A DNA stretch of 64,000 nucleotides from Sphingomonadaceae bacterium (GTDB taxonomy: Bacteria > Pseudomonadota > Alphaproteobacteria > Sphingomonadales > Sphingomonadaceae): NCBI GenBank assembly GCA_002863155.1, contig PKED01000051.1:20044-84043 (forward strand), read 5' to 3'. The translations under genes and the position numbers were made by a program. This document shows, one piece after another, positions 1 through 64,000 of this stretch. Below the pieces are notes generated by a model, which worked only from the letters and a program-made list of their open reading frames with translations, had not been told where the DNA came from and searched no databases. The number at the start of each line of letters is the position of its first letter. Positions within the stretch are counted from its first letter, which is position 1.

Positions 1-1273
1 CGCCGTCCGCCGACTGGATCGCCGAGGTGAAGAAATATTTGAGCTCATAGAGCCCGCGGTCGCAGCTCAGATATTTGTTGCTCGTCACGCGGCTGACGGT
101 CGATTCGTGCATTTCGATCGCATCGGCGACCTGGCGCAGCGTGAGCGGGCGGAGATGGGCGACGCCGTGCAGGAAGAAGGCTTCCTGTTGCTTGACGATT
201 TCGGTCGCGACCTTGACGATCGTGCGCTGGCGCTGGTCGAGCGCCTTCACCAGCCAGTTGGCGCTGGCGAGCATATCGCCGAGCCACGCCTTTGACGTCT
301 TGTCCTGCGGCCCGGTGCTGAGCTCGGTGTAATAGCTGCGGTTGACGAGCAGGCGGGGCAGCGTGGCGGCGTTCATCTCGATCGCCCATCCGCCCTTGCG
401 CCGCGCGACGAAGATGTCGGGAATCACCGGCTGCGACGGCTCGCCGCCATAGCGGCAGCCGGGCTTGGGATCGTAATTGCGCAGCTCGCGGATCATGTCC
501 GCCATGTCTTCGTCGTCGACGCCGCACAGCCGCTTGAGCCGCGCCAGCTCGCCCCGCGCCAGCAGATCGAGATGATCGATCAGCTTGGCCATCGCCGGGT
601 CGTAGCGATCGGCCTCCTTTGCCTGGAGCGCGAGGCATTCGGCAAGGTCGCGCGCGCCGACGCCGGTCGGGTCGAAGGTCTGGATGAGCGCCAGCACACC
701 CTCCACCCGCGCGAGCGCCACGCCGAGGCGATTGGCGATATCGAGCAGCGGTACGCTCAGATAGCCGCACTCGTCGATCTGGTCGATCAGGTGCGCGGCG
801 ATGAAGGCATCGGCGCCGCTCACCACGGGGCCGGCCTGGGCCAGCAAATGATCGGCGAGGCTGACGCCGCTATCGGCAAGCGATTCGAAGTCCGGCGCGT
901 CGAGCGCGACCGAACCGCCCGCGCCGTTCAGCCCGAGCGATCCGTCGATGCCCGCGCCGTCGCTGGCGCTGTCGTGATGAAAGGTCTCGGCGGCAAAATC
1001 GACGTCGAGCGCGGCCTCACCCGTATCGCCGACGCCCGACAACAGTTCGTCGGCGCTGGCCGGCTCGTCGCGCGCGGCCGGCGGTTCGGGCAATTCGGGC
1101 GTGCCGTCGTCTTCACCGCCGGTTTCGAGCAGCGGGTTGCGCTCGATCTCTTCGGCGATGAACGTCTCGATCTCCAGGTTCGACAGCGCCAGCAGGCGGA
1201 TCGCCTGCTGCAGCTGCGGCGTCATCACCAGCGATTGCGACTGGCGCAGGTCGAGGCGCGGGGCGAGGCTCAT
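1..1273 (-). CDS. rpoN: RNA polymerase sigma-54 factor RpoN (partial, runs off left edge)
   Basis: Reverse-strand reading from ATG at 1273 gives MSLAPRLDLRQSQSLVMTPQLQQAIRLLALSNLEIETFIAEEIERNPLLE, the RpoN N-terminal activator-interacting region; next to lptB as is common. Confidence 0.93.
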   Translation of the reverse strand, partial: MSLAPRLDLRQSQSLVMTPQLQQAIRLLALSNLEIETFIAEEIERNPLLETGGEDDGTPELPEPPAARDEPASADELLSGVGDTGEAALDVDFAAETFHHDSASDGAGIDGSLGLNGAGGSVALDAPDFESLADSGVSLADHLLAQAGPVVSGADAFIAAHLIDQIDECGYLSVPLLDIANRLGVALARVEGVLALIQTFDPTGVGARDLAECLALQAKEADRYDPAMAKLIDHLDLLARGELARLKRLCGVDDEDMADMIRELRNYDPKPGCRYGGEPSQPVIPDIFVARRKGGWAIEMNAATLPRLLVNRSYYTELSTGPQDKTSKAWLGDMLASANWLVKALDQRQRTIVKVATEIVKQQEAFFLHGVAHLRPLTLRQVADAIEMHESTVSRVTSNKYLSCDRGLYELKYFFTSAIQSADG

Positions 1274-1300
1274 ACGAAGGGCGCGCCCTGAATCATGCCG

Positions 1301-2074
1301 TTACAGCGAAAAGCCCTCGCCCAGATACAGGCGGCGGACATTGGCATCGGCGACCAGGTCGTCGGGCGACCCGGTGAAAAGCACCCGCCCGTCATAGATG
1401 ATATAGGCGCGGTCGACGATTTCGAGCGTTTCGCGGACGTTGTGATCGGTGATCAGAACGCCGATGCCACGCTTCTTGAGCGCGATCACGAGATCGCGGA
1501 TGTCGGCGATCGAGATCGGGTCGATCCCGGCAAATGGCTCGTCGAGCAGCATGATCGACGGATCGGCCGCCAGCGCGCGCGCGATTTCCGCGCGGCGCCG
1601 CTCGCCCCCCGACAGCGCCATGGCGGGCGCATCGCGCAGCCGGGTGAGACCGAAATCGTCGAGCAGCTGGTCGAGCCGGGCCGCGCGCGCCGCGGCATCC
1701 GGCTCGGCGAGTTCGAGCACGCTCAGGATGTTCTTTTCGACCGACAGACCCCGGAAGATCGACGTTTCCTGAGGCAGATAGCCCAGGCCAAGGATCGCGC
1801 GGCGATACATTGGCAGACCGGTGATATCGACACCGTCGAGCATGATCCGGCCGGTGTCGGGCTTCACCAGACCCATTACCGAATAGAAGCAGGTCGTCTT
1901 GCCCGCGCCATTGGGACCGAGCAGCCCGACCACTTCGCCATGCCCGACCGACACCGATACGTCGGTCAGTACAGGCCGTTTGTCATAAGCCTTGGCGATC
2001 GACACCACCGCGAGACCGGCAGCGGCCGAGCCGGCATCGGCGATCGGGGCGGCAAGGCTGGTCACATCGTCCAT
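1301..2074 (-). CDS. lptB: LPS export ABC transporter ATP-binding protein LptB
   Basis: GPNGAGKTTCFYSVMGL Walker A, LSGGERRRAEIARAL signature; next to lptA/lptC/rpoN. Confidence 0.95.
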   Translation of the reverse strand: MDDVTSLAAPIADAGSAAAGLAVVSIAKAYDKRPVLTDVSVSVGHGEVVGLLGPNGAGKTTCFYSVMGLVKPDTGRIMLDGVDITGLPMYRRAILGLGYLPQETSIFRGLSVEKNILSVLELAEPDAAARAARLDQLLDDFGLTRLRDAPAMALSGGERRRAEIARALAADPSIMLLDEPFAGIDPISIADIRDLVIALKKRGIGVLITDHNVRETLEIVDRAYIIYDGRVLFTGSPDDLVADANVRRLYLGEGFSL

Positions 2075-2220
2075 CGTCGGTCCATCTGTGGCGTGGAATG
2101 GTTAATCGATCCTGACCCGCGTTCGGCTGGCAGGATTCATGCATAGCGCCTGACCGCCGCCTTTTGCCCGAACAAAAGGCCTGTGGGAAGCGAAGGATAT
2201 GGCCGCTGCCCGCGCGGGCG

Positions 2221-2760
2221 CTACTTGTCGTCGCGCTTGGGGACCGAGAAGCGCCCAGTGACACGGCCACCCGGCGCCGCCTCGGTCGAGCCCGGCGCGC
2301 CGCCCGTTGCCGCACCGTCGATCGTCGCACGGTTGGTGTCGAGGTTGAAGGTCAGACGACCGCCATTGACGACATTGCCGTTGCTCTGCCGGAGCGAAAC
2401 GCCCCCGATCATCGTCACCACACGGCGATTGAGGTCGTAAATGGCATATTGGCTGCGCGCGGTCTGATCCGGACGGGTCAGCGTGACGCCGCCCGAGGCA
2501 TCGACCCGCGACGCCTGCGGCGATCCGCCGCCGAAAATGTCGCCGCTATAGGCAATCGTCATCCGCGACGCGGCGAGCGTCATCTCGCTCTGGCGGACGA
2601 CGACATCGCCCGACAGCACCACGCGCTTGGCGCGATCGTCGAACTCCTGGTGCGCCGCAGAAAAATCGATCGGTGCCGAGGAATCGTGCCGCGACTGCGC
2701 GCTTCCCGCCGTGGTCAGTCCGGCTAGCAGCAACAGGGGCAGAGTCACGAGCGGTCGCAT
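2221..2760 (-). CDS. lptA: Lipopolysaccharide transport periplasmic protein LptA (OstA-like)
   Basis: Signal peptide, OstA-like repeats (KRVVLSGDVVVRQSEMTLAASRMTIAYSG); operon context. Confidence 0.88.
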   Translation of the reverse strand: MRPLVTLPLLLLAGLTTAGSAQSRHDSSAPIDFSAAHQEFDDRAKRVVLSGDVVVRQSEMTLAASRMTIAYSGDIFGGGSPQASRVDASGGVTLTRPDQTARSQYAIYDLNRRVVTMIGGVSLRQSNGNVVNGGRLTFNLDTNRATIDGAATGGAPGSTEAAPGGRVTGRFSVPKRDDK

Positions 2761-2765
2761 GCGCG

Positions 2766-3404
2766 CTATCTCGTCCTTCGCGCGGCGATCCGCAAGTGCG
2801 TGTTGCCATCCAATCGCACGATCCGGCGGTCGAGATCGGCGGTCATGCGGTCTGCGCTGAACACGCCCTGGGGCAGCGTGCCCGTCACCGGCGTATCGCT
2901 GCGCAGCTCGCGCGCCTTTAGATCGATGACCGCGCTGCTGGCCGTCAGGTTGTAGCCGTCGGCGGCGCGGAAGCGGACGTCGCTGTCGATCTCGACCTGC
3001 TCGCGCTTCATGTCGTAGCGGCCGCGCTCGGCACTGAGCGTCGCGGGGCCGTCGGCGAGCCCGATCTGTGCGGCCAGCCCGCTCAGCTGCACCACCGGCT
3101 CGGCGGAACTGCGCTGGACCGCCGAATCGGCGCTGATCGAAAAGGCGCGGCCCAATTGGTCGGAACCGCGATACATGGCCGACTGGATGCGCAGCCGCTC
3201 GGTCGCCACCTCGACCTTGTTCTTGTCGAGCAGGAAGCTCACATCGCCCCCACCCTGCAGCGGCATGAACACCAGGAAGGCGGCGAGCACACCGATCAGC
3301 ACGGGCAGGATGAAACGCGAAAACGCGACCACCCGGTCGTGGCTGCTCCCCGGCGCCGCCCAGCGTTGCCGTTCGGAGCGGACCCGGGCGGCAACCTCAG
3401 ACAT
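2766..3404 (-). CDS. lptC: LPS export ABC transporter periplasmic protein LptC
   Basis: Internal start MSEVAARVRSERQRW with single TM segment and LptC-like body; between RNase D and lptA. Confidence 0.85.
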   Translation of the reverse strand: MSEVAARVRSERQRWAAPGSSHDRVVAFSRFILPVLIGVLAAFLVFMPLQGGGDVSFLLDKNKVEVATERLRIQSAMYRGSDQLGRAFSISADSAVQRSSAEPVVQLSGLAAQIGLADGPATLSAERGRYDMKREQVEIDSDVRFRAADGYNLTASSAVIDLKARELRSDTPVTGTLPQGVFSADRMTADLDRRIVRLDGNTHLRIAARRTR

Positions 3405-4017
3405 GCGCGAAGATGTCGATTTCGGGCCATCCGGCCAGGTCGAGCTCGGCCCGGGCCGGCAGGAAATCGAAGCAGGCCTGGGCCAGCGCGGTCCGCCCCT
3501 CGCGCGCAAGGCGCCGGTCGAGTTCGTCGCGCAGCGCGTGGAGGAAACGCACGTCGGATGCCGCATAGTCCTTCTGCGCATCGGACAGGTCGGGGCCGCC
3601 CCAATCGGACGATTGCTGCACCTTGGACAGTTCCTGGCCCAGCAGCTCGCGCACCAGTTCCTTCAGCCCGTGGCGGTCGGTATAGGTGCGCACCAGCCGC
3701 GACGCGATCTTGGTGCAATAGACCGGCGTGGCCGTCACATGCAGATAATGCCGGATCGCCGCGAGATCGAACCGGGCGAAGTGGAACAGCTTCACCCGGG
3801 CAGGATCACCGAGCACCGCCCGCAGATGCGGTGCGGCATAGTCGCTGCCCGGCGCGAACCGGACAAGATGTTCGTCGCCGCGCCCGTCGGAAAGCTGAAC
3901 GACGCATAGCCGGTCGCGCGGGGTGATCAGCCCCATCGTCTCGGTATCGACGGCGATCGCCGCCCCGGGGGCGAAAACGTCGCCCGGCAGGTCTTCTTCG
4001 TGGAAATGAACGGTCAT
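3397..4017 (-). CDS. Ribonuclease D family 3'-5' exonuclease
   Basis: DEDD exonuclease motifs (AVDTETMGL, YCTKIASRL, DWGGPDLSDAQKDYAASDV). Confidence 0.88.
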   Translation of the reverse strand: MTVHFHEEDLPGDVFAPGAAIAVDTETMGLITPRDRLCVVQLSDGRGDEHLVRFAPGSDYAAPHLRAVLGDPARVKLFHFARFDLAAIRHYLHVTATPVYCTKIASRLVRTYTDRHGLKELVRELLGQELSKVQQSSDWGGPDLSDAQKDYAASDVRFLHALRDELDRRLAREGRTALAQACFDFLPARAELDLAGWPEIDIFAHV

Positions 4018-4373
4018 GTCCGGCGCGTAGCCGCTTGCGACGCGCGGCTCAATGGCGAACCGCCATTTCGCGAGTCGCCCACCGGACGGCAGGCGAACCC
4101 GCCCCAGGACCGCCTCGCCGTCGTAAAAAACCCGATAATTATCGCAAAAATGCAGGTGATTGTGGCGAAAACGCGAGGAAAGCGCGATTCAAGGCTCGCA
4201 CAGCGCAGGGTATTTCCGCTATGTGCTCGGCGACGAATTTGTTCGCAGCGCAGGGGCTTTTGAGTTATGAAGCTGTGTGGCGCATGGCGATACAGCGTCC
4301 GAAGACCTGCGTTTGTCGTCCGAAGCCAGGGTTCTTGCATGTGTTACGGGCGGACCGGGAAGACGAACAGGGC

Positions 4374-5147
4374 ATGAGTTTCGATAAAGGGCGCCGCGGT
4401 GATCGCGGCGGGCGAGGCAGGGACAAACGCGACGGCTTCGGCGACGGCGGCTTCGATGGGGGCTTCGGCGGCGGTGACCGTTTTGGTGGCGGTGGTGACC
4501 GCTTCGGCGGCGGCGGCGATCGCTTTGGTGGCGGTGGCGACCGATTCGGCGGTGGTGGCGATCGCTTCGGTGGCGGTGGTGACCGCTTCGGCGGCGGCGG
4601 TTTCCGTGGCGGCGGCGGCGGCGGGCGCGGCATGCCGCCCCAGGTCGTCGGCGAAGGCACCGGCATCGTCAAATTCTTCAACGCGCAAAAGGGCTTCGGC
4701 TTCGTCGTGCGCGACGATGGCGGCGAGGATGTGTTCGTTCATATCAGCGCCGTCGAGCAGGCCGGGCTGACCGGGCTGGCCGAGGGGCAGCCGCTGGGCT
4801 TCACGCTCGTCGATCGCGGCGGGCGCATCTCGGCGACCGACCTCAAGATCGAGGGCGAGCCGATCGCCGTGCAGGAACGCGCGCCGCGCGATGCCGGACC
4901 GGGCGGTGCGGGCCCGCAGCGCCAGCTGACCGGCGAAAAAGCGACGGGCACGGTCAAGTTCTTCAACGCGATGAAGGGTTTTGGCTTCATCCAGCGCGAC
5001 GACGGCCAGCCCGACGCGTTCGTGCATATCAGCGCGGTCGAACGCGCGGGCATGCCCACGCTGAACGAAGGCGACCGGCTTCAGTTCGAGCTCGAAGTCG
5101 ATCGGCGCGGCAAATATGCGGCGGTCAACCTGTCGGGCATCCAATAA
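4374..5147 (+). CDS. Cold-shock protein with two CSD domains and Gly-rich GGGGDRF-repeat N-terminus
   Basis: Two CSD copies (GIVKFFNAQKGFGFVVRDDGGEDVFVHISAVE and GTVKFFNAMKGFGFIQRDDGQPDAFVHISAVE); start MSFDKGRRGDRGGRGRDKRDGFG. Confidence 0.92.
   Translation: MSFDKGRRGDRGGRGRDKRDGFGDGGFDGGFGGGDRFGGGGDRFGGGGDRFGGGGDRFGGGGDRFGGGGDRFGGGGFRGGGGGGRGMPPQVVGEGTGIVKFFNAQKGFGFVVRDDGGEDVFVHISAVEQAGLTGLAEGQPLGFTLVDRGGRISATDLKIEGEPIAVQERAPRDAGPGGAGPQRQLTGEKATGTVKFFNAMKGFGFIQRDDGQPDAFVHISAVERAGMPTLNEGDRLQFELEVDRRGKYAAVNLSGIQ
4465..4605 (+). repeat. ~21-bp tandem repeat encoding (GGGGDRF)n inside the cold-shock gene
   Basis: Successive near-identical units ggtgaccgttttggtggcggt / ggtgaccgcttcggcggcggc / ggcgatcgctttggtggcggt etc. 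Confidence 0.9.
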
Positions 5148-5181
5148 CCGGCCATCCGGCAGGACACGCGAATGAGTCGAG

Positions 5182-5217
5182 GGGCCCGGTCAGCGATGCT
5201 GGCTGGGCCCTTTGCTT
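5182..5217 (+). terminator. Intrinsic terminator after cold-shock gene
   Basis: gggcccggtcagc-gat-gctggctgggccc, 13-bp stem with two G-U wobbles, followed by tttgctt. Confidence 0.75.
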
Positions 5218-5264
5218 GCCCGCGGCCGCAGGCCACTATTCTCTCGCCAGCTCGGGGGCATCCG

Positions 5265-5813
5265 ATGACGCTGCACGACGTCCGCTTCTCGATCGCCACG
5301 ACCGCCGACGTGCCGGTGCTTCACCGGCTGGTCGAGTCCGCCTATCGTGGCGCGGCGGCGCGGGGCGGCTGGACGCATGAGGCGGACCTGCTCGACGGCC
5401 AGCGGACCGATCCCGACGCGCTGATACAGTCGATCGCCGATCCCGACCATTGCATCCTGCTTGCCTGGCATGGACAGGCTCTTGTCGGCTGTGTCGAGAT
5501 CAGCCGGGCGGCGCGCGACGGTGCCTATCTCGGCCTGTTGTCGGTCGCCCCCGCCGGTCAGGGGCTTGGCCTCGGCAAGCGGCTGATCGCGGCGGCCGAA
5601 GCCGAAGCGCAGCGCCGGTTCGCCGCCAGCCGGATCGAGATGACGGTGATCCGCCAGCGCGGCGAACTGATCGCCTTTTACGAGCGGCGCGGCTATCGGC
5701 TGACCGGCGAGACGCGCCCCTTTCCCTATGGCGACGCGCGTTTCGGCATTCCGCAGGTCGACGACCTGATCTTCGTCGTGCTCGAAAAGCCGCTCACGTC
5801 ACCAGCCGTTTGA
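5265..5813 (+). CDS. GNAT family N-acetyltransferase
   Basis: LGLLSVAPAGQGLGLGKRLIAAAEAEAQRRFAAS (acetyl-CoA loop), FYERRGYRLTGETRPFPYG. Confidence 0.88.
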   Translation: MTLHDVRFSIATTADVPVLHRLVESAYRGAAARGGWTHEADLLDGQRTDPDALIQSIADPDHCILLAWHGQALVGCVEISRAARDGAYLGLLSVAPAGQGLGLGKRLIAAAEAEAQRRFAASRIEMTVIRQRGELIAFYERRGYRLTGETRPFPYGDARFGIPQVDDLIFVVLEKPLTSPAV

Positions 5814-7383
5814 GCGCGGCGATCGTGTCCGCCTCGGCCGCCGGCTTGTCGGTGCGGATCCGGGCGATCCGCGGAAAGCGCATCGCGACGCCTGACTTAT
5901 GCCGCTTCGACAGGTGGATCGAATCGAACGCGATTTCGAGCACCAGCGTCTTGTCGACTTCGCGCACCGGCCCGAACCGGCCGCTGGTATGGTTGCGCAC
6001 GAACTTGTCGAGGAATTTGAGCTCGTCGTCGGTAATCCCCGAATAGGCCTTGCCGACCGGCAGCAGCTCGCCCCCATCGGTCCAGCAGCCGAACGTATAG
6101 TCCGAATAGAAGGACGACCGGCGGCCATTGCCGCGCTGGGCGTACATCATCACGCAGTCGGCGGTGAACGGATCGCGCTTCCACTTATACCACAGCCCGG
6201 CGCGCCGCCCCGTGACATAGGGGGACGCGCGCTGCTTGAGCATCACGCCTTCGATCGCCGCATCGCGCGCGCCTGCCCGCAGCCGCTCCAACGTATCGAA
6301 ATCGGGCGCATCGATCAGCGCGCTGAGGTCGAAACGGTCGCCCGGCAGGCGTTCGGCAAAGGCCTCGAGCCGCGCGCGGCGATCGCTCCAGCCCAGCGCG
6401 CGCAGATCGACCGCGCCGTCGAACAGAATGTCGTAAAGGCGCACAAATGCCGGCGCCTCGGCCAGCATCTTTGCCGACACCTGTTTGCGGCCGAGCCGCT
6501 GCTGGAGCGCATTGAAGCTCGCCGCCCCTTCATGGCCCAGATCGACCCCCTGCGCGTCGCCCTTCACCATCAGTTCGCCGTCGAGCACGCCGTCCTCGAC
6601 AAAGGCGCCCGCCACGTCGGGGAAGCTGGCGGTGATGTCGTCGCCCGCGCGCGAATAGAGCCGCGTCTCGCCGCCGGCGCGCACCAGCTGCACCCGAATG
6701 CCATCCCATTTCCATTCGGCGGCATAATCATCGAGGCTGACGCGCAGATCCTCGAGCGGCTGGGCGAGCATGAAAGCGCGGAACAGCGGCAGGTCGGCAG
6801 TGTCGGGCGCCGCCGCCCGCCCTTCCGCCCAGTCGAACAGCGCGGCGTAAGGCGGCGCAAGGCCGTGCCAGAGTTCCTCGACGGTATCGACATCGACGCC
6901 GAATGCCTGGGCAAAGGCGGTCTTGGCGAGCCGTGCCGACACGCCGATCCGCAGCGCCCCGGTCGCCATCTTGAGCAGCGCGAAGCGTTCCTCCGCCGTC
7001 AGCCGGTCGAGCATCGCCGCGAGCGTCGCCGGCGCGTCCGAGCGCGAGACCCGCGCCAGCGTCGTCACCACCGCGTCGAGCGACAGCGGCGGCTGCGCCC
7101 CGGCCCCCTCGGGCGCAGGCCAGAGCAGCGCCACCGTCTCGGCACTGTCGCCGACATAGTCGCGGCTCATCCGGTAGAGCACCGGGTCGACCCGCGCCTC
7201 GATCAGCGCGCGGATCACCGCAGGCTTCACCGCCGGCAGGTCGAGCGGGCCGGTAAGCGCGGCGATCGCCCAGCCGCGATCGGGATCGGGCGTCGCGCGC
7301 AGATAATCGGCGATCAGCTTCAGCTTCGCGTTGCGCGAGCGGGTGTAGATGAGCGAATCGAGCAGGGTTGAAAAAGCGCGCAT
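5794..7383 (-). CDS. ATP-dependent DNA ligase, PP_1105 family (ligase-associated DNA repair type)
   Basis: Nucleotidyltransferase motif EWKWDGIRVQLV, YSRAGDDITASFPD, DGELMV; MRAFSTLLDSL N-terminus. Confidence 0.9.
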   Translation of the reverse strand: MRAFSTLLDSLIYTRSRNAKLKLIADYLRATPDPDRGWAIAALTGPLDLPAVKPAVIRALIEARVDPVLYRMSRDYVGDSAETVALLWPAPEGAGAQPPLSLDAVVTTLARVSRSDAPATLAAMLDRLTAEERFALLKMATGALRIGVSARLAKTAFAQAFGVDVDTVEELWHGLAPPYAALFDWAEGRAAAPDTADLPLFRAFMLAQPLEDLRVSLDDYAAEWKWDGIRVQLVRAGGETRLYSRAGDDITASFPDVAGAFVEDGVLDGELMVKGDAQGVDLGHEGAASFNALQQRLGRKQVSAKMLAEAPAFVRLYDILFDGAVDLRALGWSDRRARLEAFAERLPGDRFDLSALIDAPDFDTLERLRAGARDAAIEGVMLKQRASPYVTGRRAGLWYKWKRDPFTADCVMMYAQRGNGRRSSFYSDYTFGCWTDGGELLPVGKAYSGITDDELKFLDKFVRNHTSGRFGPVREVDKTLVLEIAFDSIHLSKRHKSGVAMRFPRIARIRTDKPAAEADTIAALKRLVT

Positions 7384-7423
7384 CAGCCGCTCAACGCCTT
7401 TCCCGCCAGATCGGCCCCCATCT

Positions 7424-8032
7424 TCAGGCCCGCGCGAAAAACAGCAGCATCACCAGCCGCCCGTCGTTCGGCCCGCGGCCGAAACCCGGCGCCGAATTGT
7501 GGAACAGCCAAGGGCTGAACAGCACCAGCCGGTTGAAGCGCATCGGCACCGTCATCGTCCGTTCCCAACGCGCAGGCTTCAGCGTGTCGCGGTTGACGAC
7601 CTGCTCGACCAGATCGTTGACATCGGCAAAGCCCGATTGCGCCAGGCTAAGATCATCGGCGGGCACTCGCTCGAGCCCGGTCGGGCGGTGGCGGAAGAAG
7701 TCGGTGCCGCCGCGGGCATGTTCGGGCAGGCTGAGATAGAGGATGCCCGAATAGAAGCACGGGTCGATATGCACGCCGCTGGCGCCCTTGTCGCCGGCAA
7801 GCGTGAGGCGGCAATGACCATGGCTGGTCCCCGGCATCGGCGCGACGCGGGTGCCGATGCGCGCCGCCACCGCCTCGTCGAGCCCCTTGATGGCGAGCGG
7901 CCGGTCCGACAGCAGGCCGGGATAATTGCCCGCCTTCGCCGCCGGATCATAACCAAGGTCGAGTGCGGCGGCGCGAACGCCGTGCGGATCGGCCAGCAAA
8001 TCGTCGATGATCATCAGCGAGGGCAGCATCAC
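7424..8032 (-). CDS. DUF6445-like protein (putative Fe/2OG-type fold)
   Basis: LTLAGDKGASGVHIDPCFYSGILYLSLPEHARGGTDFFRHRPTGLERV; overall family resemblance by eye only. Confidence 0.6.
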   Translation of the reverse strand: MMLPSLMIIDDLLADPHGVRAAALDLGYDPAAKAGNYPGLLSDRPLAIKGLDEAVAARIGTRVAPMPGTSHGHCRLTLAGDKGASGVHIDPCFYSGILYLSLPEHARGGTDFFRHRPTGLERVPADDLSLAQSGFADVNDLVEQVVNRDTLKPARWERTMTVPMRFNRLVLFSPWLFHNSAPGFGRGPNDGRLVMLLFFARA

Positions 8033-8306
8033 GTCACCCTAAAGCCAAGCCACGCGGAGACAATCCCGTCGCGTGGGCGTGCTCGGCCCGCCGGCAGGCC
8101 GGCCGACCGAAAGTGTTGAAGATTACGACCCTGTGCGCGTGCGTGCGCGCCCGCGCGCGACACCCGATGCGCAACCGTCGCTCAATCGACGGGTGGTCGG
8201 AAAGCAATTCCTGGCCGATCGCGGCAGGAGTCGGAAATAATCGGATTCGGCTTTGGCAAGGTTGCGGCGGTGGAGTGGCGCGGGGGCATGCACCCCCATT
8301 TGACAT

Positions 8307-8324
8307 TGGACAGAACTCTGTCCA
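8307..8324. promoter_or_regulatory. Palindromic operator candidate upstream of yefM/yoeB-like module
   Basis: tggacaga-ac-tctgtcca, perfect 8-bp arms, ends 10 bp before the antitoxin ATG. Confidence 0.6.
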
Positions 8325-8334
8325 TATCGCGCCC

Positions 8335-8583
8335 ATGCAAGCCGTCTCCTATTCCGAAGCACGCGAGAACCTGAAGGCGATGATCGACAAGGTCGTCGCC
8401 GACCGCGCGCCGATCGCCATCACCCGCCAGCGCGGCGAGGGCGCGGTGCTGATTTCGGAGAGCGAATGGGCGTCGATCGAGGAGACGCTGTATCTGCTGC
8501 GCTCGCCCAAGAATGCCGAGCGTTTGCTGGAAGCGGTGCGCGGGTTCGAAGCGGACGAGCCGAAGGCGATCGATTACCCGTGA
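8335..8583 (+). CDS. Type II antitoxin, Phd/YefM family
   Basis: MQAVSYSEARENLKAMIDKVVADRAPIAITRQRGEGAVLISESEWASIEETLYLL. Confidence 0.93.
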   Translation: MQAVSYSEARENLKAMIDKVVADRAPIAITRQRGEGAVLISESEWASIEETLYLLRSPKNAERLLEAVRGFEADEPKAIDYP

Positions 8584-8846
8584 ACGTAGCGTTCTGGCCG
8601 ACGGCGTGGGAGGATTACCGCCATTGGCAAGAGCATGACACCAAGATGCTCGACAGGCTCCACGCCCTTATCGAGGAATGCCGCCGCCATCCTTTCAAGG
8701 GCACCGGCAAACCCGAGCCGCTCGGCGGCAACCTCTCAGGCTGGTGGTCGCGGCGGATCAATCAGGAGCATCGGCTGGTGTACCGGGTGGCGGGCAGCGG
8801 CAAGGAGCAAACGCTGCAGGTGGCGCAGTGCCGCTATCATTATTGA
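8580..8846 (+). CDS. Type II toxin, YoeB family (Txe/YoeB), GTG start overlapping the antitoxin stop
   Basis: VNVAFWPTAWEDYRHW...NLSGWWSRRINQEHRLVYRV...QVAQCRYHY, canonical YoeB C-terminus. Confidence 0.94.
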   Translation: MNVAFWPTAWEDYRHWQEHDTKMLDRLHALIEECRRHPFKGTGKPEPLGGNLSGWWSRRINQEHRLVYRVAGSGKEQTLQVAQCRYHY

Positions 8847-8912
8847 ATTGGGCATAGCCCCGGCGCGATCGATCAGCGCTTTGCGGTTGTCGCGGGCGCG
8901 CGATATCACTGC

Positions 8913-9428
8913 GTGATGCTCGACTCCTCCTACCGCACACGCCTCCGCGCGTTTCAAGCCATGCGTGGCGACGATCCCCTGCCCGGCTTCATCGCCGATC
9001 TGGAATTTCTGGAGAATCGCGATCTCGACCTGTCGGTGCGGATCGGCGGGATGCTGGCGTTCAACGCGCTGATGGTGACGATCGGCACGCACCCGATTTC
9101 GGCGAGCCCCGGCGCGCCGCTCAGCGTCGATGCCGCCACCCAGCCGGTACTCACGATCGCCAGCCTGGTCGGCGTCGCGCCACTGATTGCCTCGAGCGCT
9201 TTGTGCCTGCGCGCGCTGCTGCTGGGCGAGGAATTCGATGCCGACGGGCTTGAGTGCGACGGCGACGACGGCCCGGCCAAGCTGCAACGCCGCCTGTTCG
9301 CGGCCTTCGTCCATTCGATCGACGCGCAAGGCCGCCTGCTGCGCCGCGCAGTCGTGACGACGCTGATCGGCGGCACGATGACGCTGGCGGTGTGGGCGGC
9401 GATATTGGCGGACAAGATGTTAGCGTAA
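8913..9428 (+). CDS. Hypothetical membrane protein (two predicted TM regions)
   Basis: Hydrophobic stretches VLTIASLVGVAPLIASSALCLRALLL and VVTTLIGGTMTLAVWAAILA. Confidence 0.6.
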   Translation: MMLDSSYRTRLRAFQAMRGDDPLPGFIADLEFLENRDLDLSVRIGGMLAFNALMVTIGTHPISASPGAPLSVDAATQPVLTIASLVGVAPLIASSALCLRALLLGEEFDADGLECDGDDGPAKLQRRLFAAFVHSIDAQGRLLRRAVVTTLIGGTMTLAVWAAILADKMLA

Positions 9429-9476
9429 CGGAGGTGCCTGGTTGCCAAAGTTAGCGCAGAATCGTATAACAGCCGC

Positions 9477-9719
9477 ATGGCCCAGATGAATATCTCGATC
9501 CCCGAAGCCCTTAAAAGCTGGGCCGAGGCCCGCGTTGCCGAGGGCCGCTATAGCAGCACCAGCGATTATGTCCGCGATCTGGTGCGGCGTGATCAGGAAT
9601 ATGCGGAGAAACTGGCGGCGTTGCAGGCGGCGATCGATGTGGGGCGGGCATCGCCCGAAACCGGTTTGACAATCGACGAGATCATTGCCGACGGCAAACG
9701 GCGGCACGGGCTGGCGTGA
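9477..9719 (+). CDS. Type II antitoxin, ParD-like (CC2985 family)
   Basis: MAQMNISIPEALKSWAEARVAEGRYSSTSDYVRDLVRRDQ. Confidence 0.92.
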   Translation: MAQMNISIPEALKSWAEARVAEGRYSSTSDYVRDLVRRDQEYAEKLAALQAAIDVGRASPETGLTIDEIIADGKRRHGLA

Positions 9720-10006
9720 CGCCGCTTACTTTTGCAGCAGAGGCGCGCCGAGACCTCTCGGCGATTTTCGATCATGGCGTGCTCCACTTCGGAGTGGAAG
9801 CCGCGGAGGCGTATCTCCAGCGCTTTAACGGCGTCTTCGACATGATCCGCGCGCATCCATTGTCGGGGGCGCTGAACGATAGCGTTCGCCCGCCCATTCG
9901 CAGCCTGCGTTGTGGCAGTCATCGCGTGTATCATGACGTGCTGGAGGACCGCGCCGTCGTTCGCCGCATCCTCCACCACGCGCAGGATGTCCTGCGCTGG
10001 CTGTAG
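9716..10006 (+). CDS. Type II toxin, ParE/RelE superfamily
   Basis: LTFAAEARRDLSAIFDHG...IRSLRCGSHRVYHDVLEDRAVVRRILHHAQD; 4-nt overlap with parD-like gene. Confidence 0.92.
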   Translation: MTPLTFAAEARRDLSAIFDHGVLHFGVEAAEAYLQRFNGVFDMIRAHPLSGALNDSVRPPIRSLRCGSHRVYHDVLEDRAVVRRILHHAQDVLRWL

Positions 10007-10103
10007 GGCATGAGGGATTGTAACCAACCCGCCCAGGGAGATGACCCTGAGCTAAGTATTGCGTCTCCAGAATTGCGCTTTCACCGTAATGCCAACCCCG
10101 AAC

Positions 10104-10613
10104 CTAATCGCGATCCCTATGCGGCAGCTCGCGATCAAACCAATATTGCTTGTCGCCAAGTATGCGGGCCAGCAGCGGCGGATCGGCGAGCGCGTCGACA
10201 TGCGGCAATCGGGGCAAATCATGGCGGGCGTAATAGCCATCGAATGTAATGTCGGTGCAATCGACGCTGAAATAACAGCCGTCCAGATAGACAACAACAT
10301 CGCCCACGGCGAAGTTCTCGAGCGTTTCGCGCATGCCCTCAGCCCACTCGACGAATTCGACCTCGGTAACGGTGGTGAGGCCACGGCGCTCGGCATCGCG
10401 TCGGGCGATGTCGATAAGTGACAGGTCGGTCTCTCTAACCTCAGCGAAAATGAAGGATTTGCTGCATTTGGTGCACCCGATCATCCAACCGCAGCCACAC
10501 CAGGGACAATCAAGCTGCCCGGACGACATAGCAGGCTCATCCTCGCAAGCACAGAACGAGAGGACGTCGTTGTTGGCTTTGAAAAAATATTTAGTTTTCG
10601 CAGGTGCCGACAT
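10104..10613 (-). CDS. Hypothetical protein with Cys-rich zinc-ribbon-like N-terminus
   Basis: CPWCGCGWMIGCTKCSKSF motif. Confidence 0.5.
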   Translation of the reverse strand: MSAPAKTKYFFKANNDVLSFCACEDEPAMSSGQLDCPWCGCGWMIGCTKCSKSFIFAEVRETDLSLIDIARRDAERRGLTTVTEVEFVEWAEGMRETLENFAVGDVVVYLDGCYFSVDCTDITFDGYYARHDLPRLPHVDALADPPLLARILGDKQYWFDRELPHRDRD

Positions 10614-10618
10614 GTCGC

Positions 10619-12660
<2,042 letters not shown>

Positions 12661-12687
12661 GCGATGATAGGCCGATTCAGCCGCGCG

Positions 12688-14883
12688 TCAAAGCCCCTTG
12701 CGGCCAAAGCCGAACCGGCGCGGAGTCGGCGGGGTGGCCGGGGCCTCGGTCGCGACGCTGGCGCGCTCGCCGGCCTTGACGAAGCGGTTGCCGCCAGTCG
12801 CGGCGATTCCGAGATAGCCGATCTCGAAACCGTCCGTCGCGGGCGGATGCGCGCCGGGAAAATCCGGGCGCGGCCCGGCAAAGGTCGCGGGCAGCTTGCC
12901 GAAAACCCGGTCGAAATCGGCGATGTCGCGGCCGAATTTCGGCGCCATCACCCCACTCATCGCGTCGTCATGGCTCAGCCAGTTGCGGTCGGCCGAAAGC
13001 TGGAAATGCGCGTCGCCGTCGATGCTGATGATCAGGCAGCAGCACACCACCAGCGCGACGGCGCGGGCAAGCGCCCGGTCGCCGCGCGCATCGACGATCA
13101 GCCGCAGATGATATTGATGCGGCGGCGCCGGGATGGCGAGCGGCAGCGTCTCGGCACGGGCCTGAAAGCGGGCGGTGACGCGAAGCCCGCCACGCCGTCC
13201 GATGATGATGCGGTCGCGGTTTTCGGGGGCGTCGCGGTCGACGTCCCAACGGAAATCGGGAAAATTCTCCCCTAACATGTCCTCCAGAACCGCCACCGGA
13301 TAGCGGCCGAGCCGCGTCATCGCGACAATGGCGGTCAGCGTCGGGCTTTCGCGATCGTCGTCGACGGGGGCGGGCGCTGCCTTTGGTGGCGTCGGCAGGA
13401 GCCCGGCGCCGTTGCCGCCATCGGCGATGCGATTGCCGAGCAGGCTCGCGATTGCCGGCGAGGCGGCCGACGGAACGGCCGGGGCACGGTATGCATCGAA
13501 CGGCGACGCCGTCGGGGCCGGGCGATCGCGGTCGACATCGGGCAGGTCGGGCCGGGGCGCCGCCACCGTCGGCGTTTCCACCTCCAGCACAAGCGCCTGC
13601 ACCGGCGCGGGCCGCGCGGCGCGGCTGGGGCCGAGGAAGCATCGGATCGACTGGTCGTCCGCAGTCGTCCCCGCGCTGTCACCGTCACCGATTACCGGGC
13701 CCGACGTGAGCAGGTAGCGGATGAGATCGCCGAAGCGTTCCGCCATCACCGCGCAGTCGAGCGGCGCGTTCCAGGTCTCGAGTTCATGCCCGACGAACGG
13801 CAGCAGCCCGCTTGTCGACAGGCTCACATCGCCGTCGACCAGGCTCTCGGGCTTGGTCCAGGTCCACAGCGCGACCGCCAGTTCGTCGCGCCCGAGATGC
13901 CCCAGGAAGGTCCGCCCCATCGCCGCTTCGAAAATCGTGCCGACGTCGAGATTGACGATCGCGAGCGCGCCCGGCTGGCGCGCGATCCAGCATGCGGCAA
14001 GAGTGATGATTTTCGCGACCTGCCGCACGGTTTCGTAATCGGCGCGGCGGGTGTCGAGCGTCGACTTCACGGTGATGTGGCGGACATGGCCCTCGACCGC
14101 GCGCCGATCGCCGGCGAACCAGTGGCTCCGCGTCCAGGCCCCCGAAAAACAGCTGTCGGGCAGCGGCACGCCCATGTCGAGCACCCCGACCAGCGTCCCG
14201 CGACCGACCAGCACCGCCTGGCCACGATGCTCCTCCACCCGCCAGCCGCCATCGGGGTCGATATCGCGCGCCATCCTGAGCAGCGACGCGCGATCGACCG
14301 GCAAGTGGCGGTCGGCAAGCACGACGAGCGCGGTCAGCTCGCTGCCGGGCATAGTCACGCTCGGGTCTGTGGGCTGGAGCGCGCGGCTGTGCGGCTCATC
14401 ACCCGATGCCGCCGCCGCGCGCGACGGCCGGCCGAGTCCGGCGGCAAGGTCGATCGATTCGCCCTGCAGCACCAGCTTGAAGACGCGTAGCAGATCGGCA
14501 CCGGTAAGCCAGTTGCCGCCGGGTGAGAGCTGGCAATGGGCCATGGTTTCATCGAGCATCATCATCGTCATGCAGATGATCAACAGGGCCCGGTCGGCGG
14601 TCGCCTGGTCGTCGGTGGTCGGCCGATCGACCCTGACATGCCATTCATGCTCGACCGGTGCCTCGGGCACGATCGCGATCTGCGGCTTGAAATGGGTCAT
14701 GACGACGGTCGAGCCCGACCGACCGGCGATGACGCTGTTGTCGGCGAAGCTTCCCATCTGCTTCGGTCCGCCGCGATCCTCTTCGCCGACTTGCCAGCGG
14801 TAGAGCGGCAAATGTTTTTCGAGCAATTCGCGCAGCGGCGCGATTGGGAAAGCGACCGGTTTGCTGAAAACGATGATCGCCAC
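12688..14883 (-). CDS. Large hypothetical protein with internally repeated domain (DUF4261-like segments)
   Basis: Uninterrupted 731-aa ORF; N- and C-terminal segments share LRELLEKHLPLYRWQV / LEDMLGENFPDFRWDV and HCQLSPGGNWLT / HFQLSADRNWLS. Confidence 0.75.
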   Translation of the reverse strand: MAIIVFSKPVAFPIAPLRELLEKHLPLYRWQVGEEDRGGPKQMGSFADNSVIAGRSGSTVVMTHFKPQIAIVPEAPVEHEWHVRVDRPTTDDQATADRALLIICMTMMMLDETMAHCQLSPGGNWLTGADLLRVFKLVLQGESIDLAAGLGRPSRAAAASGDEPHSRALQPTDPSVTMPGSELTALVVLADRHLPVDRASLLRMARDIDPDGGWRVEEHRGQAVLVGRGTLVGVLDMGVPLPDSCFSGAWTRSHWFAGDRRAVEGHVRHITVKSTLDTRRADYETVRQVAKIITLAACWIARQPGALAIVNLDVGTIFEAAMGRTFLGHLGRDELAVALWTWTKPESLVDGDVSLSTSGLLPFVGHELETWNAPLDCAVMAERFGDLIRYLLTSGPVIGDGDSAGTTADDQSIRCFLGPSRAARPAPVQALVLEVETPTVAAPRPDLPDVDRDRPAPTASPFDAYRAPAVPSAASPAIASLLGNRIADGGNGAGLLPTPPKAAPAPVDDDRESPTLTAIVAMTRLGRYPVAVLEDMLGENFPDFRWDVDRDAPENRDRIIIGRRGGLRVTARFQARAETLPLAIPAPPHQYHLRLIVDARGDRALARAVALVVCCCLIISIDGDAHFQLSADRNWLSHDDAMSGVMAPKFGRDIADFDRVFGKLPATFAGPRPDFPGAHPPATDGFEIGYLGIAATGGNRFVKAGERASVATEAPATPPTPRRFGFGRKGL

Positions 14884-14966
14884 GCGCGCAGCTCCTGTTG
14901 TCGACGCGCGCGAGCTTAGGTCCGGTCGCTTAAAACTCCGTCACCAAGGCCTTTTTTCGGAGCAGA

Positions 14967-15851
14967 TCAGAAAGTGTAACCCAGGCCGATCGCGCCGAAA
15001 AACTGGTTGGGTGAACCGCGGACGCTGACGATCGGGCTGCGCGCGAAATCGCCGTGCAGGCGGCTATAGGAACCGGCGACGTACAACCCCAGCCCGTGGC
15101 GCAGATCGCCGGTCAGCGAATAGGTGCCGAGCGCGGCGACCGTGTAGTTCTTAAACCCGCCGCGCGGATTGGCGAACACCGGCAGGCCGCTGTTCGCCGC
15201 GCCGGTCGGGTCGACCCCGAAATAGGTGCGCGCGTAGCCATCGCCGACCCAGGTGCCCGACAGCGAAATCCCGACATAGGCCTTGCGGCTGAGCGGTGTG
15301 CCGTAATCGATCGTCGGGGTGATAGTGTAGCTTTTGTGGATGCCGGTGACGTCGGCGAGCACGGTCACACTGGCGGCGAGCGTATCATAGGGGCTGGTGA
15401 AGACCCCGGTCTTGGCGATGCCGGCCGATCCGCCCACTTCGACCGCCAGCTTGCGCCGGCCGAGCGCGCGGACCACCGGATCGACGATCCGACCCGTACG
15501 GTTGAAATTCAGGTTCACGACCGGACCGAACCGCAGGTCGAGCCCGGTCGGCGACTGATCGCGGATGAGGTCCACGCCCAGATTGGTCCCGCGCGATGCA
15601 AAATTGAAACCCGAAACCCGGCCCCGGATCGCCGCCGCGGGGATCAGGACGTAATCGTTCGACCCTTCATAGCTCGGCACGAAGCCGACGCCGCCGCCGA
15701 CGGTGATCGTATCGCGGCCGGTATCGGCATTGGGATCGACCGGCCCCGACACGCCGGGCTTCGGGCTATCCTCGGCGGCCTGCTGCGCGATGGCGGGCGT
15801 AGCGACCAAGCCGACGGCAAGCGTGGCGGCGAACAGGCGGGACAGGGACAA
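14967..15851 (-). CDS. MipA/OmpV family outer membrane protein
   Basis: Signal peptide, GGGVGFVPSYEGSNDYVLIPAAAIRG, C-terminal FFGAIGLGYTF. Confidence 0.88.
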   Translation of the reverse strand: MSLSRLFAATLAVGLVATPAIAQQAAEDSPKPGVSGPVDPNADTGRDTITVGGGVGFVPSYEGSNDYVLIPAAAIRGRVSGFNFASRGTNLGVDLIRDQSPTGLDLRFGPVVNLNFNRTGRIVDPVVRALGRRKLAVEVGGSAGIAKTGVFTSPYDTLAASVTVLADVTGIHKSYTITPTIDYGTPLSRKAYVGISLSGTWVGDGYARTYFGVDPTGAANSGLPVFANPRGGFKNYTVAALGTYSLTGDLRHGLGLYVAGSYSRLHGDFARSPIVSVRGSPNQFFGAIGLGYTF

Positions 15852-15922
15852 TGAACGCCTCCGGATAGACTTTGCTGAGCGGCTTTAACGACAGGCCCGG
15901 TGATTCGCTCCCACCATTATCA

Positions 15923-16351
15923 TCAAAGAAAATAACGCATCGTGATCGACTGCGTTTCGTTGGGCGAGGTGAGGTCGAATTCGGCAGCCTTGAAGCGCGG
16001 CGGGCCGAAGTTGATTGTCGGGTTGCGCGAAAAGCCAAATCCTTCACGCGGAATGCCGAGCACGGTGTCGAGCTTGGCATTGTTGTTGGCGTCGTGAATG
16101 ACCGCGATCGCGTACCGGCCATAGGGCAGGCCGTCGATATGCACGTCGGGCGCACTCGCCGGGATCGAACGGGTCACCGCGCGCGCATCGTCGACGCAGC
16201 CGGGAAAATTCTTGGGGTCGGCGGTCAGGCAGATTCGCAGCACGCCCTTGGCAGAGCGCAACCGGTCGACCTTGACGTCAAGCGAGGCCGTCGGCGCGTT
16301 GGCGGTCATGCCCGCCAGCAGCAGCAGCCCCGCGCCCAGCCGGCCCAGCAT
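15923..16351 (-). CDS. DUF2141 domain-containing secreted protein
   Basis: Signal peptide, VLRICLTADPKNFPGC, GLPYGRYAIAVIHDANNNAKLDTVLGIPREGFGFSRN. Confidence 0.88.
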   Translation of the reverse strand: MLGRLGAGLLLLAGMTANAPTASLDVKVDRLRSAKGVLRICLTADPKNFPGCVDDARAVTRSIPASAPDVHIDGLPYGRYAIAVIHDANNNAKLDTVLGIPREGFGFSRNPTINFGPPRFKAAEFDLTSPNETQSITMRYFL

Positions 16352-17120
16352 CGCCGCCGATTGCCGCCCGGCCGCCCGGCCGGACCGCGTCGAAATCGCC
16401 CAGACCCCGGTCGGTGCCGCACAACCGGTCCCAGATTCTGAAATAGAGCCCATAATTCCCCCTATACTCCACATGGTGCCGCTGATGGTGGGTTGCGGTG
16501 ATCAGCCAATCCCCCAATGGCCCAGCCCAGATGAACCGGGGGAAAATTTCCCACCCCATATGATTGGTGACGCCCATCACCGTCATCACGCTAAGCACGA
16601 CCGCAAGCGCACCGACATGGATCGGGATGAGGAACACCAGGAGCGGGATGACGATGGCACCGGTCAGCGCCTCGATCGGGTGAAATGCCATCGCCGCCCA
16701 GGCGGTGGGCGGTCGGCTGGCGTGGTGGACGGCATGAGCGAGCTTGAACAGCCTTGGCCCGTGCATCCAGCGATGCGTCCAGTAGAACCAGCTGTCGTGC
16801 GCGAACAGATAAAGAAAAATCGAAAGCGGCCAGTACCATAAGGGCCAGGCGCTGAGATCGCTGTAGATCGCGGTCCAGCCGTGATAGCGCCAGCCCCAGG
16901 CGATTACCCCCGCCGGCAGGCCGTAGATGGCAGCGCTTGCCAGGCTCCAGCGGATCTCGCGGACGATCTGCTTGTCGAGTCCGGCATAGAGCCCCGGATG
17001 CCGCCAGCGGGTAGCCGCGGCGAAGGCGCCGCTGACCAGTAGATAGCGGGTACCGACGATCGCGATCATCGCCAGCGCGGAAAGCGCGGCCGACACGATC
17101 AGGGACAGCAAAAGCGACAT
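16278..17120 (-). CDS. Sterol desaturase/fatty acid hydroxylase family protein, divergent from crtY; candidate carotenoid ring hydroxylase
   Basis: Histidine boxes HDSWFYWTHRWMH, HAVHHAS, HHQRHHVEYRGNYG; TM-rich. Confidence 0.85.
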   Translation of the reverse strand: MSLLLSLIVSAALSALAMIAIVGTRYLLVSGAFAAATRWRHPGLYAGLDKQIVREIRWSLASAAIYGLPAGVIAWGWRYHGWTAIYSDLSAWPLWYWPLSIFLYLFAHDSWFYWTHRWMHGPRLFKLAHAVHHASRPPTAWAAMAFHPIEALTGAIVIPLLVFLIPIHVGALAVVLSVMTVMGVTNHMGWEIFPRFIWAGPLGDWLITATHHQRHHVEYRGNYGLYFRIWDRLCGTDRGLGDFDAVRPGGRAAIGGDAGPAGRGAAAAGGHDRQRADGLA

Positions 17121-17266
17121 GGACAGGTCATATGCGCTCCGACTCCGCGATGGAAGCGCAACTACGCCCGCAAAGCGCTCAATCGAGGTGCCGTCCTGGC
17201 CAATCATCGCGCCGGCACCCATGCAAGGGGGTTTCGCCTGCGTCCCGCTTTGGTTAGGCCAAGGCG

Positions 17267-18466
17267 ATGGCAGCCACGATCCAGTGCGATCTCGCGATTG
17301 TCGGCGGCGGCCTCGCCGGCGGGCTGATCGCGCTCGCGCTGGCTCGGACAAAGCCCGACCTCGACGTGCGAATCGTCGAAGGCGGTCCGACGATCGGCGG
17401 CAATCACCTCTGGTCGTTCTTCGCGACCGATATCGCGCCCGGCGACCGCTGGATCGTCGAGCCGCTGATCTGTTACGACTGGGCGTCGTACGACATCGCC
17501 TTTCCCGCGCATGGGCGGACGATCGATGCGCATTATCACTCGATCGAATCCGAACGGCTCGACGCTGTAGTGCGCGCGGCGCTGCCCGCACAGGCAGTGA
17601 TGACCGGGCGGCGTGTGGTCGATGTCGGCGCGACCGGCGTGTTGCTGGAGGATGGCGACCGGATCGACGCCAAGGGCGTGATCGACGCGCGCGGCGCCGG
17701 CGATTTCTCGTCGCTCGACCTTGGCTGGCAGAAATTCGTCGGGCGTGAATATGCGCTACGCACGCCCCACGACGTCCCACGCCCGGTGGTGATGGACGCA
17801 ACGGTGCCGCAGATCGACGGCTATCGCTTCGTCTATGTCCTGCCTTTTTCGGAAACGCGGCTGTTCGTCGAGGACACCTATTACAGCGACACTCCCGATC
17901 TTTATCGCGCCCAGCCCGGCGGCAGGAATCGCGACCCGATCGGCGAACGGCTGGACGATTATGTCGCTGAGGGCGGGTGGGACGTCGACCATGTCGTGCG
18001 CGAGGAGCAGGGCGCGCTTCCGGTCGCGCTCGGCGGCGATTTCGAGGGCTATTGGCAAGGCGGCGGCCGCGGCGTCGCCAAGGCGGGGATGCGCGCGGCG
18101 CTGTTCCATCCGACCACCGGCTATTCGCTGCCCGATGCGGTGCGCACCGCCAGCCTGATCGCGCGCAGCACCGACCTGTCGGGCAAGGCGCTGCACGAGC
18201 TGACCCATGGCTTTGCCGCGCAGACATGGCGCGGGCGCGGCTTTTATCGCATGCTCGACAAAATGCTGTATCGCGCCGGTGCGCCGGAGGACCGATACCG
18301 CATCCTCGAACGCTTCTATCGGCTCAATCCCGGACTGGTTGGGCGCTTCTACGCAGGACAGACCACCATGATCGACCAAGCACGCATCTTGCTGGGCAAG
18401 CCGCCCGTCAAGATATCCGCCGCCATCCGCGCGATCGCCAGCTCCAGCGGGAAGACCCGCGCATGA
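17267..18466 (+). CDS. crtY: Lycopene beta-cyclase CrtY
   Basis: AIVGGGLAGGLIALAL, GNHLWSFFATDI, FHPTTGYSLPDAVRTA, NPGLVGRFYAGQ. Confidence 0.95.
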   Translation: MAATIQCDLAIVGGGLAGGLIALALARTKPDLDVRIVEGGPTIGGNHLWSFFATDIAPGDRWIVEPLICYDWASYDIAFPAHGRTIDAHYHSIESERLDAVVRAALPAQAVMTGRRVVDVGATGVLLEDGDRIDAKGVIDARGAGDFSSLDLGWQKFVGREYALRTPHDVPRPVVMDATVPQIDGYRFVYVLPFSETRLFVEDTYYSDTPDLYRAQPGGRNRDPIGERLDDYVAEGGWDVDHVVREEQGALPVALGGDFEGYWQGGGRGVAKAGMRAALFHPTTGYSLPDAVRTASLIARSTDLSGKALHELTHGFAAQTWRGRGFYRMLDKMLYRAGAPEDRYRILERFYRLNPGLVGRFYAGQTTMIDQARILLGKPPVKISAAIRAIASSSGKTRA

Positions 18467-19941
18467 AGGCCGCAGTGGTGATCGGCGCGGGCTTTGGCGG
18501 CCTTGCGCTAGCGATCCGGCTGCAATCAGCGGGCGTGCAGACAACAATCGTCGAGGCGCGCGACAAGCCCGGCGGGCGCGCCTATGTGTGGGAAAAGGAC
18601 GGTTTCGTGTTCGATGCCGGCCCGACCGTCATCACCGATCCGCCGTGCCTTCAGGAACTCTGGGCGTTGTCGGGCCGGTCGATGGACGACGACGTCAAGC
18701 TGGCGCCGGTGATGCCCTTTTACCGGCTCAACTGGCCCGACGGCACCAATTTCGACTATTCGAACGACGAGCCGCAGCTGGCGGCGGAGATCGCCAAGCT
18801 CGATCCGGCCGATGTCGACGGTTATCGCCGGTTCCTCGACTATTCGACCGGCGTCTATACCGAAGGCTATGAAAAGCTCGGCCATGTCGCCTTTCTCGAC
18901 TTCGCGTCGATGATCAAGGCGGCGCCGAGCCTGATGAAGTACCAGGCCTGGCGATCAGTCTATTCGATCGTGTCGAGCTACGTCAAAAGCCCCAAGCTGC
19001 GCGAGGCGCTGTCGTTCCACACGCTGCTCGTCGGCGGCAATCCGATGACGACGAGTTCGGTCTATGCGCTGATCCACAAGCTGGAAAAGGACGGCGGCGT
19101 CTGGTTCGCCATGGGCGGCACCAACAAGCTGGTTGCCGGGCTCGTCACCCATTTCGAGCGGCTGGGCGGCGTGCTCCGGCTCGGCGATCCGGTCGCGTCG
19201 ATCGACACGCTCGGCGACAGGGCGACCGGCGTCACGACGAAGAGCGGCTGGTCGGTTCAGGCCGATGCCGTCGCCAGCAATGCCGACATCATGCACAGCT
19301 ATCGCGACCTGCTGAAGGGATCACGCAGCGCGCAGCGCACCCGCGCGCGGCTCGAGCGCAAGGCCTATTCGCCGTCGCTGTTCGTGGTCCATTTCGGCGT
19401 GAAGGGCACCTGGCCGGGCATTCCCCACCACATGATCCTGTTCGGCCCGCGCTATAAGGGGCTGCTCGACGACATCTATAATCACGGCGTGCTGGCGGAG
19501 GATTTCTCGCTCTATCTCCACCACCCGACCGTTACCGACCCGTCGATGGCGCCGGAGGGGCATTCGACCTTCTACGCGCTGGCGCCGGTGCCGCATCAGG
19601 GCAAGTTCCCGGTCGACTGGGCAGAGATCGGCCCGATCCTCGAAAAGCGCATCCTCGACGAGGTCGGGCGGCGGCTGATCCCCGACATCCACGAACGGAT
19701 CGTCACCAAATTCCATTATGCGCCAAGCGATTTCAGCGCCGACCTGAACGCGCATCTGGGCAGCGCCTTCAGCCTGGAGCCGACGCTGCTGCAATCGGCC
19801 TATTTCCGGGTCCACAACCGGGACGACAATATCCCGAACCTCTATTTCGTCGGCGCAGGCACGCACCCCGGCGCGGGGATTCCGGGCGTTGTCGGTAGTG
19901 CAAAGGCGACCGCGAGGTTGATGCTGGAGGCTGGCCGGTGA
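18463..19941 (+). CDS. crtI: Phytoene desaturase CrtI
   Basis: VVIGAGFGGLALAIRLQSAGV, FDAGPTVITDP, YFVGAGTHPGAGIPGVVGSAKATA; ATGA overlap with crtY. Confidence 0.97.
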   Translation: MKAAVVIGAGFGGLALAIRLQSAGVQTTIVEARDKPGGRAYVWEKDGFVFDAGPTVITDPPCLQELWALSGRSMDDDVKLAPVMPFYRLNWPDGTNFDYSNDEPQLAAEIAKLDPADVDGYRRFLDYSTGVYTEGYEKLGHVAFLDFASMIKAAPSLMKYQAWRSVYSIVSSYVKSPKLREALSFHTLLVGGNPMTTSSVYALIHKLEKDGGVWFAMGGTNKLVAGLVTHFERLGGVLRLGDPVASIDTLGDRATGVTTKSGWSVQADAVASNADIMHSYRDLLKGSRSAQRTRARLERKAYSPSLFVVHFGVKGTWPGIPHHMILFGPRYKGLLDDIYNHGVLAEDFSLYLHHPTVTDPSMAPEGHSTFYALAPVPHQGKFPVDWAEIGPILEKRILDEVGRRLIPDIHERIVTKFHYAPSDFSADLNAHLGSAFSLEPTLLQSAYFRVHNRDDNIPNLYFVGAGTHPGAGIPGVVGSAKATARLMLEAGR

Positions 19942-20519
19942 AACGCCTTGCGGTCTATTGCGGCTCCGCTTCGCCTGCCGATCCGGTCTATATCGACTCG
20001 GCGCGCGCGGTCGGGCGCGGGCTTGCCAAACGCGGGATCGGCGTCGTCTATGGCGGCGGGCGGCTCGGGCTGATGGGCGCGATCGCCGATGCGGCGCTGG
20101 CGGCGGGCGGCGAGGTGATCGGCATCATCCCGCAGGCACTGGTCGATGCCGAAGTCGCACACCGGGGCCTCACCGAACTCCATGTCTGCCGCACCATGCA
20201 CGAGCGCAAACAGGCGTTCACCGACCTGTCGGACGGCTTCGTCACGCTGCCCGGCGGCACCGGCACGATGGACGAATTGTGGGAAGCGCTCAGCTGGGCG
20301 CAGCTCGGCTATCATGCCAAGCCGGTCGGCGTGCTCAACGTCGCGGGCTTCTATGACGGCCTGATCGCCTTTGCCGCGAAGATGGGCGAGGTCGGCTTCA
20401 TTCGCCCGCAGCATCGCGGGCTGATGATCGTCGACGCGACGCTCGACGGCCTGCTCGACAAGATGGCGAACGCCGCGCCGATCACCACCATCCAGCAGAT
20501 CGGCGCCCGCGACCTGTGA
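19938..20519 (+). CDS. LOG/TIGR00730 family Rossmann-fold protein (nucleotide 5'-monophosphate phosphoribohydrolase type)
   Basis: VYGGGRLGLMGAIADAAL and LPGGTGTMDELWEALSWAQLGYH (PGGxGTxxE). Confidence 0.93.
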   Translation: MKRLAVYCGSASPADPVYIDSARAVGRGLAKRGIGVVYGGGRLGLMGAIADAALAAGGEVIGIIPQALVDAEVAHRGLTELHVCRTMHERKQAFTDLSDGFVTLPGGTGTMDELWEALSWAQLGYHAKPVGVLNVAGFYDGLIAFAAKMGEVGFIRPQHRGLMIVDATLDGLLDKMANAAPITTIQQIGARDL

Positions 20520-21451
20520 CCCGCGATGCGGTGGTCAAGGCGGCGCGCGTCTCCATCGCGCGCGGATCGCGCAGCTTTGCGGCGGCCAGCAAGCTGTTCG
20601 ACAAGCCGACGCGCGAACGCGCCTGGTTGCTCTACAGCTGGTGCCGCGCGTGCGACGACATCGCCGACGGTCAGGATCATGGGCACGGGATGACGGCGGT
20701 CGACGATCCGCTCGCCCGACTTGCGCGGCTCGGCACGCTGACCGAACTGGCGCTGGCGGGGCAAGCGACCGGCGAGGCACCGTTCGAGGCGCTGCGCATC
20801 GTCGCCGCCGAGACCGGCCTGCCGCACCATTTCGCGCGCGATCACATCGCCGGGTTCGCGCTCGATGCCGAGGGGTGGCGCCCCGGGACCGAAGACGATC
20901 TGCTGCGTTATTGCTACCATGTCGCGGGCGTGGTCGGCTGCATGATGGCGGTGGTGATGGGCGTCGATCCGGCGGACGAGGCGACACTCGACCGGGCGTG
21001 CGATCTGGGTCTCGCCTTCCAGCTCGCCAACATCGCCCGCGATATCGACGAGGATGCCGGCGTCGGGCGCTGCTATCTGCCGACCGACTGGCTCGCGGAA
21101 AAGGACATTCCTCCAGCCGAACTGATGGCCCCCGCGCACCGCCCCGCACTCACCGAACTGGTCGCGCGACTGACGACCCGGGCCGCGCTGTTCGAGCAGA
21201 GCGCGCGCGCCGGCACCCCCGCGCTGGGATTCCGCTCGGCCTGGGCCGTGCTGGCGGCGGCGAAAATCTATGGTGATATCGGCCGCAAGGTTGCGACGCT
21301 GGGCGGTCACGCCTGGGACCGGCGCGTCACTACTTCGGCGGGCGAGAAGCTGGCCGCGATCCTGATCGCTTGGCAGCAGGCGCGGCGGCGGGGCGCCTAT
21401 CGGTCGACCCCCGTCGGGGGATGGGCACGACCACGTCACCCGGCGGCGTAA
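20516..21451 (+). CDS. crtB: Phytoene synthase CrtB
   Basis: WCRACDDIADGQDH, LAFQLANIARDIDEDAGVGRCYLPTDWL. Confidence 0.96.
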   Translation: MTRDAVVKAARVSIARGSRSFAAASKLFDKPTRERAWLLYSWCRACDDIADGQDHGHGMTAVDDPLARLARLGTLTELALAGQATGEAPFEALRIVAAETGLPHHFARDHIAGFALDAEGWRPGTEDDLLRYCYHVAGVVGCMMAVVMGVDPADEATLDRACDLGLAFQLANIARDIDEDAGVGRCYLPTDWLAEKDIPPAELMAPAHRPALTELVARLTTRAALFEQSARAGTPALGFRSAWAVLAAAKIYGDIGRKVATLGGHAWDRRVTTSAGEKLAAILIAWQQARRRGAYRSTPVGGWARPRHPAA

Positions 21452-21570
21452 CAGTGCACCCGCTCGTCGGCGATCCGCTAACATCGCATCAACCCTGTCT
21501 CGTCGGTTTTCGGTCAGCAATCGATCGCTAGGCTGCATCCCCAGGGGCGTTAACAAAGGGCGATTCGGGC

Positions 21571-21948
21571 GTGACGCAGACCAAGCCGGACATTGCCAAG
21601 CGGGCACCACCCTATCCCGACATTGCCGCCCGACCATCGACGCTCGCCAAATTGTTGCGTCGGCGCGCGGTTGCGGCCGAAGCCGGGCTCGACGATCTCG
21701 AAGCGACGCTGCGTGGCCAGATTTCGGAAATCCTGCCGACCCGGATCGGATCGGCGGACGGCGACCGACCCGCAATCCGTGAGCTGGACGTCTCAACCGG
21801 CGACGCAGGCGCCGACCGACCGCAGTCCCGGCGCACCGAAACGATCAAGCGCGGCTGGCTCAAGGCGTTGCCGACCGTCACCGGCGCCGCCGACCCAGCG
21901 CCGCCCGCCGGCAGCGATCCGCGCGCGCTGAAACTCTTCTCTTCGTGA
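21571..21948 (+). CDS. Hypothetical protein
   Basis: 125-aa ORF (GTG start) in a gap between divergent genes; no recognised domain. Confidence 0.4.
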   Translation: MTQTKPDIAKRAPPYPDIAARPSTLAKLLRRRAVAAEAGLDDLEATLRGQISEILPTRIGSADGDRPAIRELDVSTGDAGADRPQSRRTETIKRGWLKALPTVTGAADPAPPAGSDPRALKLFSS

Positions 21949-21987
21949 ATTACGCCAGGCGATCGATCGTCGATCGGTGATGGCGGA

Positions 21988-22230
21988 TCAGCTGCGCGTC
22001 CGCTGCGTGGTCTGGTTAGCGCGGCGATCCGCCATCCGCACGCCGGCTTCGCGGCAGGTCGCGGTGATCGTCGGGAAGTCGATGTCGCCATTGCGGGCAA
22101 GCGCGCCGGGCATCGCCTGCTGACAGGCCATGATCGTCGGATAACGGACTGTCTCGACCCGCGCCTCGGCGCATTGCTCGGCGCCGTCGGCACAGCCCAT
22201 GATCGCCATCACATAATATAACGGACCCAT
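21988..22230 (-). CDS. Small hypothetical protein with conserved-looking Cys residues
   Basis: MGPLYYVMAIMGCADGAEQCAEARVETVRYPTIMACQQAMPG. Confidence 0.6.
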   Translation of the reverse strand: MGPLYYVMAIMGCADGAEQCAEARVETVRYPTIMACQQAMPGALARNGDIDFPTITATCREAGVRMADRRANQTTQRTRS

Positions 22231-22332
22231 CGCACCGGCTCCCTATTGCCGTCGAATCAATGACTGGGATCGGGCTTGGTTCCTTGGCGCGGCGCTTTCG
22301 CGCGGGACCGACCTATCCTACATGACGGTCAG

Positions 22333-24156
22333 ATGCCGCCGATTGCCCCCTCCGCCACCAAGGCGCCCGAGCCGCCCTTGTGGCCGATGCTGCGGCGCTT
22401 CCTGCCTTATCTGTGGCCGCGCGACCATCCAGCGCTGCGCGTGCGCATCGTGATCGCCATGCTGCTGATCGTCGCGTCGAAGCTCGTCCAGGTCTATGGC
22501 GCGCCATTCGCGCTGCAAGGCGTCGTCAACGATATGGCGAAGGGCGACCGCAGCGCGACCGCGCTGATCCTCGCGCTGGTGGTCGGTTATGCAGCGGCGC
22601 GGTTCGGCACCGTGCTGTTCGACAATCTGCGCAATGCGGTGTTCGAACGGGTCGGGCAGGACGCGACCCGGCGGCTGGCGGCGACGGTGTTCCGCCACCT
22701 CCACATGCTGTCGCTGCGCTTCCACCTCGAACGGCGGACCGGCGCGGTGACCAAAGTGGTCGAGCGCGGCACCAAGAGCATCGACACGATGCTTTATTTC
22801 CTGCTGTTCAACATCGCCCCGACAGTGCTCGAGCTCGTGCTGGTGCTGCAGATTTTCGGGTCGACCTTTGGCGGCTGGCTGGTCGTCGGCACGCTGGCGA
22901 TGGTCGGCGTGTATATCGTCTTCACCCGCGTGGTCACCGACTGGCGCAACGCCTTGCGGGCGCAGATGAACGATCTCGATACCGGCGCGGTCGCGCACGC
23001 GGTCGATTCGCTGCTCAATTTCGAGACGGTCAAATATTTCGGCGCCGAAGAGCGCGAGGCGATCCGGTACGACAAGGCGATGGCGGCCTATGCGACGGCG
23101 GCGGTCAAGAACCAGAATTCGCTCGCCTGGCTCAATATCGGCCAGTCGCTGATCACCAACATCATGATGGCCGGCGGCATGAGCCTTGTCGTCTGGGGCT
23201 GGGCGCAGGGGCAATTCAACGCCGGCAATGTCGTGCTGGTATCGACACTGCTCGCCCAGCTGTTCCGCCCGCTCGACCTGCTCGGCATGGTCTATCGCAC
23301 GATCCGGCAGGGCGTGGTCGACATGGCGGCGATGTTCGACCTGATCGACGCCCCCGCCGAAGTCGTCGATGCGCCCGGCGCCCGCGATCTGTCAGTACGC
23401 GCAGGCCATGTCCGGTTCGAAAATGTCGTGTTCGACTATGATCCCGAACGCCGCATCCTGAAAGGCATCGATCTCGACATTCCCGCCGGCGGCACGCTCG
23501 CCGTCGTCGGTCCCTCGGGCGCGGGCAAGTCGACGCTCGCGCGGCTGCTCTACCGCTTCTACGACCTGACGAGCGGCCGGATCACGATCGACGGGCAGGA
23601 CATATCGCAGGTGACGCAGGCGAGTTTGCGCGCCGCGATCGGCATCGTCCCGCAGGATACGGTGCTGTTCAACGACACCATCGCCTATAATATCGGCTAT
23701 GGCCGCGAAGGCGCCAGCCAAGCCGAAATCGAGGCAGCGGCGAAGGGCGCCGCGATCGCCGATTTCATCGCCGCCCAGCCCGGGGGCTACGGCGCGCGGG
23801 TCGGCGAGCGCGGGCTGAAATTGTCCGGCGGCGAGAAGCAGCGTGTCGCGATTGCACGCACCCTCCTCAAGAATCCGCCGATCCTGATCCTGGACGAGGC
23901 GACCAGCGCGCTCGACAGCCGCACCGAGGCCGAGATCCAGGCGACGCTGGAGGCCATTGCCAAGCGCCAGACGACGATCGTCATCGCCCACCGGCTGTCG
24001 ACCGTCGTCAATGCCGACGAGATCGTGGTGCTCGATGCAGGCGAAGTGCGCGAACGCGGCACCCATGCCGCGCTGCTGCGCAAGGGCGGGCTTTATGCCG
24101 AAATGTGGAACCGCCAGGCCCAGGAACGCGCCGAGGAAACGCTGGCGGCGGAATAA
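22333..24156 (+). CDS. ATM1-type heavy-metal/Fe-S exporter ABC transporter (fused permease/ATPase)
   Basis: TM domain with EREAIRYDKAMAAYATAAVKNQNSLAWLN; VGPSGAGKSTLARLLYRFYDLTSGRI; LSGGEKQRVAIARTLLKNP. Confidence 0.94.
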   Translation: MPPIAPSATKAPEPPLWPMLRRFLPYLWPRDHPALRVRIVIAMLLIVASKLVQVYGAPFALQGVVNDMAKGDRSATALILALVVGYAAARFGTVLFDNLRNAVFERVGQDATRRLAATVFRHLHMLSLRFHLERRTGAVTKVVERGTKSIDTMLYFLLFNIAPTVLELVLVLQIFGSTFGGWLVVGTLAMVGVYIVFTRVVTDWRNALRAQMNDLDTGAVAHAVDSLLNFETVKYFGAEEREAIRYDKAMAAYATAAVKNQNSLAWLNIGQSLITNIMMAGGMSLVVWGWAQGQFNAGNVVLVSTLLAQLFRPLDLLGMVYRTIRQGVVDMAAMFDLIDAPAEVVDAPGARDLSVRAGHVRFENVVFDYDPERRILKGIDLDIPAGGTLAVVGPSGAGKSTLARLLYRFYDLTSGRITIDGQDISQVTQASLRAAIGIVPQDTVLFNDTIAYNIGYGREGASQAEIEAAAKGAAIADFIAAQPGGYGARVGERGLKLSGGEKQRVAIARTLLKNPPILILDEATSALDSRTEAEIQATLEAIAKRQTTIVIAHRLSTVVNADEIVVLDAGEVRERGTHAALLRKGGLYAEMWNRQAQERAEETLAAE

Positions 24157-24157
24157 C

Positions 24158-25048
24158 TCAGCCGCAACTCAGCCGGATCACCTTGGCCGGTTTGTCGAAT
24201 ATGATCGACGAACAGCCCGCGAGCGCGTCGCGGCCGATGATCAGCACGTCGCGGCGCTTGGCCCCGCCTTTTGCCGTCACCACCACTTCCTCCGGATCGG
24301 CATCGGCATCGGCGATCCCCGCGACCGAGCCGCTATCGCCGATCCGGACCGGCACGCTGTCGAAGCTGAGCGGTCCGATCGCGAGCGGGCGGGCGAGCTT
24401 CAGCGTGCGGACCGGCCGGTCGATGCCGAATGCGACCTCGGCCTTGCCGGTCGCGCCCATCAACTGCCCGCCATGTGCCGCCGCGATCGCGCTGCCTGCC
24501 CCGGCGGTCGCGAGCGTGCGCGCATGCTGCGGATCGAACAGGATGCTGAGCTCGCGCCCGGCGACCATGACCCGGCTATAAGTGGGCTGGAAGAGTTTCT
24601 GGACGAGCGGCAGCGTCGCGCTGCGCTCGCCCGCGCGCGGCGGACGCAGCTCGAACCGGATCACGTCGGCAGGCAGGCCGCCGGGCCCGACGGCGCCGTC
24701 GCCCTGTGGTTCGTAGCGGCGATCGAACCAGACGACGCGGCGGCGGAAATTCATGCTGCCGAAGTCGAGCCGGGTCACGCTCGACCTGCCGTTGACCTTC
24801 ACCGGCCCGACCTTCACCGCAAAGCCGAACCAGCCGCCCTTCAGCCCGATCCGGGCGGCGAAATCGGGATTGAGCGTCGGCGCGGCGGGCGCCCAGGGCG
24901 TGATGCGGATGCGCGCCGCGCTGCCGCCGACGGTGGCACTCACCAGCCCGTCGCCGCGCACGATCAGCGGTTCCGATGGTTTGGCGGCCCCGACCAGGAG
25001 CGCCACCGCACCGCTCACGACGATCATCCGCGCGACCTTCTGCCCCAT
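24158..25048 (-). CDS. Retropepsin-like aspartic protease family protein (exported)
   Basis: N-terminal signal anchor; beta-rich; C-terminal RDVLIIGRDALAGCSSIIFDKPAKVIRLSCG. Confidence 0.55.
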   Translation of the reverse strand: MGQKVARMIVVSGAVALLVGAAKPSEPLIVRGDGLVSATVGGSAARIRITPWAPAAPTLNPDFAARIGLKGGWFGFAVKVGPVKVNGRSSVTRLDFGSMNFRRRVVWFDRRYEPQGDGAVGPGGLPADVIRFELRPPRAGERSATLPLVQKLFQPTYSRVMVAGRELSILFDPQHARTLATAGAGSAIAAAHGGQLMGATGKAEVAFGIDRPVRTLKLARPLAIGPLSFDSVPVRIGDSGSVAGIADADADPEEVVVTAKGGAKRRDVLIIGRDALAGCSSIIFDKPAKVIRLSCG

Positions 25049-25215
25049 CGATGGTCTCCTGACCGGGCCCGATGCCCGCACCGGCATATCAACCGGGCGT
25101 CGTGGCCAAAGCAAGGCACGGCGAGCATCGCGGCAATCTGCTCCGTCATACGCGCGGATTGCGCGGCAAGCGCACCGCTCGACAATCCTTGGCGGCACCC
25201 GCTAAGCGCAATTGC

Positions 25216-26973
25216 GTGATCGATCCGCTTCGCATTCTGCAACAGACCTTTGGTTTTCCCGATTTCCGCGGCGTCCAGCGTAGCGTCGTCGACCGGGTGA
25301 TGGCGGGGCGCAATACGCTGGCGGTGATGCCGACGGGCGCAGGAAAGTCGCTATGTTATCAGTTGCCTGCCGTGGCGCTGCCGGGGACGTGTGTCGTCGT
25401 GTCGCCGCTGATCGCGCTGATGCACGACCAGCTGCGCGCGGCCGAGGCCGTCGGCATCCGCGCCGCCACCTTGACGTCGGTCGACACCAACCAGGCCGAC
25501 ACGGTCGCGCGGTTCCGCCAAGGCGCGCTCGACCTGCTCTATGTCGCGCCCGAGCGGGCATCCAACGAGTCGTTCCGCAATCTGCTGGCGCAATCGCCGC
25601 TGGCGCTGTTCGCGATCGACGAAGCGCACTGCGTCAGCGAATGGGGCCATGATTTCCGCCCCGACTACCGCCTGCTCCGCCCGCTGCTCGACCGGTTCGA
25701 CGATATTCCCCGGCTCGCGCTGACCGCGACCGCCGACGCGCATACCCGTGCCGATATTCTCGACCAACTCGGGATACCCGCCGACGGGCTGGTGATCGCC
25801 GGATTCGATCGGCCCAACATCCGCTATGCGATCACGCCGCGCGACAATGTCGGCGCACAGCTCGCCGCACTTTGCCGGGCGGTGCCGGGCCCGGGCATCG
25901 TCTATGCGCCGACGCGCGCCGCGACCGAGCGGCTCGCCGCGCAGCTCGTGCGCACCGGCCGCCCGACCCGCGCCTATCACGCAGGACTCGACCCCGCCGT
26001 GCGTGCGCGCAACCAGGCCGATTTCGTCGCGTCCGAAGACATGGTGATCTGCGCGACGATCGCGTTCGGCATGGGCATCGACAAGCCCGATGTCCGCTTC
26101 GTCGCGCATGCCGGCCTGCCCAAATCGGTCGAGGCCTATTATCAGGAAACCGGGCGCGCGGGCCGCGACGGCGATCCGGCCGAGGCCCATCTGTTCTGGG
26201 GTGCCGAGGATTGGGCTCAGGCATGGCGCCGCGTCGGCGAGGTCGAGCCCGAACGCCAGGCAGCCGCCCGTTCGCAGCTGAACGCCCTGCAGAACCTGAT
26301 CGAAACCGCGGGGTGCCGCCGCGCGGTGCTGCTCCGCCATTTCGGCGAGGACCCACCTCCGACCTGCGGCAATTGCGACAATTGCCTGCAGAAACCGACA
26401 TTGTTCGACGCGACCGAGCTCGCCCGCAAATTCCTGTCGGCGGTCTATCGCACCGGCCAGAATTTCGGCGTCGGCCATATCGAAAAGGTGCTGACCGGCA
26501 CCGCCGACGAACGGGTCGAGAAAATGGGGCACGACCGGCTGAGTGTCTTCGGCATTGTCGGCGGCGATGACGCCAAGCTCATCAAGCCGCTATCGCGCGC
26601 TCTCCAGGCGCGCGGGCTGCTGACCCCGACCGAACATGGCGGCCTGCGGCTGAGCGGCAGTGCACGTGCGGTGCTGAAAGGGGAGGAGCCGGTCCAGATC
26701 GTCGCGCCACCGCCGCCCCGCCGGCGGACGCGGCCGCGAGCCGAGGCGCTGCCTGACGATCCGCTGTTCGACGCACTGCGCACCCGCCGGCGCGAGCTGG
26801 CGGCCGAAGCGAACGTGCCGCCCTATGTGATCTTTCACGATTCGGTGCTGCGCGAGATGGCGGCGCTGAAGCCGACCAGTCGGGCGGCGCTTGCCCAGAT
26901 CAGCGGCATCGGCGCGCGCAAGATGGACGCTTATGGCGACGCCTTCTTGTCGGTAATCCGCGAAGCGGGCTAG
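25216..26973 (+). CDS. recQ: ATP-dependent DNA helicase RecQ (GTG start)
   Basis: GRNTLAVMPTGAGKSLCYQLPAVALPG, AIDEAHCVSEWGHDFRPDY, YYQETGRAGRDG, HRDC domain. Confidence 0.96.
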   Translation: MIDPLRILQQTFGFPDFRGVQRSVVDRVMAGRNTLAVMPTGAGKSLCYQLPAVALPGTCVVVSPLIALMHDQLRAAEAVGIRAATLTSVDTNQADTVARFRQGALDLLYVAPERASNESFRNLLAQSPLALFAIDEAHCVSEWGHDFRPDYRLLRPLLDRFDDIPRLALTATADAHTRADILDQLGIPADGLVIAGFDRPNIRYAITPRDNVGAQLAALCRAVPGPGIVYAPTRAATERLAAQLVRTGRPTRAYHAGLDPAVRARNQADFVASEDMVICATIAFGMGIDKPDVRFVAHAGLPKSVEAYYQETGRAGRDGDPAEAHLFWGAEDWAQAWRRVGEVEPERQAAARSQLNALQNLIETAGCRRAVLLRHFGEDPPPTCGNCDNCLQKPTLFDATELARKFLSAVYRTGQNFGVGHIEKVLTGTADERVEKMGHDRLSVFGIVGGDDAKLIKPLSRALQARGLLTPTEHGGLRLSGSARAVLKGEEPVQIVAPPPPRRRTRPRAEALPDDPLFDALRTRRRELAAEANVPPYVIFHDSVLREMAALKPTSRAALAQISGIGARKMDAYGDAFLSVIREAG

Positions 26974-26982
26974 GCTGGAGCC

Positions 26983-27405
26983 ATGATCATTCCGCTTGAC
27001 CAACAATTCGCCGTCGCCCCGCAGATCATGCCCGCCGACGTGACCGACATCGCCGCTGCCGGTTACCGGGGCATCGTCAACAACCGCCCCGAAGGCGAAG
27101 AGCCCGGCCAGCCGGACGGCGCCGCGATCCGCCACGCTGCCGAGGCGCTCGGCCTGGCCTATGTCGAGATTCCGGTCGGGCATTCGGGTTTTGCGCATCC
27201 CCAGCTCGACGCGATGACGGCGGCGATGGCGAATGGGCCGGTGCTCGCCTTTTGCCGGTCGGGGACGCGCAGCTGCATGCTCTGGGCGCTCGCCAGTGCC
27301 AAGGCAGGGGCCGAACCGGCCGAACTGTTTCGTAAGGCGGCCGCCGCGGGCTATGATCTGTCGCCCGTCGGGGGAATGATGCAGGCGCTCGCAGGCGGCG
27401 GCTGA
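26983..27405 (+). CDS. TIGR01244 family sulfur transferase (beta-lactamase hydrolase-like/DUF442 phosphatase fold)
   Basis: FAVAPQIMPADVTDIAAAGYRGIVNNRPEGEEPGQP...GPVLAFCRSGTRSCMLWAL. Confidence 0.9.
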   Translation: MIIPLDQQFAVAPQIMPADVTDIAAAGYRGIVNNRPEGEEPGQPDGAAIRHAAEALGLAYVEIPVGHSGFAHPQLDAMTAAMANGPVLAFCRSGTRSCMLWALASAKAGAEPAELFRKAAAAGYDLSPVGGMMQALAGGG

Positions 27406-27406
27406 C

Positions 27407-27757
27407 ATGCCCGGGCTCTGGCTTCAACTTGGCGGGTCGTTGATCGCCATCCTGATGCTGGCAGGACTCGCCCGCCTGCTCGGGCTGGGCCGCACGCCGC
27501 CGATCACCGACCCAGATCTCGCCGCGCGCGAGGCGGAGGCAATGCTGTCGGGGTTCGAAGCGGGCGAGGCAATCGTCGCCAGCGACGGCGCGGCGGCGCT
27601 GGTCCATGGCCGCGACGGCAGCGTGGCCGTCCTGAAGCGCCACGGCGCGCATTTGGCCGCGCGCCGGGTGTCGGCCGAAGCCGTGCACGAAACCCCCGAC
27701 GGCTGGCGGGTCGACACCGGCGAAGCGCAGTTCGGCACGGTCTTGGTGCGACGCTGA
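27407..27757 (+). CDS. Hypothetical membrane-anchored protein
   Basis: N-terminal TM helix LQLGGSLIAILMLAGLARLLGLG; adjacent same-strand ORFs. Confidence 0.6.
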   Translation: MPGLWLQLGGSLIAILMLAGLARLLGLGRTPPITDPDLAAREAEAMLSGFEAGEAIVASDGAAALVHGRDGSVAVLKRHGAHLAARRVSAEAVHETPDGWRVDTGEAQFGTVLVRR

Positions 27758-27768
27758 CACTGGTGTAA

Positions 27769-28740
27769 ATGACCGCGATGGCGCTTCCCAACCCCACCGA
27801 TCTGGCCGTGCCGGGCTTTGTCGCGCTGGTGCTGATCGAAATGATCGCGGTGAAGCTCACCCATCCCGAACGCTATGAACCGCGCGACACGCTGACGTCG
27901 CTTGGCCTCGGCCTCGGCAATGTCGTGTCGGGGGTGATTTTCGGCGGGCTACTCGGCGCGTTCGCGCTGTGGGTGTGGCAGTACCGGCTCTTCGACATCG
28001 GCTGGCAATGGTATTGGTTTGCGATCGCCTTCGTCGCCGATGATTTCTTCTATTACCTCGTCCACCGCGCCGGCCACCGCATCCGCTGGCTGTGGGCGAG
28101 CCACGTCATCCACCATTCGAGCCAGCATTATAACCTGTCGACCGCGCTGCGGCAGACCTGGACCGGGCCGGTGTCGCTCGGCATCTTGATCAAGATTCCG
28201 TTGTTCCTGATCGGCTTTCACCCGGCGATGCTGGCGTTCGTCGGCGGGCTCAACCTGATCTATCAATTCTGGATCCATACCGAGACGATCGACCGCATGC
28301 CGCGCTGGTTCGAGGCGGTGATGAACACGCCGAGCCATCACCGCGTCCACCATGCGACCAACCCGCGCTATCTCGACAAGAATTACGCGGGCGTCTTCAT
28401 CGTCTGGGACAAATGGCTCGGCACCTTCGAGCCCGAGCGCGCCGACGATCCGCCGCGCTATGGCATCGTCAAGAATCTGGGCAGCTTCAACCTGTTGTGG
28501 GCGGCGTTCCATGAATGGATCGGCATCGCCAGGGATGTCTGGGCCGCGCCGACGCTGAGGGCCAAGATCGGCTATATGGTGATGCCGCCGGGGTGGAGCC
28601 ACGACGGCAGCCGCGACACGTCCGAAATCATCAAGGCACGCTGGGCAAAGCGGCAACAATTGGGGAGCGACGCGTGGAAGAAACCGACATCGTCGTCATC
28701 GGCGGCGGATCCGGCGGCAGTGCGGTCGCCGGTCGCCTGA
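27769..28740 (+). CDS. Sterol desaturase/fatty acid hydroxylase family protein
   Basis: DDFFYYLVHRAGH, HVIHHSSQHYN, HHRVHHATNPRYLDKNYAGVFIVWDKWLGTFEPE. Confidence 0.93.
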   Translation: MTAMALPNPTDLAVPGFVALVLIEMIAVKLTHPERYEPRDTLTSLGLGLGNVVSGVIFGGLLGAFALWVWQYRLFDIGWQWYWFAIAFVADDFFYYLVHRAGHRIRWLWASHVIHHSSQHYNLSTALRQTWTGPVSLGILIKIPLFLIGFHPAMLAFVGGLNLIYQFWIHTETIDRMPRWFEAVMNTPSHHRVHHATNPRYLDKNYAGVFIVWDKWLGTFEPERADDPPRYGIVKNLGSFNLLWAAFHEWIGIARDVWAAPTLRAKIGYMVMPPGWSHDGSRDTSEIIKARWAKRQQLGSDAWKKPTSSSSAADPAAVRSPVA

Positions 28741-30260
28741 GCGAAGGCGGCAAGTATCAGGTCACCCTGCTCGAAGCCGGCGGGCGCAACACCGGCTATC
28801 GCACGCGCATTCCCGGCATGATCCCGTTCCAGACGCCCGCGACCAACTGGCAGTTCGAAACCGTCCCGCAGGCGGGGCTGAACGGGCGGCGGGGCTATCA
28901 GCCGCGCGGCAAGGGGCTGGGCGGATCGTCGGCGATCAACGCGATGGTCTATATCCGCGGCAATGCCTGGGATTATGACAACTGGGCGGCGATGGGCTGC
29001 GACGGCTGGCGCTACGAAGACGTGCTGCCCTATTTCAAGCGCGCCGAAAACAACGTGCGCGGTGCCGACGACTATCACGGCGACAGCGGGCCTCTGCATG
29101 TCAGCGAGCAGGTGTCGCCCAATCCCGGCACGATGGCCTTCATCGAGGCGGGCGCGAGCCTGCAGATCCCGCGCAACGACGATTTCAACGGCGCGCGGCA
29201 GGACGGCATCGGCCTGTATCAGGTGACGCAAAAGGGCGGCGAGCGGTGGAGCGCGGCGCGCGGCTATATCGAGCCCAACCGGAACCGCGCCAATCTGCGC
29301 GTCGAAACCGGCGTCACGGTCGAGCGTGTGCTGTTCGACCAAGGCCGCGCATGGGGCGCTGCCTATCTGCAAGGCGGCGAGGCAAAGGAGATCCGGGCGC
29401 GCCGCGCGGTCATCCTCGCCGGTGGCGTGTTCGGGACGCCGCAGGTGCTGATGCTGTCGGGCATCGGCCCCGCTGCGCATCTGGCCGAACACGGCATCGC
29501 CGTGCGGATCGACCGCGGCGATGTCGGCGGTAATCTGCAGGACCATCTCGATTATGTCGCGTCGTTCGAATGCGACGACACACGCTTCCTCGGCCAGACG
29601 CTGACCGGGCAGATCAATGGCCTGAAATCCTTCTGGCAGTGGTTTACCAAGCGCGAGGGCGCCATGACGTCGCCCTATGCCGAAGGCGGCGCGTTCCTGT
29701 CCGTCGACCCGGCCTCGCCCTGCCCCGACGTGCAGTTGCATTTCGTGATCGCCGCACTCGAGGATCATGGCCGCACCAAGGTGAAGGCGCATGGCTTTTC
29801 GGGGCATGTCTGCGTGCTGAGGCCCGAGAGCAAGGGCACGGTGCGGCTTGCGTCGACCGACGCACGCGCAGCACCCCTGATCGATCCCGCTTTCCTCTCC
29901 GATCCGCGCGACATCGCGCTGATGAAGCGCGGCGTGAAGGCGATGTACCGTATCCTGGAGTCGCCGCCGCTGTCCGACTACAACGGGCGCGACCGCAATC
30001 CGATCGACCTGAACGACGACGAAGCGCTCGACCGGCTGATCCGCGCGCGTGCCGACACCATCTATCATCCGGTCGGCACCGCGCGGATGGGATCGGACGA
30101 TGACGCCGTCTGCGACCCGCGGCTGCGCGTGCGCGGGGTGGACGGGCTCTACATCGCCGATGCGTCGATCATGCCCAAGCTGGTCAGCGGCAACACCAAT
30201 GCGCCGTCGATCATGATCGGCGAGCGCTGCGCCGATTTCGTCCGCGCCGATCTGGGCTGA
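28674..30260 (+). CDS. GMC family oxidoreductase (choline dehydrogenase-like, GTG start)
   Basis: DIVVIGGGSGGSAVAGRLSE, GRRGYQPRGKGLGGSSAINAMVYIRG, HPVGTARMGSDDDAVCDPRLRVRGVDGLYIADASIMP. Confidence 0.95.
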   Translation: MEETDIVVIGGGSGGSAVAGRLSEGGKYQVTLLEAGGRNTGYRTRIPGMIPFQTPATNWQFETVPQAGLNGRRGYQPRGKGLGGSSAINAMVYIRGNAWDYDNWAAMGCDGWRYEDVLPYFKRAENNVRGADDYHGDSGPLHVSEQVSPNPGTMAFIEAGASLQIPRNDDFNGARQDGIGLYQVTQKGGERWSAARGYIEPNRNRANLRVETGVTVERVLFDQGRAWGAAYLQGGEAKEIRARRAVILAGGVFGTPQVLMLSGIGPAAHLAEHGIAVRIDRGDVGGNLQDHLDYVASFECDDTRFLGQTLTGQINGLKSFWQWFTKREGAMTSPYAEGGAFLSVDPASPCPDVQLHFVIAALEDHGRTKVKAHGFSGHVCVLRPESKGTVRLASTDARAAPLIDPAFLSDPRDIALMKRGVKAMYRILESPPLSDYNGRDRNPIDLNDDEALDRLIRARADTIYHPVGTARMGSDDDAVCDPRLRVRGVDGLYIADASIMPKLVSGNTNAPSIMIGERCADFVRADLG

Positions 30261-30299
30261 GGCTTTCGCGCGTGCGGCAAAGCGCCTAGGGCGGCACGG

Positions 30300-30464
30300 A
30301 TGGAAAAGCCCCGCGAAAAGACCAACTGGCGCCGGATCGGCCTGGTCGCGACGATCCTGTTCGTGCCGGGTGGTTTTCTGCTTGGCGCGTCGATGGCCGC
30401 ACGTCGGCGGCGCAAGGGCGATGCGCTTGCACCGCCCGCCACCGATCCCCCTGCCGACGGCTGA
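30300..30464 (+). CDS. Small single-TM hypothetical protein (54 aa)
   Basis: MEKPREKTNWRRIGLVATILFVPGGFLLGASMAARRRRKGDALAPPATDPPADG. Confidence 0.45.
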   Translation: MEKPREKTNWRRIGLVATILFVPGGFLLGASMAARRRRKGDALAPPATDPPADG

Positions 30465-30465
30465 C

Positions 30466-30500
30466 AAAAAGGGGCCGGGGCGTTGCCGCTCCGGCCCTAG
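30466..30500 (-). terminator. Intrinsic terminator for amtB
   Basis: Minus strand agggccggagcggcaacgccccggcccc followed by TTTTT. Confidence 0.75.
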
Positions 30501-30563
30501 GGTGTCCGCAGGAGGAACCTCGGTTGGGCCGCGCCACACCCCCGTGCGCGCGGCCCGATCTCG

Positions 30564-31901
30564 TCAATAATTATAGGCGCGCTCGCCATGTTCGCCGAGG
30601 TCGAGGCCTTCGCGCTCGACCTCTTCGGATACCCGCAGCCCGGTCACCAGCTTGGCGATATAGATCGCGATCGCGGTGCCAACTGCCGCGACACCGATCG
30701 TCGTCAGCACGGTTTCGGCCTGCACCACCATCTTGGCGGCCATGTCGTAATCGGCGGCGCCCGGACCGCCGAGCGATGGCGCATAGACAATGCCGGTCCC
30801 GAGTGCGCCGACAATGCCGCCGATGCCGTGGATGCCGAACGCGTCGAGTGAGTCGTCATATTTCAGCCGGACCTTGAGCACCGACACCGCATAATAGCAG
30901 ACCACTGACGCCACCGCGCCGAGGATGATCGCACCGAACGGCCCCGAATTGCCCGCCGCCGGCGTCACCGCGACCAGCCCGGCTATGATGCCCGAGCAGA
31001 AGCCGAGCGCCGAGCCCTTGTGCCCGCTCGCCCGCTCGACGAGCATCCAGGCGAGCCCGGCCGCTGCCGGTGCGACAAAGGTGTTGATCATCGCCAGCGC
31101 TGCCGAGCCATTGGCTTCGAGCGCGGACCCGGCGTTGAAGCCGAACCAGCCGACCCACAACAGTCCGGTGCCGATGCCCGTCATCGTCAGCGAATGCGGC
31201 GCCATCCGCTCGGTCGGATAGCCGATCCGCTTGCCGAGGATCAGCGACGCGACCAGCGCCGATACGCCCGCATTGATATGCACCACCGTGCCACCGGCGA
31301 AATCGAGCGCGCCGAGCCCGAAGAAATAGCCGTTCCCCGCCCAAACCATGTGCGCGATCGGGAAATAGACGATCGTCAGCCAGACCGCGCCGAACACCAT
31401 GACGGCGGAAAACTTCATCCGCTCGACCACCGAGCCGAGCACGAGCGCGACGGTGATCGCGGCAAAAGTCATCTGGAAACAGATGAAGACATATTCGGGG
31501 ATCGCGACGCCGGTGGTGAAGGTCGGCGCGGTCGAATTCGGCGTGACACCGGCAAGGAACAGCTTGCCGAACCCGGCAATCACCGGCCCGCCGCCGTCGC
31601 CAAAGGCCATGGTATAGCCCCACATCACCCAGATCAGCATCGCCAAACAGGCTACCGCGCCAATCTGCGTCATCGTCGACAACATGTTCTTCGCGCGCGT
31701 GAGCCCACCATAAAAAAGCGCAAGCCCCGGCAGGATCATCATTAGCACAAGGATCGTCGACACCATCATCCAGGCGGTATCGCCCTTGTCGACGGTCGGC
31801 GCGGGGGCAGGGGCCGCGGCCGCCTCCTGCGCCAGCGCCGGCGCGGCGATCGCAAGTCCGCACAGCGCAGCCGCTGCGATCAGTGTCGTTGTCTTGCTCA
31901 T
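30564..31901 (-). CDS. amtB: Ammonium transporter Amt
   Basis: DTAWMMVSTILVLMMILPGLALFYGG, DFAGGTVVHINAGVSALVASLILG, GIHGIGGIVGALGTGI. Confidence 0.97.
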   Translation of the reverse strand: MSKTTTLIAAAALCGLAIAAPALAQEAAAAPAPAPTVDKGDTAWMMVSTILVLMMILPGLALFYGGLTRAKNMLSTMTQIGAVACLAMLIWVMWGYTMAFGDGGGPVIAGFGKLFLAGVTPNSTAPTFTTGVAIPEYVFICFQMTFAAITVALVLGSVVERMKFSAVMVFGAVWLTIVYFPIAHMVWAGNGYFFGLGALDFAGGTVVHINAGVSALVASLILGKRIGYPTERMAPHSLTMTGIGTGLLWVGWFGFNAGSALEANGSAALAMINTFVAPAAAGLAWMLVERASGHKGSALGFCSGIIAGLVAVTPAAGNSGPFGAIILGAVASVVCYYAVSVLKVRLKYDDSLDAFGIHGIGGIVGALGTGIVYAPSLGGPGAADYDMAAKMVVQAETVLTTIGVAAVGTAIAIYIAKLVTGLRVSEEVEREGLDLGEHGERAYNY

Positions 31902-31933
31902 AAGCCCCCTTGCGGCGTCGTTCACGGCCCCGG

Positions 31934-32272
31934 TCACAATGCGGTCTCGTCGGTTTCGCCGGTGCGGATGCGCACCGCCTGATCGATATCGAGGATGAAG
32001 ATCTTGCCGTCACCGATCGCGCCGGTCTGCGCCGCCGCCTGGATCGTCTCGACGATGCGCGGCGCAAGATCGGCGCCGCAGGCAATCTCGATCTTGATCT
32101 TGGGCACCATCGACGTCGTATATTCGGCGCCGCGATAGATTTCGGTCTGGCCCTTCTGTCGACCGAAGCCGCGCACTTCGGTGACGGTCATGCCCGCCGC
32201 GCCGATCGCGGTCAGCGCCTCGCGCACCTCATCGAGCTTGAACGGTTTGATGATCGCGATGACGAGCTTCAC
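31934..32272 (-). CDS. glnK: P-II family nitrogen regulatory protein GlnK/GlnB
   Basis: MKLVIAIIKPFKLDEVREALTAIGAAGMTVTEVRGFGRQKGQTEIYRGAEY. Confidence 0.97.
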   Translation of the reverse strand: MKLVIAIIKPFKLDEVREALTAIGAAGMTVTEVRGFGRQKGQTEIYRGAEYTTSMVPKIKIEIACGADLAPRIVETIQAAAQTGAIGDGKIFILDIDQAVRIRTGETDETAL

Positions 32273-32309
32273 ATGCTTCCCCCAGCCGATGGCTACAGAA
32301 TATCGCTAC

Positions 32310-32324
32310 GCAAGCGGCGTGCCA
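32310..32324 (-). promoter_or_regulatory. Sigma-54 (-24/-12) promoter of glnK-amtB
   Basis: Minus strand TGGCACG-CCGC-TTGC, matching TGGCACGN4TTGC, ~38 nt upstream of glnK ATG. Confidence 0.9.
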
Positions 32325-32416
32325 GAAGTAACTTTACGTTAATCTCTACACTTTTTGTGGCCGATCCTGTCGCAGGCGGATCGATTTTTGTGCACCTGCG
32401 AAATGATGCCTGAATT

Positions 32417-32632
32417 TTAGGCAGGGTCGGTGCGGGCGTCGGCGACGATCGCGCGCGCATCGGCAAGATCGTCCTCATCGACCATCACGCGCACGGGAAT
32501 GAAGAACTGGCTGCCGTCGGCGATGCTCGCGCCTTCATCGAACGCGACGGCGATGATGCCCTGCGCCTCCAGCGCGCCGATAAGGATATTGGCTTCGTTC
32601 TTCGAAAAGCGCCCGAGCTCGGCCAGTGCCAC
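32417..32632 (-). CDS. DUF2007-like (putative signal-transducing) protein
   Basis: MALAELGRFSKNEANILIGALEAQGIIAVAFDEGASIADGSQFFIPVRVMVDEDDLADARAIV. Confidence 0.8.
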   Translation of the reverse strand: MALAELGRFSKNEANILIGALEAQGIIAVAFDEGASIADGSQFFIPVRVMVDEDDLADARAIVADARTDPA

Positions 32633-32634
32633 GC

Positions 32635-33195
32635 TCAGCCGTCCCAGGCGGGAATGACGGTCTGCGCGCGCACCGGGAGCCCGTCGATGCTACGGGTGCG
32701 CTCGGCGAGTGCCGCCAGCTTCTGCTCGCCCGGCCATTGGCGGTGCGCCTTGGCAAGCGTTTCGCGCGGGCGCTCGAGCGTCATATGCGGAACGCCCCAG
32801 CCGCAGCTCGTCTGCACGCTGTCGATATCGATCACGAACACTTGCCGCGCGCCCGGCAGGCGCGGGAAATGCGCGGCGAGCGCCGCATAGCCGTCGTCGC
32901 CCGCCATCACGAAGCGGCCGCGCCCATAAACCCGCAGAATCAGGGCCGGATTGTCGAACGCACAGAACATCAGGGTGATGCGACCGTCCTGCGCGAGGTG
33001 CGCCTGGGTTTCATTTCCCGAGCCGCCAAGGTCGAGATAGGCGATCTGCGTCGCGCCGAGCACGCGGACGACGTCATAGCCTTTCGGCGACAGATTGATG
33101 CGCGCATCCGGCGCCGCGGTCGCCACGAAAAACACCGGTTGTCGGCCGATGAAGGCGATATGGTCTTTGTTCAGCGCGTCGAAAAACTCGGCCAT
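32635..33195 (-). CDS. Pyridoxamine 5'-phosphate oxidase family protein
   Basis: FIGRQPVFFVATAAPDARINLSPKGYDVVRVLGATQIAYLDLGGSGNETQAHL. Confidence 0.9.
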   Translation of the reverse strand: MAEFFDALNKDHIAFIGRQPVFFVATAAPDARINLSPKGYDVVRVLGATQIAYLDLGGSGNETQAHLAQDGRITLMFCAFDNPALILRVYGRGRFVMAGDDGYAALAAHFPRLPGARQVFVIDIDSVQTSCGWGVPHMTLERPRETLAKAHRQWPGEQKLAALAERTRSIDGLPVRAQTVIPAWDG

Positions 33196-33226
33196 CGATG
33201 ATCCTCCCCCTCTTCGCTGCGGCGCG

Positions 33227-34654
33227 CTAGACGGCGGTGCCGCCCACAGTCAGCCCGTCGACCAGCAGAGTCGGCTGACCGACACCGGCCGGCACACTCT
33301 GCCCGCCCTTGCCGCACATGCCGATCCCTTCGTCGAGCGCGAAATCATCGCCGATGCCGATCACCCGCGTCAGCACGCTCGGCCCGTCGCCGATCAGTGT
33401 CGCGCCCTTGATCGGCGCCCCGATGCGGCCATTCTCGACACGATAAGCCTCGGTGCAGCTGAACACGAACTTGCCCGACACGATGTCGACCTGCCCGCCG
33501 CCGAAGCTTTTAGCGAAAATGCCCTTTTTCACGCGGGCGAGCAGCTCGGCGGGATCGTCGCGGCCGCCCTTCATGAAGGTATTGGTCATGCGCGGCATCG
33601 GCGCATGGTCGAAACTCTCGCGACGGCCATTGCCGGTCGGCGCGACCCCCATCAGCCGCGCGTTGAGCCGGTCGTGGATATAGCCCTTCAGGATGCCGTC
33701 CTCGATCAGGATGTTTTCCTGAGTCGGCGTCCCTTCATCGTCGATCGACAGCGAGCCGCGCCGATCGTGGAGCGAGCCGTCGTCGACCACGGTCACACCC
33801 GGCGCCGCCACCCGCTCGCCGATCCGGCCGGAAAAGGCGCTGGTGCCTTTGCGATTGAAATCGCCCTCGAGCCCGTGACCGATCGCTTCGTGCAACAGGA
33901 TACCCGGCCAGCCGGGCCCGAGCAGCACCGTCATCTCGCCCGCCGGCGCATCGACCGATTCGAGATTGACCAGCGCCTGCGCCAGCGCTTCGTCGATCGC
34001 GCGGTTCCAGACTTCGGGCGATGTCACCTGGTCATAGAGATAGCGACCGCCGATGCCGAAGCTGCCGGTTTCGCGCCGTCCATTGGCCTCGACCACGATC
34101 GACACGTTCAGTCGCACCAGCGGCCGCACATCGGTTGCGACGAAGCCGTCGGCACGGACGATTTCGACGACGCTCCACTGCCCCGACAGCGCGACCGACA
34201 CCTGGGCGACGCGGGGATCGCGCGCGCGCGCCGCAGCGTCGATCGTCTGGCACAGATTGACCTTGTCGGCGAACGGCATCAGGTCGAGCGGATCGGCGCC
34301 GGTGTAGAGATGCCGGTTGGTCGCGCGCGGCGGCGGTGCCTTGGCGCGGGTCGACGGGTCGATCAGCGCCATGGTCTGCGCCGCACGGCCGATTGCCGCC
34401 GCGCTCAATTCGTTCGCATGGGCAAAGGCCGTGGTCTCGCCCGACACCGCGCGCAGGCCAAAGCCGGCATGGGTATCGAAGCTTGCCGTCTTCAGCCGCC
34501 CGTCGTCGAAGCCGAACGCCTCGGTCTTCTTGTACTGGAGATACAGCTCGCCGTCATCGGCATGGGCGAGCGCCTGCGCGGTGAGTCTTTGCGCTTCGGC
34601 GGGGTCGAGCGTGGCGGAATACAGGAAAGCGCGGGGATCGGCGGGGCTGGTCAT
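33227..34654 (-). CDS. tldD: Metalloprotease TldD
   Basis: LGPGWPGILLHEAIGHGLEGDFNRKGTSAFSGRIGERVAAPGVTVVDDGS. Confidence 0.96.
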   Translation of the reverse strand: MTSPADPRAFLYSATLDPAEAQRLTAQALAHADDGELYLQYKKTEAFGFDDGRLKTASFDTHAGFGLRAVSGETTAFAHANELSAAAIGRAAQTMALIDPSTRAKAPPPRATNRHLYTGADPLDLMPFADKVNLCQTIDAAARARDPRVAQVSVALSGQWSVVEIVRADGFVATDVRPLVRLNVSIVVEANGRRETGSFGIGGRYLYDQVTSPEVWNRAIDEALAQALVNLESVDAPAGEMTVLLGPGWPGILLHEAIGHGLEGDFNRKGTSAFSGRIGERVAAPGVTVVDDGSLHDRRGSLSIDDEGTPTQENILIEDGILKGYIHDRLNARLMGVAPTGNGRRESFDHAPMPRMTNTFMKGGRDDPAELLARVKKGIFAKSFGGGQVDIVSGKFVFSCTEAYRVENGRIGAPIKGATLIGDGPSVLTRVIGIGDDFALDEGIGMCGKGGQSVPAGVGQPTLLVDGLTVGGTAV

Positions 34655-34673
34655 GCCCGGCAATATAGGCGCG

Positions 34674-34886
34674 TCAGGCGGCGGCGCCAGCCAATCCGTC
34701 CGCCGCATCGGCCGGACCGCCGATCAGCACGAAGCGCCGGTCGCAATAGCCGCAATCGACATAGCCGCGCTCGTCGATTTCGAGAAACACGCGCGGATGG
34801 CCAAGCGCGGTCGGAATGCCGTCATGCGCGCCGTCGCAGGCGACGCGGGCGGTGGTCACGCGGGTGGTCTGGGGCGGCGCTATGGT
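34674..34886 (-). CDS. Zinc-finger domain-containing protein (NDUFS6-like)
   Basis: GHPRVFLEIDERGYVDCGYCDRRFVLIGG. Confidence 0.88.
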   Translation of the reverse strand, partial: TIAPPQTTRVTTARVACDGAHDGIPTALGHPRVFLEIDERGYVDCGYCDRRFVLIGGPADAADGLAGAAA

Positions 34887-34973
34887 CATGCCGCGCGAAA
34901 TAGCAGCCTGTGTTTGCCGCTTCAATCGCCCTTGTGGCGAGGGCGGCGGCAGTCCGACGCGCCGGTTGCCGGC

Positions 34974-35177
34974 TCAGCGCTTGCTGAGCGCCGACGGCTT
35001 GTGAGCCGCGCGTTTCCCGTCTTCCGTTTCGACGATATATTCGGGATTGTCCTTGCTCGCGGCGACCTTGTGGCCCTTGATCGTGGTCGGCGACGTGATC
35101 TTCTTCACCACCTTGCCCTTTGCCTGGCCGCCATGGCTGTTCCAGCTGACCTTGTCGCCGGGCTTTGGATCCTTCAT
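34974..35177 (-). CDS. DUF2945 (HVA1) family protein
   Basis: GDKVSWNSHGGQAKGKVVKKITSPTTIKGHKVAASKDNPEYIVETEDGKRAAHKPSALSK. Confidence 0.92.
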   Translation of the reverse strand: MKDPKPGDKVSWNSHGGQAKGKVVKKITSPTTIKGHKVAASKDNPEYIVETEDGKRAAHKPSALSKR

Positions 35178-35255
35178 CGCGCGCCTCCATTTTAGCGTGG
35201 CACGACAACGCGGCGGCATTGAGCTTGGTTGCCCGGCGCCCTAAAGCCTGTGTCC

Positions 35256-36182
35256 ATGACCGACGCCGCGATCGCCATCGACAAGCTGTCCAAAACCTAT
35301 GCGGGCGGCAAGCGCGCGCTCGACGAGGTGAGCTTTGCGGTGCCGCGCGGACAGATTTTCGGCCTGCTCGGCCCCAATGGCGCAGGCAAGTCGACGCTCA
35401 TCAACATCCTCGCCGGGCTGGTCAACAAATCCAGCGGCAGCGCGTCGATCTGGGGTTTCGACATCGATGCGCACCCGCGCAATGCCAAGGCATCGATCGG
35501 AATCGTCAACCAGGAGATCCTGTTCGATCCCTTCTTCACGCCGTTCGAGACGCTGGAGATCCAGGCCGGGCTGTACGGCGTACCCAAGGCGCAGCGGCGG
35601 TCGATGGAGCTGCTGCGCGCGGTCCATCTGGAGGACAAGGCCCGCGCCTATTCGCGCACGCTGTCGGGCGGGATGAAGCGACGGCTGATGGTGGCAAAGG
35701 CGATGGTCCATACGCCGCCGGTGCTGGTGCTCGACGAACCGACCGCCGGCGTCGACATCCAGCTGCGCCAGCAATTGTGGGAATATGTGCGCGAACTTAA
35801 TGCCGGCGGCGTCACCGTCGTGCTGACCACCCACTATCTCGAGGAAGCCGAGGAGCTTTGCGATCGCATCGCGATCATCAACCACGGCAAGCTGATCGCC
35901 AACGAGCCGACCCGCGCGCTGGTCGGCATGGCGCAGGAAAAGGTGGTCGCGGTGACGGTCGACCGTGACGTCACGACGCCGCCCGACCATGGCAGCTTCC
36001 AGAAAATCGAGCTGAAGGGCGATCGGGTGCTGGAAATCACCTATCGCAAGGACAGCGTGAATGCAGGGCAGGTGCTGGCCGCAGTCCAGGCGGATGGCTA
36101 TGGCATCGTCGACGTCTCGACCAAGGAAGCCGATCTCGAAGACGTGTTCCTGAACCTCACGCGGGCCAGCAATCCGGCCTAG
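35256..36182 (+). CDS. ABC-2 type transporter ATP-binding protein
   Basis: GLLGPNGAGKSTLINILAGLVNKSSGSASIWGFDI, LSGGMKRRLMVAKAMVHTP, LVLDEPTAGVDI. Confidence 0.93.
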   Translation: MTDAAIAIDKLSKTYAGGKRALDEVSFAVPRGQIFGLLGPNGAGKSTLINILAGLVNKSSGSASIWGFDIDAHPRNAKASIGIVNQEILFDPFFTPFETLEIQAGLYGVPKAQRRSMELLRAVHLEDKARAYSRTLSGGMKRRLMVAKAMVHTPPVLVLDEPTAGVDIQLRQQLWEYVRELNAGGVTVVLTTHYLEEAEELCDRIAIINHGKLIANEPTRALVGMAQEKVVAVTVDRDVTTPPDHGSFQKIELKGDRVLEITYRKDSVNAGQVLAAVQADGYGIVDVSTKEADLEDVFLNLTRASNPA

Positions 36183-37153
36183 CTCGCGCAGCCCTGCCAG
36201 ATGCAGGCGCCATCCAGCTGGGCGCCGAAGGTGAAGGGCATGTCGCGATAGGCTTCTCGCCACCGCGCGTCGACGCTTTCGAGCATTTCCGCCTCGACCG
36301 CCCCGAACACGTAAAATGCCCCGCGTTTCCAGGTGCCGAGACCCTGCTCCGCAATCGACCGCAAGCTCACGATCAGCCACAATCGGCGCTCTGTGCCTGC
36401 ACCGGTCGGTATCGGGCCCTGGCCTGACGCGGCACGCGCGAGGGCGAGTTCAGTCCAGCGCGCGACACCCTCGTTCCCGATCAGAAATTCATAATAGCGC
36501 CATTGCTCCGCCGTCACGGCGCTCATCGCCCGGCGCCGCGCCCTGACATAATCGGCCATCGCCGCCCCGCGTGAATCTCGGCCGGTCGCCTCCAGAAACG
36601 CGATCCCGGCCCCTGTCATATCGGCGATTGCCGATCCCAGAACCGGATCGGCGTAGGGAAACGGATAGTCGAGCATCCACGCCGCGTTGCGGCTGTCTCC
36701 TGCCAGATCAAGCGCATCGATTTTGGCAAAGCGATCCGGGAGCCGGGCTTGATATTGGTGGAATGCCTCATGAGCGACCGTCAACACCCAGTCCGTACGA
36801 TCGAGCCCGGTCGCCTTCGGCATGCCCATAACGATCATGGACGGCTCATCCGCGATGTCAAAACTGGCAGACGAATCGACCGCAAGCTCGCGCTTGCGTG
36901 CCTGAACCGAACAGCCGGTGATCGGATCAGTGCCCACCGCCCCAAAACCAGCAGTCTGGGCCTTGCAAAACAGGTAGTCGGTTTTGGCCGTAACCAGGAT
37001 CATGTGGAAAGGGATCGCCCCAAATCCGGGCCAGATGGCGTCGCCGTCACGCGTCACGATCGTCTTCGCGTCGCGAATCATCTCACGGACCTCACGCGGC
37101 GGCAGTGCCGACGTGGCGGCGACAAGCGCTGCGGCAAGGGCAATGGCAGCCAT
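36179..37153 (-). CDS. Exported hypothetical protein with HExxH (putative metallopeptidase-like)
   Basis: Signal peptide MAAIALAAALVAATSALP; WVLTVAHEAFHQYQARLPDRF contains HEAFH. Confidence 0.65.
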   Translation of the reverse strand: MAAIALAAALVAATSALPPREVREMIRDAKTIVTRDGDAIWPGFGAIPFHMILVTAKTDYLFCKAQTAGFGAVGTDPITGCSVQARKRELAVDSSASFDIADEPSMIVMGMPKATGLDRTDWVLTVAHEAFHQYQARLPDRFAKIDALDLAGDSRNAAWMLDYPFPYADPVLGSAIADMTGAGIAFLEATGRDSRGAAMADYVRARRRAMSAVTAEQWRYYEFLIGNEGVARWTELALARAASGQGPIPTGAGTERRLWLIVSLRSIAEQGLGTWKRGAFYVFGAVEAEMLESVDARWREAYRDMPFTFGAQLDGACIWQGCAS

Positions 37154-37262
37154 GGGAAATGAGTAACCTGCTTCACCCGGGACGACAACGATCGCGTCGT
37201 GTCTTGCGTTGACGGATACATGCTTGCAGACCGCCATTCTTCGCCCCGGCGCATCTGCCGGG

Positions 37263-38891
37263 ATGCGAAGGGGATCAGCGGAGCTGAGATTGGCTGAAAC
37301 AAGAACCACCGACGTCCTCATCATCGGCTCCGGCGCGGCCGGGCTCACTGCGGCGCTCAACCTGGCCGATCAGTTCAAGGTCACCGTGCTCGCCAAGGGG
37401 CGGCTGAACGAAGGCTCGACGGCCTGGGCGCAGGGCGGGATCGCGGCAGTGCTGGAGCCGGGCGACACGTTCGACAGCCATATCGAGGACACGATGATCG
37501 CCGGGGCCGGGCTCAACGACCGCGCGACCGTCGAATTCGTCGTCGAGGGCGCGCCCGCCGCGATCGCGCGGCTGGTCGAGCTGGGCGTGCCGTTCAACAT
37601 GGACGGCAACACGCTCCACCTCACCCGCGAAGGCGGGCACAGCCATCGCCGCATCGTCCATGTCGCCGACGCGACCGGCTGGGCCGTCCAGGAAGCGCTC
37701 CAGCGCGCCGCCGAGCAGCACCCCAATATCACGCTGGTGCCCGACATGGTCGCGATCGACCTGGCGACCGGCAAGCATGAGGAGCGCTATTCGGGATCGG
37801 GGCATGTCTGGGGCGTCTATGCGGTCAACCGCGTGACCGGTCGGGTCGAGCTGTTCACCGCGCGCGCGACGATGCTGGCGACGGGCGGCGCCGGGCGCAC
37901 CTATCTCTATTCGACCGCGCCGCGCGGGGCGACCGGCGATGGGATCGCGATGGCGTGGCGGGCGGGCGCCCGCGTTGCGAACATGGAATTCATGCAGTTC
38001 CACCCGACCTGCCTCTACAATCTGGAGGTCAAGAACTTCCTGATCACCGAAGCGGTGCGCGGCGAAGGCGGTCATCTGCTGCTGCCCGGCGAAAACGGGG
38101 TCGGCGGGGGCTATCGCTTCATGCCCGATTTCGATCCACGCGCCGAACTCGCGCCGCGCGACGTGGTGGCGCGCGCGATCGACCATGAGATCAAGCGACT
38201 GGGCCTCGACTATGTCCATCTCGACATCAGTCACAAAGGCGCCGATTTCGTCCGCGAACACTTCCCGACGATCCACGACAAGCTGCTCGGGCTTGGCATC
38301 GACATGACCGTCGACCCAATCCCGGTGGTGCCGGCCCAGCATTATACCTGTGGCGGCATCGTCATCGACCGCGACGGGCGGACCGACCTGCCGGGACTAT
38401 ACGCCGCCGGCGAATGCTCCGAAAGCGGCCTGCACGGCGCCAATCGGCTGGCGTCCAACTCGCTGCTGGAATGTTTTGTGCTGGGCGAAAGCGCGGCCCG
38501 CCACATCGCCGCCCATTGGGACGAGCTGCCGCCGCCGCCGCCGATCCGCAGCTGGGACGAAAGCCGGGTCACCGACAGCGACGAAGAAGTGGTCATCAAG
38601 CAGAACTGGACCGAGATCCGCCGCTTCATGTGGAATTATGTCGGCATCGTCCGCACGACCAAGCGGCTCGAGCGCGCGCAGCACCGCATCCGCATGCTGA
38701 CCGAGGAAGTCGGCGATTATTACGGCCATTTCCGGGTGACGCCCGACCTGATCGAGCTGCGCAATCTCCTGCAGACCGCGGAGCTGATCGTGCGCTGCGC
38801 CTTGTCCCGCAAGGAAAGCCGCGGGCTCCACTACACGCTCGATTATCCCGATCTGCTGCCGGAAGCGCGCGACACGGTGCTTGTTCCCTGA
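37263..38891 (+). CDS. nadB: L-aspartate oxidase NadB (start uncertain)
   Basis: DVLIIGSGAAGLTAALNLAD, GSTAWAQGGIAAVLEPGDTFDSHIEDTMIAGAGL, HYTCGGIVIDRDGRTDLPGLYAAGECSESGLHGANRLASNSLLE. Confidence 0.95.
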   Translation: MRRGSAELRLAETRTTDVLIIGSGAAGLTAALNLADQFKVTVLAKGRLNEGSTAWAQGGIAAVLEPGDTFDSHIEDTMIAGAGLNDRATVEFVVEGAPAAIARLVELGVPFNMDGNTLHLTREGGHSHRRIVHVADATGWAVQEALQRAAEQHPNITLVPDMVAIDLATGKHEERYSGSGHVWGVYAVNRVTGRVELFTARATMLATGGAGRTYLYSTAPRGATGDGIAMAWRAGARVANMEFMQFHPTCLYNLEVKNFLITEAVRGEGGHLLLPGENGVGGGYRFMPDFDPRAELAPRDVVARAIDHEIKRLGLDYVHLDISHKGADFVREHFPTIHDKLLGLGIDMTVDPIPVVPAQHYTCGGIVIDRDGRTDLPGLYAAGECSESGLHGANRLASNSLLECFVLGESAARHIAAHWDELPPPPPIRSWDESRVTDSDEEVVIKQNWTEIRRFMWNYVGIVRTTKRLERAQHRIRMLTEEVGDYYGHFRVTPDLIELRNLLQTAELIVRCALSRKESRGLHYTLDYPDLLPEARDTVLVP

Positions 38892-39000
38892 CATTGACCT
38901 GCGCGAAACGCCGTTCGTCGCGCAAAATGCCGAGTTCGTCGCACCAAAGCGCGACCGGCTATACCGCGTTCAGCAGCGTGCGGTCATGCTTTGTCCCGAC

Positions 39001-40125
39001 ATGAAGGCGAACGCATTGAATCGACAGCGGAACAACGACACGTCGCGTCCGCGCGCGTTGTTCGCCTCGGTCGTTGCGATGGTCATTCTCGCGAGCTGCC
39101 AGACGACGGACGTGCCCCGCGCGGTCGCCGTCGCTCCGCCCGTGCCGATCCCGGGCTATAGCGTCACTGTGCCGCTACCCGCATCGAAGCCGTTGCCGCC
39201 GCCGGCACCAGCCGCGCTGATCGATACCGTCAACGGGCTTGCGAAGTCGTTCGATGGCAAGGTCGGGATCGCGGTGCGCAGCATCGACCGCGACTGGCTC
39301 GTCGCCGCCAACGGTGACCTGCCGCTGCCGCAGCAGAGCGTGAGCAAGCTGTGGGTCGCGATGACGGTGCTCGATGCCGTCGACCATGGCCGTGCACGGC
39401 TCGACGATCCGGTGACGGTCACGCGCGAGGATCTGACGCTCTTCCACCAGCCGATCGCAGCGATGGTGAAGGGCGACGGCTACAAGGCGACCGTCGGCGA
39501 ATTGCTCCAGCGCGCGCTGACCCAGAGCGACAACACCGCCAATGACCGGCTGCTGCGTTTCGTCGGCGGCCCCGAAGCGGTGCGCGACTTCATCCGTCGC
39601 AGGGGGCTCGGCACGATCAAGTTCGGTCCTGGCGAACGGCTGCTGCAAAGCCAGACGGCGGGGCTTTCCTGGCGGCCCGAATATGCGACCGGCAACGGCT
39701 TTGTCCGCGCCCGCGCTCAATTGCCGACGGATGCGCGGATCAAGGCTTTCGACAGCTATGTCGCCGATCCGCCGGACGGCGCGGCGCCGGTCGCGATCGC
39801 GAGCGCGCTGGCTCAGCTCAAGCGCGGCGCGCTGCTGTCGCAGCCATCGACCCAATATCTCATCAGCACGATGGAATCGTCGAAGACCGGCAAGCAACGG
39901 CTTCGTGGCGCAGTGCCGGCGGGCTGGAGCTTTGGCCACAAAACCGGCACCGGCCAGGACCTGGGCCGCCGCACCGCCGGCTATAACGATGTCGGCATCC
40001 TGACCGCGCCCGATGGCCGCAGCTACGCGCTCGCGGTGATGATCGGCGATACGCCACGCCCGATCATCGAGCGCCAGCAATTGATGCAGGCCGTCGTCGC
40101 CGCCGTGATCGCTAGCCACGGCTAG
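39001..40125 (+). CDS. Class A beta-lactamase-related serine hydrolase (exported)
   Basis: SxxK (SVSK), SDN (TQSDNTANDRLL) and KTG (FGHKTGTGQD) motifs; lipobox-like LASC. Confidence 0.88.
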   Translation: MKANALNRQRNNDTSRPRALFASVVAMVILASCQTTDVPRAVAVAPPVPIPGYSVTVPLPASKPLPPPAPAALIDTVNGLAKSFDGKVGIAVRSIDRDWLVAANGDLPLPQQSVSKLWVAMTVLDAVDHGRARLDDPVTVTREDLTLFHQPIAAMVKGDGYKATVGELLQRALTQSDNTANDRLLRFVGGPEAVRDFIRRRGLGTIKFGPGERLLQSQTAGLSWRPEYATGNGFVRARAQLPTDARIKAFDSYVADPPDGAAPVAIASALAQLKRGALLSQPSTQYLISTMESSKTGKQRLRGAVPAGWSFGHKTGTGQDLGRRTAGYNDVGILTAPDGRSYALAVMIGDTPRPIIERQQLMQAVVAAVIASHG

Positions 40126-40261
40126 GGTCACATTCGGGGGTCACATTCGGGCGCCAGGCGCACGTTCAAAAGGTTCGCCGTGATCGGCCCGGACGATCTG
40201 CCGCCGATGCCGACCGCCTGAAACAGTTGGTTCGGCGCAACGCATCGGCTATCCGTCGCCA

Positions 40262-43015
40262 ATGCCTCATCTCTATCTGGTCGACGGCTCCGGCTATATT
40301 TTCCGCGCCTATCACCGGCTGCCCCCGCTCACCAACAAGCATGGCGAGCCTGTCGGCGCGGTCTATGGATACACCACGATGCTGTGGAAGCTCGCCGACG
40401 AGCTGCACAAGGCGGATGGTCCGACGCACATGGCGGTCATTCTCGACAAATCGAGCCATACCTTCCGCAACGACCTTTACGATCAGTATAAGGCGCACCG
40501 CCCGCCGCCGCCCGAGGATCTTGTTCCCCAATTCCCGATGATCCGCGACGCGACGCGCGCGTTCAGCCTGCCGTGCATCGAGACCGAGGGGCTGGAAGCG
40601 GACGACATCATCGCCTGTTATGCGAAGGCCGCGCTTGCCGAGGGCTGGTCGGTGACGATCGTGTCGTCCGACAAGGATCTGATGCAGCTGATCGAGCCGG
40701 GGCTCGACCTGTACGATACGATGAACAACCGGCGGCTGGGGCCGGAGCATGTATTGGAGAAGTTCGGGGTCGAGCCCGAGCGGCTGGGCGACGTGCTCGC
40801 GCTGATGGGCGACAGCGTCGACAATGTGCCCGGCGTGACCGGTGTCGGGCCAAAGACTGCCGCCAAGCTCATCCAGGAACATGGCGACCTCGAAGGCGTG
40901 CTGGCAGCGGCGCCCGCGATGAAGCCCGGGAAGCTGCGCGACAATCTGATCGAGCAGGCAGACAATGCGCGGCTGTCCAAGATATTGGTCACGCTGAAAT
41001 GCGACGTCGCACTGCCCGAGCCGCTCGAGGATCTGGAGCTCAAGGGCATTCCCGACGCGCCCTTGCGGGCGTTTCTGGAGCATCACGGCTTCAAGTCGCT
41101 GCTCGCCAAGCTTTCGGCCGTCGCCGACACGCCGGTCGCCGCACCGCGCGCCATCGAGCAGGAGGACGACCCGCCCTGCGATCTCGATGCATATCAGACC
41201 GTGATCGACGAGGACGCGCTCGATCGCTGGATTGCCGAGGCACAGGCTCAGGGCTTTGTCGCGATCGACACCGAAACGACCGGGATCGACGCCACCCGGG
41301 CCGAGCTCGTCGGCGTGAGCCTTGCGCTGGCGCCCAATCGCGCCTGCTACATCCCGCTGGCGCATGGCGGGACCGACATGTTCGCAGAGACGCCCGTCCA
41401 GATCGACAAGGCGGTGGCGCTTGCCAGGCTCAAGCCGCTGCTCGAGGACTTGGGCGTGCTCAAGATCGGCCATAATCTGAAATACGACATGATCGTGCTC
41501 GGGCGGCTCGGCATCGACGTCGCGCCGATCGATGACACGATCCTGATGAGCTTCGATCTCGACGCCGGACTGCACGGCCACGGCATGGATGAACTCGCGG
41601 CGACGCATCTTTCGCACCAGTGCATCGCGTTCAAGGACGTCGTCGGCACCGGCAAGAACCAGCGCGGCTTTGCCGAGATCGACCTGAAGACTGCGACGCG
41701 CTACGCGGCCGAGGATGCCGATGTGACGCTCCGGCTTTGGCGGCGCTTCAAGCCCCGGCTTCCGGCCGAAGGCGCGACGCGGGTCTATGAAATGGTCGAC
41801 CGCCCGCTGGCACCCGTGATCGCGCGAATGGAGCGGCACGGCATCATGGTCGATCGCGACCGGCTCGCGCAATTGTCGGGCGAATTCGCCGCGCAGATGG
41901 CGACGCTGGAAACCGAGATCCACGGCCTCGCCGGCGGCCCGTTCACGATCGGCAGCCCCAAGCAGCTTGGCGACGTGCTGTTCGAGCGGATGGGCATCAA
42001 GGGGGGGCGCAAGGGCAAGTCGGGCGTCTATTCGACCGACGTCACCGAGCTGGAAAAGATCGCCGCCGACAAGGCATCGCCAGGCGCCGTCATCGCCGCG
42101 CGCGTGCTCGACTGGCGCCAGCTGTCGAAGCTAAAATCGACCTATACCGATGCCCTGCAGGCACAGATCAACCCAGAGACGGGGCGCGTCCATACGAGCT
42201 ATTCGCTGACCGGCGCGCAGACCGGGCGACTGTCCTCGACCGACCCGAACCTCCAGAACATCCCGATTCGCACCGAAGTCGGGCGCCAGATCCGCGATGC
42301 GTTCGTGGCCGAACCCGGCAAGGTCCTGCTCGCCGCCGATTATTCGCAGATCGAACTGCGGCTCGCCGCGCACATGGCCGATGTGCCCGCTTTGCGCGAC
42401 GCCTTCGCGAGCGGCGCCGACATCCATTCGATGACCGCGCAGGAGCTGTTCGGCGAGGTCAACCGCGATACGCGCGGCCGCGCCAAGACGATCAACTTCG
42501 CGATTCTCTATGGCATCAGCCGCTGGGGGCTGGCCGGGCGGCTCGACGTCACCCCCGACGACGCGCAGGCGATGATCGACCGCTATTTCGAGCGTTTCCC
42601 CGGTATCAACCGCTATATCGCCGAGACCACGCAGCAGGCGCGCGAGCGTGGCTATACCGAAACGCTGTTTGGGCGAAAATGCTGGTTCCCACGCCTGAAA
42701 TCATCGGTCCAGCACGAGCGCCAGGGCGCCGAGCGCGCGGCGATCAACGCGCCGATCCAGGGCACCAGCGCCGATATCATCAAGCGCGCGATGGCCCGGA
42801 TGGAACCCGCACTTGCAGAAGCCGGCCTGCCCGACGTGCGGATGCTGCTCCAGGTCCATGACGAACTGGTGTTCGAACTCCCCGAAGGCGATGTGGTGGC
42901 GGCAACCGAGGTGATCGGGCGGGTGATGGCAACGGCCGCCGAACCCGCCATCACGCTTTCCGTGCCGCTCGGCGTGGAGGTCGGGACCGGCAAGAGCTGG
43001 GGCGCTGCGCATTGA
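40262..43015 (+). CDS. polA: DNA polymerase I
   Basis: 5'-3' exonuclease, 3'-5' exonuclease and polymerase domains; LLAADYSQIELRLAAHM, LLQVHDELVFELPE. Confidence 0.98.
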   Translation: MPHLYLVDGSGYIFRAYHRLPPLTNKHGEPVGAVYGYTTMLWKLADELHKADGPTHMAVILDKSSHTFRNDLYDQYKAHRPPPPEDLVPQFPMIRDATRAFSLPCIETEGLEADDIIACYAKAALAEGWSVTIVSSDKDLMQLIEPGLDLYDTMNNRRLGPEHVLEKFGVEPERLGDVLALMGDSVDNVPGVTGVGPKTAAKLIQEHGDLEGVLAAAPAMKPGKLRDNLIEQADNARLSKILVTLKCDVALPEPLEDLELKGIPDAPLRAFLEHHGFKSLLAKLSAVADTPVAAPRAIEQEDDPPCDLDAYQTVIDEDALDRWIAEAQAQGFVAIDTETTGIDATRAELVGVSLALAPNRACYIPLAHGGTDMFAETPVQIDKAVALARLKPLLEDLGVLKIGHNLKYDMIVLGRLGIDVAPIDDTILMSFDLDAGLHGHGMDELAATHLSHQCIAFKDVVGTGKNQRGFAEIDLKTATRYAAEDADVTLRLWRRFKPRLPAEGATRVYEMVDRPLAPVIARMERHGIMVDRDRLAQLSGEFAAQMATLETEIHGLAGGPFTIGSPKQLGDVLFERMGIKGGRKGKSGVYSTDVTELEKIAADKASPGAVIAARVLDWRQLSKLKSTYTDALQAQINPETGRVHTSYSLTGAQTGRLSSTDPNLQNIPIRTEVGRQIRDAFVAEPGKVLLAADYSQIELRLAAHMADVPALRDAFASGADIHSMTAQELFGEVNRDTRGRAKTINFAILYGISRWGLAGRLDVTPDDAQAMIDRYFERFPGINRYIAETTQQARERGYTETLFGRKCWFPRLKSSVQHERQGAERAAINAPIQGTSADIIKRAMARMEPALAEAGLPDVRMLLQVHDELVFELPEGDVVAATEVIGRVMATAAEPAITLSVPLGVEVGTGKSWGAAH

Positions 43016-44505
43016 CGGCGTCGGCTGAAACGCCGCCGGACGATATCGCAGCACTGGCCAAGGGCGGGCGCACCAATGTGCTCGGCTTTGCCCTGCGTCT
43101 GGCCGCGCGGGTGCCGTTCCTGTTCGTCGCGGGTCGGCTGTACGGCCCGGACACGGTCGGCAAATTCGCCCTCGCCGTGGTCGTCGTCGAGCTTGCCGCG
43201 CTGATCGCGACACTGGGGATGAAGCGCGGCCTTGCCCAGGCCCTGTCGACCACCGACCGTCCGCACGCGCATGTCGTCTGGGACGCGCTCGCCGTCGCAT
43301 TCTGCGCCTCAGTCGGCGCGACGCTGCTGCTGTTTGCCTTTCCGCATATCATGTACCGGGGCGACGCACCGCAGGGCGTGGCGCACTGGTTGCCGGCGAT
43401 CGTTGTTGCGATCGCATGGTCCGACATCAGCCTTGCCGCGCTTGCCTATCGCCACAATCTTCGCGCGACCGTGACGGCGCGCGCGGTGATCGAGCCCTGG
43501 ACGATCAGCATCGCCGCCGTGCCGCTCTGGTATCTGAATCCCGCCGACGGGCTCGAAATTTCATACATGCTGTCGATGCTCGCCGCGGTGATCGCTTCGC
43601 TGATCCCGTTCGTGCGCAGCTATGGCGCGCCGGCCGGGTGGAAGCCGCGACTGGCGACGATTGCCGCGCTCGCATGGCGCAACGTTCCGCTGGCGGGTGC
43701 CGATGCGATCGAATGGGCGACGCGCAACGTCGACCGCTTCATTCTCGGCCAGCTTTTTCCGCCCGCGATCGTCGGCATCTATTACATGGCGCAGCAGATC
43801 GCGTCGCTGCCCGGGCGGCTGAAGACGAGCTTCGACCCGATCCTCGGCCCGGTCATTACCCAGAGCCTGGCGAGCGGCGACCGGGCCGCTGTCGCCGCGC
43901 AGGTACGCCAGGTGAGTTTCTGGATCATGGCGGCGCAAGGCGGCCTCGCATTGATGGGCTCGATCCCGGGCAAGGCGGTGATGGGCACGATCGGCCCCCA
44001 ATTCGTCTATGGTACGGCGGCGCTCGCCTTCCTGCTGATCGCCGAGGTGCTGGCCGCGACCGCCTCGACCTGCGAAAGCGCGCTCGTCTATGTCGCACGC
44101 CACTGGAACCTGCTGATTTCAGGGGTGATGCTGGGCGTGCAGATCGCGCTCAGCTTTGGCCTGATCTTCCTGATGCGCAGTTGGGGGTGGCCCGACAATT
44201 ACCAGGCGGCGGGTCCGGCGATCGCGCTGATGGCGTCGCTGGCGCTGACATCGTTCATCAAGGCGCGCCTGTTGAAGACACTGCTCGGCGCACCGGTTTC
44301 GGGCTGGCGCTGGCAGCTTGCGGCGGCAGCGGGGGTCGCGATCATCGTCGGCTCGGCCTTCACGGCGCTCCCCCACAGCCTCGAATGGGCCGAGCTCGTC
44401 TTCGGCCTGCCGGCGATCGCCGCCAGCTATCTGTTCGTGATCTGGCGCCTGGCCTTCGGCCCGGAAGACCGCGCGCTGTTCCAGCGGATGCCGCGCCAGG
44501 ACTGA
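43012..44505 (+). CDS. Lipopolysaccharide biosynthesis/oligosaccharide flippase (MATE/MVF-like)
   Basis: Polytopic; [43 protein letters not shown]. Confidence 0.88.
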
Positions 44506-44527
44506 CCCGTTCGCACGGACATTCCGG

Positions 44528-46099
44528 TCAATGCCGGAAGTGGCGCATGCCGGTGAAGAGCATCGCCAGCCCCGCCTCGTCGGCCGCTGCGATCACCTCG
44601 GCATCGCGGATCGATCCGCCGGGCTGGATCACCGCCGTCGCCCCCGCTTCCACCGCCGCCAACAAGCCGTCGGCAAAGGGGAAGAAGGCGTCGGAGGCGA
44701 CCGCCGACCCAATCGTGCGCGGCGTTGCCCAGCCCGCCTTGTCGGCGGCGTCGCGTGCTTTCCAGGCGGCAATCCGCGCCGATTCGAGCCGGTTCATCTG
44801 CCCCGCGCCGATCCCCGCGGTCGCACCGTCCTTGGCATAGACGATCGCGTTCGACTTGACGTGCTTGGCGACCTTCCACGCGAACAGCGCATCGCGCAGC
44901 TCGGCATCGGTCGGCGCGCGCTTCGTCACCAGCTTCAGATCGGCTTCGACGACCGCGCCATTGTCGCGGGTCTGGACCAGCCAGCCGCCGGTGATGGCGC
45001 GCACCTCGAAACTCGGCCGGGCGGGCTCGGGCAGCTCACCGGTCAACAGCAGACGGAGGTTTTTCTTGGCGGCGAACACCGCCAGCGCCGCTGCATCGGC
45101 ATCGGGGGCGACCACGACCTCGGTAAAGATGCCGCTGATCGCTTCGGCCGTTGCACGGTCGAGCGGGCGGTTGACCGCGATGATGCCGCCGAACGCCGAC
45201 ACGCTGTCGCAGGCAAGCGCCTCGGCATAGGCCGCCTCGATCGTTGCCGCGCTGGCGACGCCGCATGGATTGGCATGTTTGACGATGACGCAGGTCGGCT
45301 CGGCATGCTTGAATTCGCTCACCAGCGCGAGCGCGGCATCGGCGTCGTTATAATTGTTGTAGCTCAGCTCCTTGCCCTGCACCTGCCGGGCGTCGCCGAT
45401 CCCGCGCGCGGCCGGGCCGCGATGGTGGTAGAAAGCCGCGTGCTGATGCGGATTTTCGCCATAGCGCAGCGGCACCGGTCGTTCGAGGATGAACGGCAGT
45501 GTCGGCGGGAACATCGTTCCCTGATCGGCAAAGGCGAACCAGCTCGCGATCATGGCGTCATAGGCCGCCGTCGCCGCAAAGGCTTTCGCGGCCAGCAGCT
45601 TGCGCGTCTCCAGCGTCGTTTCGCCGCCGGCAACCAGCGCATAGTCGGCGGGATCGGTGACGATCGCGACAAAGGCGTGGTTCTTCGCGGCCGAGCGCAC
45701 CATCGATGGGCCGCCGATATCGATATTCTCGATCACATCGGCGCGGTCGGCGCCCTTCGCCACGGTCGCTTCGAACGGATAAAGATTGACGACGACGAGA
45801 TCGATCGCGCCGATGGCATGATCCGCCATCGCTTCCAGATGGGCCGGATCGTCACGCACCGCGAGCAGGCCGCCATGGACCTTCGGATGCAGCGTCTTGA
45901 CGCGCCCATCCATCATTTCGGGAAAATCGGTCAGATCGCTGATGTCGCGCACCGCAAGCCCGGCATCGCGCAGCGCCCGCGCCGTGCCACCGGTCGACAC
46001 GAGGTCGACTCCAGTCGCCGCAAGCGCGCGGCCCAGCTCGACGATGCCGGTCTTGTCTGAAACCGACAGCAGTGCCCGGGTGATCTTGATCGTCGTCAT
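44528..46099 (-). CDS. purH: Bifunctional AICAR formyltransferase/IMP cyclohydrolase PurH
   Basis: [74 protein letters not shown]. Confidence 0.98.
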
Positions 46100-46136
46100 A
46101 AGGCTCCTCGCGCGGCGTCGGCGCCGCTCTGGCGTT

Positions 46137-47873
46137 TCAGCGCGCGCGCTTCAAGACCCAGCTGACGCTGGCGCCCCCGGGCGGCGCTTCGCCGCTGATC
46201 ACCAGTTGGCGGGTGGCGTGGGGTGCACCGGTACCATCGATCCACAGGCTGTCGTCGATGGCGAGCGCGCCGCCACGGCAGCGGAACTGCCACAAGGCGC
46301 CGCCGGGCACGCGCAGCAGCGCCGCCATCCCGTCGGTCGTCGGCGATGCCTCGACCCCCAGCCCGAGGTGAAACCGCACCGCGAACGGGGTCGTCGCGCG
46401 CTTTGCCCGGCGTCCGGCAGGCAGGAGCATGTCGTCGCCGCGCAGATCGCGCCCGTCGCTGCTCAGCACCAGCTGGCGGCGATGGATAAAGCCGAACCGG
46501 CGCGCATAGCCGTCATGGCTTGCCTCGATCCGGCTCGACGTCTCGCTTTCCTGGCGGGTGAGCTCGACTTCGCCAACGCCCTTGCCGAGCGTGCCGTCGC
46601 TGTGGATCGCGGTCGAATTGCTGTCGCCGACCACCAGCGTCGAATGGGCCGCGGTCGTGCGCAGCCCTTCGGCCAGTCGGCCGGCCAGCGCGAGGTCGAT
46701 CGCGCGCGCCCCGCCGCAATTGACGATCAGCCGCTGCGCGCCGTCCGAAAATTCGAACGCGAGCGTCGATCCGCACCCGCCCTCGATCAGTCGTGCGACC
46801 GGCGGCGGCGCGGCGTCCATGATCAGCACGCTGGTGCTCGCGCTCATCCGCTGATAGCCCCAGTCGCGGGCCTGGCGGAGCGGCCGCGTCCGCACGCCCG
46901 ACGCATCGATCACGGCCGCAAGCGCCTCGGGCGTCATCGGCCCGCCGCCCTGCCAGCTCGACAGCATCCGGTCCCCGTGCATCAGCGCGAGCAGGGGCGG
47001 CACCAGCCGGGCGATCGTTTCGCCGATAAAGGCGGGCGGATCGAGCCGCCGCGCGGCATAGCCTTCGCGCAGGACCGACAGCAGCGCGATCAGATCGAGC
47101 TGGGCGGCGGGCGAGCGCTGGACGCTGCCGCCATCGGGAAACACGCTGGCGGCAAGCGCGCGTTCGAGTGCCGCCTCGCCGCCCTGCTGGCGCGGTTCGC
47201 CGCCGGCGATCATCAGCCCGGCCATCGTGACGCCGCACCACGCCGCGACCCGCCCGGTGCCGGGCGGCAGCTTTTCGGCGCTGCGATCAAGGTGCCGGGC
47301 ACCGCGCGCGAGCGCATTGAGGACAGCCGAACGATAGACGAGATCGGCGCTCGACAGGATCAATGGCGCATGCGCCGACCAGAACAGGATACGCCGCCCG
47401 AGCAGATCGGCGCGCCATGCCGGGACCGACACCTGTTCGGCATGGCGGGCAAGCCAGGCGCGCATCAATTGTTCGGCGATCGGCGCGCCGCGTGCGCGGG
47501 TGGCGACACTCGACAAGTCGCGCAGCCAAGCAAAGCTGTGGAGATGCTCGGCGAAAGCCGGTGACCAGTCGGGCTTGGCAAAATCGATATCGGCGATCGC
47601 GCGCCGCTCGCCGCGCAGATCGACGCGCCCCTCAAGCAGCGCGTTGCCGCGCGCCGGATCGCCGAACACAGGATCGTCGGGGACCGCGACCAATTTCAGC
47701 GGATGCTTGCCGTTCAGCCGCAAACCGTGGAGCGGGGTGCGCCACGCCAGCCGATTGATGCGTTCGGCAAGCCGTTCGGCGAGCGACAGCCCTTTGTCGC
47801 CGCCGAGCCGGATCAGCCGCTTGCCCTGCTCGATGCCGTCGAGGAGCGTTTCGCGAGGATCGTGGTCAGCCAC
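46137..47873 (-). CDS. Heparinase II/III family protein
   Basis: Heparinase II/III-like C-terminal segment; [26 protein letters not shown]. Confidence 0.88.
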
Positions 47874-48532
47874 TATCCCCTCAATGCCGCGATATTGGCG
47901 GCATAATGGGCCGGGCCGCCGCGAAATGCCGCCGTCCCCGCGACCAGTGCGTCGGCGCCCGCCTCGATACAGGCGCGTGCCGTTTCCGGATCGACGCCGC
48001 CATCGACCTCCAGATCGATCGGCTTGCCCAGCTTGTCGATCATCGCGCGGATCGCCGCGATTTTCCTGAGCTGCGACGTGATGAAGCTCTGCCCGCCAAA
48101 GCCGGGGTTGACGCTCATCACCAGCACCAGATCGACTTCCTCCAGCACATAGTCGAGCATCTTCGCCGGGGTGGCGGGATTGAGCACGACGCCCGCGCGC
48201 TTGCCGAGCGCCTTGATCCGCTGGATCGTGCGGTGCAGATGCGGTCCGGCCTCGGGATGGACGGTGATGGTGTCGGCGCCTGCGTCGGCAAACGCGTCGA
48301 GAAAGGCATCGACCGGCGAGATCATCAGATGCACGTCGAACGGCTTGGCGGTGTGCGGGCGAAGCGCCTTGATGACGGCAGGGCCGATCGTGATGTTGGG
48401 CACGAAATGCCCGTCCATCACATCGACATGGATCCAGTCGGCGCCCGCTGCGTCGATCGCCCGGACCTCGTCGGCCAGCCGCGCGAAATCTGCAGAAAGG
48501 ATCGACGGCGCAATGCGGACGGGCTGTGGCAT
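47873..48532 (-). CDS. rpe: Ribulose-phosphate 3-epimerase
   Basis: [46 protein letters not shown]. Confidence 0.98.
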
Positions 48533-48576
48533 GCCCGATTCTGTAGCATGACGGCCCGCGCCCGCAACCCGGCAGC

Positions 48577-49833
48577 TCAGGCGATTCGCATCATTCTTGC
48601 GATGAAGAACCCGTCGCACCCGCCGACTTCCGCAAGCGTACCGGGCAAGGTGCGCAGCCAGCCCTGCGACGCCGCGAGCATGCCCTCGGGAAGTTCGTCA
48701 GGCAGCACCCGGTCGATCGCATAATCGAGCCGCTGGCTGAGGAATCGGCCGATCTGCTCCTCCCCCTCCTCGGGTTCGAGCGAGCAGGTCGCGTACACCA
48801 GCAACCCGCCGAGGCGCACCCAGTCGGCGGCGCGGGCAAGCAGCCGCGCCTGCAGATCAGCCATCTCGGCGATGACGGTTGCGCGCACCCGGTGGAGTAC
48901 GTCGGGATGGCGGCGAAAGATGCCGGTCGCGCTGCACGGCGCGTCGAGCAGCAGCGCGTCGGCCGGGGCGTCCGGTTGCCAGTCGAACGCGTCCGCCGTC
49001 ACGACATCGGCCGTCAATCCGGTCCGCGCCAGATTGTCGCGAAGTCGCGCGACGCGACTCTTGGCGACGTCTATCGCGCTCACCTGCCACCCGGCAGCGG
49101 CGAGCTGGAGCGTCTTGCCACCCGGCGCCGCGCAAAGGTCGATCGCACGCGCATCCTCGCCGACCGGCCGGCCGATCAGCCGCGCCGGCAGCGACGCGGC
49201 AACGTCCTGCACCCACCACCGGCCGTCGCCAAAGCCATCGATATCGGGGACCGCGCCGCGATCGGCGAGCCGCAAATGGCCGGGCAGCAGGCTGACGCCG
49301 CCGATCCGCGCCGCCATTGTCTCGGTTTCGCCCGCATCGGCCAGCGTCAGGTCGAGCGCGGGCGGTTTTGCGAGCGCACGCGCCGCCTGGTCGAGCATTG
49401 CCGAGCCCCATGCCTGTTGCCAGCGATCGGCGGTCGCGGGCGGCAGTGATGGCAGCTCGGGAAGCACCGCCCCCTGCCGCATCAATGTTCCGAACACGCC
49501 GTGAACCAGCTTGCGCGGGCCGCCGTCGACAAGCGGCAGCACGGTCGAGATCGCGGCATGCCCCGGCGTTCCAAGCGCGAGCGCCTGAACGAGCGCGATC
49601 CGCAACGCCATCCGTGCCTTGGCGTCATCGGGCAGCGGGCGCTGCGTGGCCGAATCGATCAACGCATCAAGGTCGCCCAGCCGCCGCAGCACCTCGGCGG
49701 TAATGGCGTGGACCAGCGCGCGGTCATCGGCGCGGTCAAGCCCGCGCGTCGCACCCGGCAGGCCCGCCTCCAGGGGTTGCCCGCGCCGCAGCACGGCGTC
49801 GAGCAGCTTCAACGCCGCCAGCCGCGTCGCCAC
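48577..49833 (-). CDS. rsmB: 16S rRNA (cytosine-C5) methyltransferase, RsmB/NOL1 family; start inferred as GTG 49833
   Basis: [62 protein letters not shown]. Confidence 0.93.
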
Positions 49834-49905
49834 CCCAGCCCCAAGCCCCTCTTGCGCGTTCGTGCTCGAAATCCGATCTCTCCATTCGTCACAGGAGCCA
49901 AGACC

Positions 49906-50088
49906 ATGGGCCAGCGCCCCGATCATGTGAAGCCGCCAGCGCATCTTTCGCCCAATCCGCCGCTGCCAAGTCCGCAGCTGCCCGAACCATCGCCACGCCC
50001 CGCAGCTGACGCCGTGGACGATCCACTCGGGCTGAACCCCGTGCGCTATGGCGACTGGGAGCTCAAGGGGATCGCGGTCGACTTCTAG
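49906..50088 (+). CDS. DUF1674/SDHAF4-like succinate dehydrogenase assembly factor
   Basis: 60-aa protein ending in [26 protein letters not shown] acaggag upstream of ATG. Confidence 0.9.
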   Translation: MGQRPDHVKPPAHLSPNPPLPSPQLPEPSPRPAADAVDDPLGLNPVRYGDWELKGIAVDF

Positions 50089-51056
50089 GCTTCGCGGCGG
50101 GCGGGGCGCGCAAGCAGCCGGTCGATCACCGACGCGACCGGCGCGCCCGCCAGCAGATCGCACACGGCCGCCACGACCGGCATATCGACGCCCGCCGCTT
50201 CGGCGGCAGCCAGCAACACCGGCGCCGTAAAGGCTCCTTCCGCGACGCTGCGCTTGCCCGACAGCAGCGCCGCCGCCGATTGCCCCTGGCCGATGCCGAC
50301 GCCGAGCGCGAAATTGCGCGAACTGGTCGACGAACAGGTGAGTACGAGGTCGCCGAGCCCCGACAGCCCGGCCAGCGTCTCGGCGCGCCCACCGCGCGCC
50401 AGCCCGAACCGCGTCATTTCGGCAAAACCGCGCGCGATCAGCGCTGCTCGCGCATTCTGGCCGAGCGCCGCCCCCTCGACGACGCCGCAGGCGATCGCCA
50501 GTACATTCTTGACCGCGCCACCGATCTCCGCACCGACGACATCGGTCGACCGGTAGAGCCGGAAGCGCGGGCCCGACAGGCGATCGGCAAGCGCCGCCGC
50601 CAGCCCTTCATCGGCGCAGGCAAGCGTCAGCGCGGTCGGCAGGCCGCGTGCAACCTCTGCGGCAAAGCTCGGGCCCGACAGCACCGCGATCGGCGCAGCG
50701 GGCGCGACCTCGCCCGCGACTTCGCCCACCAAAAGCCGGGTGCCAGCCTCGATCCCCTTGGCGCACAGGATCAGCGGCGTGCCACCGACCGCCGCCTCGG
50801 CGAGCACCGCGCGGACATGCTGCGCAGGCGCGACCACCAGCAACGCGTCGCAGGCCGCGAGCGCGCCCAGGCTTCCGGTCGCGCGGATGGCGGGCGACAG
50901 CGCGATGCCCGGCAGGAAGGCGGGGTTGGCGTGCGCGCGATTGATCGCCGCCACGACGTCATCCTCGCGCGCCCAGAGCAACACCTCTCCATCGCGCGCG
51001 GCGACCTGCGCCAGCGCCGTGCCCCAGGCGCCGCCGCCGATGACGCCGATCTTCAT
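50085..51056 (-). CDS. gpsA: NAD(P)-dependent glycerol-3-phosphate dehydrogenase
   Basis: [73 protein letters not shown]. Confidence 0.97.
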
Positions 51057-52087
51057 GCCTTCACGCCCGCGCCGCGCACCGACTCTGCCGTCGGGTCGAG
51101 CGGCCAGCGCGGGCGCGCGACGGTATCGAGCGGATCGCTGAACCCGGCCGCAAAGCGTTCGGCGCCTGCCCAGCCGATCATCGCGGCATTATCGGTACAC
51201 AACCATAGCGGCGGCGCGACGAAGCGCAGGCCATGCGCCTCGGCAAGCCCGCTGAGCGCGCCGCGCACCGCCTGATTGGCCGCAACGCCGCCTGCGACGA
51301 CGAGCGCGGTCGCGCCCTGTGCCCTGTCGATCGCCAGGCGGGTCCGGTCGATCAGGCAGTCGACCACCGCCGCCTGGAACGACGCAGCAATGTCTTCCAC
51401 CCGGTATTGCCCAGCGGCAGCGGCGCGCGCGACCGCGCTTTTCAGCCCGGCGAACGAGAAATGGGGCTCGGCCGAGCCTTTCAGAGGGCGTGGCAACGGG
51501 ACCGCCATGGCGTCACCATCGCGGGCTGCCCGTTCGACCGCCGGGCCGCCAGGAAAGCCCAAGCCGAGCAGCTTCGCGGTCTTGTCGAACGCTTCGCCTG
51601 CCGCATCGTCGATCGTCGTCGCCAGCCGCCGGTATTGCCCCACCCCCTCGACGAACAGCAGCTGGCAATGCCCGCCCGAGACGAGCAGCAGCAGATAGGG
51701 GAAGGCGAGTTCGGGATCGGCGAGCCGCGGGCTGAGCGCATGGCCTTCGAGATGATTGACCGCGATCAGCGGCTTTCCAGCCGCGTGCGCCAGCGCCTTG
51801 CCGGTCACCAGGCCGACCATGACGCCGCCGATCAAGCCCGGCCCGGCGGTCGCCGCGACCGCGTCGACATCGGCCAGCGTCGCCCCGGCCTCCGCCAGCG
51901 CTGCCTCGACCAGCGGAATCAGGATCTCGACATGCGCGCGCGCCGCGATTTCGGGGACGACGCCGCCATAGGGCCGATGCGCCGCTTCTTGGCCCGCAAG
52001 CTTGTGCGCGCGCACGACCCGCCCGGATGTGACGAGCGCGGCCGCCGTTTCGTCGCAGCTCGATTCAAGGCCGAGGATCAGGGCCAT
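51053..52087 (-). CDS. tsaD: tRNA N6-adenosine threonylcarbamoyltransferase TsaD
   Basis: [48 protein letters not shown]. Confidence 0.98.
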
Positions 52088-52126
52088 GGCTTCCCTCTAG
52101 CCGGAAGGCACGGTAGCACAAGGGCG

Positions 52127-53038
52127 ATGACACGCTTTCGCCTCGGCACGCGCGGTTCGCCGCTCGCTCTCACCCAGGCGCGGATGGTCCGCGCCGCGCT
52201 TTCGGTCGCGCATGGCTGGACCGAGGAAGAGATCGAGATCGTCGTCATCAAGACGACCGGCGACATCGTCCAGGATCGTGCACTCGCCGAGATCGGCGGC
52301 AAGGCGTTGTGGACGAAGGAACTCGACCGGGCACTGCTGGCGGGCGAGATCGACTGCGCGGTCCATTCGATGAAGGATGTCGAGACGATCCGCCCGTCCG
52401 AGATCGCGATCGCGGCAATGCTGCCGCGTGCCGATGTGCGCGACCGGCTGATCGGCGCCGAATCGGTGGAGGCGTTGCGCGAGGGAGCGGTGATCGGCAC
52501 CAGCTCGCCGCGCCGGTCGGCCCAGCTGCGGCGGCTGCGTCCCGACCTGCGGATCGTGCTGCTTCGCGGCAATGTCGACACGCGCCTGGGCAAGGTCGCC
52601 TCGGGCGAAATCGATGCGACGCTGCTGGCGGCTGCCGGGCTCGACCGACTCGGGCGACCCGATATCGGCCATGCGATCGGGACTGACGTCATGCTGCCGG
52701 CCCCGGCGCAGGGCGCCGTCGGGATTGAGGCGCTTGTGGGGAGCGACGCCGAACGCCGGATCGCCGCGATCGGCGATCGCGCAACCATTGCCTGCGTCCG
52801 CGCCGAACGCGCACTGCTCGAGGCGCTGGGCGCGGATTGCCATTCGCCGATGGCGGCGCTTGCCGTGATCGACGGCGGCACGATCGAACTCCGTGCCGAA
52901 CTGCTTGCCGAGGACGGCAGCGACCACGTCACAGGGTCCGCCTCCGGCCCGGTCGGCGATACCGCCTTTGCCGCGGCGCTCGCCGCAGACCTGATCGGTC
53001 GCGCGCCGCCGGCGGTCGGCGCGCTGTTCGGCCAATGA
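52127..53038 (+). CDS. hemC: Hydroxymethylbilane synthase
   Basis: FRLGTRGSPLALTQARMV, VHSMKDVETIRP, GTSSPRRSAQLRRLRPDL. Confidence 0.98.
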   Translation: MTRFRLGTRGSPLALTQARMVRAALSVAHGWTEEEIEIVVIKTTGDIVQDRALAEIGGKALWTKELDRALLAGEIDCAVHSMKDVETIRPSEIAIAAMLPRADVRDRLIGAESVEALREGAVIGTSSPRRSAQLRRLRPDLRIVLLRGNVDTRLGKVASGEIDATLLAAAGLDRLGRPDIGHAIGTDVMLPAPAQGAVGIEALVGSDAERRIAAIGDRATIACVRAERALLEALGADCHSPMAALAVIDGGTIELRAELLAEDGSDHVTGSASGPVGDTAFAAALAADLIGRAPPAVGALFGQ

Positions 53039-53057
53039 GCGCGCAAGGGGCGCGGCG

Positions 53058-53729
53058 TTGACCCACCCTCTTGCCGTGCTGCGCCCCGAACCCGGCAACG
53101 CCGCGACCTGCGACCGGGTGCGCGCGGCGGGCTTGACGCCTTTTCCGCTGCCGCTGTTCGTCGTCCGGCCGCTCGACTGGACCCCGCCCGATGCCGCCGC
53201 GCACGACGCGCTGATCCTCACCAGTGCCAATGCGGCGCGCCATGCCGACGGACTTGCCCGCTACGCCGCGCTGCCGACCTATGCCGTCGGCGAAGCGACC
53301 GCACGCGCCGCGCGCGAGGCCGGGCTGTCGGTCGCCGCGACCGGCGATGCCGACGCGGCCGCGCTCATTGCCGAAGCGGCGGATGCAGGCATTGCCCGCG
53401 CGCTTCACCTCGGAGGGCGCGAAACGACCGTGTCGGCCGGGGGCATCATCGCCGCGTCGATCCCCGTCTATGCCAGCAACGCGCTCGACGTCGCAGGTGA
53501 AAGGCTGGCCGCGTTGATCGGTGCGACCGCGCTCCTCCATTCGGCGCGCGCCGCCCGGCGGCTCGACGCGCTCATCGCCCGCCACGGCCTGGACCGTGCG
53601 CAGATCGCGCTTGCGTCGATAAGCCCGACGGTCGCGGCGGCGGCAGGGGACGGCTGGGCGCGCGTTTCGGTTGCGACAGCACCGGACGACGGCGCGCTGA
53701 TCGCTGTTGCCGCTGCCGCCGCCGATTGA
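53058..53729 (+). CDS. hemD: Uroporphyrinogen-III synthase (TTG start)
   Basis: HemD-like fold and order directly after hemC; LAVLRPEPGNAATCDRVRAAGL, LTSANAARH. Confidence 0.88.
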   Translation: MTHPLAVLRPEPGNAATCDRVRAAGLTPFPLPLFVVRPLDWTPPDAAAHDALILTSANAARHADGLARYAALPTYAVGEATARAAREAGLSVAATGDADAAALIAEAADAGIARALHLGGRETTVSAGGIIAASIPVYASNALDVAGERLAALIGATALLHSARAARRLDALIARHGLDRAQIALASISPTVAAAAGDGWARVSVATAPDDGALIAVAAAAAD

Positions 53730-53760
53730 CCGGCTGGCTCCGCGCGATGATAAGACGCCA

Positions 53761-54678
53761 ATGACCGACGAAACGATCCAGGCGTCACCCCGACCTCGTA
53801 CGGGCCTGCGCACGATCGTGCTGATTATGCTGTTCGCTTTTGCAGCCGGCATCGGCGTGACGGTGTTCTTCCTGTCGCAGTACCGCCAGTGGCTGCCCGC
53901 ATCGATGCGGATGCCGCTCGAATCGGCCGCGCCCGCGACGGCAACCGCGATGCCCGGCGCCAGCTTCATGCCGCCCGCCGAAGTCGGCGCGATCGCGCCG
54001 ACGCCCGATGAACGCATGCTCCAGGCACGTCTGGCAGCGTTGACCGCGCAGCTCTCGGCGATCGAGGCGAAGACGGCGGCGGTGGACCGCGAGGCGCAGG
54101 GCGCGGCAGGCTATGCCGGGCGGGCGGAGGCGATGCTGGCGGTGTTTGCCGCCCGGCGCGCGATCGATCGCGGGCTGGCGCTCGGCTATGTCGAAGGGCT
54201 GTTGCGGACGCGTTTCGGCGCCAGCCAGCCGCGCGAGATCGCCGCGCTGGTCGCCGCCAGCCAGGCGCCGGTGACCGTCGCCGATCTTCGGCTCGGGCTC
54301 GACGCGATCGCGCCCGACCTTGCGACCGGCACTGCCCGCGATGGATGGCTGGCGGGCCTGCGCCGCGAATTGTCCGGACTGATCGTGCTTCACCGCGACA
54401 CCACGCCGTCGCCGCGCCCGGCCGACCGGCTGACGCGGGCACGCGAAGCACTGACCACGGGACAGGTCGAGGCGGCGCTGGTCGAAGTCGCCCGGCTTCC
54501 CGGCGCCCCCAGCGCGACCGCCTGGATGATGGCCGCGCGTCGCTATGTCGATGCCCATCAGGCGCTCGATGCGCTGGAAAGTGCGGCACTGCTCGGCCAC
54601 GGCATGCCGGCGCCGATGGTTCAGGAAACGTCACCGGCGCCCGTCACCCCCGCCGCGGCCGCCCCGGCGGTGCGCTAA
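53761..54678 (+). CDS. Membrane-anchored hypothetical protein (mitofilin/COG4223-like)
   Basis: N-terminal TM helix then long helical region; conserved position after hemCD. Confidence 0.65.
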   Translation: MTDETIQASPRPRTGLRTIVLIMLFAFAAGIGVTVFFLSQYRQWLPASMRMPLESAAPATATAMPGASFMPPAEVGAIAPTPDERMLQARLAALTAQLSAIEAKTAAVDREAQGAAGYAGRAEAMLAVFAARRAIDRGLALGYVEGLLRTRFGASQPREIAALVAASQAPVTVADLRLGLDAIAPDLATGTARDGWLAGLRRELSGLIVLHRDTTPSPRPADRLTRAREALTTGQVEAALVEVARLPGAPSATAWMMAARRYVDAHQALDALESAALLGHGMPAPMVQETSPAPVTPAAAAPAVR

Positions 54679-55475
54679 CGCCCCACGCGATCGATCAGCG
54701 CCATCGCGCCTGCCGGCGCGCGCACCTTCGCGCCGTTGATGAAGAAGACGAAAGTCTCGCGCGGCACCACTTCCGGTGCCGCCTGTCCGGCATAGGGCAA
54801 GCCACCCGGCTGCATTCCCGCGGCCCAACCGCGCGCGACATCGGCCCAGCGATCGAGCGCCGCCGCATCGTAACCCGTCGCTACATCCTCGACCGCATTT
54901 TCCAGCCGGGCGTAGACGAAGCTGCCCGACACATCGGCGATCGCGGGATAATCGGCCGAATCGGCGAACACGATCGAAACCCCCGCCGCACGCGCCATGG
55001 CGACGAAATCGGGATGGCAAAAACTCTCGTGCCGCACCTGCACGGCATGGCGCAGCGCCACGCCGGCATGGCTCGCCGGGAGCAGCTTCAGGAAGGCAGC
55101 AAAGTCATCCGGCTCGAACTTCTTGGTCGCCATGAACTGCCACAGGATCGGCCCGAGCCGGTCACCCAGTTCGACGATACCCTGCCCGACGAACTTCGCG
55201 ATCGATTCGCCCGCCTCCGCCAGGACCTTGCGATTGGTGCAGAAGCGCGACGCCTTGAGCGTAAAGACGAAACCGTCCGGCACCGCCGCTGCCCAGGCGG
55301 CGAAGGTCGCGGGCTTTTGCGAGCTGTAATAGGTGCCGTTGATCTCGATCGCGGTCAGCTTGGACGCGGCATAATCGAGCTCGCGCTTCTGCGGCCACTT
55401 ATCGGGATAGAAGGTGCCGCGCCACGGCTCATAGGTCCAGCCGCCGATGCCGACGCGAATCAAGGAATCTGCCAT
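54675..55475 (-). CDS. DUF72 domain-containing protein
   Basis: IRVGIGGWTYEPWRGTFYPDKWPQKRELDYAASKLTAIEINGTYYSSQKPATFAAWA. Confidence 0.96.
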   Translation of the reverse strand: MADSLIRVGIGGWTYEPWRGTFYPDKWPQKRELDYAASKLTAIEINGTYYSSQKPATFAAWAAAVPDGFVFTLKASRFCTNRKVLAEAGESIAKFVGQGIVELGDRLGPILWQFMATKKFEPDDFAAFLKLLPASHAGVALRHAVQVRHESFCHPDFVAMARAAGVSIVFADSADYPAIADVSGSFVYARLENAVEDVATGYDAAALDRWADVARGWAAGMQPGGLPYAGQAAPEVVPRETFVFFINGAKVRAPAGAMALIDRVGR

Positions 55476-55570
55476 ACTATGTGATGATAGCCCGCCCGCG
55501 CAGCGCGCGCTTCCCGATTCTGGCCGACAATAATGGCGGCAAACCGGTTACGTGATGATCGGCAAATGAC

Positions 55571-55616
55571 TGGAGCGGGCGAAGGGATTCGAACCCTCGA
55601 CCCCAACCTTGGCAAG
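55571..55616 (-). other. tRNA-Gly(GCC) 3' fragment, putative att core of an integrated element
   Basis: tggagcgggcgaagggattcgaaccctcgaccccaaccttggcaag = reverse complement of the anticodon-loop-to-CCA half of tRNA-Gly; the rest of the tRNA is absent. Confidence 0.85.
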
Positions 55617-55742
55617 AAGACCGACGGGCTTTTCTCCAGTACGCTCCACATCGCTATACCACGATAGAAGCTCGATATATCTAGCATTCCAGTTTTCCTT
55701 AATGCGATCAGGATGCCTGAAATGGACTTGCATCTGCTGACA

Positions 55743-55784
55743 ATTTGGTGACAAAAGGTTCGGCAGAGAATTTTGTCACCAAAT
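55743..55784. promoter_or_regulatory. Inverted repeat upstream of integrase 1
   Basis: atttggtgacaaaa (55743-55756) and ttttgtcaccaaat (55771-55784), perfect 14-bp arms just before the int ATG. Confidence 0.8.
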
Positions 55785-55795
55785 GAGGAGTGGGG

Positions 55796-57061
55796 ATGAC
55801 TCCGGTCAAGCTAAACAAGCGCTGCGTCGATAGCCTGCTTCCGCCCTCCAAGGGGCAAGCGGTTCTCTGGGATACCGAGGTACGCGGCTATGGCGTACGT
55901 GTCCTTCCGTCGGGCACAAAGACCTTCATCCTCCAGTATCGCAACCCAGAGGGAATTCAGCGCCGCATCAATATTGGCCGATACGGCGTCCTTACCGTCG
56001 ATCAGGCGCGCGATCAGGCCAAGCTGTTCCTGGCCTCCGTGATCAAGGGAGAAGATCCGGCTGATGAAACACGTCGTGCGCGCAAAGGCATGACGGTCGC
56101 GGAGATGTGCGAATGGTATCTGGCCGAAGCGCGGGCCGGGAACATCTTGGGACGACTGAACCGACCGATAAAGGCATCGTCCCTTGATATGGACGAGAGC
56201 CGTATCAAGACGCACATAATCCCACTCCTCGGAAAGCGCGTGGTGGCGCAGCTGAGCGTCGCCGATGTCGAGCAAATGCAGTCCGATGTTAAGAACGGGA
56301 AAACCGCTAAAGCTCGGACCGGTGGTCGTGGCGGACAGGCGACCGGGGGAGCTGGTGTAGCCTCGCGATGCCTGGGCACGCTTCAAGCGATCATAGGGCA
56401 TGCCAAGCACAAGGGGTTGCTGGCGGCCCATCCAACCCAAGGTGCGAAAAAGCTGGCCAGCGCAAAGCGGACCCGACGGCTGAGCGTCGCCGAGATTGAG
56501 ACGCTGGGTAAGGCAATCGCGTTTGCCGAGCGAAACCACGAAAATCCTGTGGCGCTGGCCGTTCTGAAGACGCTTCTGCTAACCGGTTATCGCCGGGAAG
56601 AAGCCCAAGCCATGCAGAGGTCCTGGGTTAACGCTGCGGGAGGCTTCATCAGTTTCCCGGACACCAAAGGCGGTGCGCAAGTCCGTGCCATTGGCCCTGC
56701 GGCCCTGAAGATCGTCCTGAGCCAGCCAGAAATGCTCGGCAATCCTTATGTCTTCGCATCAGAAACCGGGGCCGGGCCATATACTGCTGTGAGTTCCTGT
56801 CTTGACCGTGTTTGCAAGCTCGCCGGGATTTCGGGCGTCACGCCCCATACCCTTCGGCATACGTTCGGAAGCATCGCAGGCGAACTGGGTTTTTCGGAAC
56901 TGACAATCCGCGCTATGCTCGGTCACGCTTCGCAAAACGTGACGCAAGACTATATCCATATCGACGAAGCGCTGAAGCTGGCTGTTCAAAGGACATCGGA
57001 TGAAATTGCGCGTCTACTCGACTTGGGGACAAAACGTCTTGCAATGATGTCCTATCCATAA
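55796..57061 (+). CDS. Tyrosine-type site-specific integrase (DUF4102/P4-like)
   Basis: LNKRCVDSLLPPSKGQAVLWDTEVRGYGVRVLPSGTKTFILQYR; LLTGYRREEAQAM, HTLRHTFGSIAGELG, LGHASQNVTQDYIH. Confidence 0.96.
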   Translation: MTPVKLNKRCVDSLLPPSKGQAVLWDTEVRGYGVRVLPSGTKTFILQYRNPEGIQRRINIGRYGVLTVDQARDQAKLFLASVIKGEDPADETRRARKGMTVAEMCEWYLAEARAGNILGRLNRPIKASSLDMDESRIKTHIIPLLGKRVVAQLSVADVEQMQSDVKNGKTAKARTGGRGGQATGGAGVASRCLGTLQAIIGHAKHKGLLAAHPTQGAKKLASAKRTRRLSVAEIETLGKAIAFAERNHENPVALAVLKTLLLTGYRREEAQAMQRSWVNAAGGFISFPDTKGGAQVRAIGPAALKIVLSQPEMLGNPYVFASETGAGPYTAVSSCLDRVCKLAGISGVTPHTLRHTFGSIAGELGFSELTIRAMLGHASQNVTQDYIHIDEALKLAVQRTSDEIARLLDLGTKRLAMMSYP

Positions 57062-57140
57062 CCAGCGCCTTGTCCCGATCCTTGTTGGGACTGCCACCGG
57101 CTAGCTGCATCGAGACTCCCGGCGCCCAGTCCATACAAAG

Positions 57141-57166
57141 ACCGGCGCCGTGTCGATGTCGCCGGT
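57141..57166. other. Stem-loop upstream of the Abi gene
   Basis: accggcg-(12 nt)-cgccggt inverted repeat in the 57062-57229 intergenic region. Confidence 0.5.
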
Positions 57167-57229
57167 TACTATAAAATCTGCTTCGGGTGTGGCACTCAAC
57201 ACTCATGGTTGACATATCGGGGGCATTGC

Positions 57230-58177
57230 GTGTCGGGGACAGACTGGAAAAGCTTCGCTGATCAGCTGCAGATTCTGAAGGATCGCGGCTTGACGGTGGG
57301 GGATGATACCCGAGCGATCAGTTACCTCGAGAAGATCGGCTATTATTGCCTTAGTGGCTATTGGTATCCGTTTCGCTCGCCAAAAGCACAGCCCGTCGGC
57401 CTGGTGTTCCGGGAAGACCATTTCCTTCCTGGCTCAACATTCGAGGACGCTGTTGCGCTCTACGCCTTCGATCGCAAGCTGCGGCTCCTGGCGCTCGATG
57501 CGCTGGAACGGATCGAACGAGCCATCCGGGTCGACGTAGCCCACCTGCTGGGCAGGCTCGACTGCTTCGCGCAGTACGACCCCGCCCTACTGCACGGCAA
57601 TTTTGCTCGCAGGGCAATTCCGAAGGGCTACAACGCGGGAAAGACTGAACACCAGCTCTGGCTCGATCACCAGGACAAGCTGATTCACCGTAGCCGGAAG
57701 CAGCATTTCGTTGCCCACAACATGAACAAGCACGGGCGCTTGCCGATCTGGGTGGCGATCGAGATCTGGGATTTCGGCGCCCTTTCGCGGCTCTTTGCCG
57801 GCATGAACGTAAAGGACCAGGATGTCATTGCGGCCAGCTACGGTCTGGGGACGGGACGCGAACTGGAGAAATGGTTGCGAAGTCTGAGCTATCTTCGCAA
57901 CGTCGCAGCGCACCATAGTCGCATGTGGAATGTGAACGTGTTGGAGCTGTCGCCGGTGCCACAGTTCGACCAGAACTGGCAGTCGCTCGCCAATGCGCGC
58001 CCCTTCATGTACTTTTGCATCATGCGGTTTCTGCTGGCGCGGATCAGTCCGAATTCCAGCTGGGGTGAGCGGTTCAAGGCTTTGATGGCGGAGTTCCCCG
58101 AACCTGCAAACAAGGCCGTGACGGCCGCCGATTTCGGGTTGGTTGCAGGCTGGGAGGGATGGCCGCTTTGGGCCTAG
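57230..58177 (+). CDS. Abi_2 family abortive infection protein (AbiF/AbiD-like, HEPN-motif candidate)
   Basis: ISYLEKIGYYCLSGYWYPFR, FEDAVALYAFDRKLRLLALDALERIERAIRVDVAHLL, LRNVAAHHSRMWN; likely GTG start in the ORF beginning 57209. Confidence 0.93.
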   Translation: MSGTDWKSFADQLQILKDRGLTVGDDTRAISYLEKIGYYCLSGYWYPFRSPKAQPVGLVFREDHFLPGSTFEDAVALYAFDRKLRLLALDALERIERAIRVDVAHLLGRLDCFAQYDPALLHGNFARRAIPKGYNAGKTEHQLWLDHQDKLIHRSRKQHFVAHNMNKHGRLPIWVAIEIWDFGALSRLFAGMNVKDQDVIAASYGLGTGRELEKWLRSLSYLRNVAAHHSRMWNVNVLELSPVPQFDQNWQSLANARPFMYFCIMRFLLARISPNSSWGERFKALMAEFPEPANKAVTAADFGLVAGWEGWPLWA

Positions 58178-58188
58178 ACCATCCCCAC

Positions 58189-58239
58189 AAAAGAAAACCG
58201 GCACGTACACATCGCTGTGCAGAGGTGCCGGTCATATTG
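58189..58239 (-). ncRNA. Candidate small structured RNA convergent with the Abi gene (possible RNA antitoxin)
   Basis: Minus strand: ACCGGCAC-CUCU-GCACA-GCGA-UGUGU-AC-GUGCCGGU then UUUCUUUU; preceded by TTGACA and a TATATA-like box. Confidence 0.6.
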
Positions 58240-58245
58240 TGACCA

Positions 58246-58273
58246 TATATATCCATACGAACGCGTTTGTCAA
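58246..58273 (-). promoter_or_regulatory. Putative sigma-70 promoter for the convergent small RNA
   Basis: Minus strand TTGACA (58273-58268), 16-nt spacer, TATATA (58251-58246). Confidence 0.55.
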
Positions 58274-58562
58274 TGAGAGACATTCACGGCACTGCCCCAG
58301 GCACTAGCTGAATCGGAGCGATTCTCGCCGTGGCGCGCTCAGATCAAGGCCTGCGGCACGGCGCCAGCCTGAGGCCAAGCTTCACCCAATGCGCTCTTGC
58401 GACGACTATATATCAGACCCTACAAATCGAGCTCAAGCCCTGTCCACCACCGCCCGTTCTCGGAACATCCCCGAAAAGCCCTAGAAATCTCAGAAAACCA
58501 AGGGTATTCTGCCTTTCGATGGCCGCCCCTGTTCGCTGCTATTTGTCTACAACCGACAGTGA

Positions 58563-58603
58563 GTGTGGGGAAGGTGTGGGGAAGGAGGTGGGCTTCCCCA
58601 CAC
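58563..58603. promoter_or_regulatory. Direct plus inverted repeats upstream of integrase 2
   Basis: gtgtggggaag x2 in tandem (58563-58584) and inverted copy cttccccacac (58593-58603). Confidence 0.8.
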
Positions 58604-58630
58604 TGCGGCTCTCTTAATTGACCTCCAGAA

Positions 58631-59857
58631 ATGTGGGGAACGAGAATGGGCAAACTTACGGCGGTGGCGGTCAAGGCCGCTTTGGCGAATCCGGGCACCT
58701 ATCAGGACGGTGACGGACTTTTCCTGAAAGTTGGAAAAACTGGTGCGGCTTCCTGGCTTTTGCGACTCCAGCGCGATGGCAAACGACAGGATATTGGTCT
58801 GGGTAGTGCGAAGCTGGTGACGCTGGCGGAAGCGCGTGCGAAGGCTGCTGAACTCCGCAAGGCTGTAAAGGTCGAGAAACGCGACGTACTGACGGAGCGG
58901 AAGGACGAGGAAGCCGCCAAGGTCACTTTCCGCGAAGCCGCTACCCAATATCATTCCGAGAACGAAGCTGGCTGGAAAAGCGATGTCTATGGTCGGCAAT
59001 GGCTGGCCAGTCTGGAAAACTACGCCTTCCCGAAGCTTGGCGACATGACGACTGGTGGAATCACTGCCGCCGATATCATCTCGGTCCTCACGCCGATCTG
59101 GCAGGAAATCCCCGAAACAGCCCGCCAGGTTCGGAATCGGATTTGCGCGGTGCTAGATTACTCCCATGCAAAGGGTTGGCGCTCTTCCGAAGCTCCATCA
59201 GGCAATAGCAGCCTCAAGGCAGGGCGAGGGCTGCCGCGACAGATCAAGAAACCGGCAAACCGCAAGGCGATGCCATACGTGGCCGTTCCTCCGTTCCTGA
59301 CCGCGTTGCGCCGCAAACCATCCTATTCGCGTCTGGCGCTAGACCTTCTCATTCTGACGGGCGTTCGCTCGCAGGAAGTGCGGCTCGCGAAATGGGACGA
59401 ATTCGATCTGGACCAGCGCCTTTGGACAATCCCAGCCGAACACATGAAGCGCAGCAGGGCGCACATCGTGCCGCTTTCAGAAGCGGCCTTGGCGGTGCTT
59501 GTGAAGGCGGACGCAATGCGGCTTGAGGGAGCCGAAGTGGTATTCCCCGGCATGACGGGAAAGGCGATGTCCAACATGACGCTGCTCAAGGTCATGCGCG
59601 ACATGCAGGAGCCGTTCCACGTCCACGGTTTCCGCTCCAGCTTCACCGACTGGGCGGCGAACGAAGGCTTCCCCAATGCGGTCGTCGAAGCGGCACTGGC
59701 GCACAAGACGCCTGACGCTGTACAGGCCGCCTATCGCCGCACCACATACCTTGGCACGCCGGATAATCCCGGTGCGCGCGTGAAGCTGATGGAAGCGTGG
59801 GGGAATTATTGCGCGGGTACTGCCGGAGCAAATACGCCGATCAATGAAGGCGGCTAA
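58631..59857 (+). CDS. Second tyrosine-type integrase (DUF4102/P4-like); true start may be the ATG at 58646
   Basis: GKLTAVAVKAALANPGTYQDGDGLFLKVGKTGAASWLLRLQRDGKRQDIGLG; LLILTGVRSQEVRLAKWDEFDL, VHGFRSSFTDWAANE, ALAHKTPDAVQAAYRRTTY. Confidence 0.96.
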   Translation: MWGTRMGKLTAVAVKAALANPGTYQDGDGLFLKVGKTGAASWLLRLQRDGKRQDIGLGSAKLVTLAEARAKAAELRKAVKVEKRDVLTERKDEEAAKVTFREAATQYHSENEAGWKSDVYGRQWLASLENYAFPKLGDMTTGGITAADIISVLTPIWQEIPETARQVRNRICAVLDYSHAKGWRSSEAPSGNSSLKAGRGLPRQIKKPANRKAMPYVAVPPFLTALRRKPSYSRLALDLLILTGVRSQEVRLAKWDEFDLDQRLWTIPAEHMKRSRAHIVPLSEAALAVLVKADAMRLEGAEVVFPGMTGKAMSNMTLLKVMRDMQEPFHVHGFRSSFTDWAANEGFPNAVVEAALAHKTPDAVQAAYRRTTYLGTPDNPGARVKLMEAWGNYCAGTAGANTPINEGG

Positions 59858-59883
59858 TCTGACGCTGGTCATGCAAACAGCGA

Positions 59884-60447
59884 TTAGCCTTGGTTAGCCC
59901 GACAGCCATATTGCTGGGCGAGCATTTTCTTCCCATCGAGCGCAGCAAGCTCTGTCCGCATGGCCCCAAGCATCTGTGTTTCCAAAGTGCCGCTATTGGC
60001 TTCCCTCAAGGCATCGATCTGAGTTCGGTATTGGGCGACAGTATTCTCATCTAGCGTGAAAGGACACTCTTCGTATGGCCATTCGTTCTCACCGGTGCCG
60101 TATGTCGTTGTGTCTACGAATGAGAGGCGGCTCATGGTTCTCAAACCGCCACTGCAGTTTCGGTCACCTTGATAGAGATCGAGGCCCCGAACCGGACCGT
60201 CGAATCCTTCAGCCGCCCACCATCGAGCGCATCCGGCTGGGACATTATCCTCCCAAGTCCAAACTAAGCCGAAGCCCTTCCATTGATAACTGGCATCAGC
60301 ACGGGATGGCACGTCTTTTGGCTTTGGAATGAGAGGGTCAATGATTGGGACTAACCAACCATATACGAAAATCGGGCCGATTGGCGTCAGCGTAATGAGC
60401 AACGTCGGTACGACAATTGCAAACAAGGCGAGAATGCTTTTCCTCAT
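59884..60447 (-). CDS. Hypothetical membrane-anchored protein
   Basis: N-terminal TM helix ILALFAIVVPTLLITLTPIGPIFVYGWL; 187-aa ORF, no recognised domain. Confidence 0.55.
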   Translation of the reverse strand: MRKSILALFAIVVPTLLITLTPIGPIFVYGWLVPIIDPLIPKPKDVPSRADASYQWKGFGLVWTWEDNVPAGCARWWAAEGFDGPVRGLDLYQGDRNCSGGLRTMSRLSFVDTTTYGTGENEWPYEECPFTLDENTVAQYRTQIDALREANSGTLETQMLGAMRTELAALDGKKMLAQQYGCRANQG

Positions 60448-60537
60448 CCGATTGACGATCACAGATTAACTGCGGCAAGTCATCGATATTCGTGGGGTTG
60501 AGCAACCTGCAGATCATTTCGTGCTGAGGTTGGCATT

Positions 60538-61218
60538 CTACACACCAAGCCATTCGAGTCCGTGCGGCAGCTCTTCCGCCGCAAAATCTACCTGAAGGAC
60601 TCTTCTGCTTTTCGGCGCAGAGGCAGCGTCGGACGCGTGAAGAATTGGCGTTGCGTATAGCCATACATCGCCAGCTTCGGCCAAACAGACCGCTGTTCCG
60701 CACCTGTCTACCACTCCCTTGACCCGATCTACGGCTATTCTTCCGTAGGTGTGGGATCCAGGAGCAATGAGCAGTGGTGCATTGCTAGCGGGCACATTGT
60801 CGATGTGCGCCCTCACCGTCACCATGCGGGTAAGAAGATCAAATGGCGGTGCAACGTGATTCATACCGCTTTTCAAGGTCCAGGGGCCAAACCCCGGTGC
60901 ATCTCGCCTTTCTTTGACACAGATTGTTCGGTCTTGGTGCCAAGCGAGTGCCCAATTGCTTATCGTCGATTTGTTGAAGAGAATTGCCCTAACCGGTCGG
61001 GAAGAGTTACCCAAAGCGCTTGCGGCTATTGCCCCTATCGGACCTTCTCTCGCAAGAATTGGATCGAGCGCGGGTATCCCATGCAAACGAACGCCCGCCC
61101 CATCTGCTGGAACCTCGGCAAGCGCTGATATCACATCGTCAATGCAATGGGAGATCGCGCCTTTGAATAGCTGCGCCCCATAGGCTGCAAATTGAGTTGT
61201 CGGACGGTCTTTCAACAT
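60538..61218 (-). CDS. Phytanoyl-CoA dioxygenase (PhyH) family protein
   Basis: NWALAWHQDRTICVKE (HxD), APLLIAPGSHTYGRI, GDVWLYATPILHASDAA. Confidence 0.8.
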   Translation of the reverse strand: MLKDRPTTQFAAYGAQLFKGAISHCIDDVISALAEVPADGAGVRLHGIPALDPILAREGPIGAIAASALGNSSRPVRAILFNKSTISNWALAWHQDRTICVKERRDAPGFGPWTLKSGMNHVAPPFDLLTRMVTVRAHIDNVPASNAPLLIAPGSHTYGRIAVDRVKGVVDRCGTAVCLAEAGDVWLYATPILHASDAASAPKSRRVLQVDFAAEELPHGLEWLGV

Positions 61219-61275
61219 CCACTTCGCTAAGCATGAGAAACCCCTTTCGGCAACGCCCGCGATTGAGTTGATACG

Positions 61276-62043
61276 TCATTGCGCGATCCGAATTGAGCAA
61301 CTGACCGGCCTTTCTTCCTTCCGCGCCTTTTCGGTGCATCGGCTCAATTTTTCGCGGTTTGCGCTAAGGACACGCTGCGCCTCCGCCAATTCTTCCCAAG
61401 CTTCGGGGTTCTGAGACCGGATGAGCCTGATTCCTGCTTCCACAATGGACGGCTCTCCAACAGACTTGCGAGCCATCCGTTCGGGTAGCTGCCAGCTTTC
61501 TGGCATGGCGCGGGCGATGGTGCCGGGGAGAATCGACCAAAGCAGGATGCCGACCAAGAATCCCATGCCTGCAAAGCGCCAGGTCTGACGCTTCTGCTCG
61601 TCCTCGGCGCGGACTCTTCCGACAATTGCGGCGAGCCGGCCGGTTGCATTGTCCAGATCTTTGCGGCCCTGTCGGAACAGGTCGCTGCTGTCGCACAGCA
61701 TGTCGAGCGAGGCGCGCTTGATCTGAACCGCAATGTCTTCCGGCGTCAGCTCGATGGCAGGCTTGTTGCCGATTGCGGTTAACGTCTTGGAGACCTGTGC
61801 CAGCTGATCGGCCATCTGGCCGAGCGTTGCCGTGTAGTCCGGGATTACGATGTCGGCGCGCTCCCTGGCCATGTTCTGGACCGTATGCCGCACCATGGCC
61901 ATTTCGCCTTCAAGACGGGCGAAGGCTTCTGTTGCCGGATCGGATTCTTCCGCCGTATCAATTTCCGGTTCTGCCTCCGGGGCGGGAGGTTCCTCCACTT
62001 CAAGGTCCAACTGTACTTCTTCGATTTGATCGTCTTCCATCAT
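61276..62043 (-). CDS. DUF6118-like mobile-element protein, single TM
   Basis: Acidic N-terminus, coiled region, TM FAGMGFLVGILLWSILPGTIA; sits beside TraA as typical for sphingomonad conjugative regions. Confidence 0.7.
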   Translation of the reverse strand: MMEDDQIEEVQLDLEVEEPPAPEAEPEIDTAEESDPATEAFARLEGEMAMVRHTVQNMARERADIVIPDYTATLGQMADQLAQVSKTLTAIGNKPAIELTPEDIAVQIKRASLDMLCDSSDLFRQGRKDLDNATGRLAAIVGRVRAEDEQKRQTWRFAGMGFLVGILLWSILPGTIARAMPESWQLPERMARKSVGEPSIVEAGIRLIRSQNPEAWEELAEAQRVLSANREKLSRCTEKARKEERPVSCSIRIAQ

Positions 62044-62050
62044 TCAGCTC

Positions 62051-62956
62051 CTAAATGCCCATGTCGAAAGCGCGGGTGCGTTCACGGGCGAGGGTTGCGG
62101 TGAGTTCTTTGGCGATGCTGCGTTCCGGCTTCGGATCGATGCCAAGTTCGCGGGTCTTGCCGCGCAGCAGGCCTTCGACTTGCGGGTCGCGTTCAAGCGA
62201 CTTCGCCAGCTCGTTCTGCTTTGCCGATACGCGGACAGCACCGGCGCGGTCGCCCTGCTGTTCAAGCTGCTTGCGCGCCGTGCTGAGTCCCTGCCAATCA
62301 CTGACAAAGCGCTCGGATCGCAGCGCAGGATCGGTGCGCACTGCGGCCTCTTGGTTCATGGCGCGCATGGCCTCCTGGCTACGCCCGCCAGCGGCCTCTG
62401 GGATCAGCTCAGGCCGCCGCTCCAGCGCCTTGGCGAGATCGGTGGCCGCATGGGGCCGAATCGCGTCGAGCGCTTTTCCTGCCTTCTCCAGCGCGTCCTT
62501 CTGGTGCGGGAGAACGGGCAAGCCCTGGGCTTGCATCGTTCCGATATCGCCAAGCGCGCGGGCATAGCGTTCGACCGCGCGACGCTGGTCGTTCTGCGTG
62601 TTCGACTTTGCCGGAAGCGGTTCGAGCTGACGGGCCTGCGGTCGGAAGTTTCCGAAGATGGATTTGGCCTTCTCCGGCACTTGCCGAACCATCGCCATTA
62701 CCCGCTCGCGGAAGCTGATTCCGCGCAGTTCGGCGAAAGCCTGCTCGGGCTTGTAGTCGCCCGCCATATCTTTCCCGCGCTCGCGGCTAAGGGTGCGAAC
62801 AAGTTTGGACTGGTCGGCAAAGTCATCGCGCCCATAATGCAGCGCTAGCCCCTCGCGGTGACGCGACATGGCGACATAGGCGGAATGGCTGTCCATGCCC
62901 GGTGTGGCGAGAATATCACACTGTCCCGGCGACCTTACTGCATTGAGATAGCTCAC
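62051..62956 (-). pseudogene. traA: Truncated Ti-type conjugative relaxase TraA (C-terminal remnant)
   Basis: MDSHSAYVAMSRHREGLALHYGRDDFADQSKLVRTLSRERGKDMA is the end of the TraA helicase region; relaxase and helicase N-terminal portions absent. Confidence 0.8.
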
Positions 62957-62964
62957 CGATTATC

Positions 62965-62994
62965 ATGTCTCCATCACACCAACGATGGAGATAT
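62965..62994 (+). promoter_or_regulatory. Stem-loop overlapping the RBS of the traC-like gene
   Basis: tctccatc-(acaccaac)-gatggaga; ggag lies in the 3' arm, 7 nt before the ATG at 62998. Confidence 0.6.
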
Positions 62995-62997
62995 CCC

Positions 62998-63303
62998 ATG
63001 CGCAAACCCCGCGATTTTGATTCGGAGCTCAAGGCCCTCGCCGACAAGGCCAAGCAGATGAAGGAACGCCGCGTGCGCGACCTCGGCGCGCTGGTCACGG
63101 CAACCGGAGCCGACGCACTCGATGCGGATGTGCTGGCGGGCGCGCTGCTCGAGGCTGTCGACAACAACGACAAGGCTATAAGCGAGGGCTGGCGCAAGCG
63201 CGGCGCGGCCTTCTTTCAGGGCAAGCAACGCAACACTGCGAGCGGACCTCGGCAGCAGCCGGAAGGCACTCTCCCGCTCGATGGCGGCGCGGCATCGGCT
63301 TGA
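62998..63303 (+). CDS. Conjugal transfer protein TraC-like
   Basis: MRKPRDFDSELKALADKAKQMKERRVRDLGALVTATGADALDADVLAGALLEAV; divergent from traA. Confidence 0.82.
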   Translation: MRKPRDFDSELKALADKAKQMKERRVRDLGALVTATGADALDADVLAGALLEAVDNNDKAISEGWRKRGAAFFQGKQRNTASGPRQQPEGTLPLDGGAASA

Positions 63304-63553
63304 GGCAGCAAAGGCACGAACCGACATGCGCGAATGGCAGGTCAAACGACGCGAACGAACCCGGCAACTGATCGAACTGGGCGGCTTGGTTGCCAAGGCC
63401 GATCTGGTAGAGCTGACCGATGATGATCGCGCCGCCCTCTACGGCGCATTCCTCACCGTCGCCGCCAAGCTGCGCGGGCCGGATGGTGCGCAGGCGCTGG
63501 TGCTGTTCCGGCGCAAGGGCAAGCGGGCGTTCGAGGCAGAGCAGTCTGACTGA
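63281..63553 (+). CDS. Conjugal transfer protein TraD-like
   Basis: MREWQVKRRERTRQLIELGGLVAKADLVELTDDDRAALYGAFLTVAAKL; follows traC-like gene. Confidence 0.85.
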   Translation: MAARHRLEAAKARTDMREWQVKRRERTRQLIELGGLVAKADLVELTDDDRAALYGAFLTVAAKLRGPDGAQALVLFRRKGKRAFEAEQSD

Positions 63554-63861
63554 GCGACAAAAGAAAGCGGCTCCGGTCCCTGTGAAATGGAGTTGATTGC
63601 TCGCGTCAGCTTTGCGCCCCACATCCAGCCATCGAAGGTTCAACGACGATCGCCTGAAAGCGGACATCGGATCAGTAGGCTCGATCTGGCAGCAACGTCG
63701 GACGGTCCGGAACGGCAGGTTTTGGGGAGTGAACGAGGGATAGCTGCCCTTCGTTGCGGCCATGTCCGATGGCAGCTAGCCGAGATCGATTTTACCGGCA
63801 TTGCGGCTTCGCGCTTGTTTGAATAGGTCTGGCCCGGAATCCACTGGCAGGGAATGAGGCT

Positions 63862-64000
63862 ATGCGAGAACATGAGGTGCGGCGGCAAGTTGTCAGCGAA
63901 ATGCATTTGCGTCGCTGGCCGCTGTTGCAACTGCCGGTCGCAGTGTTCCAGTGGGTGCTTGAGGTTGGGCCTGGCGAGCGTGAGGCGGAGCGCTCAGTCT
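63862..64000 (+). CDS. Start of a DUF3422-like protein (partial, runs off right edge)
   Basis: MREHEVRRQVVSEMHLRRWPLLQLPVAVFQWVLEVGPGEREAERSV open to the window end. Confidence 0.5.
   Translation, partial: MREHEVRRQVVSEMHLRRWPLLQLPVAVFQWVLEVGPGEREAERSV

Follow-up and report, generated by a model that had tools for sequence, protein, structure and literature searches.

The window analysed here, a 64,000-nucleotide stretch of a contig from a Sphingomonadaceae bacterium, carries a gene encoding an Abi_2 protein and, tail-to-tail with it, an RNA unit on the opposite strand whose end lies some 10 nt from the stop codon of Abi_2 (Table 1). The protein matches Pfam Abi_2 (PF07751; E 8.5e-51, 173.3 bits against a curated cut-off of 25.6) and was called AbiD by PADLOC (E 1.2e-55). 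Its likely start is the GTG at 57230, since it is the point from which L003, a related locus, is homologous, and the structural model has low confidence for the residues before it; a TTG at 57209 is also in frame. The AlphaFold2 model (pLDDT 91.5) gave a single significant fold match in Foldseek, 8VZ6 (E 1.6e-15, TM 0.77/0.83), entitled 'PbAbiF dimer bound to ncRNA', which is also the sole PDB sequence match of the protein (phmmer E 2.5e-32, about 26% identity). As modelled, this protein has the fold of the solved AbiF and is an AbiF homologue of the HEPN type; its toxicity and RNase activity can be presumed from this homology.

Table 1. Features of the Abi_2 locus and of the module that carries it (window coordinates)
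Feature	Position	Strand	Evidence
Mobile module: tRNA-Gly 3' fragment, integrase, Abi_2, RNA	55571..58443	+	Genome comparison
Last 46 bp of tRNA-Gly(GCC) gene, attachment-site copy	55571..55616	-	100% match to intact tRNA-Gly in G180
Tyrosine integrase of the module	55790..57061	+	Pfam Phage_integrase E 5.2e-13
Abi_2/AbiD-F HEPN protein, presumed RNase toxin	57230..58177	+	Pfam, PADLOC, phmmer, Foldseek
HEPN RNase motif RNVAAH (RxxxxH)	57896..57913	+	R230, N231, H235 invariant in homologue alignments
Candidate antitoxin RNA (type-A abiF-like), ~52 nt	58188..58239	-	R2 covariance model, covariation, fold z
Hairpin of the RNA	58233-58196	-	U-tract directly after
-10 hexamer TATATA of RNA promoter	58246..58251	-	Sequence; homologous RNAs
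-35 hexamer TTGACA of RNA promoter	58268..58273	-	Sequence; homologous RNAs; G093 comparison

The minus strand from 58273 to 58188 reads TTGACA, a 16-nt spacer and TATATA, followed by CAAUAUGACCGGCACCUCUGCACAGCGAUGUGUACGUGCCGGUUUUCUUUUG, and every element of the unit described in the first-pass annotation, from the promoter to the hairpin and U-tract, is present in the sequence. The RNA is composed, in order, of CAAUAU, a 9-bp outer stem (GACCGGCAC/GUGCCGGUU, with the terminal G-U included), a CUC/C internal loop, a 6-bp inner hairpin (U-A and G-U among its pairs) with GCGA as its loop, and a U-tract also serving as the terminator. The two-stem fold proposed earlier thus stands, but not its lengths of 8 bp for the outer and 5 bp for the inner stem. 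Most homologous RNAs are preceded by a sigma-70-like promoter at comparable spacing; a strict consensus promoter scan missed the one in the window because TATATA ends in A. The fold has a z of -3.73, with one of 200 shuffles equally stable, but folding stability on its own is moderate evidence, and the decisive evidence is comparative. The GNRA loop is common to some close relatives only, the others having tri-, tetra- or longer loops. An extra pairing, CACAA/UUGUG, was predicted in the window alone, and since it is gone in a 99%-identical relative (L002), it is probably not functional.

A hairpin right after a stop codon, with a U-tract on one strand, could be merely a transcription terminator, either of Abi_2 or of a minus-strand transcript, with no antitoxin role. 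However, the plus strand has neither a U-tract nor a GNRA loop at this position, as the first-pass annotation had pointed out, and therefore the hairpin is not the Abi_2 terminator. On the minus strand the RNA starts only about 7 nt after the -10 box, which leaves no room for another transcribed feature. Moreover, the internal loop CUCU/AC, which a terminator does not need, is near-invariant among the homologous RNAs (alignment A3).

These homologues come from the flanks of Abi_2 genes drawn from the same order, plasmids, 80 species-level genomes and viral contigs, and flank inspection showed that the same kind of RNA adjoins nearly every Abi_2 homologue. Thirty-one RNAs parse identically, as 6 nt, a 9-bp stem, CNCU, an apical hairpin, A(C/A/U), the returning stem and a U-rich tail. 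The apical hairpin, short and self-paired, is the only highly variable part. Alignment of the flanks had been suggested beforehand as a check for conservation and covariation, and both were found: 28 RNAs lying beside Abi_2 homologues contain 29 compensated cells, in the outer and inner stems, against 4.8 in shuffled alignments. In this alignment 94.9% of the pair cells are standard pairs, seven pairs are changed on both sides, and the covariation score is 0.316 versus 0.127 shuffled, while slid controls collapse.

Energy-only ranking of hairpins gave wrong structures at some loci, and covariance models were used instead. The R2 model, built from 25 homologous RNAs with the window, L003 and L005 left out, scores the window RNA at 64.5 bits with an E-value of 4.2e-19. 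The R1 model, run over 420 kb from 75 sources, gave 51 matches at E<=1, all of them at an Abi_2 gene, and 22 come from loci outside the training set. The E-values of these models are rough owing to the shortened calibration. When the RNA was searched first, 401 whole genomes of the order returned 11 matches, and six of the seven above 38 bits lie at Abi_2 genes (in the window and in genomes G180, G093, G299, G097 and G377); among 387 genomes of the class, matches in G545, G776 and G766 are also at Abi_2 genes. The weak matches L143-L145, L155 and L156 are probably due to chance or to ordinary terminators. RNAs of this type with no Abi_2 in the fetched flanks were also seen in bacterial genomes (L140:1501-1559, L142:1501-1553 and L154:1501-1551), and these copies may be remnants, chance, orphan antitoxins or RNAs with other uses. 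The RNA of the window is not a chance hairpin but a real conserved RNA gene, and the comparative evidence supports the first-pass proposal of a dedicated ncRNA gene convergent with a gene for a HEPN Abi_2/AbiF toxin.

The position analysis with R1 placed 43 RNAs 3' of and convergent with Abi_2 and five 5' in sense (L006, L033, L035, L037 and L096), the latter 30-56 nt before the aligned coding region. Two further matches lie in loci where the ORF end was over-extended, and none elsewhere. The convergent RNAs end within about 35 nt of the Abi_2 stop codon, except for the second copy in L062, where two type-A RNAs stand in a row behind one Abi_2 gene (3430-3486 and 3663-3711). A convergent, abutting RNA might act as an antisense on the 3' end of the Abi_2 mRNA, in a type I-like toxin-antitoxin system or by transcriptional interference, and indeed the end of the RNA model overlaps the stop region by 7 nt in 15 of the 43 convergent loci, where a read-through mRNA would be complementary to it. 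However, antisense action explains the convergent arrangement only: with five loci upstream in sense, the RNA is not antisense throughout the family, as a type I antitoxin would be. The compensatory changes, in addition, preserve the RNA's own fold, and the homologous toxin PbAbiF was solved with a bound ncRNA. We thus give an antisense RNA very little credence as the main explanation, although an additional antisense layer may exist on top of a structured antitoxin. The presence of the same RNA both upstream in sense and downstream convergent fits a trans-acting structured antitoxin and not a cis-antisense. It also speaks against a mere terminator, as does the fact that the RNA tracks the protein tree, and we consider that explanation highly improbable.

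In the tree of 114 Abi_2 proteins, type A (45 rows) needs 4 changes against 35.8 when shuffled, type B (39 rows) needs 2 against 32.7, and a single change accounts for the arrangement (5' sense or 3' convergent); the RNA-type labels were taken from R1 matches and regular expressions, and the 14 unlabelled rows include several with a visible RNA. The convergent clade is over-represented, as only the 80 best relatives were retained from the genome scan. This distribution indicates that RNA type and toxin are co-inherited. The type B RNA (AACACGGCCCC...GGGGUUUUU; L028-L031 and L074-L118) is convergent with Abi_2 in a sister clade and has no match in Rfam, RF03085 included. A third type, also unmatched in Rfam, was observed upstream of distant Abi_2 genes (L010, L018-L024); it is similar to RF03085, except that CUCU and AUGC are separated by an additional hairpin. 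On a Rhizobium plasmid, an alphaproteobacterial ar14 sRNA lies upstream of an Abi_2 gene (L030:1242-1365, minus strand).

The first-pass annotation had suggested a search of this region with the Rfam abiF motif; RF03085 (threshold 37 bits) has no match in 57900-58500 even at E<=10, and a permissive Rfam search of the RNA region found nothing relevant. RF03085 was likewise without a match in 12 type-A loci, in four carriers of type-A RNAs and in 61 relatives. The search was shown to work in genomes G146 and G308, and the family matches RNAs beside distant Abi_2 homologues of the same bacterial family (L012, 47 bits; L017, 50 bits). Over the whole window, the sole match at Rfam's gathering score is a TPP riboswitch (12541-12662, minus strand). 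Compared by eye, the RF03085 abiF RNA and the window RNA have in common the outer stem, CUCU on its 5' side, AY before the 3' strand, the U-tail and the linkage to Abi_2; the window RNA differs from RF03085 in lacking its 3' bulge of ~6 nt and in having a longer apical hairpin. By Rfam's criterion the window RNA is not a member of RF03085 but a variant unlisted in Rfam. Judging from these common sequence features, it is likely that it is related to RF03085 and works like an abiF RNA.

Known systems offer three points of comparison. The PbAbiF-ncRNA complex (PDB 8VZ6; Prevotellaceae AbiF with AbiFr) has the same protein family, full-length fold, RNxxxH site and a linked ncRNA, although its protein is about 26% identical and the likeness is judged on the protein; bulge nucleotides of AbiFr have been reported to silence the RNase (review PMC12737573). 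In the AbiF_Cd-RCd22 pair of C. difficile, an Abi_2 HEPN toxin is likewise linked to a structured RNA antitoxin with a housekeeping-type promoter and a terminator, and RCd22 neutralises AbiF by direct binding (PMC12373285). However, RCd22 lies upstream in sense, has about 98-132 nt and contains two RF03085 motifs, whereas the window RNA is single, of about 52 nt and convergent. ToxIN of type III also opposes an RNA antitoxin to an RNase toxin, and has RNA mimics in phages (pseudo-ToxI), but its toxin belongs to another family and ToxI consists of pseudoknot repeats arrayed upstream of the toxin (PMC3475682). The Abi_2 locus shares with type III systems a structured RNA gene beside the gene of an RNase-fold toxin; it lacks their upstream, same-operon tandem repeats and the terminator before the toxin, the RNA being in single copy, downstream and convergent.

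Taking these data together, we are fairly confident that the locus encodes a type III-like toxin-antitoxin or abortive-infection pair, in which a HEPN RNase toxin is held by the convergent ~52-nt RNA. The RNA is very probably, given its conserved fold and linkage, the antitoxin of the adjacent AbiF-type toxin. The product of the Abi_2 gene would be a relative of PbAbiF that acts, as a dimer, as a HEPN RNase toxin. Transcription of the RNA would start at a sigma-70 promoter of its own and stop at the RNA's own hairpin. Once folded, the RNA would bind the toxin directly and neutralise it, keeping the RNxxxH site inactive. If infection halted transcription, or the RNA were lost, the toxin would be freed, cleave RNA and halt growth, which would provide phage defence.

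Instead of being a plain inhibitor, such an RNA could serve AbiF as a regulatory guide or activator, by which the protein senses or selects a target. AbiF is related to the HEPN domains of Cas13, 'potential RNA-guided capabilities' have been proposed for it (PMC12165695), and the RNA-protein linkage is tight. Yet the highly variable part of the RNA is confined to the short, self-paired apical hairpin, with no unpaired guide segment, and RCd22 acts as an inhibitor (PMC12373285). Moreover, phages carry the RNA alone, as described below, which would make little sense for an activator of the toxin. A guide or activator thus seems most unlikely to us, and the inhibitory antitoxin is the role that we favor.

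The Abi_2 gene and the RNA sit on a mobile module. G180, which belongs to a different genus, carries the block 55571-58443 at 98% identity, and there an intact tRNA-Gly lies 59 kb from the module in the same orientation. In G093 (69-70% identical), only 57231-58273 can be aligned, from the gene through the -35 box of the RNA, and the block ends exactly at 58273. G299 (L005/L027/L147) has a 206-bp frameshifting deletion in its Abi_2 gene while the RNA and its promoter are intact, which is how a toxin accompanied by its antitoxin would be expected to decay. The locus had been proposed as a possible sphingomonad representative on a mobile island; the mobile module is borne out, but the sphingomonad label is too narrow, as type-A RNAs occur in Alpha-, Beta- and Gammaproteobacteria and in single MAGs labelled as other groups. 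A second integrase element, at 58433-59857 of the window, starts with the final 17 bp of a tRNA-Tyr gene; G299, at its own tRNA-Tyr, matches the segment 58433-59276 with 99.9% identity.

The most interesting lead is the occurrence of the RNA in phages. Viral contigs were scanned with two core patterns that left the outer stem mostly free, which yielded 44 stretches (L161-L204), about 33 of them scoring >=29 bits with R1; some 10 pattern matches without the outer stem and at <=19 bits were taken as chance. About 30 phage contigs carry a type-A RNA without Abi_2 (e.g. L199:1351-1399 and L189:5807-5852), and only one of 31 viral records tested whole has an Abi_2 gene, an absence that is provisional because most records are fragments. 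The outer stem covaries in the phage copies as well (26 compensated cells versus 8.4 shuffled). Nearby genes encode terminase, portal, SSB, a UvsX-like recombinase and ribonucleotide reductase, and the RNA stands directly behind the major head protein gene in L175 (3786-3843) and L176. A tandem pair of type-A RNAs was seen at L176:4961-5059. When the phage and window RNAs were compared by BLAST with named phages and plasmids, there was no match. In the case of ToxIN, phages are known to carry mimics of a type III RNA antitoxin (PMC3475682), and cyanophage S-CREM1 is reported to contain an abiF sRNA (PMC9964418). The phage copies seen here may be decoy antitoxins. On balance, we lean slightly toward the view that type-A RNAs form a widespread AbiF antitoxin clade, tail-to-tail with its toxins and unrecognised by Rfam, and that diverse phages carry stand-alone decoys suppressing AbiF abortive infection.

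CRISPR-Cas13 has been proposed to descend from AbiF-ncRNA pairs. A compact RNA of about 52 nt with a defined internal loop offers a minimal test case for how an RNA may restrain a HEPN RNase, and the type-A covariance model closes a gap in RNA annotation. The orphan copies in phages, in turn, make counter-defence against AbiF directly testable.
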